The position numbers were made by a program, and so were the translations under genes. The notes beneath the pieces are model-generated. The model saw only the letters and a program-made list of their open reading frames with translations, was not told the DNA's origin and did not search any database. Shown here in pieces: positions 1-64,000 of a stretch of DNA of 64,000 nucleotides. Every line of letters begins with the position of its first letter. Position 1 is the first letter of the stretch. Source of the stretch: a virus; IMG/VR virus record IMGVR_UViG_3300017963_000203, positions 1 through 64,000 of that record; one strand, 5' to 3'.

Positions 1-2
1 CG

Positions 3-962
3 AAGAAGCAATACTTCAAGGTAGACGTGCGAATTGCCAACCTTCCTGAGACGGTGCTCACGAAGGCGCAGAAGATGTACCTCAGCAAACTGGACTTCCG
101 GTGCAACCACAAACGAATCTGCTGGTGGCCCAACAAGAAACTCGCAGAGGACGAGGGCCGGTGTGTCCGTACAATCCAGTATTGGAACCAGAAACTCGCC
201 GGCCTGGGTCTCATCGAGATCCAGCGCTCGGAGGGTGGCGGCGTGAATGTGATTCACGTCCCCGAGTTCGACGACGACGTTCTTTGGAACCTCGGATCTC
301 GGTGGAACCAGAACGCCGGAATCGACGAAACGGATTGCATGGGGGGGTGCAACGGATTGCATGGGGGGGATGCAACGGATTGCACCCCCATCTTAAAAGG
401 AAAAGGTAAAACCAAAATGAAAACCGACGGGAAGAAAACCTTTGACGAAGTCAATGAGGATGAGCAGGTCAAAGATTCGGCGAAGCGCGCCGAAGGCTAC
501 GTCAAGAAGCGGAAGCCTCACACCGTCGTGTCTCCTGAAGCAGAGACTCCTCTCATGGAGAGGATGTGGTCTCCTGAGCCGACAGGAGGGATGCCCGACG
601 AGGCCCAACTGAGCAAGTGGTCTGCTCGGGCATGGACGGACGAGTTCATCTCCAGAATGCGGAAGAGGGGCTACCAGGTTGCCTACCCTCCTCCGAAATA
701 CAAGGCATCAGTCAACCACATCGCAGCAGTCAAAGATCACCTCAGAAATACCGGACTTTCGTATAGAAAGATTTATAGATTTCTGTTAATGTGGTTTCCC
801 GACTCCTACGAGAAGATCTGCGAGACGGAGTTCAAGCAGGACCCGGACGATTTCATGTTTTCCGTGGCCTGGATGGAGCCCCGTCTGAGTAGACTTGTGA
901 AGTTGTTCAAGGAAGGAGACGGCGCGCCGAAGCGCACGTCGAAGAAAAGGAAAGCCCTTTAG
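3..962 (+). CDS. Winged-helix replication-initiation-like protein (5' end outside window)
   Basis: The frame is open to the left edge and reads smoothly through the first candidate start (GTG at 27), so the true start probably lies outside; 319 residues are visible. The N-terminal 85 residues form a helix-turn-helix/winged-helix pattern (KAQKMYLSKL, then KLAEDEGRCVRTIQYWNQKL and a GLI..Q wing), as in phage replication initiators. A Cys/Gly linker follows, encoded by three near-identical repeats containing 7-G runs (about 329-390), then a charged linker and a helical C-terminal domain. Its position ahead of helicase, primase and polymerase genes fits origin recognition, but that role is inferred. 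Confidence 0.7.
   Translation, partial: KKQYFKVDVRIANLPETVLTKAQKMYLSKLDFRCNHKRICWWPNKKLAEDEGRCVRTIQYWNQKLAGLGLIEIQRSEGGGVNVIHVPEFDDDVLWNLGSRWNQNAGIDETDCMGGCNGLHGGDATDCTPILKGKGKTKMKTDGKKTFDEVNEDEQVKDSAKRAEGYVKKRKPHTVVSPEAETPLMERMWSPEPTGGMPDEAQLSKWSARAWTDEFISRMRKRGYQVAYPPPKYKASVNHIAAVKDHLRNTGLSYRKIYRFLLMWFPDSYEKICETEFKQDPDDFMFSVAWMEPRLSRLVKLFKEGDGAPKRTSKKRKAL
328..391 (+). repeat. Three tandem 22-23 bp repeats with G7 tracts
   Basis: The unit AACGGATTGCATGGGGGG occurs twice, followed by G and spacer of slightly different length (22 then 23 bp), and a third partial copy ends in C5. The array lies inside the winged-helix gene. The unequal unit length changes the reading frame of the repeat, so successive copies encode different peptides. 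The two 7-G homopolymers are candidate slippage sites. Confidence 0.7.
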
Positions 963-972
963 AGGAGGACTG

Positions 973-2025
973 ATGCTGCTCTCAATCTTGGATGAGAAGA
1001 CGTTCATGATCGGAACCACGACCTTCAAGGTGGGCGAGAAGGTCAATCTCGGTGAGATGGCACCCATCGTTTTCCCGTGGGGAACGACGACGGTGTCCGC
1101 GCTCAACGAGCACCTCTCCCAGATCGCCAAGCGGCTACGGGAGACGAGGAACGCCCTGTCGAACAGGCTCCACGTTTCGGAGGAGGCCTTCGACGAAGAG
1201 GCGGCCAACCTGGCCCTCGACTACGAGTCCCTGGAGCGGGACTGGCTCTACTACAGCGACCTGTTCTACAAGGCGATTCAAGCCAACGTCGGGGGCAACC
1301 TGCCCCTCATCCGCAATCCCGACAACGGAGAGATCACCATCCGGGCCAAGCAGCCCAACGAGACCCTCAACTATCTCCGTGACGTGTGCTCCCAGCGCGT
1401 CCGCTTCTACAACTACGAGGCGCCAAGGCACTTGGCCATGCACTTGGCCGGGAACAAGAGGGACAACGTCTCCATCGAATCCGAGCTCCACATCGACACC
1501 CAGGTCCCCATCGTGAGCGCGACCTTCGAGAACCTGGACGCGGAAAGAACCAGGTCCTGGATGGAGAAAGCCGTTCGCGCCACCTACGATCAGGTGATTC
1601 GGTACGGCGCGGTGGCCGGCATCCTGTGGGTCACCGAAGACCGTGCCTACTTCCTGAACGCAGGAGCGCTTTTGCGCGCGGGACAGGGGGATCCGAAGCT
1701 GGCCCTCACCACGGCGATCCAGCGATGCCAGGGGAAGCTTCCCGTTCCAGAGGCCCTGGGCTTCTTCATCTACGGGAACATGCCCATCGTGGACGAGAAG
1801 GCCCGTGGCGTTCTCCTCTCGTGCCTCTTCGATAAGGGCGAAGGCGCTTTCTACAAGATTCTCACGGTCGACCAGACCCAGAGCCTGCGCCTCAAGGAGG
1901 AGGGGGACGACCCCACGAATCTCGAAGTCTCCCAGGAAGGGGACGAGGCCAAGCTGGACGATGCGATCATCGAAGTCGCCAAGGCCGCCATGAACCCGCC
2001 CAAGGAGGAACCCAAGGAGGAATAG
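973..2025 (+). CDS. Conserved-looking phage protein of unknown function
   Basis: 350 residues, ATG preceded by a strong AGAGGAGG ribosome site. I do not recognise a family. The middle is a regular mixed alpha/beta sequence with many acidic residues (for example around residues 65-100). The last 60 residues are strongly acidic and end in a PKEEPKEE-type tail, as often seen in DNA-replication accessory proteins that present an acidic tail. It lies between the initiator-like gene and RNase H, and its stop immediately precedes the next ATG, so it is surely translated with them. Confidence 0.8.
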   Translation: MLLSILDEKTFMIGTTTFKVGEKVNLGEMAPIVFPWGTTTVSALNEHLSQIAKRLRETRNALSNRLHVSEEAFDEEAANLALDYESLERDWLYYSDLFYKAIQANVGGNLPLIRNPDNGEITIRAKQPNETLNYLRDVCSQRVRFYNYEAPRHLAMHLAGNKRDNVSIESELHIDTQVPIVSATFENLDAERTRSWMEKAVRATYDQVIRYGAVAGILWVTEDRAYFLNAGALLRAGQGDPKLALTTAIQRCQGKLPVPEALGFFIYGNMPIVDEKARGVLLSCLFDKGEGAFYKILTVDQTQSLRLKEEGDDPTNLEVSQEGDEAKLDDAIIEVAKAAMNPPKEEPKEE

Positions 2026-2661
2026 ATGCTCGCGTTCGTAGACGGCGCCGTGGACATCAACCGGCGCCTGGACCAGGGCGGCGCGACCTTCGGAGGTGCT
2101 GGCGTCGTCCTGGTCCAACAGGACGCAGACAGCCTAACCTCCTACAGGGTCATCGGAGTTCCGTTCTGGCCCAACTCACTTCTCATCACCAACAACACCA
2201 TGGAGGTCATGGCCGCGAAGATCGCCTGCGACCTCTGGAAGCCGGAGAAGTCCGGCGAGATCCTTCACGTCTGGACCGATTCGGCGTACGTGAAGAACAT
2301 GCTCTCTTTCGGAACGGGGTATTCAGCCCAGAAAAACAAGGAGCTGATCGAGTACGCTCGACGCTTCTCATCTCGCGAAGACGTGATGTTTCATCACGTT
2401 CGCGGTCACAACGGATTCCCGTGGAACGAAATGGCAGATTTGTCGGCGAGGAAAGCCGTGACTCTCAAGAAGGGGTTCGACAAGACCTACGCCTGCAACA
2501 TCAGCCTCCTGTGTTTCCGATGTCGACGGTTCCCTTGCACAGGGGACAAGACCTTCGGCACAAAGAACGTGGCACTCGCCACTCCGAACGGTTACGCGGG
2601 AATCAGTGAGTGCGATCGCTATCAGATGGCGGACGTGGAAGGGTTCGGATCATGGGTGTAG
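2026..2661 (+). CDS. rnhA: Ribonuclease HI
   Basis: 211 residues. The RNase H fold is clear: first Asp in FVDGA (D6), Glu in NNTMEVMAA (E60), Asp in WTDSAYV (D85), and the HVRGH...WNEMAD segment giving His128 and Asp138. It hydrolyses the RNA strand of RNA-DNA hybrids, here probably Okazaki primers and R-loops. The family length is about 155 residues; the extra C-terminal 65 residues carry a Cys cluster (CFRCRRFPC) that may bind zinc. The start codon directly follows the TAG of the upstream gene, with GGAGG just before it. Confidence 0.9.
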   Translation: MLAFVDGAVDINRRLDQGGATFGGAGVVLVQQDADSLTSYRVIGVPFWPNSLLITNNTMEVMAAKIACDLWKPEKSGEILHVWTDSAYVKNMLSFGTGYSAQKNKELIEYARRFSSREDVMFHHVRGHNGFPWNEMADLSARKAVTLKKGFDKTYACNISLLCFRCRRFPCTGDKTFGTKNVALATPNGYAGISECDRYQMADVEGFGSWV

Positions 2662-3032
2662 AGGAAAGGATTACCCTGCAAGAGTGGGTTGAGGCCATAC
2701 AGGATGTGGCCAGCATCGAGAGGGCGTTGCGGGAGACGTCGAACCCTCAGAAGCAACACCTTCTGTTTCGGGCAAGGCAGGAAGCGGTGGAACGTGTCCT
2801 GGCCATGCGCTACCTGACCGGGGCCACCACGGATCGGATCGAGGCGATCCTCGAAACCGAGCAGTGGGCGGCCGCCTTCTATCAAGAACTCTCGGAGGAG
2901 CCGTCGGATGATATGGGTGAAGCCTATTCACGACTTGAGAAACACGGAGAGTCGCCTCCTGACGCCGGGGAAGTTTCCTCCTGGTATAGCAGCGCATCTC
3001 CCTTGCGTAGAGAACCTGAAAAGCAGGGATAG
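2652..3032 (+). CDS. Hypothetical protein
   Basis: 126 residues from ATG 2652, which overlaps the end of the RNase H gene. It is mostly helical in the first 85 residues (EWVEAIQDVASIERAL, then a second helix pair) and polar at the C-terminus. No family recognised. Its last 125 bases overlap the next gene in another frame, so the C-terminal third may be under dual coding constraint or the end may be mis-called. Confidence 0.55.
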   Translation: MGVEERITLQEWVEAIQDVASIERALRETSNPQKQHLLFRARQEAVERVLAMRYLTGATTDRIEAILETEQWAAAFYQELSEEPSDDMGEAYSRLEKHGESPPDAGEVSSWYSSASPLRREPEKQG

Positions 3033-3378
3033 AACCAGGAATACACTCTACGAAACGCCAACCACCGAATCACAAGCACGCTGCGTACGCGGCTGGGCGC
3101 CGCACATCGATACAGCGTTCTGCATCTCGGCATTTCACATTTCCTCGTTCTCGGTTCTTGACGACTGGGTTGAGTTCTTCGAGAAGTCTGTTCGGAAGAT
3201 CATTCGGAGCACCGATCTGCTGCTCGTCGTTGCCGTTCAGCGCGCCAGAACGGAAGACCTTCTCTTCCTGACTGACCTGCTGGACGCGAGAGCCAGGAAC
3301 GGTTTACCGACGATGGTGGACGACGGACGAGGAGACCGGTGGGTGGATGTCTACGAACAGGTCATCGAGGTGGGATGA
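2908..3378 (+). CDS. Possible helicase-loader-like protein
   Basis: 156 residues, ATG 2908, overlapping the preceding gene by 125 bases and the helicase start by ATGA. The C-terminal 75 residues (FSVLDDW, DLLLVVAVQRARTE, LTDLLDARARNGLPTMV) resemble the Walker-B/sensor half of DnaC/IstB-type loaders. There is no P-loop upstream, so this would be a truncated or diverged member. The position just before a DnaB-like helicase supports the idea; the sequence match is weak and the function is inference. Confidence 0.45.
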   Translation: MIWVKPIHDLRNTESRLLTPGKFPPGIAAHLPCVENLKSRDRTRNTLYETPTTESQARCVRGWAPHIDTAFCISAFHISSFSVLDDWVEFFEKSVRKIIRSTDLLLVVAVQRARTEDLLFLTDLLDARARNGLPTMVDDGRGDRWVDVYEQVIEVG

Positions 3379-4664
3379 TGGCGAAGAGGAAGCCGACGAT
3401 CGAGTCAAATCTTCTGACGCGCGTCGCCTGGAACCCGGAAGAAATGAAGGATCTCGAGCTTCGTGGCTTCGATCCGAATGCCTTGAGCGCACCCTATGCC
3501 GCCGCGTTCAAGGAGGCGACACGTTTCATGGTCATGTACGGAGAGTTCCCATCGGCCCAGACTCTGATGAGCCGGGTCAAGGGAATCGAAATTCAGCGGT
3601 CCTGTCCGAAGAGGAAAGCGATCGTCTACTGGGAGACCATTCGGTGGTGGCAATGGCGCAACGACCTGGTCGGCGTCATCCAGGAGGTCTCCGAGATGTT
3701 CCCGGACGAGCTGAAGGACAGTGACCAGTCGCTCGACCTTCCTATGATCACCCAGGCCGGCCTCACGAAGTTCTCGGAGGTGTCGGCCAAGTACGCCAGC
3801 GAAACGGAACGGCCGATCCTTCTCGCGGATGCAGTGGACGATCTGGTCCGGGAACAAGAAGATGCTGGGAGCATGCTCGCAATCCCCATCCCGTTCGAAT
3901 TCATTCAAGAGGAAATTCGCGGATTCAAGGCGGGCCAACTCTACATCGTTGCCGGCCGTCCCAAGACCGGCAAGACCTGGTTCGCTCTCATCTGCGCAGC
4001 CCACGCCCTGTCCCAGGGCTACAAGGTCCTGCTCACCTCCCTTGAGATGCGGTACATCGAAATCGCCAGACGCATGGCGTGCATCATCGGAAAGGTGTCC
4101 TACAACCGATGCGTCAAGCGATCATGGCGTCCGCGGGAGAAGAAGCGGTATTACGAAGTGCTGCGAAGCATCAAGAAAGGGAAGATCGGCCAGAGACTAC
4201 AGATCGTAGGGCCTGGGGTGGCGAAGGGTCCAGAAACCGTGGGCACGTTACACAAGGCGTTCGGTGCTCACTTCGTGGTCGTGGACGCCTTCTACAACAT
4301 GCAGTCCTCCGGGGAGAAGGAGTGGGAGCGCGTTCTTGCACTCATGCGCAAGTACCGACGCGTATCCCTACCGTCCGAGGCCGCGTGGATGCTCGTCACG
4401 CAATTCAACCGGGGCGGCCGCAGCCGGCGAGGGGCCAACCTGGACAACCTGGGCTTCTCCGATGCCATCGGGCAGGACGCCAACGCCCTCATGTACGTCG
4501 TGCGCCCAAATCACTTGAAGAAGGCCCGGCAGGTCGACCTGATCCTGGGCGAGGCACGGGAGGCCGACGACGCCGTCGCCTTCCGCCACTACTGGGACTT
4601 TGTGGAGATGAACTGGGAACCTGTAGGGGCCGTAGCCTACGGCTCTGACGACGAGGAGGTCTAA
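3375..4664 (+). CDS. DnaB-like replicative helicase
   Basis: 429 residues from ATG 3375 (ATGA overlap with the upstream gene). The N-terminal 165 residues are helical. The RecA-type core follows: Walker A GRPKTGKT at about 194-201, SLEM motif, Walker B (VVVDAFYN), and a late VTQFNRGG...IGQDANALMYVV block matching DnaB motifs H3/H4. It should form the hexameric 5'-3' fork helicase working with the primase encoded immediately downstream. It is somewhat shorter than bacterial DnaB (about 470) with a reduced N-terminal domain. Confidence 0.9.
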   Translation: MMAKRKPTIESNLLTRVAWNPEEMKDLELRGFDPNALSAPYAAAFKEATRFMVMYGEFPSAQTLMSRVKGIEIQRSCPKRKAIVYWETIRWWQWRNDLVGVIQEVSEMFPDELKDSDQSLDLPMITQAGLTKFSEVSAKYASETERPILLADAVDDLVREQEDAGSMLAIPIPFEFIQEEIRGFKAGQLYIVAGRPKTGKTWFALICAAHALSQGYKVLLTSLEMRYIEIARRMACIIGKVSYNRCVKRSWRPREKKRYYEVLRSIKKGKIGQRLQIVGPGVAKGPETVGTLHKAFGAHFVVVDAFYNMQSSGEKEWERVLALMRKYRRVSLPSEAAWMLVTQFNRGGRSRRGANLDNLGFSDAIGQDANALMYVVRPNHLKKARQVDLILGEAREADDAVAFRHYWDFVEMNWEPVGAVAYGSDDEEV

Positions 4665-5767
4665 TGGACGCCGCTAATCTGCGGAGCGTACTGGAGATGA
4701 TGGGGGCACGGCAGATCCGTCCGTCTGGCGCTGCCAGTTACTCCATCCACTGTTTCTTCCCAGGCCGACACAAGGGTGGCCGGGACCGCAAGCCGTCGAT
4801 GATCGCGTCCATCGACCCCACCGGAGCTTCCTGGTTGAAATGCTTCACATGCGGATACAACAAGACGCTCGCTCGAACCGTGAGAGAGATGTCGAGCCAA
4901 ACCCCCGGGGGCCGTCTCGCCGATCTCGCCGACTGGGTAGAGCGGAACGACGGAAAGATCCGTGGTGGCCCCATGGAGTTCCAAGAGAACAAGAGGAACT
5001 ATACGGAGCAGGCAAGAAGGCTCCTCGGCGTAAGAATGCCCCAGAGGGCCGTCGATTTTCTCAAGGAGAAAGGCATCTATGTCCGGGCCATCGTGGATCG
5101 ATACCTTCTGTGGGAGCCGGAAAAACGGGTCATCATCTTCCCCCACATCGTACGCCGTAAGGGACAGACCATCGTCATCGGTGCGCAGTGCAGAAAGCCC
5201 AGAAAGCCCAAGGGGGGCACGTCCAAGTACTGGCACCACTGGGAATACGACGCAAGATACCACCTCTACGGAGAGCATCTCCTGTCCGGCTGGCGCGGAG
5301 GCGTGATCCTCCTTGTTGAGGGTCAGCTCGATACCCTGCACTGCTGGCAGGAGAACGTGCCGGCCGTGGGGAACCTCGGGAAGGGATGGAACAGGTCCAA
5401 GGGCAAACTTCTCAGGAAATCCGGCATAAGAAGAGTGGTCCTGTTTTTTGACCCAGACGTCTACGAAGAGGAAGAATTTCCCATGGTCGTGTCCGATACG
5501 TTGAAACAGCTTCGCGAGGAGGGCATCGAGGCCGTGGAATACCGCGGAACCAAGGATCCCAAGTACTGTTCGCAGGACGAACTCCTGCATGCGCTGGAAA
5601 CCCCGTTGTTCAAAGGAGGAGTACATGGCCAAGAGGAAGGCAAGCGGTCTGGCCGGCATCAAGAACAAGATGAAGGAACGGCTCGACCCGAAGAACATGC
5701 CCGAAGAGCTGGGCATGATGGCCGGCGGCGCCCAAGACGCCGAAAACCAAGGCAGCTTCGGCCCTGA
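4664..5767 (+). CDS. DnaG-type primase (TOPRIM)
   Basis: 367 residues; its ATG overlaps the last base of the helicase stop. The N-terminus has a zinc-binding-like segment (HC at 29-30 and CFTCGY at 60-65). The TOPRIM core is seen as LVEGQLDTL (E219, D222) and FFDPD (D263, D265). It synthesises RNA primers and is expected to act with the DnaB-like helicase. It lacks an obvious long C-terminal helicase-binding domain. The last 48 residues overlap the next gene and are low-complexity Arg/Glu/Gln-rich, looking like read-out of the other frame. Confidence 0.88.
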   Translation: MDAANLRSVLEMMGARQIRPSGAASYSIHCFFPGRHKGGRDRKPSMIASIDPTGASWLKCFTCGYNKTLARTVREMSSQTPGGRLADLADWVERNDGKIRGGPMEFQENKRNYTEQARRLLGVRMPQRAVDFLKEKGIYVRAIVDRYLLWEPEKRVIIFPHIVRRKGQTIVIGAQCRKPRKPKGGTSKYWHHWEYDARYHLYGEHLLSGWRGGVILLVEGQLDTLHCWQENVPAVGNLGKGWNRSKGKLLRKSGIRRVVLFFDPDVYEEEEFPMVVSDTLKQLREEGIEAVEYRGTKDPKYCSQDELLHALETPLFKGGVHGQEEGKRSGRHQEQDEGTARPEEHARRAGHDGRRRPRRRKPRQLRP

Positions 5768-7247
5768 CATCTGGAGCCGTATCTGGCCCCACAGGTCGCC
5801 GTCCATCCCCAACAGCAAGGGGGAGCGAGCCAAGTCCTGGGAATGGTCCCTGAGCGAAGGCGAGGATGGCGACTGCGTGCTCGCAGAGATGCCGCGGCCC
5901 ATCCCGGTCCACCAGGTGTTCATCGGGTGGAAGGAGACGAAGAAGGGCAACTGGTTCGTGAAGGAATACGTGCGTTGCCTCGCCCGCAAGTACGTCTACG
6001 ACAAGACGGCCAAGGTCAGCGTCCAGACGCCGACGAAGGTCGCCTGTCCCTTCTGCCAGGTCCTGGGCGAGGACCGCTGGAGGGCGATCCAGGTCGGCGG
6101 CGTGGTGGACATGCGCGACCAGGACGAACCCTTCGTGGACGCCAACGGAACCCAGATCGAGACTCCGCCTCGGATGCTCCTCCTCATCAACGACGCCGCG
6201 CAGAAGGCGGTCCTCATGGGCCTCCGGGAGCGGGCGGCTCGGAAGAAGAACCTGATCGGAACCATCTTCCACGTGACTCGGGCAACCGGCAAGAACACGT
6301 CGAGGGTGGGGACGAACTGGATCCCCGACCTGGACGAGGAAGTCCCCATCAAGGACATCAAGCAGGTCTACTTCCCGATCGACCTGGACATGGCGTATCC
6401 GATCTTCCACGAGAAAGCGCGCCACCCGTTCAACAAGGGCGAGATCAAGGAGCTGCTCGACCACATGCTCGAGCGCCACGTCATGCTCTCCCTGAAGCAC
6501 GGACACAAGGTTCGGAAGGGCTTCGTGGGGTTCGACGCCCACGGCGCGGCGTCCTACGGCATCGACCTGGACGCCCTGAGGGAGGCGGACGACGGAGAGG
6601 AAGCGCCCTCCAGCGAGGACACGGAGCACGACGTTCCGGCCAAGCGCGGCCTCCGCATCATGGGGAGCGCGAGCGACGGACCGAGCCTCAACGATCTCAC
6701 CGACAAGGGAGACGACGAGGAGAGCTCCGATGAGGAGAGATCCGAGGAACCCGAGGGAAGCAGCGACGAGGGCATGCTCGATCCCGAGGACGTGGCCAAG
6801 TACAACAACGACGAGATCAAGGCTCTCGCCAAGGAGTGGGGCATCAGCCTCAAGGGCGCCGGCCGCTCGGTGGACGCCAAAAGGCTCGTCGTCCTGACAA
6901 GCTCCGAGGGCTTCGACATGGAGGAGGGCGAGGCGAAAGCGTTGCTCGGACTGGTGGAGGAGGAAGCCGAGGAGGCCGAGGGAGAGAGCGAAGGCGAAGG
7001 CGAGGAGGAAGGCGAAGGCGAGGAGGAAGGCGTCGACGTGGACGCGCTCGCCGTGAAGCTCCTGAACAAGGACGAGACCTCCATCACGGAGGTACGGGAG
7101 GCCGCCGAGAAGTACGGCGCGGAGGTCGCTCGTGACGGCAAGGGCCGAGTCCTGCGGAAAAAGACCGTGGAGAACCTGGTCGCGCACCTGGGCGGCAACG
7201 GAGAGGGCTCCGAAGCGCCGAGCGACCACAACCCCTGGGACGACTGA
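5625..7247 (+). CDS. Possible single-stranded-DNA-binding protein
   Basis: 540 residues from ATG 5625, chosen for the strong AAAGGAGG site; it begins 143 bases inside the primase ORF. It has a basic N-terminus (AKRKASGLAGIKNKMKERL), a central globular region of about residues 40-310 with a CPFC pair, and then about 200 residues rich in Glu/Asp. The protein ends in an acidic tip with an aromatic residue (NPWDD), the arrangement of SSB-type tails that recruit partners. The location between primase and polymerase supports an SSB role. No OB-fold signature can be proven by eye. Confidence 0.6.
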   Translation: MAKRKASGLAGIKNKMKERLDPKNMPEELGMMAGGAQDAENQGSFGPDIWSRIWPHRSPSIPNSKGERAKSWEWSLSEGEDGDCVLAEMPRPIPVHQVFIGWKETKKGNWFVKEYVRCLARKYVYDKTAKVSVQTPTKVACPFCQVLGEDRWRAIQVGGVVDMRDQDEPFVDANGTQIETPPRMLLLINDAAQKAVLMGLRERAARKKNLIGTIFHVTRATGKNTSRVGTNWIPDLDEEVPIKDIKQVYFPIDLDMAYPIFHEKARHPFNKGEIKELLDHMLERHVMLSLKHGHKVRKGFVGFDAHGAASYGIDLDALREADDGEEAPSSEDTEHDVPAKRGLRIMGSASDGPSLNDLTDKGDDEESSDEERSEEPEGSSDEGMLDPEDVAKYNNDEIKALAKEWGISLKGAGRSVDAKRLVVLTSSEGFDMEEGEAKALLGLVEEEAEEAEGESEGEGEEEGEGEEEGVDVDALAVKLLNKDETSITEVREAAEKYGAEVARDGKGRVLRKKTVENLVAHLGGNGEGSEAPSDHNPWDD

Positions 7248-8554
7248 TGAACGAATTGCGAATCCTCTACAACCTGATCGAGAGAGCAGGCGGGTTCGCT
7301 TTCGACTTCGAGGCAGTGGACGAGGAGGGTAAGCCGACCACGAATCCGCTTCGTGCGAAGCCTACCCTCCTGTCCATTGCCACCGGGGACAGGAAAGTCG
7401 TGGCCCTCTGCCTGGAGTGGAGCGACGAGGCGAAGAGATACCTCCGGTATCTTCTTAGCCAGCCCCACCTCGTGGCGGTGGCCCACTACGGTAACTATGA
7501 CTTTCCCGTAGCCCACTGGAACGGCATCGACCTCGAGGAGTCGGAGGCGACGTGGTCTGATACACGGCTTCTATGCTGGCTCCAGTTCGAGGACGACGAT
7601 CTCGGGCTGAAGCACCAGGTAATGAAACATCTCGACTACAAAATGCAGAGCTTCAAAAGCGCTGCCGAGTCGGACTTCGCCCAGCGTGCGAAGGACTTGA
7701 AGAAAGAGCTCAAGAGGCTCCCCATCGAGATGAGGAAACAACTTCAAGCAGCAAAACGGGATCTCAAGGCGCAACTGAAGGAGGAGAAACACGCCATCGA
7801 TACGGCGTGGCGAGGAAAGATCAAGGTCAAGGAGATCAACGCCAAGAAGAAGGAGGCGGCCGCCCATACAGATCTCATGATCTCCGACACAGAACTTCGT
7901 CTCCAAGAGGCAGCGGATGCCCGGGCCAAAGAGATCAAACACCTCATCAAGGAGAACGAAGCACTCTCCTGGAAGGTATTCCGGAAGTACGCTGTCGATG
8001 ACGCCAAGCAAACCTGGCGGCTATTCCGGAAGATGATGTCCTGGGTGAAGAAGGAGAAGATGCACCGTTGGCTCGACGTGGAGTTGGTGAACTATCGTGA
8101 ATCGATCATGATGGGAATTCGAGGGTCTTACGTGGACCAGACCCTCGCCGAGGAGATGATCGACGTGTCCGAGCCACTCCTCGATGAATTCCAGGCCAAC
8201 GTCTTCAACATGGCCAAAAGGGAGTTCAATCTCAACTCGGCCGTTGACATGGCCGAAGTGCTCTACCGTGATCTCGGGATTCGACCCCTCCCAGGAACTG
8301 GGCGTTCTCGACTGCCTGGGCTTCTCGACAAGCCATGGGGGTTCAACGCAGACAAGGAGGTCCTCGAGAGGCTCGACCATCCGATTGGGCAGGCCATTCT
8401 CGACTTTCGCTCCGTCCACACCATCTTCTCGAACTTCATGAAGGGGTTCCTGAAGCAAGCCCAAGAGGACCCGCTGGGCAAGAGCCGGGTCCACGTAAAT
8501 TTCAATTCCACCGGAACTGTGACCGGACGCTGGTCGTCCAGTACGCAGTCGTAG
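7247..8554 (+). CDS. polA-N: DNA polymerase I (family A), N-terminal part: 3'-5' exonuclease and thumb
   Basis: 435 residues. The proofreading exonuclease motifs are present: Exo I FDFE (D20, E22), Exo II GNYDF (about 83-86), Exo III YAVDD (Y248, D252). Unusually, about 95 lysine/glutamate-rich residues (about 140-235) predicted to form a long coiled coil sit between Exo II and Exo III. The protein continues into the polymerase domain and stops at TVTGRWSSSTQS, exactly where PolA enzymes continue with P-N-LQN-P. The rest of the polymerase is encoded at 9790-10887. It must associate with that half to be active (inference). Confidence 0.9.
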   Translation: MNELRILYNLIERAGGFAFDFEAVDEEGKPTTNPLRAKPTLLSIATGDRKVVALCLEWSDEAKRYLRYLLSQPHLVAVAHYGNYDFPVAHWNGIDLEESEATWSDTRLLCWLQFEDDDLGLKHQVMKHLDYKMQSFKSAAESDFAQRAKDLKKELKRLPIEMRKQLQAAKRDLKAQLKEEKHAIDTAWRGKIKVKEINAKKKEAAAHTDLMISDTELRLQEAADARAKEIKHLIKENEALSWKVFRKYAVDDAKQTWRLFRKMMSWVKKEKMHRWLDVELVNYRESIMMGIRGSYVDQTLAEEMIDVSEPLLDEFQANVFNMAKREFNLNSAVDMAEVLYRDLGIRPLPGTGRSRLPGLLDKPWGFNADKEVLERLDHPIGQAILDFRSVHTIFSNFMKGFLKQAQEDPLGKSRVHVNFNSTGTVTGRWSSSTQS

Positions 8555-8562
8555 GAGGGCCC

Positions 8563-9435
8563 ATGAGGATCATGAACGACCCGTTCATCACGGGACCTGA
8601 CAACATCATCCAGAACGACGGCGAACTGGACATCATCTTCCTTGGCGTGGGCTCGGCCTTCGCCAAGGAACACTTTCAGACGAGCATCCTCATCGTGAAG
8701 GGAAAGACCCACGTGCTCGTCGACTTCGGCATGGACGGCCCGCGCGCTCTCGCGAAGGTGGGCCTCGGCATGCAGGACATCGTGAACTTCCTCCCGACGC
8801 ACTCCCACTCCGACCACGTGGGCGGCGTCGAATCCCTGGCCCTGTTCAACCGCTACGTGGCGCAGCGGTTCATGAATAAGCCCAAGCTCAACTGCATCAT
8901 CACACCCGAGTACCAGAGGATTCTCTGGGACTACACGCTTCGTGGCGGCTTGGAGTGGAACGAGGAGCAGGCCGACGGACGCCGGCGACTGAGCTTCGGG
9001 GATTTCTTCAAGATCACAACACCCCGTTGGAAGACATCCATGCCCAGGGAGATCCACGAAGTGGGCGTCGGGGACCTGAAGCTGGAACTGTTTCGAACCA
9101 ACCACATCCCCGAGCAGGCGCCGAACTGGGAGGCGTCGTTCGTCTCCTACGGCCTGTTCATCGACGACCGTGTCTTTTTCTCCAGCGACTCCCAGTTCGA
9201 CCCGGAGCTCGTGCGCTACTACGACCAACAGTGCGGCCACAGGCACGTCGAGCACTTCTTCCACGATGTTCAGTTCTTCCCCGGCGCCGTGCACGCGCCA
9301 CTCGCTGATCTCAAGACCCTTCCTGCTGACATCAAGAAAAACATGACCCTCATGCACTATTCCGACGATTGGGGAAAGCAGGACATCTCTGACTTCGCCG
9401 GATGGGCCCAGGAAGGCGCCGCGTACCGTTTCTGA
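8563..9435 (+). CDS. Metallo-beta-lactamase-fold hydrolase (RNase Z / cyclic-nucleotide phosphodiesterase type)
   Basis: 290 residues, ATG 8563 preceded by GGAGGG. The MBL signature THSHSDHVGG (H80, H82, D84, H85), a further His in RTNHIP (H181), SSDSQFD (D209) and LMHYSDDW (H265) give a full two-metal site in RNase Z-like order. Such enzymes cleave phosphodiesters: tRNA tails, or cyclic nucleotides as in the Apyc1 anti-Pycsar proteins of phages. The gene sits between the two halves of the split DNA polymerase. Substrate cannot be told from sequence; an anti-defence role is a hypothesis. Confidence 0.85.
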   Translation: MRIMNDPFITGPDNIIQNDGELDIIFLGVGSAFAKEHFQTSILIVKGKTHVLVDFGMDGPRALAKVGLGMQDIVNFLPTHSHSDHVGGVESLALFNRYVAQRFMNKPKLNCIITPEYQRILWDYTLRGGLEWNEEQADGRRRLSFGDFFKITTPRWKTSMPREIHEVGVGDLKLELFRTNHIPEQAPNWEASFVSYGLFIDDRVFFSSDSQFDPELVRYYDQQCGHRHVEHFFHDVQFFPGAVHAPLADLKTLPADIKKNMTLMHYSDDWGKQDISDFAGWAQEGAAYRF

Positions 9436-9445
9436 GGATGGATCA

Positions 9446-9790
9446 ATGCCCCAATCGCCAGATCCGTACCCGATGTTCCTCGAGGCCATGAAGAAGGCAA
9501 CGTCGGGGATCGGAGAGAATATGCAGGGATTCTCCGTGTGCTTCGCCGCCAAGAAGATCGACCACCCAGACGGCGACAACTTCCCCGGAGTCCCTGACGA
9601 CCAGCTCGTCTACACATGGGCCCAAGGCGGGCCGCCGGTAGTCGTGAATATGATCTACCTCGAACTCGCTGTCAACCTGCTCGAGCAGTTCATACAGAGC
9701 AACCGTGGGAACCTCTACATCGCCATGGAAATGATGAAGGCGAAGGTTCTCGAGAAAATGATGGGCAGGGAACGACAAAGGAGACCCTGA
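9446..9790 (+). CDS. Hypothetical protein inside the split polymerase locus
   Basis: 114 residues. No family recognised. It has a central beta-rich region and a C-terminal amphipathic helix (LELAVNLLEQF..., EMMKAKVLEKMM). Its TGA overlaps the ATG of the polymerase C-terminal gene (TGATG), so the two are translationally coupled. Together with the MBL gene it makes up the 1.24 kb that separates the two polymerase halves. Confidence 0.75.
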   Translation: MPQSPDPYPMFLEAMKKATSGIGENMQGFSVCFAAKKIDHPDGDNFPGVPDDQLVYTWAQGGPPVVVNMIYLELAVNLLEQFIQSNRGNLYIAMEMMKAKVLEKMMGRERQRRP

Positions 9791-10887
9791 TGGCGCAGTT
9801 GCAGAACGTACCATCGAGGTCCAAGCCGCAGGAGTATGACGAGAGGATACAAAAATTGGGGCCGCGCATCCGCATGATGTTCGTGGCCCCGCCTCCGGAC
9901 GAATTCTCGCCGGAGGGATACGATCTCATCGTCATTGACGAATCGCAGCTTGAACTCAGGCTCGGAGCCCAGTTCACCAAGGACCCGACTCTTCTTTCCG
10001 TCTACAAGCGGTTCGTGGACGTGGGCGGAATGGTCTTTTACGTCGGCGACATCCACGCCGAAACAGCGCATCGAATGGAGGTGCCAAGGAAGCTGGCGAA
10101 GAACCTCAACTTCGGGCTCATGTACGGAATGAGTCCGGCCAGCTTCGCGAGGTATGCCAAGCTCTACGTTCCTGGGACGAAAACCTACGACGTGCGATCC
10201 GCTGAGGTGTACGTCCAGGGCTTCCGTCGAACCTATTCGGGGGTCTTCAACTACCACGAGAAACTGCGAAGGCGCTGGAACGAAGGGAAGCGATCATTCC
10301 TCATGCTCAGTGGACGGTACCGCCACTTCCCCAAGTGGGCCCGCGTCTCCCCCGGTACCGTGTATAACTCGAAGATTCAGGGCTCGGCTGCCGACGTCAT
10401 GAAAGTCCAACTCTGGGCCATCAAGAAGTGGATCCTGTCCAATCCAGAATTCGAGGGACTAAAACCCTTGATTCAGGTTCACGACGAGTTTATCTTCGAG
10501 GTTCCAAAGCGGATCTCACAGAAGGCGGCTGTGGCGTTGAAATACGTCATGGAGTACCCGTTCTTCGATATGGACGTTCCGCTGCTGGCGTCAGCCAAGG
10601 TGTGTCAGAACTGGGCAGCCAAGGATGACGACAGCATCCCGGAGATAGGCACGTTCTACGCGCAAATCGACGGGAAGGACCGGCTATTCAGGCCGGACCA
10701 ATGGAAGAAGTATCTCGCTGTGGAAGAGAAGACCACGCAGAAGTCTTGCGTGGCCATGCTCTCCCCGAGACAGAAGGCGTGGGCCAGAACGCTCCTGCCC
10801 AAGAGCATTCCTACGTTCGGGGGGCGGAGCAAGGGGCTCAGTATCATGTCCCTCGATGAGTACAGGAAGAGAAAGGAGAGCCAATGA
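9790..10887 (+). CDS. polA-C: DNA polymerase I (family A), C-terminal part: polymerase palm/fingers
   Basis: 365 residues from ATG 9790 (AAAGGAG upstream). It opens with MAQLQNVPSR, continuing the PolA sequence interrupted in the N-terminal gene. Motif A is IDESQLELRLGA (catalytic D50; the usual Tyr after it is Glu), motif B is RKLAKNLNFGLMYG (R100, K104, F108, Y112), motif C is QVHDEF (D232, E233). All catalytic carboxylates are present, so the half is not degenerate. About 80 extra residues follow motif C. It needs the primer-binding/exonuclease half made from 7247-8554. Confidence 0.93.
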   Translation: MAQLQNVPSRSKPQEYDERIQKLGPRIRMMFVAPPPDEFSPEGYDLIVIDESQLELRLGAQFTKDPTLLSVYKRFVDVGGMVFYVGDIHAETAHRMEVPRKLAKNLNFGLMYGMSPASFARYAKLYVPGTKTYDVRSAEVYVQGFRRTYSGVFNYHEKLRRRWNEGKRSFLMLSGRYRHFPKWARVSPGTVYNSKIQGSAADVMKVQLWAIKKWILSNPEFEGLKPLIQVHDEFIFEVPKRISQKAAVALKYVMEYPFFDMDVPLLASAKVCQNWAAKDDDSIPEIGTFYAQIDGKDRLFRPDQWKKYLAVEEKTTQKSCVAMLSPRQKAWARTLLPKSIPTFGGRSKGLSIMSLDEYRKRKESQ

Positions 10888-11396
10888 TCACGGAACTCGA
10901 CGAGGCAAAAGGGCGTGTAGATGAGGTGATCCGGGACACGGAGCGATCAATCCGTGACGCCAAGGCACGCGGCGCTACCACGAAGCTCCTCTCCTACGAA
11001 GACATGTTCCGCCGCATCCTCGAGAACGCCAGGAAGGATCCGAGGATCGGCCCCAAATACCGGAAGGCGCTCAACGAGTACGCTGAGAGCGAGTACAAGA
11101 AACTCGCCCGGGCGGAGGGATTCAGCGAGCACGTGGTCACGGACGCAAGCGTGTTACGCGGGTACGTCGTCCACCTCCTGATTCGCGTGACGAGCGGAGA
11201 GATCGAAGAGATCACGCCATACGCCGACGAGCGAATCGCAATCGCCAAGTTCAACGAGTGGGCAAAGGAATACGGCCTTCCCACCGCCCAGGAGATCCGC
11301 ATCTTCGAGGCCAAGAAGGACGCCGAAGAGAAGGATCACCCGTTGTACGTCTCTGACCACATGGGAAGCGGGGTGTTCACATGCCCGATCCAGTAG
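10884..11396 (+). CDS. Hypothetical protein
   Basis: 170 residues, starting with an ATGA overlap at the polymerase stop. Highly charged and helical (first 110 residues rich in Glu/Lys/Arg), with a small C-terminal region. No family recognised. Coupling to the polymerase gene suggests a replication accessory role but there is no direct sign of one. Confidence 0.75.
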   Translation: MITELDEAKGRVDEVIRDTERSIRDAKARGATTKLLSYEDMFRRILENARKDPRIGPKYRKALNEYAESEYKKLARAEGFSEHVVTDASVLRGYVVHLLIRVTSGEIEEITPYADERIAIAKFNEWAKEYGLPTAQEIRIFEAKKDAEEKDHPLYVSDHMGSGVFTCPIQ

Positions 11397-11785
11397 ACGT
11401 CGAGAAGGATCTGTTCGGCCACCTCGCGGCGGCACATCTCAGAACAGGGAACATGATCCGACTTCGCAGCAGGACCGATCACCGGGATCTGGTCCTGCTC
11501 TCGACCGAGGACAACGTGGAGTACCGCGTCAAGGAGATCGACACCAAGAACGAGTGCGATCTCGTAAACACTCCGTTCGGGTCCGCCAGAGACGCCGTGA
11601 GCCGGCTCTTCGACGTCAACCGTCAGTGGCGAGTCCCGCTGGGAGACGTGGAGTTCACGGACCGCGAGGGCGGCATAGCCGTCACCTGGCGGCACCTGAA
11701 AGCCAACATGCGTACACTCAAATGGATCCTGGAGGATGACGGCTCCGTCTTCTCCGAAATCTTGGGGGGCGCCAAGAAGGCATGA
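11381..11785 (+). CDS. Hypothetical protein
   Basis: 134 residues; overlaps its neighbours by 16 and 4 bases. Mixed alpha/beta sequence without a recognisable motif. Codon pattern and tight packing support a real gene. Confidence 0.7.
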   Translation: MPDPVDVEKDLFGHLAAAHLRTGNMIRLRSRTDHRDLVLLSTEDNVEYRVKEIDTKNECDLVNTPFGSARDAVSRLFDVNRQWRVPLGDVEFTDREGGIAVTWRHLKANMRTLKWILEDDGSVFSEILGGAKKA

Positions 11786-12027
11786 GGGTTCGTCCAGAAG
11801 TCCGGGACCATTTGGTGAGGAACCGAGAGTCCCTGGTTCGCGAGGTGCTCAAAGCGGCGGGGCACCTGAGAACAGGACCTCTCCAGAGAACGGTCGTCGG
11901 GTGCGCCAAAGTGCTCGGCGATCGTTTCGGACGGGTCACGCGGGATGAGTTGTACGTCGCGGTCATGGTGGTCCAATTCCAATGCGCACTTTCAATGAAG
12001 AAATACAAAACCTCGGACAGCGCCTGA
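11782..12027 (+). CDS. Small basic hypothetical protein
   Basis: 81 residues, ATGA overlap with the upstream gene and 46 bases of overlap with the downstream one. Basic and helical in the first 60 residues (RDHLVRNRESLVREVLKAAG). No family recognised. Confidence 0.6.
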   Translation: MRVRPEVRDHLVRNRESLVREVLKAAGHLRTGPLQRTVVGCAKVLGDRFGRVTRDELYVAVMVVQFQCALSMKKYKTSDSA

Positions 12028-12713
12028 ACGAGAGTCCTGTCAGCGGCGGCTTCCAGATCCAGCACGTGACGGGCTTCTTCGATCCCCGCAAGTGGGGGTC
12101 GGCCCTGAACGAGTTCAATCGGCTCATGAAGAGCGGCAAGTATCGAGCAGCCTATCGACGGCTCAACCGGATCGCTGACTTTCACGCCAAACGGCTCAGA
12201 AACGTCATCGAGAAGACCCAGAAGTTCCCGGTCGCCTGTGGCGATACGGGGTGTAACCATTGCTGTCGCGTGCTCATGACAACGGCCTCCAGGCTCGAGG
12301 CGAGTGTTATCCGGGGGTCGTACCGCCGCTTACCTCAGGACGTCCAGGCTTACGTGGACGACCGTGCCCGTGATGAGGAGAAGATCCTCAACCGAGCAGC
12401 GGCCATTCTTGGATGGCCCAACGGAGTGACGCGTCAGAACAGAGATGCCGTGGCCGATCTCTATACATCCATCGGTGGCCGATGCATCTTTCTCGGCCGA
12501 GACGGAGGATGCCTGATCTACCAGGACCGCCCGTGGGTGTGCCGGATCATCCAGATCATCGGGCCCAGGTGTTTGATGGGTCAGATGCGCCAAGCGCCAA
12601 TCCACTACGGACTCGTTCAGTTCCTGAACTCCGTAGCTGAGAACAGCGGCGAAGAACCCAACCACTTCGTGGAGATCGTCCGCGCCATGAGCCGGATCGT
12701 TCTCCCGTCGTGA
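11982..12713 (+). CDS. YkgJ-family metal-binding protein
   Basis: 243 residues. The cysteine pattern CGDTGCNHCC, then C-I-F and the CLIYQDRPWVCR segment match the YkgJ/CxxCxxCC putative zinc- or iron-chelating domain. The first 85 residues are helical. The biochemical role of the family is unknown. In this phage it sits between the polymerase and an SF2 helicase, so it may be a metal-cluster factor for replication or RNA processing; that is inference. Confidence 0.8.
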   Translation: MRTFNEEIQNLGQRLNESPVSGGFQIQHVTGFFDPRKWGSALNEFNRLMKSGKYRAAYRRLNRIADFHAKRLRNVIEKTQKFPVACGDTGCNHCCRVLMTTASRLEASVIRGSYRRLPQDVQAYVDDRARDEEKILNRAAAILGWPNGVTRQNRDAVADLYTSIGGRCIFLGRDGGCLIYQDRPWVCRIIQIIGPRCLMGQMRQAPIHYGLVQFLNSVAENSGEEPNHFVEIVRAMSRIVLPS

Positions 12714-12745
12714 CCAAGACGAGGCCAATCAGGGTAGGAGGCAGC

Positions 12746-14296
12746 ATGGCCTTCAAGAGACAGGGTGCGCTCATCGTACCCGAATCTGAGTTCACTCGGC
12801 GCCTGGAGAAGCGCCTGAGCGTGTCTGGAACCGATTACATGGGCAAAGAGTACTCGTTCCAAGTGTTTCGATATCGAAATGGCGGTGTGCTCGTACCCAG
12901 GTACACCCTCGGTCCGGGACATGCCATCCTGGCGTCTGGCGGTACACTGCGCCCCACACCAGAGTTCCCACGATTCAAGGGGCATCTGTGGCCAGAGCAG
13001 ATGGAGGGGGCCGAGAGGGCGTTCAGCTACCTCAAAACGGAGCATGGCGTCTTCCTCAACGCCGAGCCGGGGAGCGGAAAGACGGTAGCAGCCATTTGGC
13101 TGGCTGCGGTGCTGAAGCCAAATCGTGTTCTGGTCTTGGTCGATCAGGACAACCTGGCTGACCAGTGGACGAAACGAATCCTCGAGTACGCTCCTGATGC
13201 AACTGTCACCTACATCATGCCCCTCGCCTCTCAGCGCATGCTTCACAAGAAGTACGATCAGCGGAGGATGCTGGCCGGCATCCAACGTCACGATCTGCGC
13301 GGAGACTATATCATCTGCATGACGCAGAGCCTCATTGCTCATCCACGCAGCATCCAGGCCGATCTGCTCATCGTGGACGAGTGTCACGTCTTCTCTGCGC
13401 CCACCTTCAGCAACGCCATCTTCAACATTGACTTCTATTACTCCCTCGCCCTCAGCGCCAACAACACGCGTCCAGACGGGCTCGAGTGGATTTTTCGAGA
13501 GATGCTTGGGCACACCAAGGTCGAGATGAAAGGAAAGCGTCTGCCAGCCCGCGCGGAGTTTTACCCCGTCTCGACCCAGTTCCTTAGCTGGGACGACCCC
13601 GTCGTCAGCGACATGGGAAACTGGTTTCGGAAGCTGTGGTGCACTCGGTACAAGAAGCAGACCACGCGATACGATTGCAGCCTCTGCCACATGACGAAGG
13701 AGTTTGGAAGCACGGAGCTCTCGGTCATCACCCGCAGATGTGGGAGCTTCTGGAAACACGACGAATGGGACGAGAATTCTCTCGAGCGTCACCTCGGTCG
13801 TGATCCGAAATACACCGGGTGGCTTCTCGACACGCTCTCCACATTTCTCAAGGCCAAGCGAGACATCTTCGTTTTCACCAGGCTGCGCGAACCCCTGGAG
13901 CGCCTGCATGGCCTCATAGGGATGGACCTCGGCCCTGTGTCTGGACTCTACATGGGCCACGCAACATCTGCCAAAGACCGCGACCGCAACGCCAGAGCGC
14001 TCAGGAAGCCCATCACCCTGTGCACGTATCAAAAAGCGGGCAAGGGCCTCGACGTGGCTCACAAGGATGGGATCCTCTTCGCCAGTCCCGTGTCCAAAAG
14101 TCGGCTCAATCAGGTCATAGGAAGAGTGGAGAGGGCTCTCCGCGGGAAGAGCCGGCCAGTCGTAATACACCCGATCGTGCCTTTCGTGACGAGCAAAGCC
14201 CGTCTGCGAGGGTGCGTGAAGTGGTATCAGGAGAACCAGTATGACCACAAGATCCACCCAGTTCTCGCCGGTTGTTTTAGAAATGACCGCTACTAA
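12746..14296 (+). CDS. SF2 DNA/RNA helicase (UvsW/RecG-like DEAD/DECH type)
   Basis: 516 residues from ATG 12746, preferred because TAGGAGG precedes it; an upstream GTG at 12710 is possible. Walker A NAEPGSGKT (about 105-113), DECH box (211-214), motif III-like ALSAN, and motif VI QVIGRVERALRG near the end. A Cys-rich insertion (CSLC...) sits between the two RecA lobes. Like T4 UvsW it may remodel branched intermediates and help origin use or recombination. Confidence 0.88.
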   Translation: MAFKRQGALIVPESEFTRRLEKRLSVSGTDYMGKEYSFQVFRYRNGGVLVPRYTLGPGHAILASGGTLRPTPEFPRFKGHLWPEQMEGAERAFSYLKTEHGVFLNAEPGSGKTVAAIWLAAVLKPNRVLVLVDQDNLADQWTKRILEYAPDATVTYIMPLASQRMLHKKYDQRRMLAGIQRHDLRGDYIICMTQSLIAHPRSIQADLLIVDECHVFSAPTFSNAIFNIDFYYSLALSANNTRPDGLEWIFREMLGHTKVEMKGKRLPARAEFYPVSTQFLSWDDPVVSDMGNWFRKLWCTRYKKQTTRYDCSLCHMTKEFGSTELSVITRRCGSFWKHDEWDENSLERHLGRDPKYTGWLLDTLSTFLKAKRDIFVFTRLREPLERLHGLIGMDLGPVSGLYMGHATSAKDRDRNARALRKPITLCTYQKAGKGLDVAHKDGILFASPVSKSRLNQVIGRVERALRGKSRPVVIHPIVPFVTSKARLRGCVKWYQENQYDHKIHPVLAGCFRNDRY

Positions 14297-14360
14297 GGTC
14301 GAGACCTTCGGAAAGACCGAAAGGCGGACGGAACTTCTTCACGAAAGGGAGGAAATAGGT

Positions 14361-14696
14361 ATGTGCCAGGATGCCAATGGCCACTGCACCGTGTTCAACG
14401 AGATCAAGATCGCAAACGTGTTCGGACAGTACACGTCCCTGCTGACCGGGATCTCCGTCACGTTCCCATGCGATCCCGACAACTTCGAAGAGGAGGCGAA
14501 GGGATACCATTCACGGATTACCAGGACCATCCAGTCGTTCCAGAACCGCACCCTCGAGGCCGTGGGCAAAGAGAAGGTCTGGCACGGAAAAGGCGGAGCA
14601 GTTCCGGCCGGCGAGACGAAGTCCGTCAAGAAGGCCGTGAAGAAGAAGTCCGGGAGTAAGGCCGTCGCCAGGAAGCGCGTTCCGAGGAAATCCTGA
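14361..14696 (+). CDS. Small protein with lysine-rich tail
   Basis: 111 residues from ATG 14361, chosen for the GGGAGGAAATAGGT site; in-frame ATGs at 14241 and 14283 would lengthen it. A short globular part (two Cys, MCQDANGHC) is followed by a C-terminal histone-H1-like tail of KK/KS repeats. It is coupled to the recombinase gene. Possibly a DNA-binding accessory protein; function unknown. Confidence 0.65.
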   Translation: MCQDANGHCTVFNEIKIANVFGQYTSLLTGISVTFPCDPDNFEEEAKGYHSRITRTIQSFQNRTLEAVGKEKVWHGKGGAVPAGETKSVKKAVKKKSGSKAVARKRVPRKS

Positions 14697-16228
14697 TGGC
14701 AAAGAAGAAGGCCAAGAAAGCGGTCAAGAAGTCTGCCGCGAAAAAACGAGCGAAGTCCAGGACTCCGCTCAAGGACCGAGACGACATCGAGACGCCGGCG
14801 CCTGCGGCGCGAACCACCTGGGCGGAGGTCGCGGCTGCGGAAGCCGACCAGAGCTGGCTGTCAGAGATGACGGCCATGGAAACGGCCCGCTATCCCAGGA
14901 TCTTCACCGGCCTCATCGACGTGGACACCCTGTTCGCCCCCACCGTGGGCGAACGCATCGAGATCGCCGGAGGAGCCCACAACGGAAAGTCCACGATGTC
15001 CTACATCATGATCGGCACACTCCTGCGTACCTGTCGTCGGTGCTTCACGTTTTCCGTGGAGTGGCTGGACGAAGAGACAGGGGAGATCAAGGAGACCTGC
15101 CGGTGCGGCGCCAACGACCACATGGAGGGGGTGCTGGTCGACATAGAGCGTGCAGCCGATCCCGTGTGGCTTGATACGTGGGGCTGTCGTACTGGGGAGT
15201 CATTCCGGAAGCGACTCCACGGAAGCGGCGCGTTCGAGGTACTCGAGTCCGAGAAACAACGCCGGCTGCACATCATCTACCCCATCAGCGGCGGCCCCAT
15301 GTACACGTTCCTCCAGAAGGCCGTGGCTCAGGGCGCTGTGGACTTCGTGGTCATCGATTCGATCAATTCCCTGATGTCCGACGAGGCGCTCGCCAAAGAC
15401 GCCGGCAGGCGCAACATCGGAGACCGGGCCCGGATGAACTGGGACGGTCTCCGACGCATCACAAGCGCCCAAAACCAGCACACCAACAAGTTCGGTGGAA
15501 AGGCCACTGTGGTGTGGACCAATCACCTCATCGTAGATGTGGGCTCTCAGTGGGGTGGCGACACTGAGGCGGGTGGTCGTGGGGCGAAAATCATGCCGGA
15601 TCAGAAAATCCGGTTCCTGTTCTCGAAGGTGAACGACGGAAAAAAGGCAGAACTCGCCTACCACTCCTATCGGGACACCTTCTTCAACGTCACCAAAAAC
15701 CGGAGTGGCTTCATCGGTGGCGGCAGCGGTTCTTTCCGACTCTTCCTCAACGAGGTCCAGCACAACCGGGTCACCTACTGGCCCGGTGACACGGACGATC
15801 CGGAGAGAATGCTCGGTCTTCTCCGAGACCTCGGCCTGTTCGAGAGTCTGAAGAGCAAGTACCGCGTCCTTGGCAGGGAGTTCAAACGGGTCCAAGAGAT
15901 CAAGGACTTCCTGAATCGCGAAGACATCAAGATGGAATGCCGCTTCTGGCTTGGAGCCATGCGGATGCCCACCATCGCTCGAGCCCACCTGCGGTTCGAA
16001 GACTACTGCTACAGCCCGTTCGAGAGCACCAGGAGAGCGTATGAGCGCACGGCGGAAGAAATCGAAAAGAAAATCCCGGGACTCAACATCGGGGCTGCTC
16101 TCTCAACTGGTGAAGGACCAGGGGAGCCTGGCGGGAAGCCATCTGGGAGCGGAGGCTCTCGAGGCGGCGGACGCAAGGGGAAAGAAAAAGCCACCGACTC
16201 CAGCCTCGAAGATGTCTTCGACTCGTAA
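14696..16228 (+). CDS. RecA/UvsX-like recombinase with zinc-ribbon insertion
   Basis: 510 residues. A 20-residue lysine/alanine tail opens the protein. The RecA core has Walker A GGAHNGKST (92-100), Walker B DFVVIDSINS (D221) and a VVWTNHL strand like the RecA/UvsX motif before loop L2. Two Cys pairs (C113/C116, C135/C137) inside the first lobe look like a zinc ribbon, which ordinary RecA lacks. The C-terminus is Gly/Ser-rich and ends acidic (LEDVFDS). It should catalyse strand exchange in recombination-dependent replication. Confidence 0.85.
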   Translation: MAKKKAKKAVKKSAAKKRAKSRTPLKDRDDIETPAPAARTTWAEVAAAEADQSWLSEMTAMETARYPRIFTGLIDVDTLFAPTVGERIEIAGGAHNGKSTMSYIMIGTLLRTCRRCFTFSVEWLDEETGEIKETCRCGANDHMEGVLVDIERAADPVWLDTWGCRTGESFRKRLHGSGAFEVLESEKQRRLHIIYPISGGPMYTFLQKAVAQGAVDFVVIDSINSLMSDEALAKDAGRRNIGDRARMNWDGLRRITSAQNQHTNKFGGKATVVWTNHLIVDVGSQWGGDTEAGGRGAKIMPDQKIRFLFSKVNDGKKAELAYHSYRDTFFNVTKNRSGFIGGGSGSFRLFLNEVQHNRVTYWPGDTDDPERMLGLLRDLGLFESLKSKYRVLGREFKRVQEIKDFLNREDIKMECRFWLGAMRMPTIARAHLRFEDYCYSPFESTRRAYERTAEEIEKKIPGLNIGAALSTGEGPGEPGGKPSGSGGSRGGGRKGKEKATDSSLEDVFDS

Positions 16229-16259
16229 CCGCCTCCAGGGTCAAGAGCACGAGGAGAGC

Positions 16260-16586
16260 ATGCAGGAGCGCCACCGCATGGAGCCTACCATCGCCAGCGG
16301 GTGCGGGAAAAAGGAGAAGGGCGACGCCAAGGACGGCGAGTGGTGCGGAGAGGGCAAGAGCAGCCGCGGAAACAAGGGCATCACCATCACGGAGGACATG
16401 CTCGACAAGCTCTGGAAAGACGCGAAGCACATGGACGCGATCCCGTTCCTCGACCTGGACTTCACCAACGAGGCGAAGACGAGGAGGCCCCGGCATTGGG
16501 TGGTGGTGCCGGGGCCAGTGTTCCAGCAACTCAAGCACATGCTGAAGTTCCTGACCCCTGGTCAGCGAGAGGATCTGAAGCCATGA
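16260..16586 (+). CDS. Hypothetical protein
   Basis: 108 residues from ATG 16260 (GAGGAG five bases upstream; ATG 16212 is an alternative). It has a polar Cys-containing N-terminus and a C-terminal part reading HWVVVPGPVFQQLKHML. No family recognised. Confidence 0.65.
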   Translation: MQERHRMEPTIASGCGKKEKGDAKDGEWCGEGKSSRGNKGITITEDMLDKLWKDAKHMDAIPFLDLDFTNEAKTRRPRHWVVVPGPVFQQLKHMLKFLTPGQREDLKP

Positions 16587-16843
16587 GACAGAAGTACGTT
16601 CGTCACTCTACCGAAGGATTCATCGTCTGGCATAAGCGACCAGGCGATAGCGGGATCTGGCACAAGGAAATGACCCGCATGTTCCCGACTACTGGTGAGA
16701 TTCTCTCTGCTGGATTCGTGACCTTCGACGAGAATCATCTCCCGGTATGCCGTGGGTACTCTGAAAGCCTGGACCTGGGAAGTCGCCCCGAAGACACCAA
16801 CGCTCTCCGCGAGCAGTGGGGGTTACCCCCGAGTGAGGACTAA
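16583..16843 (+). CDS. Hypothetical protein
   Basis: 86 residues, ATGA overlap with the upstream stop. Beta-rich, aromatic sequence (RHSTEGFIVWHKRP). No family recognised. Confidence 0.65.
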   Translation: MRQKYVRHSTEGFIVWHKRPGDSGIWHKEMTRMFPTTGEILSAGFVTFDENHLPVCRGYSESLDLGSRPEDTNALREQWGLPPSED

Positions 16844-16847
16844 GAAC

Positions 16848-17405
16848 ATGGGTAGTAAACGCCGTTTCTGGTACGACACGGAGTTCATCGAGTACCCCAA
16901 CACCATCGACCTGATCAGCATCGGAATCGTGAGCGAGAGCGGCGAGGAGTTCTACGGCATCAACTACGAGTGCAATTACGACGCAGCCAACGAGTGGGTC
17001 AGGGAAAATGTGATCGCCGAGCTGCCCCCGCTCCTCCACCCCTCCTACGTGAACACGCCCGACAGCCCTTGGATGACGAAGATCGTCATCGCCCAGAAAG
17101 TTCTGGGGATGCTCAAGCCCTCCAAGGAAGATCCGGTCGAGCTCTGGGGATACTACTCGGCATACGACCACGTCGCGCTGTGCTGGCTCTTTGGGCCGAT
17201 GATCAACCTCCCGCCGGGGATGCCCATGCTCACGCTGGACATCAAGCAGCTCTGCCTCGACCTGGGCGATCCTCGCCTCCCGGAACAAGGGAAGGGCGAG
17301 CACGACGCCCTGGCCGACGCTCGTTGGAACAAGAAGGCTTGGGAGTTCCTCGAGCATCTCAATCGACCCAAGGTGCGGCCACCGCCGCTGGAAATAGAGG
17401 ACTGA
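16848..17405 (+). CDS. DEDD 3'-5' exonuclease, Rv2179c-like
   Basis: 185 residues. FWYDTEFIEYPNTIDLISIG is characteristic of the Rv2179c-type exoribonuclease branch of the DEDDh superfamily (Asp and Glu of Exo I). A second Asp lies in YSAYDHVAL and the final H...D in EHDALADARWNKKAW. It should trim RNA or DNA 3' ends. It lies among recombination genes; substrate unknown. Confidence 0.85.
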   Translation: MGSKRRFWYDTEFIEYPNTIDLISIGIVSESGEEFYGINYECNYDAANEWVRENVIAELPPLLHPSYVNTPDSPWMTKIVIAQKVLGMLKPSKEDPVELWGYYSAYDHVALCWLFGPMINLPPGMPMLTLDIKQLCLDLGDPRLPEQGKGEHDALADARWNKKAWEFLEHLNRPKVRPPPLEIED

Positions 17406-17408
17406 CCC

Positions 17409-17909
17409 ATGGGACTCCTCGACTACGAAGGTCTGGTCTGCGGATGGTGCGGCAGCACCGACATCGGGATGATTCCCCTCGCCACTGTAAGCGTGAAAGG
17501 ACCCGCGCTCGTGTTCCCCATCGCGTACTGTCGCGATTGTGGGGCCCCCTTCGTACCGCCGGAGGGGGTAATCGAGGAGAAACGAGAGGAGTGGGGTGAC
17601 GCAATCCGGAAAGAGTCAAGATCGACCCGCATCAAAAAGAAAGCCCCCACCACGAAAGAACCACCCACACCGGACAAAAAGGAAAAGAAAGACGACAAGC
17701 CTACGTGTGAGAAGTGCGGAAAGAAGATGAGCGTCGATCACACGTCCAAGGCTCGGTACACGACCTTCGTACTTTGGAAGTGCCGGTGCGGCCACACGTG
17801 GCTGGAGAAGCGCCACTATGGTCCCCCGCTCAGTGAGAGCGAATCCGAGAGAGATCCGGAGCCACTCGACCCTGAATCGTTCCCAGAGGTAGACGAGGAT
17901 TTGTCATAA
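17409..17909 (+). CDS. Double zinc-ribbon protein
   Basis: 166 residues. The N-terminal ribbon has CGWC...CRDC, the C-terminal ribbon CEKCGKKM...CRCGHTW, linked by a Lys/Pro/Thr-rich spacer. The second ribbon resembles TFIIS/RPB9-type ribbons in spacing but lacks the acidic DE hairpin. Acidic C-terminal tail. Possibly nucleic-acid binding; no function assigned. Confidence 0.75.
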   Translation: MGLLDYEGLVCGWCGSTDIGMIPLATVSVKGPALVFPIAYCRDCGAPFVPPEGVIEEKREEWGDAIRKESRSTRIKKKAPTTKEPPTPDKKEKKDDKPTCEKCGKKMSVDHTSKARYTTFVLWKCRCGHTWLEKRHYGPPLSESESERDPEPLDPESFPEVDEDLS

Positions 17910-17946
17910 GAGAGGTGGAGGAAGTCTATTTTTAATGGAGGGACCT

Positions 17947-18411
17947 ATGCCTCTCGGCTGGATCGACCCGGAAGTGGCCCTGGTTCATCGGGGCGTGCCC
18001 ATCTACCACACGTACAAGGACGACGACATCGAAAACAGGATGGAGTACTGGTACTCGTTTTACGTGGCGAGCGAGACGGAGGCCTTCGACGTTCGGAACC
18101 TCGTGGCCGACGGGCGGGACGGGGACGTCACGAAGGAAGACGAACGCCAGAAGATCATTCGACTGGCGATCGAACAGGGTGCCTTGGCGGTTCCCGACGA
18201 CTGCAAACCCGACTGCCCGCACGAGAACCTCTGCGTAGACGAGTACGCGGTGTCGGGCGCAGCCGCCTGCGCTACCCTCGACCGGGATGCGCACACCGGA
18301 CAGGTCATCGGGTTCCAGGTGAACCGGCTCGATGGCGAGATGAAGGAGGTCCACTTCTACTGCGAGGACTGTGGGGAGAGTTTCAAATGGGGCGAAGTCC
18401 AAAACTTCTGA
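17947..18411 (+). CDS. Hypothetical protein with C-terminal Cys pair
   Basis: 154 residues from ATG 17947 (GGAGGG just upstream); ATG 17935 is a possible longer start. It contains CKPDCPHENLC in the middle and CEDCGES at the end, so it may bind a metal. No family recognised. Confidence 0.7.
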   Translation: MPLGWIDPEVALVHRGVPIYHTYKDDDIENRMEYWYSFYVASETEAFDVRNLVADGRDGDVTKEDERQKIIRLAIEQGALAVPDDCKPDCPHENLCVDEYAVSGAAACATLDRDAHTGQVIGFQVNRLDGEMKEVHFYCEDCGESFKWGEVQNF

Positions 18412-18998
18412 AGATGGAACGCCTGTGGAATCGTGTCAAGACGTGCGTTCGATGCGATCGCGAGTACGTGAACAAGTACGTGTTCGGCGACGGCAGCGTG
18501 AACGCCCGTGTCATGATCGTGGGCGAAGGTCCTGGAGAAGAGGAGGACGCGACGGGCCATCCCTTCGTGGGGGAAGCCGGAGAGCTCCTCACAGACATCC
18601 TGAACATGGCTGGCTTTCCTCGCAGAGAGGAACTGTTCATCGCCAATGCCGTCAAGTGCAGACGTACGAGCCGACGAGGCGACAGGCTCAAGAACAAGAA
18701 GCCGAGCGACGGGGAGGTCGCCAGATGCAGTGTGTTCCTCCAGAATCAGCTCGAAATCGTGAAGCCCAGGGTGGTGGTCGGGCTCGGTGGAACGGCCATC
18801 GCCTCCTTGAAGGGGCTGAAGACCAAGGACGTCAAGTCCACGCAGATGGCAGGCCTGACCGAGAAGGGCCCGAACTGCTGGTACCTATGGACGTACCATC
18901 CTGCTTTCCCGATCTACCGCGGGAGAGACGTGGCTATCATTGAACAGATGGTGAGCCACTTCAAGAAGGCGAAGGAGCTGAGCCGTGGAAGAATCTGA
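18387..18998 (+). CDS. udg: Uracil-DNA glycosylase, family 4 (Fe-S)
   Basis: 203 residues. The active-site motif GEGPGEEEDATGHPF (46-60) and the later TYHPAF motif are typical. Four cysteines (C20, C23, C91, C114) match the [4Fe-4S] ligands of family 4. It excises uracil from DNA. It probably repairs deaminated cytosine in phage DNA, or excludes uracil around replication. The start overlaps the upstream gene by 25 bases; GGGGAG lies nine bases before it. Confidence 0.9.
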   Translation: MGRSPKLLKMERLWNRVKTCVRCDREYVNKYVFGDGSVNARVMIVGEGPGEEEDATGHPFVGEAGELLTDILNMAGFPRREELFIANAVKCRRTSRRGDRLKNKKPSDGEVARCSVFLQNQLEIVKPRVVVGLGGTAIASLKGLKTKDVKSTQMAGLTEKGPNCWYLWTYHPAFPIYRGRDVAIIEQMVSHFKKAKELSRGRI

Positions 18999-19230
18999 AA
19001 ACGCCGGGCCCGAACTTTTGCTGACCGACAGAGAGTCAGCGATGTTCCAGCGAATCCTTCGAGCGTCCCGTCGGGACGTGGAGAAGATCGACATCGAAGA
19101 GGAGAAGAACCTGGTGACAATCCGGTGCAAGCTCATGATCGATGTGCTCACTGTGGATCTGGACAAGGCCCTGGTAATGACTGATGACGCGTGGGCCGCT
19201 TTCTTCGCCAAACACAAACCGTTGATCTGA
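18985..19230 (+). CDS. Hypothetical small acidic protein
   Basis: 81 residues from GTG 18985, overlapping the glycosylase end. Charged helical N-half and a beta-rich C-half. No family recognised. Confidence 0.65.
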   Translation: MEESENAGPELLLTDRESAMFQRILRASRRDVEKIDIEEEKNLVTIRCKLMIDVLTVDLDKALVMTDDAWAAFFAKHKPLI

Positions 19231-19237
19231 GGTGACC

Positions 19238-20203
19238 ATGAAGGATCTTGCGGACACCCTTGGTGAATTCATCGGGGGCCTGCTACCGGAACCACCGCTT
19301 GCAGCGGACATCAACCTGGACGAGATCGCAGAGGCGGGGCGGCTCGATCTGTGGCGCAAAGAGCAGAGAAAGCTCGACGCCAACTTCCATCCGTCATCCC
19401 TGTCCGATCCGTGCATGCGGTTCGACGTGGTCCGTCTCATGGTCGTCGGCAAGACCTGGGACAACGAGAAGCACCCGATCGCTATGACGATCAATCCCGA
19501 CCCCGACCCGAATCTGTTCGACTACATTCTGCATCGCCGGTTCGACACGGGCACGGCACTCCACGAGATGGAGCAGGATCGATACTTCGGGCGCACCCCG
19601 AAACTCCTCGGCTGGTGGCGCTGTACGAGCTGCAACCGTATCGTCCGTACGGCGCAGACACGCCCCAAGGACCGCTGCGACAACATCGTGACGGTGCGCT
19701 ACCCCAACGGGAAGCTCGCCGAGGAACGGTACTGCCAGAAGCATGGAGACTGGGAGTACCAGGAAATCCACATGCAGCACAAGGACCTCGCTATTCGGTC
19801 CCGCATCGACTTGCCCATCATCCACCAGGGTCGCGTCTACATCGGTGACCTGAAGACCCTCGGGACCGGGCGGTGGGACCAGCTCCAGAGATTCGGGCGT
19901 CCGTTCCAGAAGGACGAGACCCAGGTCAAGATCTACATCTTCCTGGCCGTCGAAGGAGGGTACTTCAATTTCCCGGTGGGGGGAGGTATACTGCGCTACG
20001 TTCACCAGGGGGACCCCGAGGCGAAGCCGATTCACTTCGGCGTTGCTCGTGACCCGGCCGTAGAGAACTGGCTTCACGAGTACATAGGCACCGTGCGTAA
20101 ACTCGCCGTCGAGGGCCGCTGGGAAGTTGCGACCTGTTTCTGTCAGAAGAAGACCCAAGCCAGAGCGAAGAGATGTGCGCTCCGGCCACTATGTTTTCAG
20201 TAG
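19238..20203 (+). CDS. PD-(D/E)XK nuclease, Cas4/RecB-like with Fe-S cysteines
   Basis: 321 residues from ATG 19238. The nuclease core is visible as a His in TALHEMEQD, Asp in RSRIDLPI and the IGDLKT strand (D and K). One Cys near the N-terminus (SDPCMRF, C59) and a cluster at the C-terminus (CFCQ...RCALRPLCF) match the one-plus-three Fe-S staple of Cas4, AddB and Dna2. A zinc-like CTSC...C pair lies between. Probably resects DNA ends with the RecA-like protein. No Cas genes or CRISPR are nearby, so it is not adaptation Cas4. Confidence 0.82.
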   Translation: MKDLADTLGEFIGGLLPEPPLAADINLDEIAEAGRLDLWRKEQRKLDANFHPSSLSDPCMRFDVVRLMVVGKTWDNEKHPIAMTINPDPDPNLFDYILHRRFDTGTALHEMEQDRYFGRTPKLLGWWRCTSCNRIVRTAQTRPKDRCDNIVTVRYPNGKLAEERYCQKHGDWEYQEIHMQHKDLAIRSRIDLPIIHQGRVYIGDLKTLGTGRWDQLQRFGRPFQKDETQVKIYIFLAVEGGYFNFPVGGGILRYVHQGDPEAKPIHFGVARDPAVENWLHEYIGTVRKLAVEGRWEVATCFCQKKTQARAKRCALRPLCFQ

Positions 20204-20212
20204 GAGGAGTCC

Positions 20213-21922
20213 ATGGCCAAGAAATCGGTGAAGAAGGCGTCCAAGAAGAAGGCCGCGAAGTCCAAGACCAAGTCGGCCCCCAGAAAGCCTGCGAAGGGGA
20301 AGAAGGCCCCCAAGCAGGCCGCACCCGCGACAACGGTGGAGCAACGGGCCGGAGAGATCGACATCAACTCCATGGACTACCTGCGCTCCTTCGGGTTCCC
20401 CATTCCCGGCACCTTCGAGGCCCAGAAAAAGCGGATCCTCGAGCTGCGCGAACGGGGTGAGGAGTCCCAGAAACACCTGGGCATTCTGCTGACCGTGATG
20501 CATCACAACCAGGTGCACCTCAACGAGGGTTTCGACAAGTTTCTCGAGTTCGTGGCCGACCGACTGGGCCTCGCATCCGGGTCCGCGAAAAACGCCATGG
20601 CCACCCTGGACATGCACGCCAAGATGGGGATCGCCCCCGACGTGTTCAGGAAGATCGGTCAGGGACACATCCACCAGCTCTTCCGTGCGTTCTCGAAGGG
20701 CGTCATCAACAAGGCCGGTGTCCGGAAGCTGCTCCCTCTCGCTACCATGGGCCACAAGAAGTACATTTCTCGGGATCGGTTCAAAACCCGTATCGACGAG
20801 ATGCTCGGTGAGATGGCCGGGAAGACCGGAGCGGTCCTGAAGTCCTTCGCGCTCAAACCCGAGAGCGGAGAGGCCCAGGAGATGATCGAATCGTGTCTCG
20901 GGACGCTGAAGAAGCATCCCGTGTACCGCGACTTCAGCCAGAGCCAGATCCTCGAGAAGGCTCTGGTGGAGTTCTCCGCAAACCACAGCGGAGACGAGGG
21001 GGCAGCCAAGTTCGCCACCCTCGCGAGCTCCTACGAACTGACAGCATCGCTCACACCCCCGGGCGCTGCCCCCGTCATGATCGTCATGGACCCCGAGAGA
21101 GCCGTCAAGGCCGGCCTCGGCAAGGTGAAGGCCAAGATGGTCGAGCGCGCCTACATGGGGTTCGGCAAGGGGGACTACGCCCAGAAGCTCGTTCTCACCA
21201 CCACGAAGGAGCGCGCGGCCAAGATCATGGGGATTCCCGAGAAACAGGTCCGCGAACTCCCCTTCCAGGTGGACCCGGCCGTTCTGCCGAAGATGCTGAG
21301 CCAGCACTTCGAGACGGTCTCGGTCATGCCCCAACCTGACGAAGCGGCCGCACCCGACCTCATCGAGGCCGCACGCCTGGTGAAGATGTCCGTCGAGGAC
21401 ATCCGCAAGTACGCCGATCAGCTCGGCTACGACGTGCAGAAGAGCGCAAAGAAAGAGCCCCTGCTGAGGATTCTCCTCGCCGACCAGGAGCTCTATGGAT
21501 TCACCGACCAGGCCATCGAGGAACTCCTGGCCCAGAACCCTGACCGCAAGAAGAAGGCCTCCAAGAAGCCCGGCAAGAAGAAGGCCTCCAAGAAGAAGAA
21601 GCCCAAGCCGGAGGAAGAGCCCGATCCTGAGCCCGAAGAGGAGGGCGAAGAGGAGGGCGAAGAGGAAGGAGAGCCCGAGGGCGAAGAGGAAGAGAGCGCC
21701 GAGGAGGACGTCACCAACGAGAAGAAGGTGCGCCACAATCTCGACGTCCTCAAGGCCAACGGGGTCATCACCAGGGCCGATTTCGCGGAGAAGTACAACT
21801 CCCTTCCGCAGAGCATGACCGACGACGAGAAGTACGCCAAGATCTACGAGTGGACCAAGGAGGTCTCGCAGACTCCGCGTGCGAAGAAGATCATCAAGGA
21901 GAAAGGGCTCGAGATCCTGTAG
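20213..21922 (+). CDS. Large protein with histone-like basic tail and acidic stretch
   Basis: 569 residues, ATG after TAGGAGGAG. The first 40 residues are nearly all Lys/Ala/Ser/Pro, like histone H1 tails. A globular region (about 45-420) with no recognised family follows, then a Lys/Pro linker and a long Glu run (about 460-500), then a helical end. The arrangement suggests a DNA-binding or chromatin-like protein, but the catalytic or structural role is unknown. Confidence 0.8.
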   Translation: MAKKSVKKASKKKAAKSKTKSAPRKPAKGKKAPKQAAPATTVEQRAGEIDINSMDYLRSFGFPIPGTFEAQKKRILELRERGEESQKHLGILLTVMHHNQVHLNEGFDKFLEFVADRLGLASGSAKNAMATLDMHAKMGIAPDVFRKIGQGHIHQLFRAFSKGVINKAGVRKLLPLATMGHKKYISRDRFKTRIDEMLGEMAGKTGAVLKSFALKPESGEAQEMIESCLGTLKKHPVYRDFSQSQILEKALVEFSANHSGDEGAAKFATLASSYELTASLTPPGAAPVMIVMDPERAVKAGLGKVKAKMVERAYMGFGKGDYAQKLVLTTTKERAAKIMGIPEKQVRELPFQVDPAVLPKMLSQHFETVSVMPQPDEAAAPDLIEAARLVKMSVEDIRKYADQLGYDVQKSAKKEPLLRILLADQELYGFTDQAIEELLAQNPDRKKKASKKPGKKKASKKKKPKPEEEPDPEPEEEGEEEGEEEGEPEGEEEESAEEDVTNEKKVRHNLDVLKANGVITRADFAEKYNSLPQSMTDDEKYAKIYEWTKEVSQTPRAKKIIKEKGLEIL

Positions 21923-21935
21923 GGGAGGGAGACGC

Positions 21936-22436
21936 GTGATCCCAGTACGACTGTTCACCGACGCCGTCGTGGCCAAATCAGGTCCCGGCGGCGTCGGCTT
22001 CGTACTCCTCAGCGAAGAGGAGGAGAAGCCTTTCTATTACGAACACAAACACCCGATCCCGGATGGAATGATGCAGATCGATGCCGAGCTGTATGGGATC
22101 CTGTCTGGCCTCGAATCCATCGAGCACGTCCTCTTCTCCCACAACCTTCGTCCGAAGGATGTCTTCGTGAGCATCTATACGGATTGCCGACCAGCAATCC
22201 ACGCCCTCAACACCGCTCACGGCCAGGAGGACGACCTGACCAGGATCCTCTGCAAGAGGATCATCCGACTCACCTCCGGCCAGTACGTCGATCCGCACGG
22301 TGGCGGATCAGGCTGGTACTTCCTGTCTGCCAAGAAACCAAAGGTACCGCCGAAACTGCGAAGATTCTACGCGCACATGGTACGGGCCCACGAGCTATCA
22401 AGGGCTGCAAAGGCCGCATTCAAGGGACTATTGTGA
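21936..22436 (+). CDS. Second RNase H-fold protein, probably diverged
   Basis: 166 residues from GTG 21936 (GGGGAGGGA upstream). The fold is shown by RLFTDAVVAKSGPGGVGF (first Asp), QIDAELYGILSGLE (Glu) and IYTDCRPAIHAL (second Asp). The usual final H-x-G...N..AD region is replaced by AHMVRAHELSRAAKAA, where the fourth carboxylate is at best a Glu. It may be weakly active or a binding protein. It is only distantly like the RNase HI at 2026. Confidence 0.75.
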   Translation: MIPVRLFTDAVVAKSGPGGVGFVLLSEEEEKPFYYEHKHPIPDGMMQIDAELYGILSGLESIEHVLFSHNLRPKDVFVSIYTDCRPAIHALNTAHGQEDDLTRILCKRIIRLTSGQYVDPHGGGSGWYFLSAKKPKVPPKLRRFYAHMVRAHELSRAAKAAFKGLL

Positions 22437-22446
22437 GGGACTGACG

Positions 22447-22860
22447 ATGGGCAAGAAACCATCGAATGAACACGCCGAGTCTTTCTGGACGATCCTCCTC
22501 TCGGAGGTATCTCTCCAGAAAGGCCAATACAGGGTGAAGGGACACTTCGCCTACGTCACCCTCCGTATCCAGGGAGGCACCAAGAAAATGTCTCTTTCTT
22601 GGCTCACACCAGAAGATCGACCGTTCGAGTTCGATCTACCTCCGCACCTCTTCCCAGGAAAGCGGTTCGACAAGATCTCGCCGCTGGATGTCGAGCTTCG
22701 TTTCGTCGAGCTCTTCGACCAGGTTCCGGTGTCGACCATCATGGAAGCACCCATCAACCTCCCCATCGAGAAGCTGCCGCCCAGGAAGAGGCGGCGCGCA
22801 CTCATGGCGGCGAAGAAGAAGAGAGAAAAGCAGATTTGGAACCCGCCTCATGTCGAATAA
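22447..22860 (+). CDS. Hypothetical protein
   Basis: 137 residues. Beta-rich N-half, very basic C-terminus (PPRKRRRALMAAKKKREKQ). Overlaps the RuvC start by 11 bases. No family recognised. Confidence 0.7.
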   Translation: MGKKPSNEHAESFWTILLSEVSLQKGQYRVKGHFAYVTLRIQGGTKKMSLSWLTPEDRPFEFDLPPHLFPGKRFDKISPLDVELRFVELFDQVPVSTIMEAPINLPIEKLPPRKRRRALMAAKKKREKQIWNPPHVE

Positions 22861-23377
22861 ACTACGCATCCTGGGACTGGATACATCATCTCAAAAGGTT
22901 GGTTGGGCAGTGGTCGGCCAGGGCAAGGAACGCCCCGTCCTGGTCGACCACGGTCTACTCGTTCTGCAAAAGAAGTTGCGGCACCCGGCGAGGATGTGCC
23001 GCTTTGAGAATTTCGTCAAGGAACTCATCAAGACCCATGATGTCCACGATGTCGCCATCGAGGACCTGAAGTCGATCCAGAACGCGAAGACCGTTCGGAT
23101 CCTTCAGAACTACATTGCCGCGGCCACACTGGCGACCTGGAAGATGCTCCGCCGCGACGCCATACTCATCCCGCAATCCACAGCCCACAAGAGAATCGGA
23201 GTGAAAACCTTGACGCCAAAGGAGAAAAAGAAACTCACGAAGAAAGAGATTACCGAATACAACAAGAAAGCTGTACTGACCAAAGTGAACAGGGCGTTTA
23301 ACCTGGAATTAGGCGAACAGCACTACGACGTGAGCGATGCGATCACGATCGGCTTGGCCGGATTAGCGGGCCCATAG
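22850..23377 (+). CDS. ruvC: RuvC-like Holliday-junction resolvase
   Basis: 175 residues, the usual RuvC length. Catalytic acids: D11 in ILGLDTSSQKVGWAVV, E71 in VAIEDL, and D160/D163 in YDVSDAITIG. It cleaves four-way junctions, needed to resolve replicated concatemers before packaging by the terminase encoded on the other strand. It is the last gene of the long replication operon and ends within a GC-rich hairpin. Confidence 0.9.
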   Translation: MSNKLRILGLDTSSQKVGWAVVGQGKERPVLVDHGLLVLQKKLRHPARMCRFENFVKELIKTHDVHDVAIEDLKSIQNAKTVRILQNYIAAATLATWKMLRRDAILIPQSTAHKRIGVKTLTPKEKKKLTKKEITEYNKKAVLTKVNRAFNLELGEQHYDVSDAITIGLAGLAGP

Positions 23378-23389
23378 GGGCCCGCAGCC
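23366..23389 (+). terminator. GC hairpin at end of replication operon
   Basis: A perfect 8-bp inverted repeat GCGGGCCC-ATAG-GGGCCCGC spans the RuvC stop codon, followed after nine bases by a short T4 run. It is a likely but weak intrinsic terminator because the U-tract is delayed. Confidence 0.45.
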
Positions 23390-23524
23390 AAGTTTTACCC
23401 AGAGGAAATACCTTCAAAATCTCTACCGCATACGTCATAAGAATAGTGCAGCAGGAGTCCATTCTTCGCGCCAGCTCTCAGGGAAGATGGGCGCCACCAC
23501 CGGACATCCCCCAGTAGGGGAGAC

Positions 23525-23790
23525 TCTCACGTCGATCCAAAAAAAGCCCTCCTTCGGGCAAGTCCCAGTAGCCGCGAGTTGGCATCGTGGTGAAAGCCGG
23601 CCTGAAGGAGACGCCGATCGACCGGGTTGGACGCCCGCACGAGAGGTCGGACGGGGCCTGTGCCCCCCGGGGACTTGCCGCAGACGAGGTTGCACAGAGC
23701 CTCGTCACACTACGAAACGAACTCCCCGGCTCGCGCCTCCGTGCGACAGGCCTTCCATTCAAACCCTCATTTGCTCGAGCCGGGGTTTTT
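23525..23790 (+). ncRNA. Putative pseudoknotted structured RNA, family unknown
   Basis: The stretch between RuvC and the next gene has no convincing ORF but has coherent complementary segments. Helix 23531-37/23616-22 (GTCGATC/GATCGAC) encloses 23549-55/23604-10 (CTCCTTC/GAAGGAG) and hairpin 23572-77/23585-90. A perfect 10-bp helix 23557-66/23670-79 (GGCAAGTCCC/GGGACTTGCC) crosses the first as a pseudoknot. Hairpins at 23653-66 and 23683-706 (7 bp) follow. A 10-bp stem 23724-33/23776-85 followed by T5 forms the 3' end. The G.U pair in 23572-90 favours the plus strand. I cannot match it to RNase P, 6S or a known intron. The 5' end is undefined; 23390-23525 shows nothing else. Confidence 0.6.
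23724..23790 (+). terminator. Intrinsic terminator of the upstream putative ncRNA
   Basis: Ten-base perfect stem CCCCGGCTCG/CGAGCCGGGG with a 42-base structured loop, immediately followed by TTTTT. The long loop makes it unusual; an alternative AAACCC/GGGTTT pairing exists. Confidence 0.55.
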
Positions 23791-23877
23791 GAATCTGATG
23801 CTGGACGCAGATCCTCTTCACGATACACTGGTGTGTACGAGCCTTTTTTCCGTTTTCTCTGACGAAAGGAGAATGAC

Positions 23878-24315
23878 ATGAGGACCACTCTGGGGCTCCT
23901 GACGGCCCTGCTGGTGGTGTTCGTGGCTTGCTTCGCGACACAGATGGTGTCCGAGCAGCCTCGGGCTCCCGGTGCAGGGGAGGACGACTTCTGTATGAGA
24001 GAGGACATCCGCACGGGCATCGCCCACACCGACGGGGAGCCGGCCATCCCCTGGTCAAGGACGTACGTCATCGCCTACTTGAGCGACGGCGGCGCCCCGA
24101 CCATGGCCGAACAGGACATCATCGACTTCGAGATGTACGACGGGAAACCTCGCTCCAACGAGGCTTGGTGCCAGGAGGTCACCTTCCCGCGGCGGACCTG
24201 CTCAGAACAGATTCGCGAAAGAAAGATGAATCTGGATGCGCAGCACGCCACGGGCATCAACACCCTCATGGCCATCTTCGCCACCGGCAGGAAGAGCAGG
24301 AGGGCCGGGGTCTGA
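23878..24315 (+). CDS. Exported or membrane-anchored small protein
   Basis: 145 residues, ATG eight bases after GAAAGGAG. The N-terminus is a signal sequence or anchor (MRTTLGLLTALLVVFVACFA); Cys18 could be an imperfect lipobox. The mature part has three cysteines (CMRED, WCQEV, RTCSE), consistent with periplasmic disulphides. It is a stand-alone gene with its own terminator, placed next to the tmRNA. Possible roles include superinfection exclusion or lysis accessory; neither is shown. Confidence 0.75.
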   Translation: MRTTLGLLTALLVVFVACFATQMVSEQPRAPGAGEDDFCMREDIRTGIAHTDGEPAIPWSRTYVIAYLSDGGAPTMAEQDIIDFEMYDGKPRSNEAWCQEVTFPRRTCSEQIRERKMNLDAQHATGINTLMAIFATGRKSRRAGV

Positions 24316-24347
24316 ACTGGCGCCGATGGCGCCGGGTCTGTACACTG

Positions 24348-24388
24348 AGCCCCGGGCGGACTTCGGTCTGCTCGGGGCTTTCTTTTTT
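24348..24388 (+). terminator. Strong intrinsic terminator
   Basis: Stem AGCCCCGGGCGGAC / GTCTGCTCGGGGCT with a TTCG tetraloop, followed by TTCTTTTTT. It ends the exported-protein transcript nine bases before the tmRNA. Confidence 0.9.
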
Positions 24389-24397
24389 CAAGAATAC

Positions 24398-24759
24398 GGG
24401 GGCGTAAAGGGTTCGACTGGGTAGTGAAAGGATACCTTGCGTGCCGTGGTTGGTCGGTCACCACGTTAAAAGCCGCCCACACTTTTAAGTGCCAATCCAA
24501 ACACTGGGAGCTTCACCGCTCCCCTCGCAGCGGTCGCTTAGACCCCTGCCCTCAAACCGGCGAGGTTCCGTAGCTGGGGCGAGGCCGTTCACGGGACTGG
24601 ATCGGCAGAGCTGGTCGTCTGCTGGTTGAGAAAAGACCTGGCTTCGTCGGGTGGAAAGAACCCGAATAGGTTGCCGGCTCTCGAAAGAACCGGATACGCG
24701 CGTAGACAGGTACTGGAAACTGCTTCAGGACGTGGGTTCGATTCCCACCGCCTCCACCA
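24398..24759 (+). ncRNA. ssrA: Transfer-messenger RNA (tmRNA)
   Basis: A complete 362-base tmRNA. The acceptor arm is GGGGGCG / CGCCTCC with the G3.U pair that marks alanine charging, followed by discriminator A and an encoded CCA. The 5' part GGGGGCGTAAAGGGTTCGACTGGG and T-arm GTGGGTTCGATTCCCAC are canonical. The tag reading frame starts at 24491 (GCC after TTAAGT) and ends at TAG 24539-24541, giving ANPNTGSFTAPLAAVA, a hydrophobic end typical of ClpXP-type degrons. It rescues stalled ribosomes and tags the nascent chains. It sits between two intrinsic terminators. Confidence 0.95.
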
Positions 24760-24763
24760 GCAC

Positions 24764-24788
24764 AGCCGAGCGCAACGCTCGGCTTTTT
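24764..24788 (+). terminator. Intrinsic terminator after tmRNA
   Basis: AGCCGAGCG-CAA-CGCTCGGCT stem followed by TTTT, five bases beyond the tmRNA CCA end. Confidence 0.92.
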
Positions 24789-24820
24789 CACTAACACCTT
24801 CCTGTTTGAAAGGGAGTCCT

Positions 24821-25831
24821 TTGCTAAAAGCAAGCAATCTCAAAGTATGTCCCGTATGCGGGAAGAGGAAATACTCGAAGAAGAAAGACCCTGTTGGAAA
24901 TAAGTGGCACCAGCATGTGACGGCCTGCATTCGATTCAATGAGAAATACGCAGGCGGCTGTGCCTGCGGAAAGATGCCATCGGACTTTCGCAGTAACGCT
25001 GGTTTTGCAAGCCACTTTTCTCGATGTAAATCAGCAGCAGTCGTGAAGAACCTCCCCACATGTAACTGCGGGAAAACTCGGGAGGATTTTTCCTCTCCTC
25101 AAGCATTCGGCGGTCACGTAAGCTCGTGCGGAATTCGCAAGGACAGTCCTGCCGCAGTCAAGGTCAGGTCCGTTAAAGTAGCAAAACCCTTCCGATGCCC
25201 AGAGTGTTCTAAGTCTTTTGCCACGAAACGGCAGCTAACCGCACATTCGTGGATACACAATAGCGAGGGGTGGGGGGATAAGGATTCGGTTCGACAGGCC
25301 CTACAAACAATCGCCGCATCCAGGATCAAACGGCTCCCCGTCAAAAAAAGAGTAGCCATCTGTCTTCCCGGAAACCGACCCGACAACGAAACGAAACTAC
25401 TCGCAGATCCCGGCTTCCACAGGATTCACATGGTCGAGTGCGACAGGGACAAGTTCCTGGTCGGAAGAGACATGGGATTCGACGTTGAACACGGCGATTT
25501 TCTGGAAGTCATGACTCGCTTAGTGAACGAAGGGACTAATTTCTCTCTTATTGACTACGATCTGTGCGGTACTCTGACGTATGCAGACGGCTCGACGATT
25601 CTCGATGCAATTAGGTTAGGAGGTCTGGCCGATATTGCGGCCGTTAGAATTACGTGTTGCCGACGTAATCACAAAAGGGACGGTCAACTCGACATTGCTG
25701 CATTTGATCGGGATGTCAACCATGCCCTCCCGCCTGGCTATTCTGTGACCGGACGGGCATGGCTTAATTATGTGGGCAAGGATAGATCATCGATGGCTAC
25801 ACAGCAGTGGTTGATCGAGAAAGGGGTGTGA
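24821..25831 (+). CDS. Multi-zinc-finger protein with Rossmann-like C-terminal domain
   Basis: 336 residues from TTG 24821 (AAAGGGAG upstream; anything earlier would lie inside the tmRNA). Four finger-like units: C10/C13 with H30/H32 and C36, C47/C49..H65..C69, C81/C83..H99..C103, and a classical C2H2 finger C126-x2-C129...H142-x3-H146. The C-terminal 170 residues (ICLPGNR, MVECDRDKF, GDFLEV, FSLIDYDLCGTL) look like a class I methyltransferase-type Rossmann fold, without a sure catalytic motif. Base composition is less GC-rich than neighbours, suggesting recent acquisition. Classical C2H2 fingers are rare in phages. Confidence 0.8.
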   Translation: MLKASNLKVCPVCGKRKYSKKKDPVGNKWHQHVTACIRFNEKYAGGCACGKMPSDFRSNAGFASHFSRCKSAAVVKNLPTCNCGKTREDFSSPQAFGGHVSSCGIRKDSPAAVKVRSVKVAKPFRCPECSKSFATKRQLTAHSWIHNSEGWGDKDSVRQALQTIAASRIKRLPVKKRVAICLPGNRPDNETKLLADPGFHRIHMVECDRDKFLVGRDMGFDVEHGDFLEVMTRLVNEGTNFSLIDYDLCGTLTYADGSTILDAIRLGGLADIAAVRITCCRRNHKRDGQLDIAAFDRDVNHALPPGYSVTGRAWLNYVGKDRSSMATQQWLIEKGV

Positions 25832-26091
25832 TGTTCAAGTGCAACCTATGTCATAAGGAATTCGAGACGGAGAGATCCCTGAACAGCCATCGAGCTTGGC
25901 ACTCAGGAAAATTGAAGGCTTGGAAAGATGCTTCACTTCTTGAGTACCCAGTGAGCAAAACAAAATGGCGAAGAAAAGGGACCAGGCTCATCCGGGAATT
26001 TCTACGTAAACTGCTGAATCCTGATATGCCTGTCGAAGATCGTGAAGACCTCATCAAGATGATCCACATGGAGATCGAAAAGCATCTCTGA
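25831..26091 (+). CDS. Single C2H2 zinc-finger protein
   Basis: 86 residues; its ATG shares a base with the upstream TGA (TGATG), so it is coupled to the multi-finger gene. The N-terminus FKCNLCHKEFETERSLNSHRAWH is a textbook C2H2 finger. The rest is a basic helix and an acidic end. Probably DNA or RNA binding. It belongs to the same AT-richer cassette as its neighbour. Confidence 0.85.
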   Translation: MFKCNLCHKEFETERSLNSHRAWHSGKLKAWKDASLLEYPVSKTKWRRKGTRLIREFLRKLLNPDMPVEDREDLIKMIHMEIEKHL

Positions 26092-26100
26092 ATAGTAACT

Positions 26101-26242
26101 CACCACCACGGTCGGGCTTGGCTGAGGAGGTTCAGCCTGACATACTTGTGTGGTGTCCTTCATCGGCACCACTCCTTTCCCTGGCGGGGGTCTTCGGGCC
26201 CCCGCGAATCAGTCAAGAGCGAGGCTTCGGCCTCGCTTTTTT
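26101..26242 (+). ncRNA. Small structured RNA candidate or structured 3' UTR with terminator
   Basis: No ORF is apparent between the zinc-finger gene and the next start. CACCAC (26101-06) pairs with GTGGTG (26150-55), enclosing GTC/GAC and GGCTGA/TCAGCC (26120-25/26132-37) with GGAGGT in the loop. A GC hairpin GCGGGGGTC-TTCG-GGCCCCCGC-like stem (26184-26205) and a true terminator (26218-26242) follow. It may be the processed 3' end of the zinc-finger mRNA or a separate RNA. No family recognised. Confidence 0.4.
26218..26242 (+). terminator. Intrinsic terminator
   Basis: AGCGAGGC-TTCG-GCCTCGCT stem followed by TTTTT; separates the zinc-finger cassette from the ligase operon. Confidence 0.92.
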
Positions 26243-26295
26243 ATTGAGGGTGTCGTGCCTGCTGTCAAAGTCGCCATCGAGAAGAAGGAAGAAGA

Positions 26296-26463
26296 GTGAA
26301 GGAGATCGCCACAGAGTTCTTTTGGGGATTCGTGCTGCTCGTCCCCACGCTCGTCATCACCATGCTCGTCCTGGGCTCCATAGGGTATGTCCTGGAGAGC
26401 ATCGCCAAACTGTGGAAGAGGAGGTCAAGTGAACACCAAGACCCTGGAGAAAAAGATTCGTAA
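26296..26463 (+). CDS. Tiny single-span membrane protein
   Basis: 55 residues from GTG 26296 (GAAGGAAGAAGA upstream). The sequence has one hydrophobic segment of about 23 residues (residues 9-31, FWGFVLLVPTLVITMLVLGS), then a basic stretch KLWKRR and a polar tail. The 3' end overlaps the ligase start by 35 bases in another frame and carries the ligase ribosome site. Topology fits a holin-like or membrane-anchor protein, but there is no lysis cassette around it. Codon pattern is good; existence is inferred from sequence only. Confidence 0.6.
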   Translation: MKEIATEFFWGFVLLVPTLVITMLVLGSIGYVLESIAKLWKRRSSEHQDPGEKDS

Positions 26464-28258
26464 GGCCCGCGTAGCCTACTACAACGGAGAGCCCATCATG
26501 TCGGACAAGGAGTTCGACGAGCTCATGGATCATCTCCGGAACGCAGCCCCGACCAGCCGCGTCCTGAAGGAGGTGGGCGCAAAGCCGATGGGCACCACCG
26601 GAAAGCACTCCATCCCCATGGGAAGCCTGAAGGAAGCCAAGACCCCGGAGGAGATGGAGTCGTGGATGAAGGGGATCAAGCGTGGATTCCTGGTCATGGC
26701 CAAGGTCGACGGGCTCAGCCTGTCCTTGGACTATCGCGCCGGCATGCTCGTACAGGCGCTCACCCGCGGCAACGGCCGAGAAGGGGAGGAGGTGACCGCT
26801 AACGTGCTGGAAATGCAGAACGTCCTCGAAGAGATCCCGGGCTTCGACGGCACTCTGCGCGGCGAAGCGTACCTTCCCGTGGCCACCTTCAAGGAGAAGT
26901 ACGAGGGCGACTACGCCAACCCCAGGAACACCTGCGCCGGCATCGTGCGCCGGCACAGCGGTGAAGGATCTTCAGACGTGCACCTGGCTTACTTCTTCCT
27001 CGAGGAAACGGATCGGTTCTTCGCCACCAAGAGCGAGATGCTGGCACGCATCAAGGAGCTGGGACTCAAGACCGTCGACTCGTTCAAGACGAAGGGAATC
27101 ACGAGCCTCTGGCACGCATGGAACGGTGTGGTGAAGACTCGCTACGAACGAGCCTACGAGATGGACGGCATCGTAGTGTACGTCGACCGTGTAGGCGAGA
27201 GGGATCCAGGAGATCCCTTCCTGCCCGACGACGCCTTCGTCTACAAGTTCAATCCGGACGTGGCCGAGACCCAAGTCACCGAGATCGAGCACGTCGCCGG
27301 CCGGTCCGGGAGGGTCAACCCGAGAGTCCACGTCGAGCCGGTGAAGGTGGGGGGCGTCACAGTCACCCACGCGACGGGGAACAACTATCCCTGGCTGAAG
27401 AACCTGGGCGTGGGCGTTGGGGCCCTGGTCGAGATCTCGCGCCGCGGCGACACCATTCCAGCAGTGGAGAAGGTCCTCAAGGCCGGCGCACCCCTGGTTA
27501 TCCCCGGGTCGTGTCCAGCCTGCAAGAGCGTCCTCGAGAGGGACGGGGCCTACCTCAAGTGCAAGAACCTGGCCTGCGAAGCCAAGGACTCCGGAAGCGT
27601 TGCCCACTGGCTGCGCCTCATCGAGCTGAAGGGCGTCGGAAAGAGGACCTTGGAGAAGCTCGTGGAGATGGGTGTCCGACGTCCCTACCAGCTCTACAAC
27701 CAGCGGTTCGAGTTCTGGCAGGAGTTCGGAGCCAACGGGAGGAAGGTCTTCCAGCAGCTCATGCTGAAGAAGACCGTGAAGCCCGAGTACATCTTGGCCG
27801 CCCACGTCCCCAACGTGGGGCGCCGGCGCTTCCGAGCGCTCATCGACGCCGGCTTCTCCATCGACCACATCCTGCTGAACCGCTCGCCGTTGGCCTACAC
27901 CAACGTGGACGGCATCGGTGAGGAGATGGTCAAGACCATCGACGAAGGAATGAAACAGGAGGCCGCCAACATCCAACGCCTCCTCAACCATGTGAATCCG
28001 GAGGTACCCATGCCGAAGGGAGGAAACCTGGACGGATGGGCCGTCAAGTTCACAGGAAAGATGACGCGGAAGCGGAACGACCTCGAAGACCTCGCCATGG
28101 AGAAGGGAGCGCGCATCGGTTGGCAAAAGGGCAAGAAGAACGTCCTGATCATCGCCGACCCCAACTCCACGAGCACCAAGGCTCAGGCCGCGCGCAAGGC
28201 CGGGCACGAGATCATGTCCGAGGAGCAGTTCCTGGCGGCCGCGGGGGAGGCGGTATGA
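26429..28258 (+). CDS. ligA: NAD-dependent DNA ligase
   Basis: 609 residues from GTG 26429 (AGAGGAGG seven bases upstream). The adenylation site KVDGLSLSL has the nucleophile K92, followed by a TRGNGREGE motif. An OB fold, a four-Cys zinc finger (CPAC...CKNLAC), helix-hairpin-helix repeats and a C-terminal BRCT-like domain (AVKFTGKM...) appear in LigA order. It is slightly shorter than cellular LigA (about 670). The Ia domain that binds NAD is short but present (YYNGEPIMSDKEFDELMDHL). It seals nicks during replication. Confidence 0.95.
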   Translation: MNTKTLEKKIRKARVAYYNGEPIMSDKEFDELMDHLRNAAPTSRVLKEVGAKPMGTTGKHSIPMGSLKEAKTPEEMESWMKGIKRGFLVMAKVDGLSLSLDYRAGMLVQALTRGNGREGEEVTANVLEMQNVLEEIPGFDGTLRGEAYLPVATFKEKYEGDYANPRNTCAGIVRRHSGEGSSDVHLAYFFLEETDRFFATKSEMLARIKELGLKTVDSFKTKGITSLWHAWNGVVKTRYERAYEMDGIVVYVDRVGERDPGDPFLPDDAFVYKFNPDVAETQVTEIEHVAGRSGRVNPRVHVEPVKVGGVTVTHATGNNYPWLKNLGVGVGALVEISRRGDTIPAVEKVLKAGAPLVIPGSCPACKSVLERDGAYLKCKNLACEAKDSGSVAHWLRLIELKGVGKRTLEKLVEMGVRRPYQLYNQRFEFWQEFGANGRKVFQQLMLKKTVKPEYILAAHVPNVGRRRFRALIDAGFSIDHILLNRSPLAYTNVDGIGEEMVKTIDEGMKQEAANIQRLLNHVNPEVPMPKGGNLDGWAVKFTGKMTRKRNDLEDLAMEKGARIGWQKGKKNVLIIADPNSTSTKAQAARKAGHEIMSEEQFLAAAGEAV

Positions 28259-28515
28259 CCGACCCGAACGCCGTCTTCGCACTTCTCGGAAATCTCGATG
28301 ATCGCCGCCGGAGTACGATGAACATGCTGAACCGAATCGTCGACGGAGAGCCGAGCGATCGTTCAGTTCTCGCCGAAGTGCTTCTGAATCACACTGCGAT
28401 CATGCGCGGTCAGCAGATCATCATCAGCCTTTTAACCGACCAAGGCTTGGCCACACGGAGTATGGCCAGGGACGCCCTGCCCGACTACCAAAAAGGGCAT
28501 GCTGATCAGTCATAA
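28255..28515 (+). CDS. Small helical hypothetical protein
   Basis: 86 residues, ATGA overlap with the ligase stop. All-helical, polar (LDDRRRSTMNMLNRIV...). No family recognised. Confidence 0.65.
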   Translation: MTDPNAVFALLGNLDDRRRSTMNMLNRIVDGEPSDRSVLAEVLLNHTAIMRGQQIIISLLTDQGLATRSMARDALPDYQKGHADQS

Positions 28516-28520
28516 GAAAC

Positions 28521-28812
28521 TCGGTAGGAACCTTTCATTCATTCACAACTCTGTCGTGGCCCATAAGGGCTTAAAGGAAGCACCGTAGGGAGCACCAGGT
28601 TGACCGTCGATCAAGCAGCCGCTTGAGAGATGGGGTACGGGCCAAGGAGACGGGATACCTGATCGGCACGCGCAGCCGTGACGGGGAACCGACCTGCTTG
28701 GTCAAGGAGGGGTCAGCCGCCGAAACGTAAGACGTGTAGGCGGGATCGAGGTGTGCACGCCACGATCGGTTCCGGAAGAGACTCGATACCCGCGCGGATC
28801 GAGTTTCTTTTT
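28521..28812 (+). ncRNA. Putative structured RNA with own terminator, family unknown
   Basis: The 400-base gap after the ligase operon has no believable ORF but many nested helices. A long-range closing stem GGAACC/GGTTCC (28527-32/28768-73) encloses TGGCCC/GGGCCA (28557-62/28639-44) and hairpins TCAAGC/GCTTGA (28611-26), CCGCC...GGCGG (28717-43, with inner ACGT/ACGT), and GATCG-A-GGTG-TGCA-CGCC-A-CGATC (28744-67). It ends in an intrinsic terminator at 28781-28812. It resembles neither tmRNA, RNase P RNA, 6S RNA nor a group I intron core by eye. Confidence 0.6.
28781..28812 (+). terminator. Intrinsic terminator
   Basis: ACTCGAT...ATCGAGT stem with a CCCGCGCGG-containing loop, followed by TTCTTTTT. 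It ends the putative RNA just upstream. Confidence 0.85.
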
Positions 28813-28842
28813 ACTCAGCGAAAATCAAGTTCGTATTTTATA

Positions 28843-28866
28843 TTTTCGTGGAAATTTTCACGAAAA
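28843..28866. promoter_or_regulatory. Inverted repeat in an AT-rich leader, possible operator/promoter
   Basis: TTTTCGTG and CACGAAAA arms flank GAAATTTT, a 24-bp palindrome with one symmetrical mismatch pair. It lies in the most AT-rich stretch of the region (about 28815-28900), just upstream of the gene cluster that ends with the sigma factor. A -10-like TATTTTATATT run overlaps its left side. The tandem ribbon-helix-helix protein encoded 200 bases downstream is a plausible binder. Promoter activity is inferred. Confidence 0.4.
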
Positions 28867-28914
28867 GTCGATATGCTCAAAAACGACCCTTGATTTTTCA
28901 CTCGGAGTGGTCAC

Positions 28915-29127
28915 GTGGAAAAGTACGGCGCAATTCAATGTCCGAAGTGCAAGAGCATGAATGTGATCGAGGAGGGTGCTGAGAAGATCGCGGTCGAGCA
29001 CAACGATCTGATCAAGACGGCCTCCGAGAACATGGGGGGCTCGTTCCTTTGCCAGGACTGCAAGCACAGATTCAGCAAGGTGACCGGGTCCGCCGCCTGC
29101 TTGCCGGACGAAAAGTCGGGCACCTGA
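28915..29127 (+). CDS. Zinc-ribbon protein
   Basis: 70 residues from GTG 28915 (GGAGTGGTCAC upstream). Two CxxC knuckles (CPKCKS at 9-14, CQDCKH at 46-51) make a small zinc ribbon. It may bind nucleic acid or RNA polymerase; context next to a sigma factor makes a transcription role plausible but unproven. Confidence 0.75.
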   Translation: MEKYGAIQCPKCKSMNVIEEGAEKIAVEHNDLIKTASENMGGSFLCQDCKHRFSKVTGSAACLPDEKSGT

Positions 29128-29582
29128 TTCGTGTCCGCCTGTCCGACAGCACAAAGGATCTACTGGATCGAGTAAGCAGAGACTCGAGCCGGCCCCTCGT
29201 CGACATCGTTTCTGCCGCCGCCAAGAACTACCTCGAGAACCCCTCCTACTACAAGCCCCGCATCCTCGAATCTCAAGAAGAGCAACCCCACATCATCAGC
29301 GTCCGGGTGAGCAAGGGAGTCTCGGATTTCTTTCTCGATGAAGCTTTTGTCGCGCCCATCCGGGCGCGTCTTCATTTCATGGGCCTGGTCGTCGGCTTCT
29401 TTTTACGAAGATACCCGTACAGGGATCTCGTGACCGCACTCCATTCGTACGCCGACGTTATCGGGCCAATGCTGAGGGAGAGGCAGAATGGGAAATCTAA
29501 GCTCAAAACCACGCAAGACCCCGAAGATCATCCAACCCGGCGATCCCGACTACGCTCGTCTCGTAGGAACAGTCACCGATGA
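29049..29582 (+). CDS. Tandem ribbon-helix-helix DNA-binding protein
   Basis: Up to 177 residues. The only ordinary start in this frame is TTG 29049, inside the upstream gene; a non-standard start near 29124 is possible because the domain begins there. IRVRLSDSTKDLLDRVSRDS...VDIVSAAAKNYLEN is a CopG/Arc-type RHH unit, and IISVRVSKGVSDFFLDEAF...GLVVGFFLRR looks like a second unit. A single-chain RHH dimer would bind a short palindrome. The last 95 bases overlap the next gene. Likely autoregulator of the sigma operon (inference). Confidence 0.65.
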   Translation: MPGLQAQIQQGDRVRRLLAGRKVGHLIRVRLSDSTKDLLDRVSRDSSRPLVDIVSAAAKNYLENPSYYKPRILESQEEQPHIISVRVSKGVSDFFLDEAFVAPIRARLHFMGLVVGFFLRRYPYRDLVTALHSYADVIGPMLRERQNGKSKLKTTQDPEDHPTRRSRLRSSRRNSHR

Positions 29583-29964
29583 GGATGTGGCGACGCTTCA
29601 AGAGAGCGTCGACCAGACCATCCACGGCGACGACATCTTCATCCCCTTCAAGAAGATGTCCCTGCGCCAGGGCGTCCTGGAGTACGGTGTGATCGAGATC
29701 GCACCGGACGTCTGCAAGCTCATCTTTCACTTCGAGAACGTCTCCAAGAACTTCGCCAATCAGCTTGGCCGGTTCTTCTGGGAGAAGGTACGCAGGAAGA
29801 TCATCACGGACGCGGACCTCATGGCCGGGGCATCCGTAGAGGCGGGTGAGAACCCCATCTTCAGAAGCAACTGGGACGTGACCATTCTCAACATCAGCGC
29901 TCTCGTCGCCCAGGCGAAGCTCAATCTCATCGTCGATAGTCTGAAAAAGGAGTTCCCTGTATGA
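29488..29964 (+). CDS. Hypothetical protein upstream of sigma factor
   Basis: 158 residues, ATG 29488 with GAGGCAGA upstream. Mixed alpha/beta; FKKMSLRQGVLEYGVIEI and CKLIFHFENV are strand-rich. No family recognised. Its TGA overlaps the sigma ATG (ATGA), so both are co-translated; an anti-sigma or co-factor role is possible but unsupported by motif. Confidence 0.7.
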   Translation: MGNLSSKPRKTPKIIQPGDPDYARLVGTVTDEDVATLQESVDQTIHGDDIFIPFKKMSLRQGVLEYGVIEIAPDVCKLIFHFENVSKNFANQLGRFFWEKVRRKIITDADLMAGASVEAGENPIFRSNWDVTILNISALVAQAKLNLIVDSLKKEFPV

Positions 29965-30923
29965 AAAAGACAAGCGCTGATTTCAGAGAGTACTACACGC
30001 AGTTTCGTGCCTATCCTCCTCTTCGCCCCACCGAGGAACGCCGCCTGCTGCACGTGATCAAAGGCCTGCAACCGCCAGTGGACTACGACGGCATGGAGCG
30101 AATGTGGGGAAAGCACAAGGAGAACGGGACCAAGGGCGCCATCGATGATCTGTGGCTCTCGCTCGACGAGAAGATGTGGGGCGTCAAACAGGAGAACCCA
30201 TTCCCAGTCAACGGAACCTGCCGGCGGCCAACGCGACAGGAAATGAAAGAGGCCCTCGAGCGTTTCGTCATGCACAACATGCGCCTGGTCCTGTCGAGAG
30301 TGCTGAAGTTCAGGCACCAGGAGGACCCAGACGTCATGGAGATCGTCTCCTACGGGACCGACGGTCTTTACCGAGCCATCGAGCTCTTCGACCTATCCCG
30401 CGGGACGAGGTTCTCCACCTACGCCGTCCACTGGATTGAGTCTCAGATCAGGAAAGGCCTCAAGTTCGTCGAAGGGCAGAAACCCCCTCTCCTGAAGAAA
30501 CTGACGAGCACGTTCAAGAGGGCCGAGAAAGACCTCACCACGGACGACGGCATTCGCCCGACGAACGAGGACGTGGCCGAGCACCTGAACTGGGGGCGAA
30601 AGACCCTGCACATCTACCAGACGTCAGGAATCTCCAATACGCCGATAGAGACCTTCGACCGCGAGGACGAATCGTGCGAACCCATACCCGATGACATCGT
30701 GCAGAGGGAGATTGTGAACGCTCTACACGACAACATGGGTGTTCTGGAGCCGTTCGAGGAGGACATCATCAGGAGGCACTACGGACTCGGCTACCCGGAG
30801 GAGACCCTACAGAAGCTGGCAGCCAGGTACGGCGTGACCAAGGAGCGCATCCGGCAGATTGAGAACGGCGGCCTCGAGAAGCTCTACATGGCCCTCCGCG
30901 CCTTCCGCGATCCGGACGATTAA
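29961..30923 (+). CDS. Sigma-70 family RNA polymerase sigma factor
   Basis: 320 residues. Region 2 is clear: MRLVLSRVLKFRH, DGLYRAIELFDLSRGTRFST and YAVHWIESQIRK (promoter melting and -10 reading). Region 3 and a linker follow, then region 4 as a helix-turn-helix, EEDIIRRHYGLG...LAARYGVTKERIRQIE. An extra 70-residue insertion sits between regions 1.2 and 2. It should steer a core polymerase to phage promoters. The same phage encodes a beta-beta' polymerase at 58-64 kb, the obvious partner. It is the last rightward gene before convergent transcription. Confidence 0.92.
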   Translation: MKKTSADFREYYTQFRAYPPLRPTEERRLLHVIKGLQPPVDYDGMERMWGKHKENGTKGAIDDLWLSLDEKMWGVKQENPFPVNGTCRRPTRQEMKEALERFVMHNMRLVLSRVLKFRHQEDPDVMEIVSYGTDGLYRAIELFDLSRGTRFSTYAVHWIESQIRKGLKFVEGQKPPLLKKLTSTFKRAEKDLTTDDGIRPTNEDVAEHLNWGRKTLHIYQTSGISNTPIETFDREDESCEPIPDDIVQREIVNALHDNMGVLEPFEEDIIRRHYGLGYPEETLQKLAARYGVTKERIRQIENGGLEKLYMALRAFRDPDD

Positions 30924-30955
30924 AAAGAAAGACGGGCCCCGAAGGACCCGTCTTC
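30922..30955 (-). terminator. Intrinsic terminator of the leftward structural operon
   Basis: On the minus strand AGACGGGTCC-TTCG-GGGCCCGTCT is followed by TTCTTTTT, reading into the 3' end of the sigma gene. On the plus strand the same stem lacks a T run, so it mainly stops leftward transcripts from the late genes, and perhaps weakly the sigma transcript. Confidence 0.9.
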
Positions 30956-30995
30956 CCACCGATGGAATCCAGCGTTCGGAGTCTGGATTTCTTAC

Positions 30996-31760
30996 CTACG
31001 CCGCCAGGCTGAGTTGCGTCCCCACGCTCACGAGCTGCACCGGGGCCACCTGGTCGAACTGCCCGTTCACGCCTTCCGCGATCACCACGTTGTTCGCGTC
31101 GACGCCCATCGAGTGCGCTTCGATGTAGCAGTCCTGGAGGTAGCATGCCCCGTACGGCCTGTTCTTCGCATCCTTGAAGATGACGGAGATCCCGAAGGGA
31201 ATCTGGAACAGGTCCGAGGCCAGGTTGATGAAGAAGTCCCGGTTGTCCTCGCCGGTCGCCCCGCCATAGCCCGGCGGGAGCAGGTACTTGCTCGGGAACA
31301 GATCCGCGTACAGGGGGGGCGTGACCAGGCCCGCGCTCTGGAGAGACGAACCGGTCGTGCCCTCGCGGATGAACTTGAACTCGTTCCCGCCGAAGCCCGG
31401 CCGGTTGGGCGCCAGGGAGTAGAGCAGCCTCATGAGGGACGGCCCGAAGAACATCACGCGGTTGATCTGGAAATTCGCCGCCAGACGCCCCGTGACGAAG
31501 TAGGCTCGCTTCGACCCGATCTCGAAGAGACGGGTAAGGAACCTGTTCTGGGCCATCATGAAGTTCTGCACGAGGCCGATCGGGTAGAGGTTGCTCTTCA
31601 CCGACTCGGGCGTGCTGTTTGCTCCGACCAGGTACTCGAGCCGCGCAGGACCTGCCAGGAGGAGGGTGGACTCGGCCGAGATGTACTCGCCATTGACCAG
31701 CTCCGCCTGAACGTGCTCTGCCGCCCAGTTCCAGTTCAGGAAATTCGTGCCTTCGGCCAT
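30996..31760 (-). CDS. Virion protein, possibly tail tube
   Basis: 254 residues, last gene of the leftward operon, ATG 31760 with GGAGGAG upstream. Beta-rich with an N-terminal FLNWNWAAEHVQAEL helix; aromatic and glycine rich, no zinc or catalytic motif. Lies four genes after the tail-sheath-like gene, the usual neighbourhood of the tail tube. No direct homology recognised; the tube assignment is context only. Confidence 0.45.
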   Translation of the reverse strand: MAEGTNFLNWNWAAEHVQAELVNGEYISAESTLLLAGPARLEYLVGANSTPESVKSNLYPIGLVQNFMMAQNRFLTRLFEIGSKRAYFVTGRLAANFQINRVMFFGPSLMRLLYSLAPNRPGFGGNEFKFIREGTTGSSLQSAGLVTPPLYADLFPSKYLLPPGYGGATGEDNRDFFINLASDLFQIPFGISVIFKDAKNRPYGACYLQDCYIEAHSMGVDANNVVIAEGVNGQFDQVAPVQLVSVGTQLSLAA

Positions 31761-31781
31761 TTCCAGTCTCCTCCTCGGATG

Positions 31782-32006
31782 TTACTTGTTCATCTTCTTG
31801 AGAGTCTCGGCGAGACGCGCCCTCTTTCCGAGCTTCCCCGGGGCCTCAGCCGCCCGAGCCAAGGTCTTGGCCGGAATCTTCTTCCCCTGGGGAATGCCGA
31901 GCTGCTTGTGGAGTGCTCCGGGCTTCTTGATCGCCCGCTGGATCCACTTGCCCGCTCCTTGCTTCTCCAATTCGTCGAAGAAGCCGTAGATGAAAGGTGC
32001 GCTCAT
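31782..32006 (-). CDS. Small basic protein with FxxGFxDELEK module
   Basis: 74 residues. It opens MSAPFIYGFFDELEKQGAG, one copy of the module that recurs in many late proteins here. The rest is Lys/Arg/Ala-rich and helical. ATGA overlap with the upstream gene. Unknown function; probably a virion or assembly protein. Confidence 0.75.
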   Translation of the reverse strand: MSAPFIYGFFDELEKQGAGKWIQRAIKKPGALHKQLGIPQGKKIPAKTLARAAEAPGKLGKRARLAETLKKMNK

Positions 32007-32338
32007 CGGTTCCTCCCGAACCAGGTCTTGACTCGCTGAACGAGTCCGGGTTTCCGTTGCCGGAACGACGCGTATCTGCGCCGCATAGGCTTCAGCGACT
32101 TGATCCGTTTTCCAACGTCGCTTGCCATGCTCTTGGCCGACTCCATCACGGACCCGGACTCGATTGGTTTTTCCTCAGAACCACCCCCGGGGGTGGGAAC
32201 TACTTCGACCTGCGGAGCCTTCGTGTAGCCCCTGTATACCTCTTTCAGTTTACTCTGAAGGTCTCGAAGTTCCTTCTTTCCGAAGAACGCATTCTTCTCG
32301 AGCTCATCCAGAAATCCTGTTATGAAAGCTTCGTTCAT
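32003..32338 (-). CDS. Basic protein with FxxGFxDELEK module
   Basis: 111 residues from ATG 32338, chosen because the module (AFITGFLDELEKNA) then sits directly at the N-terminus as in its neighbours. A Pro/Glu linker and an Arg/Lys-rich C-terminus follow. Overlaps both neighbours by ATGA. No family recognised. Confidence 0.75.
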   Translation of the reverse strand: MNEAFITGFLDELEKNAFFGKKELRDLQSKLKEVYRGYTKAPQVEVVPTPGGGSEEKPIESGSVMESAKSMASDVGKRIKSLKPMRRRYASFRQRKPGLVQRVKTWFGRNR

Positions 32339-33483
32339 CAGGCTGCCACGCCGCGACCCTGAATCTTCGCCGCGGTCCTCTTGGCCCACGGAATGGCTGC
32401 ACCCCACCCGCCACCGGGCGGCTTCGCTGCGGGAGGTGCGCCCACTCCTGCGCCGGCCGCAGCCCTGCCCAAGATGCCTGTGGGCTTCGACGGAGGAGTC
32501 CCGGTCGACGGTGTCGAGCCGATTCCCTTCGCCGCGCCCGCCATGACACCTGTGGGTTTCGCTGGCGCGCCGGCCGGACCGCCGCCGGGGCCAAACCTTC
32601 CGGCCGCGATGTTCCGTTCACGGATTTTTGCGCCTGCGGAAGCGACCGATGGAGCAGCGGGCTTCGCCAACGGTTTCGCCGGCGTGGCCGCATCGATCTT
32701 CCGGAACCTGGCCACGTCCTCACGGCCGCTGGCCCTCGCCGCGGCCCTGAGCTCGTTGCGACGCCGGATTTTCTTTCCGAGCGCAGCGAACGGATCGGCT
32801 TTCGGCTGGGCAGCCGCCGGAGGTGCCGTCTTCTTGGCCGCTTGAAGATCCTTCCAGCTCTTTGCTCCCCATCCGGACATGGGCCGGCTGCTGACCTTCT
32901 TTCCGGTATCGGCCACAGCCGGAGCCTTCTTGGGCTGCGCCACGGGAGGTGTGGCCTTCTTCGCTCCGATCTGGCGCGTGCCCACCCCCGGAATGGAGTA
33001 GGTGCCCTTTCCGGGCTTGCCCTTCCCCAGTCCGTGGCGCCCCATGATGCGCTTGGCACGCCCTGTCCGTACACGACCCACCGTGGCCTGGTCGGTTCCT
33101 TTGATGCGTCCGAAACGCAAGGAGCCGCCTTCAGCCGTGGATTTGAAGCCGCCGGTGCCTGTGGTCTTGCCGCCGGTGGCCAAGAGTTTCTTCGCGGCCG
33201 CCTGGCGAGCGCCGCCGATGCTGGCCTTGGCCCGGGACATGAACCGCTGCTTGGCCGCTCCGGAGAGATCCCGCCAGCCGGCGCTCTTCTCGAGCTCGTC
33301 GTAAAGGCCGGCGAAGAAGGCCTCCTCGAGGGAAGACATGGGGCCCTCTTCGTCCTCCGAAGCGAACTTGCTGAAGAACCCCGCCATGAAGATGTCCTCG
33401 GCGGTCGGTGCCGGGTCGGCGGGCGCGTCTGCCGCCTTCTCGAGCTCGTCCACGAGCCCACCCAGGAACACGTCGTAGTTCAT
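32338..33483 (-). CDS. Long basic Ala/Pro/Lys-rich protein with several module copies
   Basis: 381 residues. The N-terminal 75 residues contain VFLGGLVDELEKAA, IFMAGFFSKFAS and AFFAGLYDELEKSA. The remaining 300 residues are low-complexity Ala/Gly/Pro/Lys with many KK and RR pairs and look intrinsically disordered. This could be a DNA-condensing internal virion protein or a tail-associated protein. Function unknown. Confidence 0.75.
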   Translation of the reverse strand: MNYDVFLGGLVDELEKAADAPADPAPTAEDIFMAGFFSKFASEDEEGPMSSLEEAFFAGLYDELEKSAGWRDLSGAAKQRFMSRAKASIGGARQAAAKKLLATGGKTTGTGGFKSTAEGGSLRFGRIKGTDQATVGRVRTGRAKRIMGRHGLGKGKPGKGTYSIPGVGTRQIGAKKATPPVAQPKKAPAVADTGKKVSSRPMSGWGAKSWKDLQAAKKTAPPAAAQPKADPFAALGKKIRRRNELRAAARASGREDVARFRKIDAATPAKPLAKPAAPSVASAGAKIRERNIAAGRFGPGGGPAGAPAKPTGVMAGAAKGIGSTPSTGTPPSKPTGILGRAAAGAGVGAPPAAKPPGGGWGAAIPWAKRTAAKIQGRGVAA

Positions 33484-33492
33484 GTCGGCCTC

Positions 33493-36400
33493 TTAGATGT
33501 AGATGTAGACCTCGCCCTCGGCCGCGGAGACGTACGGGGTCACGCGGCACTTGATGATGAAGGTGTCCGGACGGTCCGGATCCTCCTCGATGCTCAGGAG
33601 CACGACGTCGCGCAGCTCCTTGTTCTGCTCGACCACGTCCTTCCGGACGGCCTCGAAGTTGTTGCTCACCAGGTCGAAGAAGGGCTCGTCAATCACGAAG
33701 GGCCCGAGCAGCGGCTTGAGCTGGCTTCGCAGCTTCCTGGCGAACGAGTCCACCTGGACCGCCACGTTGTCCTCGGCCTTGTAGATGTCGGTGACGTCCG
33801 TGGAGAGCGCCCGGATGGCGTAGGGTTCCAGGTCGTCGCCGTCGTGGATGATGTAGTAGTTCCCGCCGTCGATGATGATGTCCTGGTAGGCCTCGATGTC
33901 CCCCATGGGATCCAGGATGCGGTAGATGGAGCCCCTCTTGAATCCGGTCAGGGGCTGTTTGGGGTTCTCGTTGGACCGCTTCCCGGCCTCGATGACGGTG
34001 AGGTACTCGGCCCCCAGAGTGGCGATCTGGTCGCCGCCCCCGAAAGGCCCCGTAGTGGCGTCCTCGCCCGCGATCTCGTCCGTGAACCGCATCATGACCG
34101 TATCGGGCCAGATGTTCCGGAAGCGACGGTTGGGGATGCTCTGGGCGTAGGCCGCCTGCTGGTTGGCTCGCTCGAGCAGCGAGAGATTCTTGCTCTTGAT
34201 GTCCCACGAACTCGCGGTTCCGCTCGACGGAGAGGGCACCGTGGGGTCGGCCACGATCCGCATGGTGCTTTGCCCCGACGCCGGTGTGGATCCCTGGATC
34301 GAGATGATCCTGGCGTTGGTGATCGGGTAGTCCGTCGTTCCGTCGTTGAGCGTGCCATTGAAGACGTCGCCCACGACCACTCCGTAGCTCGTCAGATCAC
34401 GAGTGGTGGAGACGACGGTGGTGATCCCGGTGGCCGTCTTGCCGTAGGTGACCGCGTCGCCCAGACTCTCACTCGTACGCGTGGTCTGCACGACCTCCTT
34501 GTGGGAGAAGTAGGTGATCCGCTCCCGCTTCTCCTCGGGCTCGCTCATGAGCGACACGTGGGTCCGCAGGAGGGCCAGGACATCCTCCCTCTGGGTGAGG
34601 ACGATGGGGATGTAGACCTCGTCGCTCTCGGCGACCGTCAAGCCGTCCGTCCAGTCGGCCACGGTATCGTCCGTGACCTGGATGGCGAAGGCGCTCGCGC
34701 CCAGAACCGTGAAGAGAGTCTGGGCAGCCAGGGCCAGATCGTTGCCGGGGACCGGCGCCCCCAGAATGGCCTCGAAGTTGTTCTCGTCGATGGGCACCCG
34801 CTGGTTGAGGAGGTCGTTCCTCTTGGCCGCGTAGGTGCACAGGACGTCTCCCTGGAGAGGCGACCCGGTGACCGTCTTCTTGATCCGGTAGTTGATGTCC
34901 TGCCCCGTGTCGGGGAAGGTGACGGCGTTGATGAAGAGGCCCGCGTAGGCTCCCGCACCCGGAGACCCCACCAGCTCGTTCTTGACCGTGAGCTGTGTGT
35001 CCGAGTCCACCGAGATCACCTCGAGGATCGCGGCGTTCTGGTCCAGCACGTTGAACGCGAAGCGCGTGTCGCTCGCGGAGGCCGGGGGGTTGCCCGGGAT
35101 GATGTTCACCACGTCCAGCGTGCCTACGCCCGCCGGGTGCACCGTCACAACGGTGAAGAGCGTAGTCCCGGTGACTACGTCCTGGATCCAATCCCCCGGG
35201 ACCACCCCGGCCGTCGCGAAGTCCACGCCAGCGGCGGTGATCCGACGTTCGGTCGGACCGCCAGCACCGGTGCCCTCGGCGAGGTAGGAGCCGGCCGTGT
35301 TCCCCGTGATGCTGGTCGGCGTCCTGATCTCGTAGGAGACGAAGGACGGGTTGATGGCGGTGGCGGTGGGATTCGGATCGGTGCTGTCGTGCTGCGACAC
35401 GACCAGTTCCGTGGCTGAAGGCACCCCCTGAACGATGAAGATCGGCGGGTTCCCCACTCCCAGGTACGGGGCCGGTCCCGCCAGGTTGTCGATGATGATT
35501 TCGTCACCGATGGCGATCGGCGTAGCGAGAAAATTGGCCGTAGCATCGTGAAAAATCCTCTGACCGGCAGGAGGCGCGGGCTGTCCCCACGCAGCGACAC
35601 CGTCAGCGTCGTACTCACCAACCAGGGAAAAGATCCCTGGACCGAGATTCTTGGGCGCGCCGTAGCGCACAATGTCGTAGGGGACGCCAACGGCCGCGGC
35701 CGTCAGAGCCGGATTTGGCACCGGCAGCGTGACGATGTTCTCGCAGTCGTCGATGAGGATTTCGCTCGCCACGCTGTTGACCAGGAAGAAGGGAACCCAG
35801 TCTCCCAGAGCGTCCGCAGAGAAGATGATGTCGTTGGCGAGCACAGGACCCGCGGTGATGAAAAGAGCGGCCGCATCGGAGAAGGACCGACTCGTGGCCG
35901 GCGCTCCCGTCCCCGTCCCCACCGCTCCGTAATCGCCGCCCAGGACGCTGATGATGGCGTCCCAGCCGTCGATGGTGCACAGGTCGCCCACGTCCACACC
36001 GTTCTGCTCGAACTGCTGGTTCGAGCTGCTGAGGATGCGGAAACCGTAGGCGTCCTCCGCGCCGAGAACGGCGTCGGGCACCAGAGGGGTCACGGCCTTG
36101 TTCCGGCGCACCACGTCGAGCTGGCTGTCCGAAATGATGTTCACCACGTCGAAGGACGGGTAGTAACTCCCGTCCGAATGAAGCGTCTCGATGACGTCGT
36201 TCGTGGCGACCTCGGCGTCGATGAAGTCCTCCTCGGCGTCGGTGAAGTATCCCGACACGGCCGAATAGGCTCCGTCTTCCCCTTCCACGATGGTGAAGAC
36301 CACCGAAGCTCCGGCCGCAATGTCGAAATGCGGCGGGTCGGCCACGAAGTCGTAGGACAGGTCCGGTGAGAGGACCTCGCCCAGGCCGTAGTTGTTCGAG

Positions 36401-36669
36401 ATGAAGACGTGCGGCTCGAGGACGTCCGGGAACTCGAGAACATCCAGGACGGCTCCGGGCTGCTCCACCGTCGAGCCCGCGATGAGGTCGGGGAAGTAGT
36501 AGCGCTGGCCCGGCTGACCTCCGACGAAGGAACCGGCGTTTCCGCGCCAGACGAACTGGCGGTTCAAGCCGATGAGCGCCACAGGGAGATTCGTCGCGGG
36601 CACGATGGGTGCCTGCGTCTCGAAGATCTGGAAGACCGTGATGTCCGGTCGAAGGCCGCTCAGTGCCAT
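33493..36669 (-). CDS. Very large tail-sheath-like protein
   Basis: 1058 residues. The N-terminus (LRPDITVFQIFETQAPIVPATNLPVALIGLN) has the membrane-free beta start of contractile sheath proteins. The C-terminal 150 residues hold the helical/strand block FFDLVSNNFEAVRKDVVEQNK...RPDTFIIKCRVTPYVSAAEG, like the conserved sheath end. Typical sheaths are 400-700 residues; here the middle is expanded by repeated beta-rich domains that could decorate the tail surface. Supports a contractile-tailed phage. Homology inferred by pattern only. Confidence 0.6.
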   Translation of the reverse strand: MALSGLRPDITVFQIFETQAPIVPATNLPVALIGLNRQFVWRGNAGSFVGGQPGQRYYFPDLIAGSTVEQPGAVLDVLEFPDVLEPHVFISNNYGLGEVLSPDLSYDFVADPPHFDIAAGASVVFTIVEGEDGAYSAVSGYFTDAEEDFIDAEVATNDVIETLHSDGSYYPSFDVVNIISDSQLDVVRRNKAVTPLVPDAVLGAEDAYGFRILSSSNQQFEQNGVDVGDLCTIDGWDAIISVLGGDYGAVGTGTGAPATSRSFSDAAALFITAGPVLANDIIFSADALGDWVPFFLVNSVASEILIDDCENIVTLPVPNPALTAAAVGVPYDIVRYGAPKNLGPGIFSLVGEYDADGVAAWGQPAPPAGQRIFHDATANFLATPIAIGDEIIIDNLAGPAPYLGVGNPPIFIVQGVPSATELVVSQHDSTDPNPTATAINPSFVSYEIRTPTSITGNTAGSYLAEGTGAGGPTERRITAAGVDFATAGVVPGDWIQDVVTGTTLFTVVTVHPAGVGTLDVVNIIPGNPPASASDTRFAFNVLDQNAAILEVISVDSDTQLTVKNELVGSPGAGAYAGLFINAVTFPDTGQDINYRIKKTVTGSPLQGDVLCTYAAKRNDLLNQRVPIDENNFEAILGAPVPGNDLALAAQTLFTVLGASAFAIQVTDDTVADWTDGLTVAESDEVYIPIVLTQREDVLALLRTHVSLMSEPEEKRERITYFSHKEVVQTTRTSESLGDAVTYGKTATGITTVVSTTRDLTSYGVVVGDVFNGTLNDGTTDYPITNARIISIQGSTPASGQSTMRIVADPTVPSPSSGTASSWDIKSKNLSLLERANQQAAYAQSIPNRRFRNIWPDTVMMRFTDEIAGEDATTGPFGGGDQIATLGAEYLTVIEAGKRSNENPKQPLTGFKRGSIYRILDPMGDIEAYQDIIIDGGNYYIIHDGDDLEPYAIRALSTDVTDIYKAEDNVAVQVDSFARKLRSQLKPLLGPFVIDEPFFDLVSNNFEAVRKDVVEQNKELRDVVLLSIEEDPDRPDTFIIKCRVTPYVSAAEGEVYIYI

Positions 36670-36670
36670 G

Positions 36671-37342
36671 TCACTTCACCTCATGGATTGGTTCATCCTC
36701 CCCGGGAAGGAAGAACTGGTACTCGAATCTGCCGAACCTCAAGGACTTCTTCACCACCCACCTGCTCGCCTGGTCCACGACCATCGAAACCGGGGTCAGG
36801 AACAAGTCGGCCTGTGAATCCGCCTTCACAACGATCGGCGCGCCCACTCTCGGGTCGCTCAGTTTCTGGACGTTGATCCGTTTCCGGATCTCCTCCTTGA
36901 AGTAGCGAATCAGACCTGTGACCGCCCAGGCCAGGTCCTCGGACTCTGTGTCCCGTCTCGAGATGCAGTTGAGGATCACGGGCATTTCGGTCATGTCCGC
37001 GTAGGTCTTCTTCTGCCCCAGGTACGAGACCGTGTTCTGCTTGCCACCGATTCCCAAGTTGAGGAAACCGAAGTCGCCTCGGCTCACGATGATCATGGGC
37101 CTCGGCTCCGTTTGCTCGAGCTCATCCGAGTAGGTGTCCGCCAAGACGAGCTTCGAGGCCGAAGAGATCTCCCCTTTCTCGAAGTCGAACACGAAGAGGA
37201 ACGGGTTCTTCCCGTCCAACAGCTCCGGCTCCGAGAAGGCACTCGCGAGGATCTGGAGGAGCACGCGCCGCGGGTACCGCAGAGGGTTGCCCACGGGCGT
37301 GGTCAGATCCTTTACCTCCGGAGTGCCAAACTTGGTCGTCAT
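36671..37342 (-). CDS. Probable tail or neck protein
   Basis: 223 residues, ATG 37342. Alpha/beta sequence (PFLFVFDFEKGEI, MIIVSRGDFGFLNLG) without cysteine clusters or enzymatic motif. Encoded directly before the tail-sheath-like gene, separated by one base, in the place of tail terminator or completion proteins. No family recognised. Confidence 0.65.
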   Translation of the reverse strand: MTTKFGTPEVKDLTTPVGNPLRYPRRVLLQILASAFSEPELLDGKNPFLFVFDFEKGEISSASKLVLADTYSDELEQTEPRPMIIVSRGDFGFLNLGIGGKQNTVSYLGQKKTYADMTEMPVILNCISRRDTESEDLAWAVTGLIRYFKEEIRKRINVQKLSDPRVGAPIVVKADSQADLFLTPVSMVVDQASRWVVKKSLRFGRFEYQFFLPGEDEPIHEVK

Positions 37343-37346
37343 GGGC

Positions 37347-37640
37347 CTACTCCAAGCCGAGGAGTTTCCTCGCGATGGGCACCCACTCGTCCGCCGTTTT
37401 CTCGAGCTCGAAGTTGACCCCGGCCTTGAAATTGGGGTCTTCCATGATCTGCTCGACCGGCATGGAGGTGAGCGACGCCACCTTCTGGAGGCCCGGGAAG
37501 ACGTCCTGCACGTCGGCGTCGAGCCGGCCCTGGGCCTCGAGCTCCGCGCCTCGTGCGGAAGCGAGCTTCTCGGGGTCCGCCCCCGTGATGGCGATGAGCT
37601 CCATCTGGAGCCTTTCTTCCGCCGTCATTTCTCCGTTCAT
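37347..37640 (-). CDS. Small helical late protein
   Basis: 97 residues. All-helical and acidic. It contains LQKVASLTS and FELEKTADEW, relatives of the K-x-A motif seen through the late operon. No family recognised. Confidence 0.7.
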   Translation of the reverse strand: MNGEMTAEERLQMELIAITGADPEKLASARGAELEAQGRLDADVQDVFPGLQKVASLTSMPVEQIMEDPNFKAGVNFELEKTADEWVPIARKLLGLE

Positions 37641-37649
37641 GGCTTGCTC

Positions 37650-38102
37650 CTATCCAACGTCGATGACCGTGAGGGGAGGCTTCACAACTCTGAAGGAGAT
37701 GGGCTCGTCCATCTTCTTCCGGGCCAGATGCGCTCCCTTCTCCACGAAAGCCTTCCCGGGAGTCCCGGGGAACTGCCATTTCCCTTCAAGGATCGACTTC
37801 AGGGTCACCTTTCGGAAGACCGTCGTTCCTGAGAGTTTTATCGGCACCACCCGGTTTATCAAGTTCCACATGATGCGCGGCCGGCTTCCTTTATCCACCT
37901 CTTCGGCGTACGGAGCCGAAGAAACCACCCGGATTGTTCGGGGACCGATATCCTGTATGGAGATGCTGTCCGCGAGATTCCCTGTGGGGCTCTTGCATAC
38001 ATTCCGAATGGCATCCGAAATCCCCGGCTTGAGCCGCTCCTTGAACTGAGCAATGGCCTCCTCAGAAGCGTCCTCGTCGATAATGATGATGGCCAGTGAC
38101 AT
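37650..38102 (-). CDS. HK97 gp10-like tail-completion/neck candidate
   Basis: 150 residues from ATG 38102. The core SISIQDIGPRTIRVVSSAPYAEEVDKG and the later GTPGKAFVEKGAH resemble the gp10/minor-tail fold of neck proteins (Y-A-x-x-V-x-x-G...P). ATGA overlap upstream. The position between capsid and sheath genes agrees. Confidence 0.6.
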   Translation of the reverse strand: MSLAIIIIDEDASEEAIAQFKERLKPGISDAIRNVCKSPTGNLADSISIQDIGPRTIRVVSSAPYAEEVDKGSRPRIMWNLINRVVPIKLSGTTVFRKVTLKSILEGKWQFPGTPGKAFVEKGAHLARKKMDEPISFRVVKPPLTVIDVG

Positions 38103-38344
38103 CAGTATTTGAGTTTCTTTCTGATGAACGTGGTGATCGCCTTGGGGGGTCGAATCCGCATGGCTTCGGCCCAATCCTTGACAGAACCGGGCCCGGATTC
38201 GTCGTCTGTCTGCGGCTTCACAGCCTCCACTCTGGCCTTGTCCGTTGTGCCTATACCCCGTATAGCCATCTTCTGCGCCTTACGGAGTTTGTCGAGGCTC
38301 ATCTTGACGGAGGCTCTCTGGATTGAATCTCTGAACAGGTTCAT
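38102..38344 (-). CDS. Small basic hypothetical protein
   Basis: 80 residues, helical N-half (RDSIQRASVKMSLDKLRKAQKM), basic C-terminus. ATGA overlaps on both sides. No family recognised. Confidence 0.65.
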   Translation of the reverse strand: MNLFRDSIQRASVKMSLDKLRKAQKMAIRGIGTTDKARVEAVKPQTDDESGPGSVKDWAEAMRIRPPKAITTFIRKKLKY

Positions 38345-39333
38345 GCGACCACCACGATGAAATCCACGTCTTCCGGATCCTTTCCCTCCTGATCTTCTTC
38401 AGGCGTCGTTTCGTAGTCCTGGACGACGGGTCGCTGCGCGTACCGCCTGTTGTCTCGCCACTCCCTGATTACGGGGGTCAGGTTAGACGGGATGGGGAGT
38501 TTGTGCTCGATGTCCCCTGTGTTCAGCTCGATCATCTGGAGATCTTGGTGAATCGTGACTCGATGATGCTCCGTCGGAGACACGCTGACCAGGCGCCACC
38601 GCTTCCCCGTGTTCACCTCGTAGATGAGATCCCTGGGGCTTACGATGGGGAGGAAGCTGCACATACCGGTAGTCTGAGAAACCTGACGCAAGGTGTCCCC
38701 TGGCTCATTGACCTTGGCCACAGGATTGATCTTCACCTGGGTCAGGATGGGAGAATAAAAGCCCCCGAGGCGGCCTGTGTTAAAACAGCGCGGGCACGTG
38801 GACGACATGACCTTCTGTAGTACCGGGTCCCAGCAGTCTGGGCACCTTTCGCCCTCTCCACGTCGAACGTAGATCAGGCAGGGTACACCCTCGAAGCGGA
38901 GGGCGATGTCTGTCCTTCTTCGCGTTGCAACCGTTTCAAGAGTAGGTTGCGACGCTACTCCAAATGCCTCGCTCTCGTCAACGCTGCCGTCCGGACTTGT
39001 TACTCGCAGCTTGTAGTAAACCTCCCGCCACTTGTCCCGAATTAGCGCGCCCGAATCCCGGAAATACTGCTGTGTTCCCGGCACGTCTGCGATGGATTCG
39101 AACGGACCTTCGGAAGAGTATCCGCGGAAGACTGTAACGGCCGTCTGATCGAGATCCTCGTTGGTGGGTTGAATCCACCACGACACGATCACCGCCTCTC
39201 GGCTGGCGATTTCCACGAACACTGCGTGCTCGAGTGTCTCGAGTTTATCGATCCTGACCATGTCACAAGCCACAGGGCGCGCCTCAGCCCAGATACGGAA
39301 GGCCACCTCGGGGAACAGCGGGGTGACGCACAA
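38341..39333 (-). CDS. Fibronectin-like plus zinc-knuckle virion protein
   Basis: Up to 330 residues; TTG 39333 abuts GGAGG and ATG 39261 is a shorter alternative. The first half looks like a fibronectin/Ig-type beta sandwich (EIASREAVIVSWWIQPTNED...YYKLRVTSPDG). The middle has CPDC...CPRC, a zinc-ribbon pattern, and the rest is beta-rich with an acidic tail. Similar Cys-containing proteins occur in phage necks and baseplates; role uncertain. Confidence 0.65.
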   Translation of the reverse strand: MCVTPLFPEVAFRIWAEARPVACDMVRIDKLETLEHAVFVEIASREAVIVSWWIQPTNEDLDQTAVTVFRGYSSEGPFESIADVPGTQQYFRDSGALIRDKWREVYYKLRVTSPDGSVDESEAFGVASQPTLETVATRRRTDIALRFEGVPCLIYVRRGEGERCPDCWDPVLQKVMSSTCPRCFNTGRLGGFYSPILTQVKINPVAKVNEPGDTLRQVSQTTGMCSFLPIVSPRDLIYEVNTGKRWRLVSVSPTEHHRVTIHQDLQMIELNTGDIEHKLPIPSNLTPVIREWRDNRRYAQRPVVQDYETTPEEDQEGKDPEDVDFIVVVA

Positions 39334-39348
39334 CCTCCGCTGTCAAAC

Positions 39349-39978
39349 TCAATCTCTGGTAAAACTGATCGTAATCTCTATTCCTTCGTCGTCGGCCAAG
39401 GCCTCCCTTGGATCTTCTGTGGCCTTTTTCCACTCCCCAGGGGGTGGGCCAACGGCGTCGTAGATCACAAAATCGCCCTTCACGAAAGCGATCGGACCCG
39501 CGCCGAAGTTGACGGCACCGGCATCCTTGGCGTAGAAGTACTGCTTGTCGGAGCCGACCCCATTCACAAGCGTTGGCGTATTGGTCGAGGCTGCCCAATC
39601 CCCCAAATACCTTCCGGCGCTTCCTTTGTCCGTTCCGAGCCTGATGGGGGTCACTCCCTTCCAGCTCGACAAGTATCTGGGATTGTAGGGCTTCCTGAAA
39701 TAAATGTTGGTCGCTGCCGGATCGGGTGGCACGGGAACCGCGATGCGGACCTGGCCGAGAGGTAGTCTCGATGGAGGCTGGATTACATGCCACGTCCCCA
39801 CTGTCCCGTACCAGCTCCACCACATCCGCTGAAAGGGGGCGCTTCCGCGATGGATCTCTGCGTGCGTACTGCCGGCAATGATCGCCACCAGTGTGTCGTA
39901 CCGAGCGTCGAAAGCCGCCTGCATGTCCGCGTTGGGGTTGCCGAGAACCGTGATGGTGCCTTGCTGCTCCGTAGGCAT
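39349..39978 (-). CDS. Virion protein, longer paralogue of its neighbour
   Basis: 209 residues. Shares with 39989-40378 the pattern VxGNPNxxMQAA, HxEIHRGSAPxQRMWW, PSRLPxGxxRxA, YxRKPYNPRxL and an E-I-x-x-x-F-T-x-D ending. It carries an extra segment of about 60 residues before the end. Beta-rich, no enzyme motif. Probably a decoration, neck or fibre-attachment protein. Confidence 0.75.
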   Translation of the reverse strand: MPTEQQGTITVLGNPNADMQAAFDARYDTLVAIIAGSTHAEIHRGSAPFQRMWWSWYGTVGTWHVIQPPSRLPLGQVRIAVPVPPDPAATNIYFRKPYNPRYLSSWKGVTPIRLGTDKGSAGRYLGDWAASTNTPTLVNGVGSDKQYFYAKDAGAVNFGAGPIAFVKGDFVIYDAVGPPPGEWKKATEDPREALADDEGIEITISFTRD

Positions 39979-39988
39979 TCCGCTCTCC

Positions 39989-40378
39989 TTAGTCCTGTGT
40001 GAAGGTCACGACGATCTCGACGATCCTATCGTCCGCCTTCCCACGAAGATCGGAGTAGACAGGAATGAGATCCTTCCGCTCTTCCAGGTGCCGCGGATTG
40101 TACGGCTTTCGAAGATAGAACTTCGTAGCACCGGCGAGAGCGACTCTGAGCGGCCCCATGGGCAGCCGAGAAGGTTCCTGAATCGGGAACCATTCGTTCG
40201 CGAGCCCAGTGAAGCTCCACCACATCCTCTGCCACGGAGCGCTTCCACGATGAACTTCCACGTGTGTGGCACCAGCAGGGATCGTAACCTCGGTGTCGTA
40301 GGTGAGATTCACAGCCGCCTGCATGTTCACGTCCGGATTTCCGTGGACCGAAACGGTCCCTTCGACTTCGACCGGCAT
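39989..40378 (-). CDS. Virion protein, shorter paralogue
   Basis: 129 residues, ATG 40378. Clearly homologous along its length to the adjacent gene (HVEVHRGSAPWQRMWWSFTG; FYLRKPYNPRHLEERKD). A tandem duplication followed by insertion or loss explains the pair. Function unknown. Confidence 0.75.
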   Translation of the reverse strand: MPVEVEGTVSVHGNPDVNMQAAVNLTYDTEVTIPAGATHVEVHRGSAPWQRMWWSFTGLANEWFPIQEPSRLPMGPLRVALAGATKFYLRKPYNPRHLEERKDLIPVYSDLRGKADDRIVEIVVTFTQD

Positions 40379-40388
40379 GGGCCTTCTC

Positions 40389-40898
40389 CTATACGATCAC
40401 CGAGATGAACCCCGTTCCTCCGACCCTGTAGCCGTCCCAGAGTTCCGAGGGGACGACTCCCCAGGCGAGATCGCAGTTCTGGTTAATTTTAAGTTCCTTG
40501 ACGAGCTTGTCGAACCCGTTGCCTGCGTCCCCTCCGCGCAATCTGGCGATCGTGGTGTTGTAGAACTGCCACTTGTCGTTGATCATCTTCCGCACGTTTC
40601 CATCCGTCACATCCAGCATGTTCCGCTGCATTCGGATGGACACGGAGGTGAGGGTCCTGGCCGCCGCTTCATCGACGACCAGAAGGGCTTGGGGACCGGT
40701 GAGACTTTCGATGGAGATGTCCAGGCCCGGGCCGCTGGGCTCGATGAGGTTGTACCGATGAACGGCGTCCACGAGCATCTCAGCCAGAAAGGTGTCCGGA
40801 GACTCCTCCGTCTCGATGAGCTCGTTGGCCTCCTTGTAGTCCTGGAGAAAGCGTCGAAGCTTTCCCACGAGGCTCACGGGGACCTTGTATTCCGGCAT
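40389..40898 (-). CDS. Neck/head-tail connector candidate
   Basis: 169 residues. Mostly helical (VGKLRRFLQDYKEANELI..., SVSIRMQRNMLD) with a Gly-rich end. Position after the capsid genes and before tail genes suggests a connector. No homology recognised. Confidence 0.6.
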   Translation of the reverse strand: MPEYKVPVSLVGKLRRFLQDYKEANELIETEESPDTFLAEMLVDAVHRYNLIEPSGPGLDISIESLTGPQALLVVDEAAARTLTSVSIRMQRNMLDVTDGNVRKMINDKWQFYNTTIARLRGGDAGNGFDKLVKELKINQNCDLAWGVVPSELWDGYRVGGTGFISVIV

Positions 40899-41494
40899 CA
40901 GAACATCTCCATCAGATCGTCAGCCGCGCTCTTCTTGGCCGGAGCTTTCTTCTTGGCTGGAGCTTTCTTCCCCACCTTCTTCGGAGGCCTGTTGGCGATT
41001 CTCTTCCGCTTCTTCTCTTTCTTGGAAGCGGCCTTCGGCTTCTCCTCGGACTTCTTGGGGATCTCCACCGTCACGACAGCCTCTTCCGCAGGAACCTCGG
41101 GCTTGTCCGTGACCTTGACTGTGGTGGGCTCCCGGTCCAGAGGCTTCTCCTTGGCCTCCATCTTGGCCGCCATGACCCCGGCCTGGACGATCCTGGGCTC
41201 GGCGCCGGTGTCGTCCAGAGCGTAGCCTGGCGGGACCCTCACGTCGAATCCGGGCACGCGCAAGATCTGCGGATTCACGCCGATGACCTCCTTGGCCACC
41301 GAATCGGGAACCATGGCTCCGATGTTGATGATCAAGCCGTCGGGGCCGACAACCAGGAACCTGTCCCCGTATCGCCGGCGCTCGTCCGGAAGGATGTCGT
41401 CCAGGCGCGTCTTCACGGACGTGCCCGGCTTGAACCTCCGGATTTGGAGGTTCAGCGGCCCTTCCCCGTAATAGGTGATCTGTGCGGTTTTCAC
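40898..41494 (-). CDS. Late protein with histone-H1-like tail
   Basis: 198 residues from GTG 41494 (overlaps the upstream stop). The N-terminal 100 residues are beta-rich (FLVVGPDGLIINIG). From about residue 140 the chain is Lys/Ala/Pro-rich (KKVGKKAPAKKKAPAKKS), ending DDLMEMF. The tail would bind DNA or anionic surfaces. Function unknown. Confidence 0.7.
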   Translation of the reverse strand: MKTAQITYYGEGPLNLQIRRFKPGTSVKTRLDDILPDERRRYGDRFLVVGPDGLIINIGAMVPDSVAKEVIGVNPQILRVPGFDVRVPPGYALDDTGAEPRIVQAGVMAAKMEAKEKPLDREPTTVKVTDKPEVPAEEAVVTVEIPKKSEEKPKAASKKEKKRKRIANRPPKKVGKKAPAKKKAPAKKSAADDLMEMF

Positions 41495-42045
41495 GACGCC
41501 TCCTTTGATCTCCTCGTGAGATGAGCGAATTGAATCGAGCCACTCAGGAGTCCCTTCGCCTTTGGGACATCCGTCGTGCGTTTCTTGCCCGATACAAGTT
41601 TACGCCCGGTCTCGAGACGAAGGAACGGATTCTTTCTGAGGACCGGGCTTTTCTTCACGTTGGGATCCAGAAGCATCTTCGCGCCGGCGGCAAACTTGTC
41701 GAGGTACGATGCCTTCTTCTCCTGGCCCGTTCTTCGACGACCCTGGAGCCACTGCTGGATCTTACGACCGAGCAGCGCGCCCCCAATCGTGCCGCCCAGG
41801 GCGCCAATCCCAGGAGCGATTCCTGACGCTCCGGACATGCCTCGACGTGCGAGCGCGTCACCGACAGCACTCCCGGCAAGGCCGCCACCGATCATCCCTG
41901 CTGGAGCGAGGGCTGCACCCGGAAGACCTCCGACAGCGCCACCGCCACCAGCACCCAGGCCGAGGAGCATCATCAGTTCGATGAGCGTGAAGCCCTTCTT
42001 CTCGAGCTCGTCCTCGAAACCTTGCAGGAAGGCGGTCTTCTTCAT
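41491..42045 (-). CDS. Probable internal-start product: module plus Gly/Ala hydrophobic protein
   Basis: 184 residues if translation starts at ATG 42045. The module AFLQGFEDELEKKG then sits at the N-terminus, as in the proteins at 31.8-33.5 kb. It is followed by FTLIELMMLLGL, which resembles a type IV prepilin processing site, and about 80 residues of Gly/Ala/Leu that could span or associate with a membrane. The C-terminus is basic. The same frame is shared with the upstream nucleotidyltransferase-like part, so this is an alternative rather than an additional reading frame. Confidence 0.4.
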   Translation of the reverse strand: MKKTAFLQGFEDELEKKGFTLIELMMLLGLGAGGGGAVGGLPGAALAPAGMIGGGLAGSAVGDALARRGMSGASGIAPGIGALGGTIGGALLGRKIQQWLQGRRRTGQEKKASYLDKFAAGAKMLLDPNVKKSPVLRKNPFLRLETGRKLVSGKKRTTDVPKAKGLLSGSIQFAHLTRRSKEAS

Positions 42046-42750
42046 CCTTCCGAATCTCCTCACGCGCGTCGTCTTCTCGATCATCACACCGCTGGGCGTG
42101 GGCTTGAATTCGGACTTGAGGGTCTCCCATCCCTCATTTCGAGGGCCCAAAGCGATGTCCTTGTCGCTGAATTTCTGTCCCCTGAAAACCCTGGCCACCT
42201 CCTCCTCAGACCCCTGTTTCTTCATGCGCTCGATGTCCTTCGTGTCCTTCTCGCGCCCCATTCTACGCTTGAAGTCCAGGGTCGTGGGAACGTCCCAGTG
42301 CTTGAGGCCGCGAAGCGTGGTCGTGGGCACGTTGCTGAAGTCACGACCACCGACGTACCACCGACCGGTGAAGACGGTGATCGGGCCGTAGTTGGTCCTG
42401 ATGGTGAGCATGGGGGAGCCGATTGGACTCCGCCCCGGGACTGCGCCGGGAAAGGAGGACATCTTCTTGAACGCTTCCTCCGGTACCTGAACGTCGAGAT
42501 CGTTGATCTCTCGCAGGCCCAAAGCGCCGAGGAGTGCGCTCCCCCCCAGGACCACATCGCTCTTCGGGACGCCGGCATGAGCCAGGATGCGCTCGAGCAT
42601 GGCCGTAAGCTGGATGTACTTCGTCGCCTGGCCCTTCTTCTCCATGCGCCTTCTCCGTCGTCGCTTGGGGATGATCTTCCGGACAGCCTGCATCATGTCC
42701 TGGGCCGTGTCCGGGTCGAACCGTCGCCGATGCTTCGGGTATCGTGGCAT
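41491..42750 (-). CDS. Nucleotidyltransferase-like domain joined to a module-bearing hydrophobic protein
   Basis: 419 residues from ATG 42750 (an earlier ATG lies inside the terminator). Residues about 60-180 look like a nucleotidyltransferase fold: VVLGGSALLGALGLREINDLDVQV (GS and D-L-D) and a late KDTKDIERM. At ATG 42045 an in-frame segment begins MKKTAFLQGFEDELEKKGF, the recurrent late module, followed by TLIELMMLLGL and a Gly/Ala-rich membrane-like region. AGGAG lies nine bases before that ATG, so a separate 184-residue product is likely. Confidence 0.65.
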   Translation of the reverse strand: MPRYPKHRRRFDPDTAQDMMQAVRKIIPKRRRRRRMEKKGQATKYIQLTAMLERILAHAGVPKSDVVLGGSALLGALGLREINDLDVQVPEEAFKKMSSFPGAVPGRSPIGSPMLTIRTNYGPITVFTGRWYVGGRDFSNVPTTTLRGLKHWDVPTTLDFKRRMGREKDTKDIERMKKQGSEEEVARVFRGQKFSDKDIALGPRNEGWETLKSEFKPTPSGVMIEKTTRVRRFGRMKKTAFLQGFEDELEKKGFTLIELMMLLGLGAGGGGAVGGLPGAALAPAGMIGGGLAGSAVGDALARRGMSGASGIAPGIGALGGTIGGALLGRKIQQWLQGRRRTGQEKKASYLDKFAAGAKMLLDPNVKKSPVLRKNPFLRLETGRKLVSGKKRTTDVPKAKGLLSGSIQFAHLTRRSKEAS

Positions 42751-42765
42751 GGCCGATCTCCGACG

Positions 42766-42804
42766 AAAAAGCCCCACCCGCCTCAGAGCCGGGCGGATGG
42801 GGCT
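42766..42804 (-). terminator. Intrinsic terminator after the capsid gene
   Basis: Minus strand AGCCCCATCCGCC / GGCGGGTGGGGCT, a 13-bp stem with one U.G pair and a nine-base loop, followed by TTTT. It probably raises capsid mRNA relative to downstream genes, as in many phages. Confidence 0.92.
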
Positions 42805-42837
42805 CTCTCAGTTATCGTGGGCAGCTCGCCTCGTGGC

Positions 42838-44028
42838 TTACACCACGGCCGGCAGCGCCGCCTGGAGGTTGTCGTTGATGATGGTGAAGTTCCCGGCCGA
42901 GGCCGTGACGCCCGCGGGCGTCTGGAACGTCACCGGCAACGTCATCCTGGCTCCCTTGAGCAGGATGGCGCCGAGGGCGCGGATGTTGCCGAAGCCGGCC
43001 CCGACGTCCTCCCAGGCCTCCATCTCGATCCAGCGGCTCCGCTTGTCGATGAAGAACTTGGTGTTCTCCAGGACCATGAAGCGGCCGATGAACTCGGGGG
43101 CCGGGAACACGTAGATGACGCCCGGCTCGACGAGGTCGTCGTTGTCCCGGATCGTGGTCACGAAGGTGTAGCCGCCCACGGTCGTGTACTTGTACCCGTC
43201 GCGGACGATCTCGCTCGTGATCTCGAGGCCGGCCTCCGTCAGCGACCACGCGACGGTGTCGGTCCAGGTGACCTCGTGGAGGAGGAAGGTACGCGCCTTC
43301 TGCTGGCGCGCGGCGGGGATCTTCACGAGGTCCTTCAGGACCACGCGGTTCCAGTCGTCCTCGTCGGAGAGGATGATGTTGGAGTAGATCGCGTCCGCCC
43401 GGTTGAGGTTGGCCGTGGGAATCGGGGCCCACGCGCCGGCGCCCTTGGCCCTCTGGAAGAGGAAGCGCATGAACTCGGCCTGATCGCCGAAGTTCCTCGT
43501 GCCGCCGGCGACGACGCCGCGCTGCACGAGCTTGTTGTAGTTGTACCGGGTGCCCAGGAAAAGCCCCGACTTCACGTGCTGCATGAACGTGAAGTCCTCC
43601 TGCTCCTGGATGTCCTTGGCGATGTTCTGCTCCAGGATCTTGGTGAGGGGCATGCGGTAGGAGCGGAGCTCCTGCTCGGACTTGATGATCTTGTCCGAGG
43701 AGATCGTGTGAAACACGATCTTGTACCGCGGAGCCTGGATGTAGGTCTTCTCCGGCTCGCCGCGCCAGTTGATGTGCATGGCGATGGAATCCGGCTCGAG
43801 GTCGTCGATGTACTCGAGACCTTCGTCCTCGATCCTCCGCTGGCACTCCTTCTCCGTCACGACCTTCGGAGGCAGGATCTTGCGGCAGAAAGCGTTCTCA
43901 CGGAGCTTCTGCTGGATGTACAGGCCGCTGGCCTGTCCGAGCTTCGTGAGCGCCTCGCCGCCGACCTCGAGGGTCTGCCCGAACAGCGTGTTGAACTGCT
44001 CGGCGTTGAACGCGCCCGTATCCGACAT
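42838..44028 (-). CDS. Probable major capsid protein
   Basis: 396 residues, ATG 44028 after AGGAGGAACTGAC. HK97-fold major-capsid features by pattern: helical N-terminal arm, a long charged spine helix (MPLTKILEQNIAKDIQEQEDFTFMQHV), E-loop/A-domain strands and a closing GAGFGNIRALGAILLKGA segment. It is followed by a dedicated terminator and preceded by scaffold-like and decoration-like genes, the normal capsid order. Length fits a 400-residue capsid protein. Confidence 0.75.
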   Translation of the reverse strand: MSDTGAFNAEQFNTLFGQTLEVGGEALTKLGQASGLYIQQKLRENAFCRKILPPKVVTEKECQRRIEDEGLEYIDDLEPDSIAMHINWRGEPEKTYIQAPRYKIVFHTISSDKIIKSEQELRSYRMPLTKILEQNIAKDIQEQEDFTFMQHVKSGLFLGTRYNYNKLVQRGVVAGGTRNFGDQAEFMRFLFQRAKGAGAWAPIPTANLNRADAIYSNIILSDEDDWNRVVLKDLVKIPAARQQKARTFLLHEVTWTDTVAWSLTEAGLEITSEIVRDGYKYTTVGGYTFVTTIRDNDDLVEPGVIYVFPAPEFIGRFMVLENTKFFIDKRSRWIEMEAWEDVGAGFGNIRALGAILLKGARMTLPVTFQTPAGVTASAGNFTIINDNLQAALPAVV

Positions 44029-44092
44029 GTCAGTTCCTCCTATTGAGAACCTTTCTCCCGGAACCCTACTTCACCGTCGAGACAATCGCGGC

Positions 44093-44623
44093 TTAGTACT
44101 GGGTGCCGATGGAGTTGTACATGAAGAAGATGGTGTCTCCCCTGAGCTTGGTGATCACGCCGAAGCTGACCTTGCCGCCGATGGCGCCCGCCGCCACGGC
44201 CTGGGGCTTCCCGTGGTCCGCGGCCGGAGCCGCGTTCGGGGTGATCGTGACGTGCTTGCCCACGGCCGGATCGTTGGCCGGGGACGCCGCCACGTACCAG
44301 CGATCGAGCGGGATGGCCAGCTCGATGCCGCCGCCCTGGATGCCCGAGAGACCGCCGGCCAGGAGAGCCTGGTTGGGCGCGCTCGGGTCGAACGGATCCG
44401 TCTGCGAGTCCTGGGCGGACGGCGCGCTCGACACCAGGAAGTTGACGTAGGCGACGAGGTCGTTCTCGTCGGCGAGGCGCGCGTAGCCCGTGGTGTCGTG
44501 GGTCACGAAACGCCCTTCCTCGACCGTCGAGGTCAGATCACGCCAGTTCAGCTTCTCGAAGTTGAAGGAGCTGAACTTCGCGTTGATCGTGACGATCGAC
44601 TCGCTCTTTCTCTCCTGAGTCAT
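44093..44623 (-). CDS. Capsid decoration/stabilising protein candidate
   Basis: 176 residues, ATG 44623 with AGGAGTG upstream. Beta-rich, Ala/Gly/Pro-containing; no enzyme motif. Encoded immediately before the major capsid gene, where decoration proteins usually lie. Assignment rests on context. Confidence 0.55.
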   Translation of the reverse strand: MTQERKSESIVTINAKFSSFNFEKLNWRDLTSTVEEGRFVTHDTTGYARLADENDLVAYVNFLVSSAPSAQDSQTDPFDPSAPNQALLAGGLSGIQGGGIELAIPLDRWYVAASPANDPAVGKHVTITPNAAPAADHGKPQAVAAGAIGGKVSFGVITKLRGDTIFFMYNSIGTQY

Positions 44624-44645
44624 GGCTTTTCACTCCTTCTGATTT

Positions 44646-45035
44646 CTACCCGATGACACCCCGATCGAGGAGATCGCTGAAGCAATCCGCAATCGGGTTT
44701 TTGCCACCGCTCTTGGGCTGTGACTCGGACACCGGTTCTCCCAGACGGGTCTCGAAACGATCGATCCCCAGTTCGTGTGCCGATTTGGTGACTTGAAACC
44801 TCATGGGATCGGCCATGAACTCCGCGACCTTGTCAGTCGCATCGTTCGGGTCGATCTGGCCTTCGGCGATGAGTTGCAGCACGCCCTTTGTGATCTCCAG
44901 TTCCTGTTGAATGGCTGCCACCTTTTCCATCGCCTCCTGGGCCTTCTCTTCGGCGGTCTTGACCAGGACTTCCTGATTCCTCAGTTTGTCCCGAATCCTC
45001 GCCGCCACCTCCGTATCCAGAACGACTTTGCCCAT
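44646..45035 (-). CDS. Coiled-coil late protein (scaffold-like)
   Basis: 129 residues from ATG 45035. A long heptad helix (about 10-70, EVLVKTAEEKAQEAMEKVAAIQQELEI) is followed by a polar tail. The size and helix content fit a scaffolding or assembly protein. Adjacent to other acidic helical genes. Confidence 0.65.
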   Translation of the reverse strand: MGKVVLDTEVAARIRDKLRNQEVLVKTAEEKAQEAMEKVAAIQQELEITKGVLQLIAEGQIDPNDATDKVAEFMADPMRFQVTKSAHELGIDRFETRLGEPVSESQPKSGGKNPIADCFSDLLDRGVIG

Positions 45036-45036
45036 C

Positions 45037-45279
45037 TCACGGTTCCAGTGAGACCAGGGCGTCGAGAGCCGCAAGCCATCCGGCCATTGTCAGGTCCTCA
45101 CGACGCTCCAGGTACGCCTTCTTTTCCAGCCCCCGCTGAACCTCGGAGTTCCCCATGGCGTCCGTCAGCGACCCGATGACCTCGTCGAGATCGGGGTCCG
45201 CCTGTGCTTCCTTCCGGAAGCGCTCCCTGGACCGGGCTTTGATCTGGTCCAGGGCTGACTGAACAGCCGCAACGTCCAA
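45037..45279 (-). CDS. Small helical late protein
   Basis: 80 residues from TTG 45279, with GAGGAG six bases upstream. Helical; contains LEKKAYLERRED, a K-x-A motif variant. No family recognised. Confidence 0.65.
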   Translation of the reverse strand: MDVAAVQSALDQIKARSRERFRKEAQADPDLDEVIGSLTDAMGNSEVQRGLEKKAYLERREDLTMAGWLAALDALVSLEP

Positions 45280-45282
45280 GGG

Positions 45283-45756
45283 TTACTCCTCCTCGGCGGA
45301 TTCCTCGCCGAGCTCGAGCAGGATGTTGGCCGCCAAGCGGCCGAGCTGCTCGGATTCCTCGTCCGAGGCGACCTTCTCCAGGTCCTCCTCGGAGATGCCC
45401 GCCATCTGGAGGGCCTCGCCCGCGAGGGCGCCGAGCTCCGCGAGCTCTTCGGCGGCTTCCTTGGAGAGCTCTTCTTCGCCCTCCTCGACGCCCGCCGTCT
45501 TCTCCTCGCCCCCTTCGGGCTCGGAGTGCGCCGCGATGTGCTCTTCGACCAGTTGGGCCGCGGCCGACAGCATGCCCGAGTCGGACATGGGGGCCACCTC
45601 GCCGTTGGCCTCGGCCACCTTCAGCAGGTCGACAGCCTCGTCGAGGAGCTGCTGGCGGAGCTCGTCGCCTTCGTACGCGGCTTCGATGGCCGCGAGCTTG
45701 ACGTTGAACTCCTGCTGGTCCAGGGCCTGGACGATGTCGCTGAGTCTCGTCTCCAT
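45283..45756 (-). CDS. Acidic scaffold-like protein
   Basis: 157 residues, extremely Glu/Ala/Leu-rich and predicted all helical. Contains EEKTAGVEE, LSKEAAEEL and LEKVASDEE. Composition and place upstream of the capsid gene suggest a scaffolding core component, perhaps cleaved during maturation. No homologue recognised. Confidence 0.65.
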   Translation of the reverse strand: METRLSDIVQALDQQEFNVKLAAIEAAYEGDELRQQLLDEAVDLLKVAEANGEVAPMSDSGMLSAAAQLVEEHIAAHSEPEGGEEKTAGVEEGEEELSKEAAEELAELGALAGEALQMAGISEEDLEKVASDEESEQLGRLAANILLELGEESAEEE

Positions 45757-45787
45757 CTCGTTCTTCCTCCTGGATGTCTTTCGGTCA

Positions 45788-45807
45788 CTCCTCGACTGTT
45801 CGAGGAG
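45788..45807. promoter_or_regulatory. Perfect inverted repeat between late genes
   Basis: CTCCTCGA-CTGT-TCGAGGAG, an 8-bp stem with tetraloop in the 94-base gap between two scaffold-like genes. It has no T run, so it is not a standard terminator; it could be an RNA-processing or mRNA-stability hairpin. Confidence 0.35.
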
Positions 45808-45850
45808 AGTCTCACACCGGGCGAACGGAGATCAATCCCGGGAAGGCGAC

Positions 45851-46270
45851 TTAGCCTCCGCGGGTCTCCGCCGGGTTCGGGTTCTTGGACTGCGGGGGAG
45901 CCACCGCGCCGTAGGTCACGTTGGGGTTGGCCCCCTCGATCTTCTTCTCGGTGACCCCGCCGCCCCCGGTCTCGCCGATCGTGGCGCCGGCCGGCCCCGC
46001 GCCGTGGCGCTCCTGGACCTTCTTGGCCACGTTCTTGAAGACCGACTGGTCGTTTTCGGGGTTGGCCTGGGAAGACTCGACGGTGCCGCCTTCGGCCGCC
46101 GTCTTCTTGAGTTCCGCGACGAAGCCCTTGGCGAACATGCGCCCGCCGGCGAAGAGGTCTTCCGCGACCTTCATCATGGGATCGTCGGCCTTGCCGGCGG
46201 AAGCGTTCTTCTCCAGGCTCCCGTCGGTCTCGAGTTCCTCGAGCAGACTGTCGATGTTGATGCCGTTCAT
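45851..46270 (-). CDS. Late protein with module-like segment
   Basis: 139 residues. Acidic helical start (NIDSLLEELETDGSLEKNAS), then MFAKGFVAELKKTAAEGG, a variant of the recurrent module, then a Gly/Pro/Asn-rich disordered end. Unknown function; gene order suggests capsid assembly. Confidence 0.7.
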   Translation of the reverse strand: MNGINIDSLLEELETDGSLEKNASAGKADDPMMKVAEDLFAGGRMFAKGFVAELKKTAAEGGTVESSQANPENDQSVFKNVAKKVQERHGAGPAGATIGETGGGGVTEKKIEGANPNVTYGAVAPPQSKNPNPAETRGG

Positions 46271-46283
46271 GTCGAACGCTCCT

Positions 46284-47819
46284 TCAAACCTTTTTCATCT
46301 TCAACCCGACCAGGAAAGGCGTCACCGGCCGGAACCTGTCACTCGCAGTTTTAATCCCCGCCAAAGCATTTTCAACCGCGTCGGGGTCACGAATCAGCAA
46401 AGTTTTCTCTGCTGCTTTCACCAGGTCTTCGACATCCAGTCGCCCGAGTGCTTCCAGGTACTTGTCGTAGACTTCGCTTGCCCCCTTGTCAAGAGCCGCC
46501 CCCGGCTTTGGTCCTGAGATTCTTATAATCCTGACCACGCGTTTGGCAAATGGCGGATCAAACAAACTCCTGCTCGGGATCAACTCTTTGAACTTCGATA
46601 GGAGTCTGGGGAGTACTGAATCCAAGTCAAGTCGTTCCGGAACTTTCTCCGAGTCTCCCTCTGTGATGATCTCCACTTCGGGTTTCTTGAGAAGGATACC
46701 CGATGCTGTTGCGCCGTTAAAGATTTCCTCCGGAGACATCGTTTGGCGCATCGATTTGAGGGACACGGCCGGAATGCACCTCGACGCGTTGTCATCCTCT
46801 TTCACGAGGTTCGAGAGGATTTTCTGTGCCTTCGGCTTGAGCAGAGTCTTGCCGAGATTGTCCTGGCCAGGTTCGGCTGGGACTTCTTTGCTGATCTCGC
46901 CAAGCTTGAAGATCGTTCTTTTCTTTCGCATGGATTCCTGCGCCGAGGCAACCTTCACGAAGTCGACACTACGAATGGTGTAATCTTCGTGACGTTGGAC
47001 AACCGTGGGGTCGGCTGTTGGAAGATGAACGCCGGCGACTTTTCGAAGGGAATACGCTGGAGCGAATGCTGGCGTGATTACTCTCGAAATATCGAAGAAC
47101 CTCGGGAACCAGTTTTCTGCCGCGACCTTTCTTCCGTCTGGAAGCGTGACGTTCAACAGCGTCCGAAGATGCTCACAGTACTGGTTCCGATTCTTCGCCA
47201 CATTCTTGCAGATGGAGCAAACGTCGAACGCGACCTTGCAACCCATGGACCACGGAATGGGCTCACCACGGTCGATCATGCCCACGAGATCCGGGGCGGA
47301 AAGACCAACGCCGTCCCTTGGTGGATCCTTTCGAATGAAAACGATGAGCTCTCCGCGGCGCATCTTCTCGTTGTATGCCGCGCAAATCACCTTCTCCCCG
47401 ATGGAGAACTTCGGGTCTTTGTTGTTGTGAAGGACGAACGGGTAGGCATAAGTCTCGAAGGTGCTGATACCGTACTCCGGAGGAATCGGACGGCCGGTCT
47501 TTCTGAGGAACGCCTGGATGTCCGGAGGGGGCGGCTCATGAAGGAGAGACCACTCCCAGAAGCTGTCGCCGTTCTTGTTGCTCCCCCATGCCTCGGTAGC
47601 ACCCACGGCGTTGATGTGCACGTATCTACCGTCTTCCCTCGGAGAGAGGGAGGCCGCAGCTTTGATGAGACGCTCCGGAATGTAGACCTCGGACGCTGTC
47701 TTCTCGAAGACGCGCGAATGGATCGGGAGATAGGACGGGCCCCACCTGGCATCGTATGCGGGGGCCACGTGCTTCTCCATCTCCGGAGAGAGGATCAGAT
47801 TTGCTCTCTTGTCGATCAT
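46284..47819 (-). CDS. Possible prohead protease or related core protein
   Basis: 511 residues, ATG overlapping the upstream stop. The central part has SMGCKVAFDVCSICKNVAK...YCEHL, a Cys/His cluster that I associate with phage head-maturation core proteins, followed by ENWFPRFFDISRVITPAF. About 200 helical residues with several K-x-A motifs (FEKTASEV, LIKAAASL, IKTASD) complete it. Placement just upstream of scaffold and capsid genes fits a prohead protease. A catalytic triad cannot be assigned by eye. Confidence 0.5.
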   Translation of the reverse strand: MIDKRANLILSPEMEKHVAPAYDARWGPSYLPIHSRVFEKTASEVYIPERLIKAAASLSPREDGRYVHINAVGATEAWGSNKNGDSFWEWSLLHEPPPPDIQAFLRKTGRPIPPEYGISTFETYAYPFVLHNNKDPKFSIGEKVICAAYNEKMRRGELIVFIRKDPPRDGVGLSAPDLVGMIDRGEPIPWSMGCKVAFDVCSICKNVAKNRNQYCEHLRTLLNVTLPDGRKVAAENWFPRFFDISRVITPAFAPAYSLRKVAGVHLPTADPTVVQRHEDYTIRSVDFVKVASAQESMRKKRTIFKLGEISKEVPAEPGQDNLGKTLLKPKAQKILSNLVKEDDNASRCIPAVSLKSMRQTMSPEEIFNGATASGILLKKPEVEIITEGDSEKVPERLDLDSVLPRLLSKFKELIPSRSLFDPPFAKRVVRIIRISGPKPGAALDKGASEVYDKYLEALGRLDVEDLVKAAEKTLLIRDPDAVENALAGIKTASDRFRPVTPFLVGLKMKKV

Positions 47820-48787
47820 CCGAACACCGTGGTCACTCGAGGTATAGCCACACTCGCCGTATTGGTCATTCCAGTGAGGGGCGCAGGTTGTGGCGCCGCC
47901 GCCGGGGGTGCAGCGGTCGGCATCTTCAGTCTACCGCGTTCCGCTCGCCGCATGAGAACATTTTGCAGGCGGGGGATGCCAGCCGACTCCTGAAGGATCC
48001 CAGGGAGCCCCTGCATCGCGATGAGCGGGAGCACACCGCCCAAGATCGGGCTGCGAACCCCCAGCCCATACATGATGGGTTCGATAGCGCTCATGGCAGC
48101 CATCTGGAGGAGCATGCTCCCCCAGGGGTTGTTCACGATCTTCGCCCACGGCCCCACCTTCATCCCCTGCTGCTGGGCGACGCCGAGAGGGTCGGCCTCC
48201 ACCGCCTTCTGCTGTCTGAGAATACTCTGGAACTTTTTCTGAGTAATTGGGGCCTGACTCGGTCTTGCTGCCTTGGGCACAGCAGGAGTGCCGGGCTTGG
48301 GAACCTTGAGCCCCGCCTGAAACTTCTTCCACATCGCCTCGCCACCCGGGACAGCCGATCCCGCTGGCTTGGACACGACAGGAGCCTTGGGCGGAGTGGC
48401 GGTCAGCCCCTTCAACCAATCGAGAGCCCCGCCCTCCTTGGATAGAGCATCCGTTCCATCCCCGACGAGGCTCACGTTCGTGTCGCCCCACTGTGGGATC
48501 GCTCTTGTGGAAAGAATTTTGTACTTGGATGCTTTCCGGCGCGTTGGTTTGACGCCGCCACCACGGACCACCTTGTCTCGGAGAGATCGGTCGTTAGCCT
48601 GGGCCTTGAGACCGATGCCGCGTAGGATCTCTTGGCGCTCCTGACGTGCAGGCGAAGGAACCTTGCGACCAGCTCCGGACTCGTACTCCTCTTGCGCGGA
48701 GATCTCGCTGGAGCCCTGAGCCTCGGGCTTGCTGAGCGTTGCGGGCCCGATTCGCCCGCGCCACGTGACCTGCATTCCGTCGCGCAT
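47816..48787 (-). CDS. Virion candidate with hydrophobic C-terminal region
   Basis: 323 residues from ATG 48787. Basic, Pro/Ala/Lys-rich for 200 residues. Then comes a hydrophobic helical stretch of about 50 residues (MLLQMAAMSAIEPIMYGLG, ILGGVLPLIAMQGLPGIL) and a Pro/Ala tail. Could be an internal or membrane-interacting virion protein. No family recognised. Confidence 0.65.
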   Translation of the reverse strand: MRDGMQVTWRGRIGPATLSKPEAQGSSEISAQEEYESGAGRKVPSPARQERQEILRGIGLKAQANDRSLRDKVVRGGGVKPTRRKASKYKILSTRAIPQWGDTNVSLVGDGTDALSKEGGALDWLKGLTATPPKAPVVSKPAGSAVPGGEAMWKKFQAGLKVPKPGTPAVPKAARPSQAPITQKKFQSILRQQKAVEADPLGVAQQQGMKVGPWAKIVNNPWGSMLLQMAAMSAIEPIMYGLGVRSPILGGVLPLIAMQGLPGILQESAGIPRLQNVLMRRAERGRLKMPTAAPPAAAPQPAPLTGMTNTASVAIPRVTTVFG

Positions 48788-48799
48788 GCGTCTTCCGAT

Positions 48800-49729
48800 C
48801 TACTTGCTGCGGCCCGGGGTTCTTGCTCGCGCACTCCCACCACGCATCTCGATGATGGTCGGCGCGTGAATGGTCGTGCCTTTCTGCCTCGGCCCGAAGT
48901 TCTTCGCCACGTCGAGCATGGTGGTGGCCATTTGGTTGACCTGGCCCTGGGTGGTGCGCTCGATGTTTCCGCTCTGATTCTCGATGTCGAGCAGCTCCTT
49001 GATCATGCCCGGCTGGATGAGATCCGGGCCTGTCTCGTGCCACCGCTTCATGAGATTCCCCGCGAGAATCGGATTCTGGGCCACGTGCGGGGCGAAGGTC
49101 GTGAGAATCTGAAAGTAATGGCCCACGTTGGGGTCGTTCCTCAGCTCGGGATGCTGTCGGAGGATCCTGGTGAGCGAGTTCTTCAGATTGCCTGACTGCG
49201 TGATGGCTTTCACACCGGAGGCGATGACCGGAGCGGCGACGCCGCTGAGGGCCATGGCCGCCATGATCGGCTGCCAGTTCTTTCCCCACCACTGACCGCC
49301 TCGGACGATGCCTCCTGGCTTGCCAGGAGTGCCCTTGCCATGCCACGTGTACTTGGTGCCCCTACCAACTCCTCGACCCACATCCTTCAACGCCTGGAGC
49401 ATCTTGTCTGCGATGCCGGCAGTCTTCTCGATGTGAGGGGACAATTTCTCGAGAGCCGAGAACGCCTCCTTCGTGATGTGCCGGTCGACGGCCGCGCGCT
49501 CGTGGTCTTCTCCACGGAAAGCGATATAGGTGGTGACGCGGCCGATCTTCTCGATGAGATCGTCGGACGCGTAGGCCAGGTGCTGCTCGACGAGGCGCGA
49601 CATGCCCTCACGATCCCCAGCCTGGGCGCATTTCAGCATCCCGGCCACGAACTTGCCGATCTCCGCGCGCTCGTCCTCGTTGAAGTTCCGCTCGTTGTAA
49701 AGCGCAGCGAATTTTTCGAAGATGGACAT
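48800..49729 (-). CDS. Helical late protein with membrane-like segment
   Basis: 309 residues. N-terminal helical region (FEKFAALYNERNFNEDE, EIGKFVAGMLKCAQ), IEKTAGIADKM motif, a Gly-rich linker, a short hydrophobic segment (IMAAMALSGVAAPVIASGV) and a basic end. No family recognised; virion protein likely from context. Confidence 0.7.
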   Translation of the reverse strand: MSIFEKFAALYNERNFNEDERAEIGKFVAGMLKCAQAGDREGMSRLVEQHLAYASDDLIEKIGRVTTYIAFRGEDHERAAVDRHITKEAFSALEKLSPHIEKTAGIADKMLQALKDVGRGVGRGTKYTWHGKGTPGKPGGIVRGGQWWGKNWQPIMAAMALSGVAAPVIASGVKAITQSGNLKNSLTRILRQHPELRNDPNVGHYFQILTTFAPHVAQNPILAGNLMKRWHETGPDLIQPGMIKELLDIENQSGNIERTTQGQVNQMATTMLDVAKNFGPRQKGTTIHAPTIIEMRGGSARARTPGRSK

Positions 49730-49738
49730 GGTAAACCT

Positions 49739-50992
49739 CTACATCTGGAAGGGCGGCGCGTAGGCCTGGTTCCCGTAGAACGAGCCAACCGGGGCCTGCG
49801 GCCCTTGGACCTGAGCCTCAGGACTCCACCCTGCCCGGCCCTCACGCCCGAACGCGCGCCCGAAGCCTCGACCCACCGCCTTGAGAATCGAAGGACCGAA
49901 GAGGAGGGCAGCCAGAAGTGGAACCCCACCGCCGACCATGGCCGTACCCTTTCCCATCCTCCAGGCCTTGCCCAGGACACCGGACTGCTTCACGGGCGCC
50001 TTGGTCGCCGCCGCGATCTTTCGGATCTCGACAACCTTGTGGAAGAGGTCCTCGTCCGCCATGCTCGACGCCTTCTTCGCCAGGTTCTCCACCTCCGACA
50101 TCAGGTACTCCTGCGTGTCCAGGTTGTCGGTGAAGGAGTTCGTACCGACTTCGACCGGGTCCGGAGCGTCGTTCAGCATCTGGATCGCTCCTCGAACGGA
50201 GTCGGTCTCGCTGATTTTCTTCCGGAAGGTATCGAGGTCCACCTGGAATGCGTGGCGCCCGTTGATGACCTGCCACTCGCCGTTGGGGATCTCCACGTTC
50301 TGCGCGAGGATCTTCTTGTCCACGGGATGGCCGAGCTTGGTCAGATCGTCCTTGACCGCCTCGAAGACCTTGAGCCAGAGCCGATCGTTCCCTGGGAACG
50401 CGGCGCAGGCGTACTTCATGAGATCCTGAATCTCGCCGCCGTCGAGAAGGACGTGGTTTCGCGCTTCCTCCCGAATCTTGGCGTAGGCCTTGTGCGTGGC
50501 GTCCTCTGATGCCTGCTTCTGGAGGGCCAGCTCACCAACCCTCTTTCGAAGCTCAGAGAGGACGACACCGGCGCTGTGCTCGGCGCGCTTCTCCATGAGC
50601 TCCTCGGCTTCCTTCACGAACGGACGCGCGCTGGCGACCTTCTCGATCCCCTCGAGAACGGTCTGCTTGAAAGCGGACTCGTCCCGCATGGGCTCGAACA
50701 CGGACATGACAGAGGCCGTTTTCACGGTACTGGCCTTGTCGGGATGCAGGATTGCCTGCACGCCGGCCAAGGATGCCAACGGGAAAGTGAACGTCTTGTC
50801 GCCAGCGGTCTTGAACAGACGCTCGTTGGCATCCAGATTCGTGAGCTCCACGACTCTCTGGATCTGGACCGGCGAGAGATTGTTCTTCTCGGCGAGCTTC
50901 GCGATGGTGTCGTTGAGTGGCACGTTCTTCTCTACGAACTGCTCCGAGGCCATCTTGGCGAAGTCGGCGAAACGGATCGGATTGATATCCAT
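49739..50992 (-). CDS. Large helical late protein rich in K-x-A motifs
   Basis: 417 residues. Helical throughout (FADFAKMASEQFVEKN, EKVASARPFVKEAEELMEKRA, LAKKASSMAD). Near residue 340 is a hydrophobic Gly-rich stretch (MVGGGVPLLAALLFGPSIL), and it ends Pro/Gln/Tyr-rich. Not recognisable as portal. Probable virion component. Confidence 0.7.
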   Translation of the reverse strand: MDINPIRFADFAKMASEQFVEKNVPLNDTIAKLAEKNNLSPVQIQRVVELTNLDANERLFKTAGDKTFTFPLASLAGVQAILHPDKASTVKTASVMSVFEPMRDESAFKQTVLEGIEKVASARPFVKEAEELMEKRAEHSAGVVLSELRKRVGELALQKQASEDATHKAYAKIREEARNHVLLDGGEIQDLMKYACAAFPGNDRLWLKVFEAVKDDLTKLGHPVDKKILAQNVEIPNGEWQVINGRHAFQVDLDTFRKKISETDSVRGAIQMLNDAPDPVEVGTNSFTDNLDTQEYLMSEVENLAKKASSMADEDLFHKVVEIRKIAAATKAPVKQSGVLGKAWRMGKGTAMVGGGVPLLAALLFGPSILKAVGRGFGRAFGREGRAGWSPEAQVQGPQAPVGSFYGNQAYAPPFQM

Positions 50993-51001
50993 GATCCTCT
51001 C

Positions 51002-51889
51002 CTATCTGATGGATCCCGAAAGCGACGTCTTCCCGATCTGTTTCGAGATCGCGGCCGGCCCCTCTCCCTTCGGGATCGGGCCGATGATCTGCTTTCGGAT
51101 GGCTTTGCTTCTCTTCAGCCGCGTCTGTAGATTGCCGTTTGGAGGGCCCGCCACCCTCTGGTTTGGGGCCATCTGAGGGGTTGGCATCTTGGGTCTCATG
51201 CTCTTCGGGAGAGACGCGCCAACCTTGTCAAGCTCGTCCAGGAAGCCGTCCAAGAAGGCTTCAGCGGCGCTCTTGCGGAAGAACTGGCTCACCCCGGGGA
51301 CTTTGACGCCCTTCGAGATTGCCGACCGACTCCGCGAAAGGGCCCTCTCGGAGAACCCGCCCTTCGGCGCCAGACTACTGGGCAACTTGGTCTTGGCCAT
51401 GACCACCCGTGGAATTCTCTCTCCCTTGGGTCCGGTGGTCTCCGGGTACACCTCTTTCACAGAGACCTTGCCCCCAAGACGATGCGCTCGCTGAGCAGAT
51501 TCACGCTCGACTGGATGCCAACCACCGCTCCTCAACTTCTTCCCCTGCTGCATGAAGCTGGAGAGTCCGCTCTCGGCTTCCTTCTCGATACCGGCGAGAA
51601 ATCCAGCGGTAAACGCCTCCTCCGCCTGCTTGATGGTGGAGTTCTTAGCCCTCGTCATGAAGACGTTCTTGTTGATCTTGGGCTCCTCAGGGCCTTTCAC
51701 GCACTTTCCACTGTCGAAGGTCAGCTTGTTGGGCTCCTTGCTTGGAAGGTCCGGCTTCTCCTTCGAGTCGTGACTCGGCGCTCCCTGAGAGGCGTTGACG
51801 TCGGCTTGAGACGGAAGAACGCCGCCGGCCCCCAGCCGATCCTCTGCCATCTTGGCGAATCTCGCCAGAAGATCCTCGTAGGTGATCAT
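51002..51889 (-). CDS. Late protein carrying two copies of the module
   Basis: 295 residues from ATG 51889 (GGAG seven bases upstream; a TTG at 51904 is less likely). AFTAGFLAGIEKEAESG in the middle and AFLDGFLDELDKVGAS further on are module copies. Basic Pro/Lys/Arg-rich regions surround them. No family recognised; located between terminase and head genes. Confidence 0.7.
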   Translation of the reverse strand: MITYEDLLARFAKMAEDRLGAGGVLPSQADVNASQGAPSHDSKEKPDLPSKEPNKLTFDSGKCVKGPEEPKINKNVFMTRAKNSTIKQAEEAFTAGFLAGIEKEAESGLSSFMQQGKKLRSGGWHPVERESAQRAHRLGGKVSVKEVYPETTGPKGERIPRVVMAKTKLPSSLAPKGGFSERALSRSRSAISKGVKVPGVSQFFRKSAAEAFLDGFLDELDKVGASLPKSMRPKMPTPQMAPNQRVAGPPNGNLQTRLKRSKAIRKQIIGPIPKGEGPAAISKQIGKTSLSGSIR

Positions 51890-51942
51890 GCTCTTCTCCG
51901 TCAAATGTAGTCCTCTAAGGTTTACTCAGGGGACCCATGATT

Positions 51943-53820
51943 TCAAGACCGAACAGCCGGAACGATCGTCCTGGCGTAGTCCCCGTAATACTGCTTGGCT
52001 GCCAGCCAGCAGTACATCGTCGCCTGAAAAGCATCGTCGGGGAGCGTGTGGTCGTAGCGCATGGTCTGATGATAGTCGTCGTACTCGATGAAGATCGAGG
52101 TGAAGTCGTCGATCATGGGCATCTTGGGGCTGGGGTCGTTCTTCATGAGTTCGAAGCAAGGGAACCGGATGCGGGCCTTCTTGATCGTGTCGATCACATC
52201 CCGCATGTTCTGGAACCGGTCGATCAGGTATCGGCCGTACTTGCCCGCCTTGGGATCGAACTTCACAAGGGCGCGCTGCTGCGTGGACTGGAACTCGAGC
52301 AAGACAGGATCCGGTGTGCCCACATCCACCGGTTTCCACCCGTAGTTGTCCACGAGGTGCTCGTTGTTGATGTGGCCGAAACCATAGTCCGATCCGCAGA
52401 AGGCCACCTGGAACTGCCTGGCGAGCTTGTCGAAATGGAAGGGCTGCTGAACCAGGTCCGATTTCTCGCCCAGGTACTTCTCCATGTAATGAATCCGGAA
52501 CTTCTCGTCGGCGCCGAACGTACCGACGACCACCACGGTGAACGCACGTTTCTTCCTCTTCTTCCCCTGCGTGTCCGTAGATCGAAGACCGGTACCGTGG
52601 TCGATGCCCATGAACATCGGCCGCCCTACCCGGCGAAGACCATCTGGACGGTCCCACGACTTCCGCTCCTCCTCGCAGGCATTTCGGATGTCCTGTTCGG
52701 TGAGGACAAGCTCGCCCTCCTCGCTGGGGAGGCCGAGCGCTTCATTCTGGAAAATGGAGAAAGGGACCTCTGGATCGTGGAGTTTGGAGTGAACTCGCTT
52801 GAATGACTGGAAGGGGACCTGGATCTGGCTGATCCTGAAGCCGAAGCTCTCGTCCAGCTTGCTCGGCCGCATGGCCACCCACTCACCGCCGAAATCATTC
52901 GGGTCCCGCGGATTCTTGTGCTTCTTCGGAAAGATTTCCTTCCCGCATCGCGTGCAGATGAAGAAGAAGTCGCCGATGACGTTTTCGTCCAGGTAGTTCC
53001 AGTGAGAGCAGTGGCTGCACTTGACCATCCACTCGAACTGGCTCGTCTGATCGTAGCGCCTGGGCAGCACGTTCATCTTCGACTTTGGCGTCCCCGTATA
53101 GATCCGGAAGAACCGATCTGGTAGGGCGTGTGACTGGGTCTCCTCGATAACGGGAATTTCGTCGGAGATGATGTCCTGAATCTCGTCGATGTTGACCAGA
53201 TCGGCCGAAACACCGCGAGTGGCGTCGGCTGTCAAATAGCAGGATCGAAAGTTCGCATAGGCTCCGTTGTTGAACTCCTTCATCCCCACCTGCCAGATGT
53301 TCATGGTGGAGAGCATCTCAGCAGCAATACGCGGAGAGTCCTCAGCGATCTTCTTGAAACGCTGCTGGCTGAAGACGGAGACCTGGCTGAACCTGGGCTG
53401 GATGAACAGGGCCTTCATGTTGGGCATGGAGGCCATGAGGGCGATGGACTTACAGGCCGCGGTCGTGCTCTTCTCGCACTGCCGAGCCCACATGAGCACC
53501 ATGTTCCGCGAGCCCTCTGGATGCTTGACGCTCAGGTCGTAGATGGGTTTGAGGTAGGAACGATCGTGACGAATGACCGAGCCGTCCATCTGCTTGATGT
53601 GATCGACGTATCGGAACGGCCAGCCCTTCTCGACGTGGATGATTTCCGGAATGAGATCAGAGAGTGTGGTTACATCCCGTGTAGCCTCTTCATCGTAGAG
53701 AGACTCCTGCTCTGCCTCCCCCATGCCGATGATCAGATTTCCATCTTCGTCGACGAAGTTAATCTCTCGAGGATTGACCGTGCCGTCCTCGATAAACCAG
53801 CCGTCGTTATGACCTGCCAT
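51943..53820 (-). CDS. terL: Terminase large subunit
   Basis: 625 residues from ATG 53820, preferred to an earlier start that would overlap the upstream gene by 100 bases. ATPase: Walker A-like MWARQCEKST (about 110-119, with Glu where Gly is usual), Walker B LVNIDEIQD (D212, E213), coupling YTGTPKS. A zinc ribbon (CSHC...CTRC) follows, then an RNase H-type nuclease with FMGIDHGTG, FCGSDYGFGH and a late DDAFQATMYC. It pumps DNA into proheads and cuts concatemers. Confidence 0.93.
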   Translation of the reverse strand: MAGHNDGWFIEDGTVNPREINFVDEDGNLIIGMGEAEQESLYDEEATRDVTTLSDLIPEIIHVEKGWPFRYVDHIKQMDGSVIRHDRSYLKPIYDLSVKHPEGSRNMVLMWARQCEKSTTAACKSIALMASMPNMKALFIQPRFSQVSVFSQQRFKKIAEDSPRIAAEMLSTMNIWQVGMKEFNNGAYANFRSCYLTADATRGVSADLVNIDEIQDIISDEIPVIEETQSHALPDRFFRIYTGTPKSKMNVLPRRYDQTSQFEWMVKCSHCSHWNYLDENVIGDFFFICTRCGKEIFPKKHKNPRDPNDFGGEWVAMRPSKLDESFGFRISQIQVPFQSFKRVHSKLHDPEVPFSIFQNEALGLPSEEGELVLTEQDIRNACEEERKSWDRPDGLRRVGRPMFMGIDHGTGLRSTDTQGKKRKKRAFTVVVVGTFGADEKFRIHYMEKYLGEKSDLVQQPFHFDKLARQFQVAFCGSDYGFGHINNEHLVDNYGWKPVDVGTPDPVLLEFQSTQQRALVKFDPKAGKYGRYLIDRFQNMRDVIDTIKKARIRFPCFELMKNDPSPKMPMIDDFTSIFIEYDDYHQTMRYDHTLPDDAFQATMYCWLAAKQYYGDYARTIVPAVRS

Positions 53821-54835
53821 CAGCCAACTGCCCCTGAATCTCCGCGTTGATGGATTTGAACTCCCTGTCGGAAGCGACGATGGAAATGTTCTGGAAGAAC
53901 GAGCCACCTTGGACAGGCTTGTCCACGTCTCCGCGCGTCACACCCACCTTGGTGTAAGAGTTGAGGTGCTGGTGAACGTGCTTGAATCCTTCCCCCTTCA
54001 TAGCCAACGTCGCGAGAATCTTCTTCTCGAGATCGACAGCCACGATGCGCAGCGTCTCCTGGAAGTGAGGCTCCTTCCCTTCGCGAATACGCAGTTCGCC
54101 TGTGGTCATCCCCCTGGCTTTGCTCTTCGCCTTCCTCTCGGTGGGTAGGATGATGCCCAGGTAGTACCGCCAGTCACGCTCGGTCATGGGCGCGATGTCG
54201 TAAAAAACAGACATGTAGAGGTCGAGCGCCACATTCTTCCACTGCTGTCCGGAGAGCTCCTCCATAGCGGCCTGATGGTCGGCCCGGGTCCCTCGCGTGG
54301 TCACAACGCTCTCTATGATGTTCTTGGTTTTGGCGTCACCCAGGAACGAAAAGAAATTATCCATCCACAAGGGGTTCGAATACGGGACGATGACGCCGAT
54401 GACCCGAAGGAGCATCTCATAGGCGCCTTTCTGCTTCGCCGACGGAGCCTTGCGTTTCTTCACCGTGTCCTTGAGTTCCTTCGGGATCCTGGACAGGAAC
54501 CGCTTCTCGAGCTTCTTGTAGTAACCGAGCCCGAACTTGGGGGACGCGAGGTTGCGCTGATGGATCTCGGCCACGGCCTCCTTCTGTGGTGTGGTGAGGA
54601 ACTTGAGGCAGAGGAAACGGTGGAACGGAAGAATGTGGCCGTTCTCGCGCCCGCTCCCCCCGAAACTGTAGATGTGATTCTTGGCGCATCTGAGGATGAA
54701 GTCGTCGCGTGGATCGATCTTGTAGAGGATGCGGCCGTGTTTCGCCTGCGGCTTCGCCTTCAAGAGATCCTGGACCTCATTGAAAGTGGCCGGCGAAATG
54801 CCGTACTTCTCGCAGATTTGGACTCGTGTAATCAT
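53807..54835 (-). CDS. Possible terminase small subunit
   Basis: 342 residues. N-terminus MITRVQICEKYGISPATFNEVQDLL looks like a helix-turn-helix, common in small terminases; the rest is helical and basic with an alpha/beta middle. It is encoded directly before the large subunit and overlaps it by 14 bases. It is longer than typical TerS, so the call is tentative. Confidence 0.5.
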   Translation of the reverse strand: MITRVQICEKYGISPATFNEVQDLLKAKPQAKHGRILYKIDPRDDFILRCAKNHIYSFGGSGRENGHILPFHRFLCLKFLTTPQKEAVAEIHQRNLASPKFGLGYYKKLEKRFLSRIPKELKDTVKKRKAPSAKQKGAYEMLLRVIGVIVPYSNPLWMDNFFSFLGDAKTKNIIESVVTTRGTRADHQAAMEELSGQQWKNVALDLYMSVFYDIAPMTERDWRYYLGIILPTERKAKSKARGMTTGELRIREGKEPHFQETLRIVAVDLEKKILATLAMKGEGFKHVHQHLNSYTKVGVTRGDVDKPVQGGSFFQNISIVASDREFKSINAEIQGQLADGRS

Positions 54836-55335
54836 CGCATGTGAATGACGTACTCTGTCTTATCATAACCAAACAGAGAATTTTCCAAAGCCTTTCGGTT
54901 TGAAGATGGCGTAGATCTGATGTGCTCCAGGTTCGCAAAAAGGTGAGATTCGACCCCATCGTCGAGAATCGAGGCCATGAACAGGCCGCCACCTTTTTTC
55001 TTCACGACGATGATTTCCACCTCCCCGTACATCTCGGCCAGGTCACGCCACAAGTATGCCCAGTCGTCTGAACGACCGCACCCGGAAGCCGCTGTGATCC
55101 ACGGCCGCTGAGAGAACCCGAACCACCGCAACGAGACTTCGTCGCAAGAAAACCCGCGCTGATCCATATCGGAAGACACGAGGCCCCAACGTGGAGCGCG
55201 GGTCCGCAGATACCGGAGGACCCCGAGACCACGGTGCTCAATATCGCTTGAGAGCCACGCCTGAAACGCCGATGGAATCACGCCCCAGGCTGGTCTCACG
55301 TAGCGAAACCAGGCGCTGGTGATCAGACGTATCAA
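54832..55335 (-). CDS. Hypothetical late protein
   Basis: 167 residues from TTG 55335, overlapping the upstream stop (TTGA) and the downstream ATG. Trp/Arg-rich N-half, alpha/beta C-half (YGEVEIIVVKKKGGGLFMASIL). No family recognised. Confidence 0.65.
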   Translation of the reverse strand: MIRLITSAWFRYVRPAWGVIPSAFQAWLSSDIEHRGLGVLRYLRTRAPRWGLVSSDMDQRGFSCDEVSLRWFGFSQRPWITAASGCGRSDDWAYLWRDLAEMYGEVEIIVVKKKGGGLFMASILDDGVESHLFANLEHIRSTPSSNRKALENSLFGYDKTEYVIHMR

Positions 55336-56879
55336 CCCTCGCTTTCCATGATGGTGTGGCTGTACTGCCGCAGGTCACGTTCCGCGTTGTCCAAGGCGTA
55401 CATGGCCGTCTTCAGGGGCTCCTGGGAGACGGGCAGGCCCAGCCTCGACGCCAGGAGGAGTTTCGCGCACGCCTCCTTCGCCTGACCGAGCTTCTCGATC
55501 TGGTCCACGAACTTGTAGGCATTCTCCTCGGTGATGAAGTTCAACCCGAGCATGGCGTCGACGGTGTTCTTCGCCTCGTCGTCGTCCACGTCCAGGGCGA
55601 TCTTCACGAATTTCTGGCCGTCCACCGTGGAGAGGGGCAGCCACTTGCCGCTCACCGGCTGAACGAAGGCTGCCTCTTTCATGAGGTTGGGGTAGGAGCC
55701 TCGGAACGCCGGTCGCGGCTGTTCCTTCGCGCTGGCGTCTTTCTCCATGGTCACGGGCTCGTAAGAACCGAGCTTCGCCATCTTCGAGCAGGGAACGAAA
55801 GACCAGTCCTGGCTGATGAAGAGACCACCCTGGTCGTCCATGTGGATGTTCTTGATGTTGGGCGAGACGTGAATCTCCCGCGTGCCGTAAATGGAGTCCA
55901 CCGCGATCTTGTCGATGCCGCCCGGCATCGTTGCGCGACCCACCACTTTCACGGGCTCGGTGGCGATGATGCTTCCGTTCTTCTGGAGAACGAAGGCGCC
56001 CCACCCGTTGGGGTCCTTCCCGAAAGAGGCGGTCTTGTCGAGGGCCACCTCTTCACCGAAGATCGGGTCGCTGGCGTAGTAGTACCGATCTCCGCCGAGT
56101 TCGAAGACGCCCATGACGCCGTCTCGCACCTTCCCGTCCAGACCGAAGATGTGATCGGCCACGATGCACGTGGTGTCTTCGTTGCCCATGGCGACCTTGA
56201 AGACGCCGGCCTTCGTGATCTGAGGCTTCCGGATCTTCACCGGGAGCGCCTTGCGCTTGAGCATGTCCGTGGCCTTGGGGCCGGCCACTGCCGACGTCTT
56301 CTCGGCCTCTTTCGACGCACGAGCATTGTCGGCGAAGACCTGGCGGAACGAGGCGTTCTTTCGCATGGCCCACTCGAGCGCTTCCTGAGATCCGAAGGCG
56401 AGCTGGGCTTCCCTCTCGAAAGACTCGAAGGGAAGGTCGATCTTGGCCGCATAGACGTAACGGCCATCGTAGGGCGGCTGCGTCCGGGAGAAGAGGGCCA
56501 TGTCGCTCGCGGCACCCTCCCCGGGCTCCACGGGCTTGCCCAGGGTCGTTCCCTGAACGATCTCCTGGAGCGACGACTTGGTGAGCGGATGGAGCCTTCC
56601 GTTCACCCAGAAAACGTCGAGTGGGGAGAGGCGGAAGTTGTCCACCACGAGAGGGATCGATACCTTGTCATCGAGCTGGATCTGCCCGACGCCGGCACCG
56701 TTCTCCGCGTCCACCCGGTTGAAGTTCACCTGGACCTTGGCGTTGGCGAGCCACGGATAGGACTGGTGGAGGAACTTCACCACCTCCTGCATCCACTCGT
56801 CCGGGTTCTTGCTCAGCTTGACGTTGGCTTCCTTCTCGAAGGTGCCGAGCACTTTCTCCGTGATGAAGAGATTTTCCAT
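55332..56879 (-). CDS. Large late protein, probable virion component
   Basis: 515 residues, ATG 56879. Beta-rich middle (VRDGVMGVFELGGDRYYYASDP, GTREIHVSPNIKNIHMDDQGG) and helical ends. It has several K-x-A motifs (FEKEANV, LDKTASFG, MEKDASA, MKEAAF). No recognised family. Between baseplate-spike-like and terminase-cluster genes. Confidence 0.7.
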   Translation of the reverse strand: MENLFITEKVLGTFEKEANVKLSKNPDEWMQEVVKFLHQSYPWLANAKVQVNFNRVDAENGAGVGQIQLDDKVSIPLVVDNFRLSPLDVFWVNGRLHPLTKSSLQEIVQGTTLGKPVEPGEGAASDMALFSRTQPPYDGRYVYAAKIDLPFESFEREAQLAFGSQEALEWAMRKNASFRQVFADNARASKEAEKTSAVAGPKATDMLKRKALPVKIRKPQITKAGVFKVAMGNEDTTCIVADHIFGLDGKVRDGVMGVFELGGDRYYYASDPIFGEEVALDKTASFGKDPNGWGAFVLQKNGSIIATEPVKVVGRATMPGGIDKIAVDSIYGTREIHVSPNIKNIHMDDQGGLFISQDWSFVPCSKMAKLGSYEPVTMEKDASAKEQPRPAFRGSYPNLMKEAAFVQPVSGKWLPLSTVDGQKFVKIALDVDDDEAKNTVDAMLGLNFITEENAYKFVDQIEKLGQAKEACAKLLLASRLGLPVSQEPLKTAMYALDNAERDLRQYSHTIMESEG

Positions 56880-56888
56880 GACTCGCTC

Positions 56889-58316
56889 CTACGACAGCGT
56901 TTTCGAAGTCAGTACCTTGCTCGACGACGATGCCTGCGGCTGATCCAACGTCTGCTGGATGTCCGTTGACTGAAGGGCCGTCGGCGGCGTACCGGGCGTG
57001 ATGAGAACGGGATGAGTGTGCAGTTTAATGGCGCTCATGTCCGCATCGTACTTGGTCAGGAACCTCTCGTCCACGAGACCCATACCCCTGACCGAAAGAT
57101 CCGTGTTCAGATTGATCGCCATCAGCTCCCCGCTTCCGCTGATGTCCAGCTTGTCACCAGACACCTGGTACGTCAGGTTGGGCACCCCGTCGGTGCCCTC
57201 CGGAACCTGAATGCTTTCGCCGTCCACCACGAGCGACGACGCCATGGGCGACTGGCTGTTGAATTTTAGCTGGCCGCCCACGATCTCGAGCATCCCAGCG
57301 ATCTGAACACCCTTGTCCGTCAGAGCGATGAACTTATCGCTGGCCCACGTGAGTGAGATGCGCTTGTCGTCCATGAGAATCGAGCGACCTTTCCGCTTGA
57401 GCACAAGCATGCTGTCGCTCAGAACGACCTTGTTGTCCCCCCAAACGAGACCGATTTGGTTTTCGTTCATCCGGAACTGGGCATCCTTGCCGAACGTGTC
57501 CTGTCCGGCCTGAATCGCCACCTTAGAGAGTCTGACCTCTTTGGCCTGATTATCCACCTCGAGCAGCGCGTGCGTCCCCAAGAGCGCCCACACACCTTCG
57601 GAGATGGTCTGCCCCTTTGTCTCCACAGAGACGTTCTTGGTGGGGCGGTTCCCGTTCGAAACTGCGCCAGCGACGATATCCACGTCACGGTCAGCTTCGT
57701 CGGATGGATCACTGTTGATGCTGATGGTGGTCGTGGCCTGCTTGGTCTTGTCGTCGGTCTGGACCTTAAAGCTGTATCCGGCGAAGATCTGCCAGCAATC
57801 CTTGGCCCAAGTGACCGCAAGACTCTTCACCCGACTCAGAAGACGGAAACAGAAGTTCGAGGCCAGGGAGAGGATGTCACCGTTCTCGTAGATCTGGTGA
57901 TAACTACGAGGATCATCCCGGTTCTGCATGACCACATCGCCCTCCAACGGTGGGTCAATAACATATTCCCCGAAGTCAGCCATGTCGATGCTGTATCGGT
58001 CGTGGAGGGCCCTACGAAGCTCGAGGTCCTTCTGGTACACGGCACCCGCAGGAGATTCTCTTTCCTTCGTGGGCGCCCTTGACGAAGCAACTTCGCCGAG
58101 AATGAGCCAGCTTGACGTGGCAAACTTGATACAGGCCACCCGAGTGCCGACAGGGTACGGCTTGTAGGCACCGCTCATGATTGGGCGAGCGATCCCCTCA
58201 CTTTTCCCATCGAGAGCGATTCGGTACGTGTTCACGCCGGGATCGTACGTGCGCACGAAACCCATGTTGAACGCCGCTTCTTGCGCTGAATCGCCGAACA
58301 GTCCCGATCGCAGCAT
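56889..58316 (-). CDS. Baseplate spike / gpV-like protein
   Basis: 475 residues from ATG 58316 (GAGGAG four bases upstream, overlapping the polymerase stop). An N-terminal OB-like region (MSGAYKPYPVGTRVACIKF...SWLILGEV) is followed by about 250 residues of short repeated beta strands, as in triangular beta-helix spikes. Near the C-terminus IKLHTHPVLITPGTPPTAL is the H-T-H-P motif seen in baseplate assembly/spike proteins. It fits the puncturing device of a contractile tail. Confidence 0.7.
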   Translation of the reverse strand: MLRSGLFGDSAQEAAFNMGFVRTYDPGVNTYRIALDGKSEGIARPIMSGAYKPYPVGTRVACIKFATSSWLILGEVASSRAPTKERESPAGAVYQKDLELRRALHDRYSIDMADFGEYVIDPPLEGDVVMQNRDDPRSYHQIYENGDILSLASNFCFRLLSRVKSLAVTWAKDCWQIFAGYSFKVQTDDKTKQATTTISINSDPSDEADRDVDIVAGAVSNGNRPTKNVSVETKGQTISEGVWALLGTHALLEVDNQAKEVRLSKVAIQAGQDTFGKDAQFRMNENQIGLVWGDNKVVLSDSMLVLKRKGRSILMDDKRISLTWASDKFIALTDKGVQIAGMLEIVGGQLKFNSQSPMASSLVVDGESIQVPEGTDGVPNLTYQVSGDKLDISGSGELMAINLNTDLSVRGMGLVDERFLTKYDADMSAIKLHTHPVLITPGTPPTALQSTDIQQTLDQPQASSSSKVLTSKTLS

Positions 58317-58317
58317 C

Positions 58318-61300
58318 TCACTCCTCGAGCTTGTCCACAAGTTCCTGTAGAGCCGCACTCACGTCCCCGTCGAGATCGGAATGAACAACCTCTTCGGGCT
58401 CGACCATCAGGGACATTATAGAGTCGATCTCACGGGTGAGAGCCACCTTGGACATGTTCTGGTCCACTTTCGTGTTGAAGTACTTTCCGAAAGCGTACGT
58501 AGCAATGGGATGGCCACCAGGACCGATGTTGGAAACGGCTCCGAGCCCCGGGGCGGCCTTGAGTGTCTGGTGGGGCCGCTCGGCTACGAGCTGACCGATG
58601 AAGTCGTTCGCGTATTGAGGAGCCTTCCTGATGGACAAGAGCGTAGGCGTGAACACAATGGGCTGCTTTCCCTTCTTCCGCAGCTTCTTGTTCATGGCCT
58701 CCAGATTGTTCACGGAGATCACGTCGCCTCGGTGCACCCCGAACTCCACGTCTGCATCGCCCGGCTCGTCCACTTGGGCCCGTGTCGTGAGTGGATGGAT
58801 GGCAGTCTCGAAGATCTTCCGCTTCACCCGGACGCCGGCGTCGGTGAAGACCCGGCTCATGTCACCGATCATTCTCTCCTGAACGACGTGGATGTCGTTG
58901 GTGGCCGCGAGGACATCCTGAGGCTTGACAGCCCCGCCAGCCGAGAGCATCTGACCGGCTCGAACGGATTGACCCTTCTTCACGCCCAGACCGACCTCCT
59001 TGGGCACGAAGTGTCGCATTCCCGCGACACTCACGTTCCAGCCGCCAGCGGCGGAAGTCTCTATGCTGTCGATCTTTCCGCCCTGGAGTGCCAAAATGGC
59101 ACGGCCCTTCACATTGGTGGGCATCTCAAGGATCTGTTTCAGCCTGGGGTAGCCCAAACTTGCACCGCCCAGGGCGCCGCCCGTGTGAAACGTCTTCATC
59201 GTGAGCTGCGTTGCCGGCTCCGAAATCGTTTGACCGGCGAGTGTTCCGACATGGTAACCCACGTTGGGGAGGTTTCCGTTCTCCAACGGACCAAAGCACA
59301 TGGCGCAGACGCCCCGAGTGGCCTGGCACCGTAGGGGAGACCGAACCTTGATCTTCTTCACGCCGCGCGCCTTGAGGTTCCTGATGAGCTGCGGGTCGGT
59401 GATCTTCCCGCGGTATGGCCCACTGGCCACGACCCGGTCAAGCGCTTCTGGATCCGTGATGCCCATTTCGATACCCATGGTCGTCCCGCAATCCCGCGCT
59501 GAGATGGTCGTGTCCACTGTAGCGGCGATGAGCGCCTTTCCGAATGCGCCGGTGTCAGCCGTCGAAAGCGTACGGTCCATGAGGCCCTTCCGGGAGCCGG
59601 GGATCATGGCCCAGAAGCTGCCCATGTCCATGCCCTCGGAGAAGGACTTCTCGATGGGCACCTCGATGATCTTCCCCTCGTGATCTGTCACGGCCACGGG
59701 CGAGGCGACCATCTGGGTGATCATATTGGACTTCCCGAAAGCCCCGGAGAGTGGACCTCCGATGACCATCCGGTTGTCCACCTTGGCCTTGACCGCACGC
59801 TCCATCTCCTTCTGGGCCCGCCCGTAGGCCTTGGCGAAGCCCATGGTCTTGGCGTTCTTCTTCGCCTTGGCCAAAATGGAGTCGCGCTCGTTCTTCGGGA
59901 AGGAGAGATCGCCCAGGTCGAAAGACCATCCAATCTCGGTCACGTACTTGTTCCCGAGATCCTTGATCTTCGAAATCACCTGGCCGGCCACGGCCGGCTT
60001 CTTCCTGGCAACGTCATGGATGATCTTCATGAGCTTCCCCTTGTCGACCGAGATGTTTCCCGGTTTGAATCCGACAGGGAACGCCTGGTTGAAGATGATC
60101 TGCCCTGCGCAAATCCGATTCCCGTGAATTGACACCGCTTGATTGGCTTTGATGCGGCCGCTCCGGTACATCTGGAGAACCTCGTTCTCTGAGCTCGCCT
60201 TAGTGACCGCTGCGCCTTTCGGGGTGGTCATGAGGTAGACCCCGAGAACCATTTCCATCGATGGAGAGTGGATCAGGCTGTTATCCCGGGGACTGAAGAG
60301 GTTGTTGCTCGGGAGCAGATTTGTCGTAGCCTCGCGGCGAGCATCCTCCGACACCGGTACGTGGACCTGCATGGCGTCGCCATCGAAATCGGCGTTGAAC
60401 CCCTTCACCACGAGAGGGTTGATCTCGATGGCCTTACCCTTCGTGAGCATGGGCTTGAAGGAGAGAAGGCTGAATTTGTGGAGGGACGGGGCTCGGTTCA
60501 GCACGACCGGCCGCTCCCGGACTACGGCCTCGAGTGCGGAGAGGGCTGAAGGATCTCGCTTCTCGATCAGTTCCCTGGCCTTCAGTGGCGGATACCCGAG
60601 CATCCCCATCCTCTGGACGATGAAAGGCTTGTAGATGGTGAAGGCCATTTCCTCGGGAATCTTCGCCTCATCGATGCCGAGTTTGGGGTCCGGGATGATC
60701 GTGGACCGGCCGGTGAGGTCCTGCCTGCGCTTCAGCACACGACCTTGAAAGAGGCCGTACTTGTTCTGCTGTCCCTTGATGGTGGCCAGGAATCCCTTGA
60801 AATTCTGGCTTCTGGTCAGAGGCTCCTGCAACCCCACCAGCCCACGGACCGCACCGTAGAGCTGCGCCCGGAGTGGAGCAAGGTTCTTGTCGTCCACACC
60901 CAAGCTCTTGAGGTCCTTGATCTGGTTGTTCACCATGAGGACCTCTCGGTAGCCGTGTACGGGATCCGCCACGTTCAGCGTTCCGTCCGGATTGGGGTAG
61001 ATGGGGCGCATCTTGGCCGGAACGACGGGCACCTTCGAGTTGAGGTACGCCTTCGCCGGCGTCAGGTTCACAGCCTTGAGCGCACGGAGATATCGGAGCT
61101 TCTTGATGGCTACGTCACGCCGATCCCCCTTCAACCCGCTGACCTGGCGCCGCAAACTCCTCAGCTCTCCGTCCACGTCGATCTTCGATAGAAGAATCTT
61201 GAGACCTTCGCCGCCCGTCTTGTTCTGAGGTGCGTGATCGTGGGTGATCTCTCCCTCCGGCGTGACCCACAACGTGCCGTTGATGAGTCCGTTAAACTGC

Positions 61301-64000
61301 GTTCGCTTGAACGGACGCCCGGGCTGGCTGAGAACGCCCATGATAGCCTGATCCATGAGTGGATTGGCGATGGGTCCCTCGAGGTCGATGTGATTCCAGT
61401 AGTTCCCGTCGAAACCGCCTGTCAACCCTCGATCAAAGAGGCCCCGCGGCTCGGGGGCCAAGTCGTTGGCCCGCACTACGCCAGGACTCGTGATGGCCCC
61501 GTTGCTCTGGTCGAGGATATCCTCGTCAGTGAGCGGGAGTGCCTTGAGCTTCTTGCCCTCCTGCTTCACGTTGATCCCGGCGCCCTTCATGTAAGCCATG
61601 AACTTGTTCACCACGAAGGGCGACTTCGGTGGCGGCGTCGGGAGGCCGAGCTGGATGGCACGCCAGAACTCGTCGTTCTTCTGGGACTTGATCGTGGCCG
61701 CATCCCGCAGAAACGCCGTGCCTCCGGAAGAAAGGAGCGAGTAGAGCTCCATCATCCCGATGGCCATGGGGCTGGCGTGAGGTTCACGTGCCGGAGATTC
61801 GTCGTGGGTATACGTCGTGTGGCCACGGGCGCTCAGCTTCTTCGAGACCTGGTGGCGCAACTTCACGAAGTGCAGATTTCCCGTCTGCACATTGTCGTGG
61901 TACTTGTTCGTGGTCGGATCGTGGAGACGTTCGGCACTGTTACGGTTGAGACCGTTGGCCTCGAGCTGCTGACGAATGTGCTCCGTGGCGTCTGCCACAC
62001 CACCGAAGTTCTGGACGAGGTACGGCTTCCCCGTCTTCTCGGCGATCTTCCCCGCGGACGCTTCGAGATACGCCCCGGGATTGGCCCGGCCAAGGACTCC
62101 GGACGGATTGAAGAGGACGTCGAGGGGCTTGCCATCCTCGCCGTGATACATCTCCTTGTCCGGAAGGATCATCGTGACGATGCCCTTTCCGCCGTGCCTC
62201 TGAGAGAGCTTGTCTCCGACCTCCAACGTCTCCTCGGTCTTCACATAGACGGTGATGAACTTTCGCGTCTTGACCACGTTCATCACCTCGGCCGGGTATT
62301 CGCTGTCCCACCGAACCGACACATCCTGCCACTGGTGCTTCAGAGACCGGTGCAAACTGGCGTAGCTGAATTCCTCGTGGACCTTTATCTTTCTCACGGC
62401 TGGAATCGCCACATCACCCATCTGGAGGACGGCGCCAGTCTTCACAATCCCGTTGGGGCCGTACTTCGACCGGTCCAACCCCTCGGCCTCAGCGGGGAAG
62501 TGAGCCAGGAATACCGGAAGCCCCACGCTGATCGTAGAGTCCAGGTTCAGGGTCATCTCGTGTTTATGCACCGAGGTGAGTTTCTTGGCCGCAGTCTCCG
62601 AGACGACGATACCGTCCTCGAAGTTGTACCCCTTGTAAGGCATGAATCCCGTTCGAAGGCTCTTCCCGAGAGCCAAGGCGCCGTTACGCGTGAAGTCGGA
62701 ATCGGCCACCGGCTGACCCTTCCGCACACGGTCTCCCGTCTTCACAATCGCCTTCTCGTTCAGGAAAGCGTTCGAATTGAGCGGGTAGTGATCGTGGAGC
62801 GGGACGGTGTACGTCTGCCCATCGTTCCCTTGAATCGTGATCTTCTTCGAAGTGACACGCTTCACCACACCGTCCACTGGAGCCTGGGGCACGATACGCT
62901 CGCCAACAGCCGTCTCGTAGCCCCGCGCTCCGAACTTGGACTGAACGAGGGGCACGTCCGGGTCCTTCAACGGCACGGCCTGGGTGATGTGATGACTCGC
63001 CATGAGGATCCGGTTGGGGCTGTTCGTGTGAACGAAGGGGACGGCATTGGCCGCGAAACTGAGGATCTTGGAGGCGCTGTCCACGATGTAATCCACCTGA
63101 CGTGCGGGGATCATCTTGAACTCGCCTTTGTACCGGGCCTTGACCGGATCTCTCCGCGCTTTCGGCGGCGTCCTGGTGGTGTCGAACTCATCGTTGAACG
63201 CGAGCACCTTGTCCTCGAGGTCGAAGGCTTTCTTCGTCTCTCTCGCGCCCGTCTTGGCGTTGATCACCGTCAGCCCAATGTCGTTCCCGATCTTCTTGGA
63301 ACCGAGAGCGAGATGGGCATTGATGCCGATCTTGCTCGACTCTGGCGTCTGAACAGGGTCGAAGATCCCCAGGTGGCTCGGGTGCAGGGCACGGAGTCGG
63401 TCACTTACCGCGTGTACGGAGGAGATGCCTCCCTCGCCCATGGACGTGACCAGGGACTGCACGCCCACCATGTCGAGGGGATTATTCTGGTCGCTGTATC
63501 GAGAGAACTCGCTTGTGGTGAAGAACCGCTGCACGGGCTTGGTAAAAAGAGAAGGTGGAAGCACGTCGACCACTGACGGCCGGCGATCGATCTGGAATCG
63601 AATCGACCTCTCGGCTGTCGGTACGTTCTGCTCGAGCTTCTCGACGATGAAATCGTCCACCGAATGCAGGGACTTGTAGGCCAGGTTCTCAGTGTCGTCG
63701 GCCTTCACCTCTCCGCGAGCCAGAGCCAGGGCCTTCTCGCTCGAAGCCACAAGGACCTTGGGCTCGATGCGGCTGTATCGGGTCCCAAGCGTCAGCTTCG
63801 TGATGTTCGGATCCAGCGGTTTGCTGGCAAAGAACTTTCCGATGGCCTCGGCCAAGGCTTCCTGACCCTCCGGCTGGTCGGCGTAGGGTCGCATCTTTTT
63901 GTAGAGCTTCGCCAACTCAGCAGGGCGGTCGTACTTCCGATTCTCTTGGAGGATCTCGTCGCCCCAGATCTTCCGAAGGTCCACATCGGTGACGCCCAGA
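58318..64000 (-). CDS. rpoBC-like: Fused RNA polymerase beta-beta' chain (5' end outside window)
   Basis: At least 1893 residues; open to the right edge, missing roughly the first few hundred beta residues. Beta part: DQNNPLDMVG and RALHPSHLGIFDPVQTPES (fork region), GYNFEDGIVVSE, and GDKLSQRHGGKGIV at about 62.19 kb (catalytic Lys region). Beta' part: PVVPAKMRPI, TGRSTIIPDPKL, NRAPSLHKF and the catalytic triplet NADFDGD (60376-60396), a bridge/trigger region GSRKGLMDRTL, CQATRGVCAMC zinc site, TKTFHTGGALG-like clamp end and a C-terminal LLSIRKAPQYANDFI. Both double-psi barrels are therefore in one chain, close to cellular RNAP. The beta' N-terminal zinc finger/clamp is reduced. Partner: the sigma factor at 29961. 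Confidence 0.95.
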   Translation of the reverse strand, partial: LGVTDVDLRKIWGDEILQENRKYDRPAELAKLYKKMRPYADQPEGQEALAEAIGKFFASKPLDPNITKLTLGTRYSRIEPKVLVASSEKALALARGEVKADDTENLAYKSLHSVDDFIVEKLEQNVPTAERSIRFQIDRRPSVVDVLPPSLFTKPVQRFFTTSEFSRYSDQNNPLDMVGVQSLVTSMGEGGISSVHAVSDRLRALHPSHLGIFDPVQTPESSKIGINAHLALGSKKIGNDIGLTVINAKTGARETKKAFDLEDKVLAFNDEFDTTRTPPKARRDPVKARYKGEFKMIPARQVDYIVDSASKILSFAANAVPFVHTNSPNRILMASHHITQAVPLKDPDVPLVQSKFGARGYETAVGERIVPQAPVDGVVKRVTSKKITIQGNDGQTYTVPLHDHYPLNSNAFLNEKAIVKTGDRVRKGQPVADSDFTRNGALALGKSLRTGFMPYKGYNFEDGIVVSETAAKKLTSVHKHEMTLNLDSTISVGLPVFLAHFPAEAEGLDRSKYGPNGIVKTGAVLQMGDVAIPAVRKIKVHEEFSYASLHRSLKHQWQDVSVRWDSEYPAEVMNVVKTRKFITVYVKTEETLEVGDKLSQRHGGKGIVTMILPDKEMYHGEDGKPLDVLFNPSGVLGRANPGAYLEASAGKIAEKTGKPYLVQNFGGVADATEHIRQQLEANGLNRNSAERLHDPTTNKYHDNVQTGNLHFVKLRHQVSKKLSARGHTTYTHDESPAREPHASPMAIGMMELYSLLSSGGTAFLRDAATIKSQKNDEFWRAIQLGLPTPPPKSPFVVNKFMAYMKGAGINVKQEGKKLKALPLTDEDILDQSNGAITSPGVVRANDLAPEPRGLFDRGLTGGFDGNYWNHIDLEGPIANPLMDQAIMGVLSQPGRPFKRTQFNGLINGTLWVTPEGEITHDHAPQNKTGGEGLKILLSKIDVDGELRSLRRQVSGLKGDRRDVAIKKLRYLRALKAVNLTPAKAYLNSKVPVVPAKMRPIYPNPDGTLNVADPVHGYREVLMVNNQIKDLKSLGVDDKNLAPLRAQLYGAVRGLVGLQEPLTRSQNFKGFLATIKGQQNKYGLFQGRVLKRRQDLTGRSTIIPDPKLGIDEAKIPEEMAFTIYKPFIVQRMGMLGYPPLKARELIEKRDPSALSALEAVVRERPVVLNRAPSLHKFSLLSFKPMLTKGKAIEINPLVVKGFNADFDGDAMQVHVPVSEDARREATTNLLPSNNLFSPRDNSLIHSPSMEMVLGVYLMTTPKGAAVTKASSENEVLQMYRSGRIKANQAVSIHGNRICAGQIIFNQAFPVGFKPGNISVDKGKLMKIIHDVARKKPAVAGQVISKIKDLGNKYVTEIGWSFDLGDLSFPKNERDSILAKAKKNAKTMGFAKAYGRAQKEMERAVKAKVDNRMVIGGPLSGAFGKSNMITQMVASPVAVTDHEGKIIEVPIEKSFSEGMDMGSFWAMIPGSRKGLMDRTLSTADTGAFGKALIAATVDTTISARDCGTTMGIEMGITDPEALDRVVASGPYRGKITDPQLIRNLKARGVKKIKVRSPLRCQATRGVCAMCFGPLENGNLPNVGYHVGTLAGQTISEPATQLTMKTFHTGGALGGASLGYPRLKQILEMPTNVKGRAILALQGGKIDSIETSAAGGWNVSVAGMRHFVPKEVGLGVKKGQSVRAGQMLSAGGAVKPQDVLAATNDIHVVQERMIGDMSRVFTDAGVRVKRKIFETAIHPLTTRAQVDEPGDADVEFGVHRGDVISVNNLEAMNKKLRKKGKQPIVFTPTLLSIRKAPQYANDFIGQLVAERPHQTLKAAPGLGAVSNIGPGGHPIATYAFGKYFNTKVDQNMSKVALTREIDSIMSLMVEPEEVVHSDLDGDVSAALQELVDKLEE

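What the first reader, a model, noticed from the sequence alone, without database searches (positions are those of the whole stretch)
58318..64000. Single-chain, cellular-like beta-beta' RNA polymerase in a phage late operon
The ORF contains beta motifs (GYNFEDGIVVSE, GDKLSQRHGGKGIV) followed without a stop by beta' motifs (NRAPSLHKF, NADFDGD, zinc site, clamp end). Known phage multisubunit RNAPs of the phiKZ/AR9 group are split and very diverged, and the crAss-like enzyme is YonO-related. This one stays close to bacterial RNAP yet is fused, with the beta' N-terminal zinc finger and clamp reduced. It sits next to a baseplate-spike gene, so it could be virion-packaged.
Basis: partly seen in the sequence, partly recalled or inferred. 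Interest (0 to 1): 0.92.

Follow-up and report, generated by a model that had tools for sequence, protein, structure and literature searches.

The report
Single-chain bacterial-type phage RNA polymerase
A tailed phage encodes its own cell-type RNA polymerase with both big subunits joined in one 2,064-residue protein; it belongs to a large, apparently undescribed phage family that branches outside all bacterial polymerases sampled here.

Summary
The ORF is complete on the contig (58318-64512, minus strand, 2064 aa, ATG). It runs from beta to beta' without a stop and keeps both double-psi barrels, both catalytic lysines, NADFDGD, the second zinc site and the trigger-loop histidine. AlphaFold halves match full-length RpoB and RpoC. 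The gene is not a lone oddity: I found 85 distinct complete single-chain ORFs (2016-2874 aa, some with inteins) in IMG/VR, and cultured partial relatives (Salmonella phage Arash, Vibrio phage D69) that fuse beta to the N-terminal part of beta'. These form one supported clade (100/99) apart from eight sampled bacterial lineages and from split, mReC-like phage polymerases; whether it is sister to mReC is unresolved. The fusion is nearly seamless. The beta' N-terminal zinc ribbon is deleted at the same place in all nine clade members aligned, the rifampicin pocket is remodelled, and no alpha gene was found. This phage also encodes a sigma-70 factor. The gene lies in the virion-assembly block between portal and terminase genes; packaging in the virion is plausible but untested. 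No held open-access paper describes this family, though a 2024 paper mentions cellular-clade polymerases with fused barrels.

The parts
58318..64000 (-). Single-chain beta-beta' RNA polymerase ORF; residues 172-2064 of 2064 (start codon at 64512 on the contig, outside the window)
   Evidence: no internal stop
63304..63498 (-). Rpb2 domain 3 (beta fork / rifampicin pocket region, residues 339-403); equivalents of E. coli H526, R529, S531 read V, L, T
61810..62883 (-). beta double-psi barrel region (Rpb2_6, residues 544-901) with GYNFEDGIVVSE (62596-62631) and GDKLSQRHGGKGIV (62176-62217)
   Evidence: lysines K768 and K776 invariant in 16 relatives
61525..61560 (-). beta/beta' junction, residues ~985-996: beta end (GAGINVK) runs into beta' start (LTDEDI) with almost no linker
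   Evidence: alignment with bacterial RpoB tails and RpoC heads
61390..61419 (-). Site of the deleted beta' N-terminal zinc ribbon, replaced by GGFDGNYWNH (residues 1032-1041); same site in all nine clade members aligned
   Evidence: G1033, G1036 and W1039 invariant
60829..60969 (-). beta' coiled coil (sigma-binding element in bacteria), residues ~1182-1228
   Evidence: alignment
60376..60396 (-). Catalytic NADFDGD (residues 1373-1379); NRAPSLHKF lies at 60472-60498
59296..59490 (-). Second zinc site (ZBD2), cysteines 1675, 1729, 1736, 1739
   Evidence: at least 90% conserved in 16 relatives
59176..59208 (-). Trigger-loop start QLTMKTFHTGG (H1776)
56889..58358 (-). Next gene in the operon: spike-like protein (OB-fold-like N-terminus and repeats read from the sequence; no family hit); homologue follows RNAP directly in L063
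51943..53907 (-). Terminase large subunit (GpA type, PF05876)
42838..44028 (-). Probable major head protein (phrog_2522, 6e-6)
29961..30923 (+). Sigma-70 family factor (regions 2, 3, 4), candidate initiation factor for the phage RNAP

Best explanation
This is a working, alpha-less DNA-dependent RNA polymerase core of a tailed phage in which beta and beta' are one chain. Shown: fusion, domain order, intact catalytic residues, loss of the beta' N-terminal zinc ribbon, no alpha gene found, membership of a deep phage clade. Inferred: fusion replaces the alpha dimer as the device that brings beta and beta' together 1:1, so the core can fold without host subunits. The phage sigma-70 factor docks on the retained beta' coiled coil and directs the core to phage promoters. 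The altered rifampicin pocket makes transcription rifampicin-insensitive. Because the gene is made with the late virion genes (portal block, spike, terminase), the enzyme is most likely carried in the virion and ejected to start transcription in the next cell (about 0.5); the alternative is a late non-virion polymerase.
For: Complete ORF. Pfam, NCBIfam and PDB sequence matches to RpoB and RpoC. AF2 halves with mean pLDDT 77.9 each; Foldseek best hits are bacterial beta chains (E 3e-67, TM 0.70/0.73) and beta' chains (E 2e-66, TM 0.58/0.55). Catalytic DxDxD, K768, K776, H1776 and ZBD2 conserved across relatives. 85 distinct complete single-chain ORFs. Clade support 100/99, bacteria 100/99. No alpha match in this contig or in 33 relatives, while the control rang in 13 of 14 genomes. 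Sigma-70 gene in this phage and in 14 of 33 relatives including all five Arash-type phages. Portal homologue upstream on the same strand within 8 genes in 61 of 84 loci.
Against: No biochemistry, expression or virion proteome. beta' half model pTM is only 0.45. Sigma region 2 was not detected in 19 of 33 relatives, so sigma dependence is not a family rule. Residues that contact sigma in E. coli (R275, E295) are not conserved in the coiled coil (positions from memory). Arash RNAP genes are not flagged as structural although dozens of its proteins are. In this contig about 6 kb of apparently opposite-strand ORFs lie between portal and RNAP.
Confidence: 0.75

Rival explanations
1. Host rpoBC operon mis-assembled into the contig, or a sequencing frameshift that joins two genes.
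For: Highest cellular similarity is to bacterial RpoC; natural bacterial beta/beta' fusions exist (NF007172, NF011417).
Against: Same fusion in 85 distinct contigs; L063 shares RNAP plus at least six downstream genes in order; GC equals the genome, 0.598 against 0.599; all sampled bacteria group together, excluding this clade; the zinc ribbon is deleted in all nine clade members aligned.
Confidence: 0.01
2. It is a fused member of mReC, the deep-branching split polymerases of Weinheimer and Aylward 2020.
For: One clade of single-chain plus mReC-like polymerases is not rejected (AU p 0.42); both are phage lineages outside the bacteria.
Against: mReC-like contigs, including two from the sample that holds mReC1 and mReC3, have split beta' (~900 aa) then beta (~1010 aa) genes; each group is its own clade; terminase types differ.
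Confidence: 0.25
3. Non-virion polymerase: made in infection to transcribe late (or middle) phage genes and not packaged.
For: Arash RNAP genes carry no 'structural protein' note; phiKZ-type phages have such a non-virion enzyme (PMC7598289); a phage sigma factor is encoded away from the late block.
Against: Gene lies within the virion-assembly block in most relatives; only one Rpb2_6 match in this contig, so no second polymerase of this type to start infection, though the contig may be incomplete.
Confidence: 0.45
4. Catalytically dead relic kept as a structural protein.
For: Context among virion genes.
Against: All catalytic residues are conserved in 16 relatives.
Confidence: 0.03

Closest known systems
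Salmonella phage Arash gp206+gp216 and Vibrio phages D69, D181, D148 (GenBank, no paper found)
   Same: 31% identity, beta joined to beta' through NADFDGD/AADYDGD in one 1525-residue protein (Arash, D69), same clade, portal gene just upstream (Arash), GpA-type terminase
   Different: beta' C-terminal part is a separate gene of ~606 aa; in D181 the fused gene is itself annotated in pieces with a homing endonuclease
mReC split polymerases (PMC7481178)
   Same: phage-encoded, cellular-like, branch outside bacteria
   Different: beta' and beta are separate genes in the order beta'-beta in mReC-like contigs found here; other terminase type; separate clade
phiKZ/AR9 virion and non-virion RNAPs
   Same: alpha-less, phage-encoded
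   Different: four or five split polypeptides; only short weak similarity here (28.6% over ~209 aa, E 1e-7)
crAss-like gp66 / YonO single-subunit RNAPs
   Same: both barrels in one chain
   Different: very diverged, in the RNAi-type clade (PMC10770324); this protein matches rpoB and rpoC models at 1e-98 and 2e-150
Bacterial rpoBC fusions (NF007172, NF011417)
   Same: beta and beta' in one chain
   Different: ~2840-2890 aa models; scores here of 501 and 482 against cut-offs of 5372 and 4632

Membership tests
Cellular-type (two-barrel) DNA-dependent RNAP | DxDxD in beta' barrel and two lysines in beta barrel | tested here: met
Cellular-type (two-barrel) DNA-dependent RNAP | Full RpoB and RpoC fold | tested here: met
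   beta' N-terminal zinc ribbon missing
Cellular-type (two-barrel) DNA-dependent RNAP | RNA synthesis activity | not testable with these tools
   needs in vitro transcription
Bacterial RpoB/RpoC (host gene) | Groups inside bacteria in phylogeny | tested here: not met
   eight bacteria monophyletic 100/99 without it; sampling limited
Bacterial RpoB/RpoC (host gene) | Passes NCBIfam equivalog cut-off | tested here: not met
   502.8 of 963.5 and 331 of 801 bits
mReC | Separate beta and beta' genes in one deep clade | tested here: not met
   fused; separate clade; sister relation not excluded
mReC | Terminase of the PF03237 type (as in the mReC paper) | tested here: not met
   window contig: PF05876 only; of mReC-like contigs 10 of 13 match PF03237 and 2 of 13 weakly PF05876; of single-chain and Arash-type phages 22 of 23 match PF05876 (9 also PF03237, mostly weaker)
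mReC | Gp23-type major capsid protein PF07068 | tested here: inconclusive
   no match here, but the model rang nowhere, also not in mReC-like contigs
phiKZ/AR9 multisubunit RNAP | Core split into four or five polypeptides | tested here: not met
   single ORF
crAss/YonO-type single-subunit RNAP | No recognisable similarity to rpoB/rpoC models | tested here: not met
   contrast stated in PMC7481178
Virion RNAP | Present in the virion | not testable with these tools
   context only

The most novel reading that the evidence does not exclude
A widespread family of tailed phages carries, inside the virion, a host-independent, sigma-directed single-chain RNA polymerase whose lineage is as old as, or older than, the radiation of bacterial polymerases, making it a third phage solution beside split phiKZ-type and YonO/crAss-type enzymes.
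Probability: 0.25. Interest if true: 0.9.

Novelty: new variant of a known kind. Interest (0 to 1): 0.75.

Why it matters
Cellular-type RNA polymerase normally needs an alpha dimer to assemble and comes in at least four parts. A natural one-chain, alpha-less version that keeps nearly the whole bacterial beta-beta' body would be a simple expression target for structure, promoter and assembly studies, a test of why alpha and the beta' zinc ribbon are needed, and a marker for a large phage group. Its deep position bears on when phages took or shared polymerase genes. Cultured relatives (Arash, D69) make the virion and host-independence questions directly testable.

Tried and rejected
L006 first looked like an independent 99% relative; it is the same virus with a 33-nt gap, so it was dropped as independent evidence. 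'Staphylococcus phage SA 1306 Kay' and 'Enterococcus phage Efs 1-1-1' hits grouped with Firmicutes in the tree (bacterial contigs in phage records). PF07068 test for mReC capsid: uninformative. Promoter scan upstream of the gene: no sigma-70-like site, no more than chance; no own-promoter motif was established. No literature was found for Arash. Drobysheva 2021 (crAss RNAP) is not held. Supplements of PMC7481178 and PMC10770324 could not be read, so identity of L176/L194 with mReC1/mReC3 rests on the shared sample number and inferred scaffold rank, and it is unknown whether the '23 families' of PMC10770324 include this one. Trees with long-branch rows (L071, GN1, Carin-5, RHphY65) were repeated without them.

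Full report
The window is the first 64,000 bases of a 130,894-base virus record. The ORF named in the finding is cut by the window end; the contig supplies the rest. The complete gene is 58318-64512, minus strand, ATG start, 2064 aa, no internal stop. The window holds residues 172-2064.

Domain order is that of beta followed by beta': Rpb2_3 (339-403), Rpb2_6 (544-901), Rpb1_1 (weak, 1159-1247), Rpb1_2, Rpb1_3, Rpb1_5. NCBIfam rpoC and rpoB match at 2e-150 and 1e-98, but at about half their equivalog cut-offs. The N-half model (residues 1-1094) matches whole bacterial beta chains, and the C-half model (972-2064) matches beta' chains. Catalytic residues are conserved among 16 relatives: D1375, D1377, D1379, K768, K776, H1776. 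The four cysteines of the second zinc site are conserved in at least 90%.

Alignment of the junction with bacterial RpoB tails and RpoC heads shows an almost linker-free fusion: beta ends at GAGINVK and beta' begins at LTDEDILDQ. The ~30-residue beta' N-terminal zinc ribbon (CxCGK...CxxCG) is absent from all nine clade members aligned, replaced by a short G-x-x-W turn. In the rifampicin pocket, bacterial THKRRLSALG reads GVQSLVTSMG here and differs across the clade. Insensitivity to rifampicin is my inference from this, with E. coli residue numbers taken from memory.

The family: a scan with a four-sequence alignment found at least 166 encoding viral contigs, and a second scan with another alignment added more. 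Among the loci returned, 85 distinct complete single ORFs carry both halves, 2016-2874 aa. The longest carry inserts at active-site positions; the three tested contain LAGLIDADG domains, and one also a weak intein-splicing match. L076 reads TGA as tryptophan at places where relatives have W. Cultured partial relatives are Salmonella phage Arash and Vibrio phages D69/D181/D148: beta plus beta' up to the active site in one chain, the rest of beta' in a second gene.

Phylogeny of concatenated beta and beta' (32 rows, 1624 columns, LG+C20+F+G4): single-chain plus Arash-type sequences form one clade (100/99), bacteria another (100/99), split mReC-like phage polymerases a third (100/100). The order among these and archaea is not resolved (48/9). 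Neither single-chain plus mReC (AU p 0.42) nor single-chain plus bacteria (p 0.18) is rejected. So a recent host origin is not supported by the sampled bacteria, but the deep placement is open. L230 is a single-chain form outside the clade (sister to bacteria, 89/89), a possible second fusion.

Distinction from mReC: the mReC-like contigs found here, two of them from the sample that contains mReC1 and mReC3, have separate beta' and beta genes. Their terminases are mostly PF03237 (10 of 13), while single-chain and Arash-type phages have PF05876 terminases in 22 of 23. The mReC paper mentions fusion only for crAss-like phages.

Context: the gene starts a minus-strand run of virion genes: spike-like protein, terminase large subunit, probable major head protein. 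A portal gene homologous to that of L063 lies upstream on the same strand at 71123-72961. In 61 of 84 single-chain loci a homologue of the Arash portal lies upstream on the same strand within eight genes. A sigma-70 factor with regions 2, 3 and 4 lies at 29961-30923. No alpha was found in this contig or in 33 relatives; 14 of 33 relatives have a sigma region 2 match. Only one Rpb2_6 match exists in the contig. Contigs may be incomplete.

Mechanism: one chain removes the need for alpha in assembly; phage sigma gives promoter choice; late co-expression with virion genes suggests packaging and ejection. Only the anatomy, conservation, context and phylogeny are shown; activity, sigma partnership, rifampicin insensitivity and packaging are inferred.

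Novelty: eight literature searches and several papers and reviews, up to June 2026 (PMC13282480), gave no description of a full-length single-chain phage beta-beta' polymerase. PMC10770324 does mention derivatives of the cellular clade with fused barrels, its supplement was not readable, and most subscription papers and all bioRxiv preprints are not held. I therefore rate it a new variant of a known kind.

Noticed in passing
window 24398-24759 (+): Phage-encoded tmRNA, full-length Rfam match 2.3e-53, tag peptide ANPNTGSFTAPLAAVA.
   Followed up: partly
L105-L111 (bacterial MAG contigs, Armatimonadota, Hydrogenedentota, Poribacteria): Compact 887-1135 aa single ORFs with GDKxSNRHGTK and (in most) NADFDGD-like motifs: minimal two-barrel single-chain polymerases in genomes that also have normal rpoBC where checked, some on contigs of 80-180 kb.
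   Followed up: partly
L076 9887-16009: Relative whose RNAP gene has four in-frame TGA codons, at least two of them at conserved tryptophans; reads open as 2041 aa with code 4.
   Followed up: partly
L041, L045, L048 and others: 400-800 aa inserts at active-site positions of the RNAP; LAGLIDADG domains in the three tested, a weak intein-splicing match in L045.
   Followed up: partly
window 62226-62258 against L006: L006 is the same virus (two mismatches in 20 kb) but lacks 33 nt inside the RNAP gene, in frame; real variant or assembly error unknown.
   Followed up: partly
L230 4155-10754: 2200 aa single-chain RNAP that falls next to bacteria and outside the main clade, with a more bacterial rifampicin pocket; possible independent fusion.
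   Followed up: partly
L104 and L159 (BPGB01000002, 211 kb, in a Woesearchaeota bin): Contig carries non-canonical beta/beta' genes; one pair (L159) groups with mReC-like phages, so probably a misbinned phage.
   Followed up: partly
L010, L011 (OR844998, OR846602): GenBank 'phage' contigs that carry Firmicutes-like rpoBC, apparently bacterial DNA in phage records.
   Followed up: yes
contig 69632 onward (+), L002 11633-12001; tRNAs at L004 9746-10456: ORF that reads like a Thg1-type tRNA-His guanylyltransferase (from memory, not tested), in a genome with eight tRNAs including tRNA-His.
   Followed up: no
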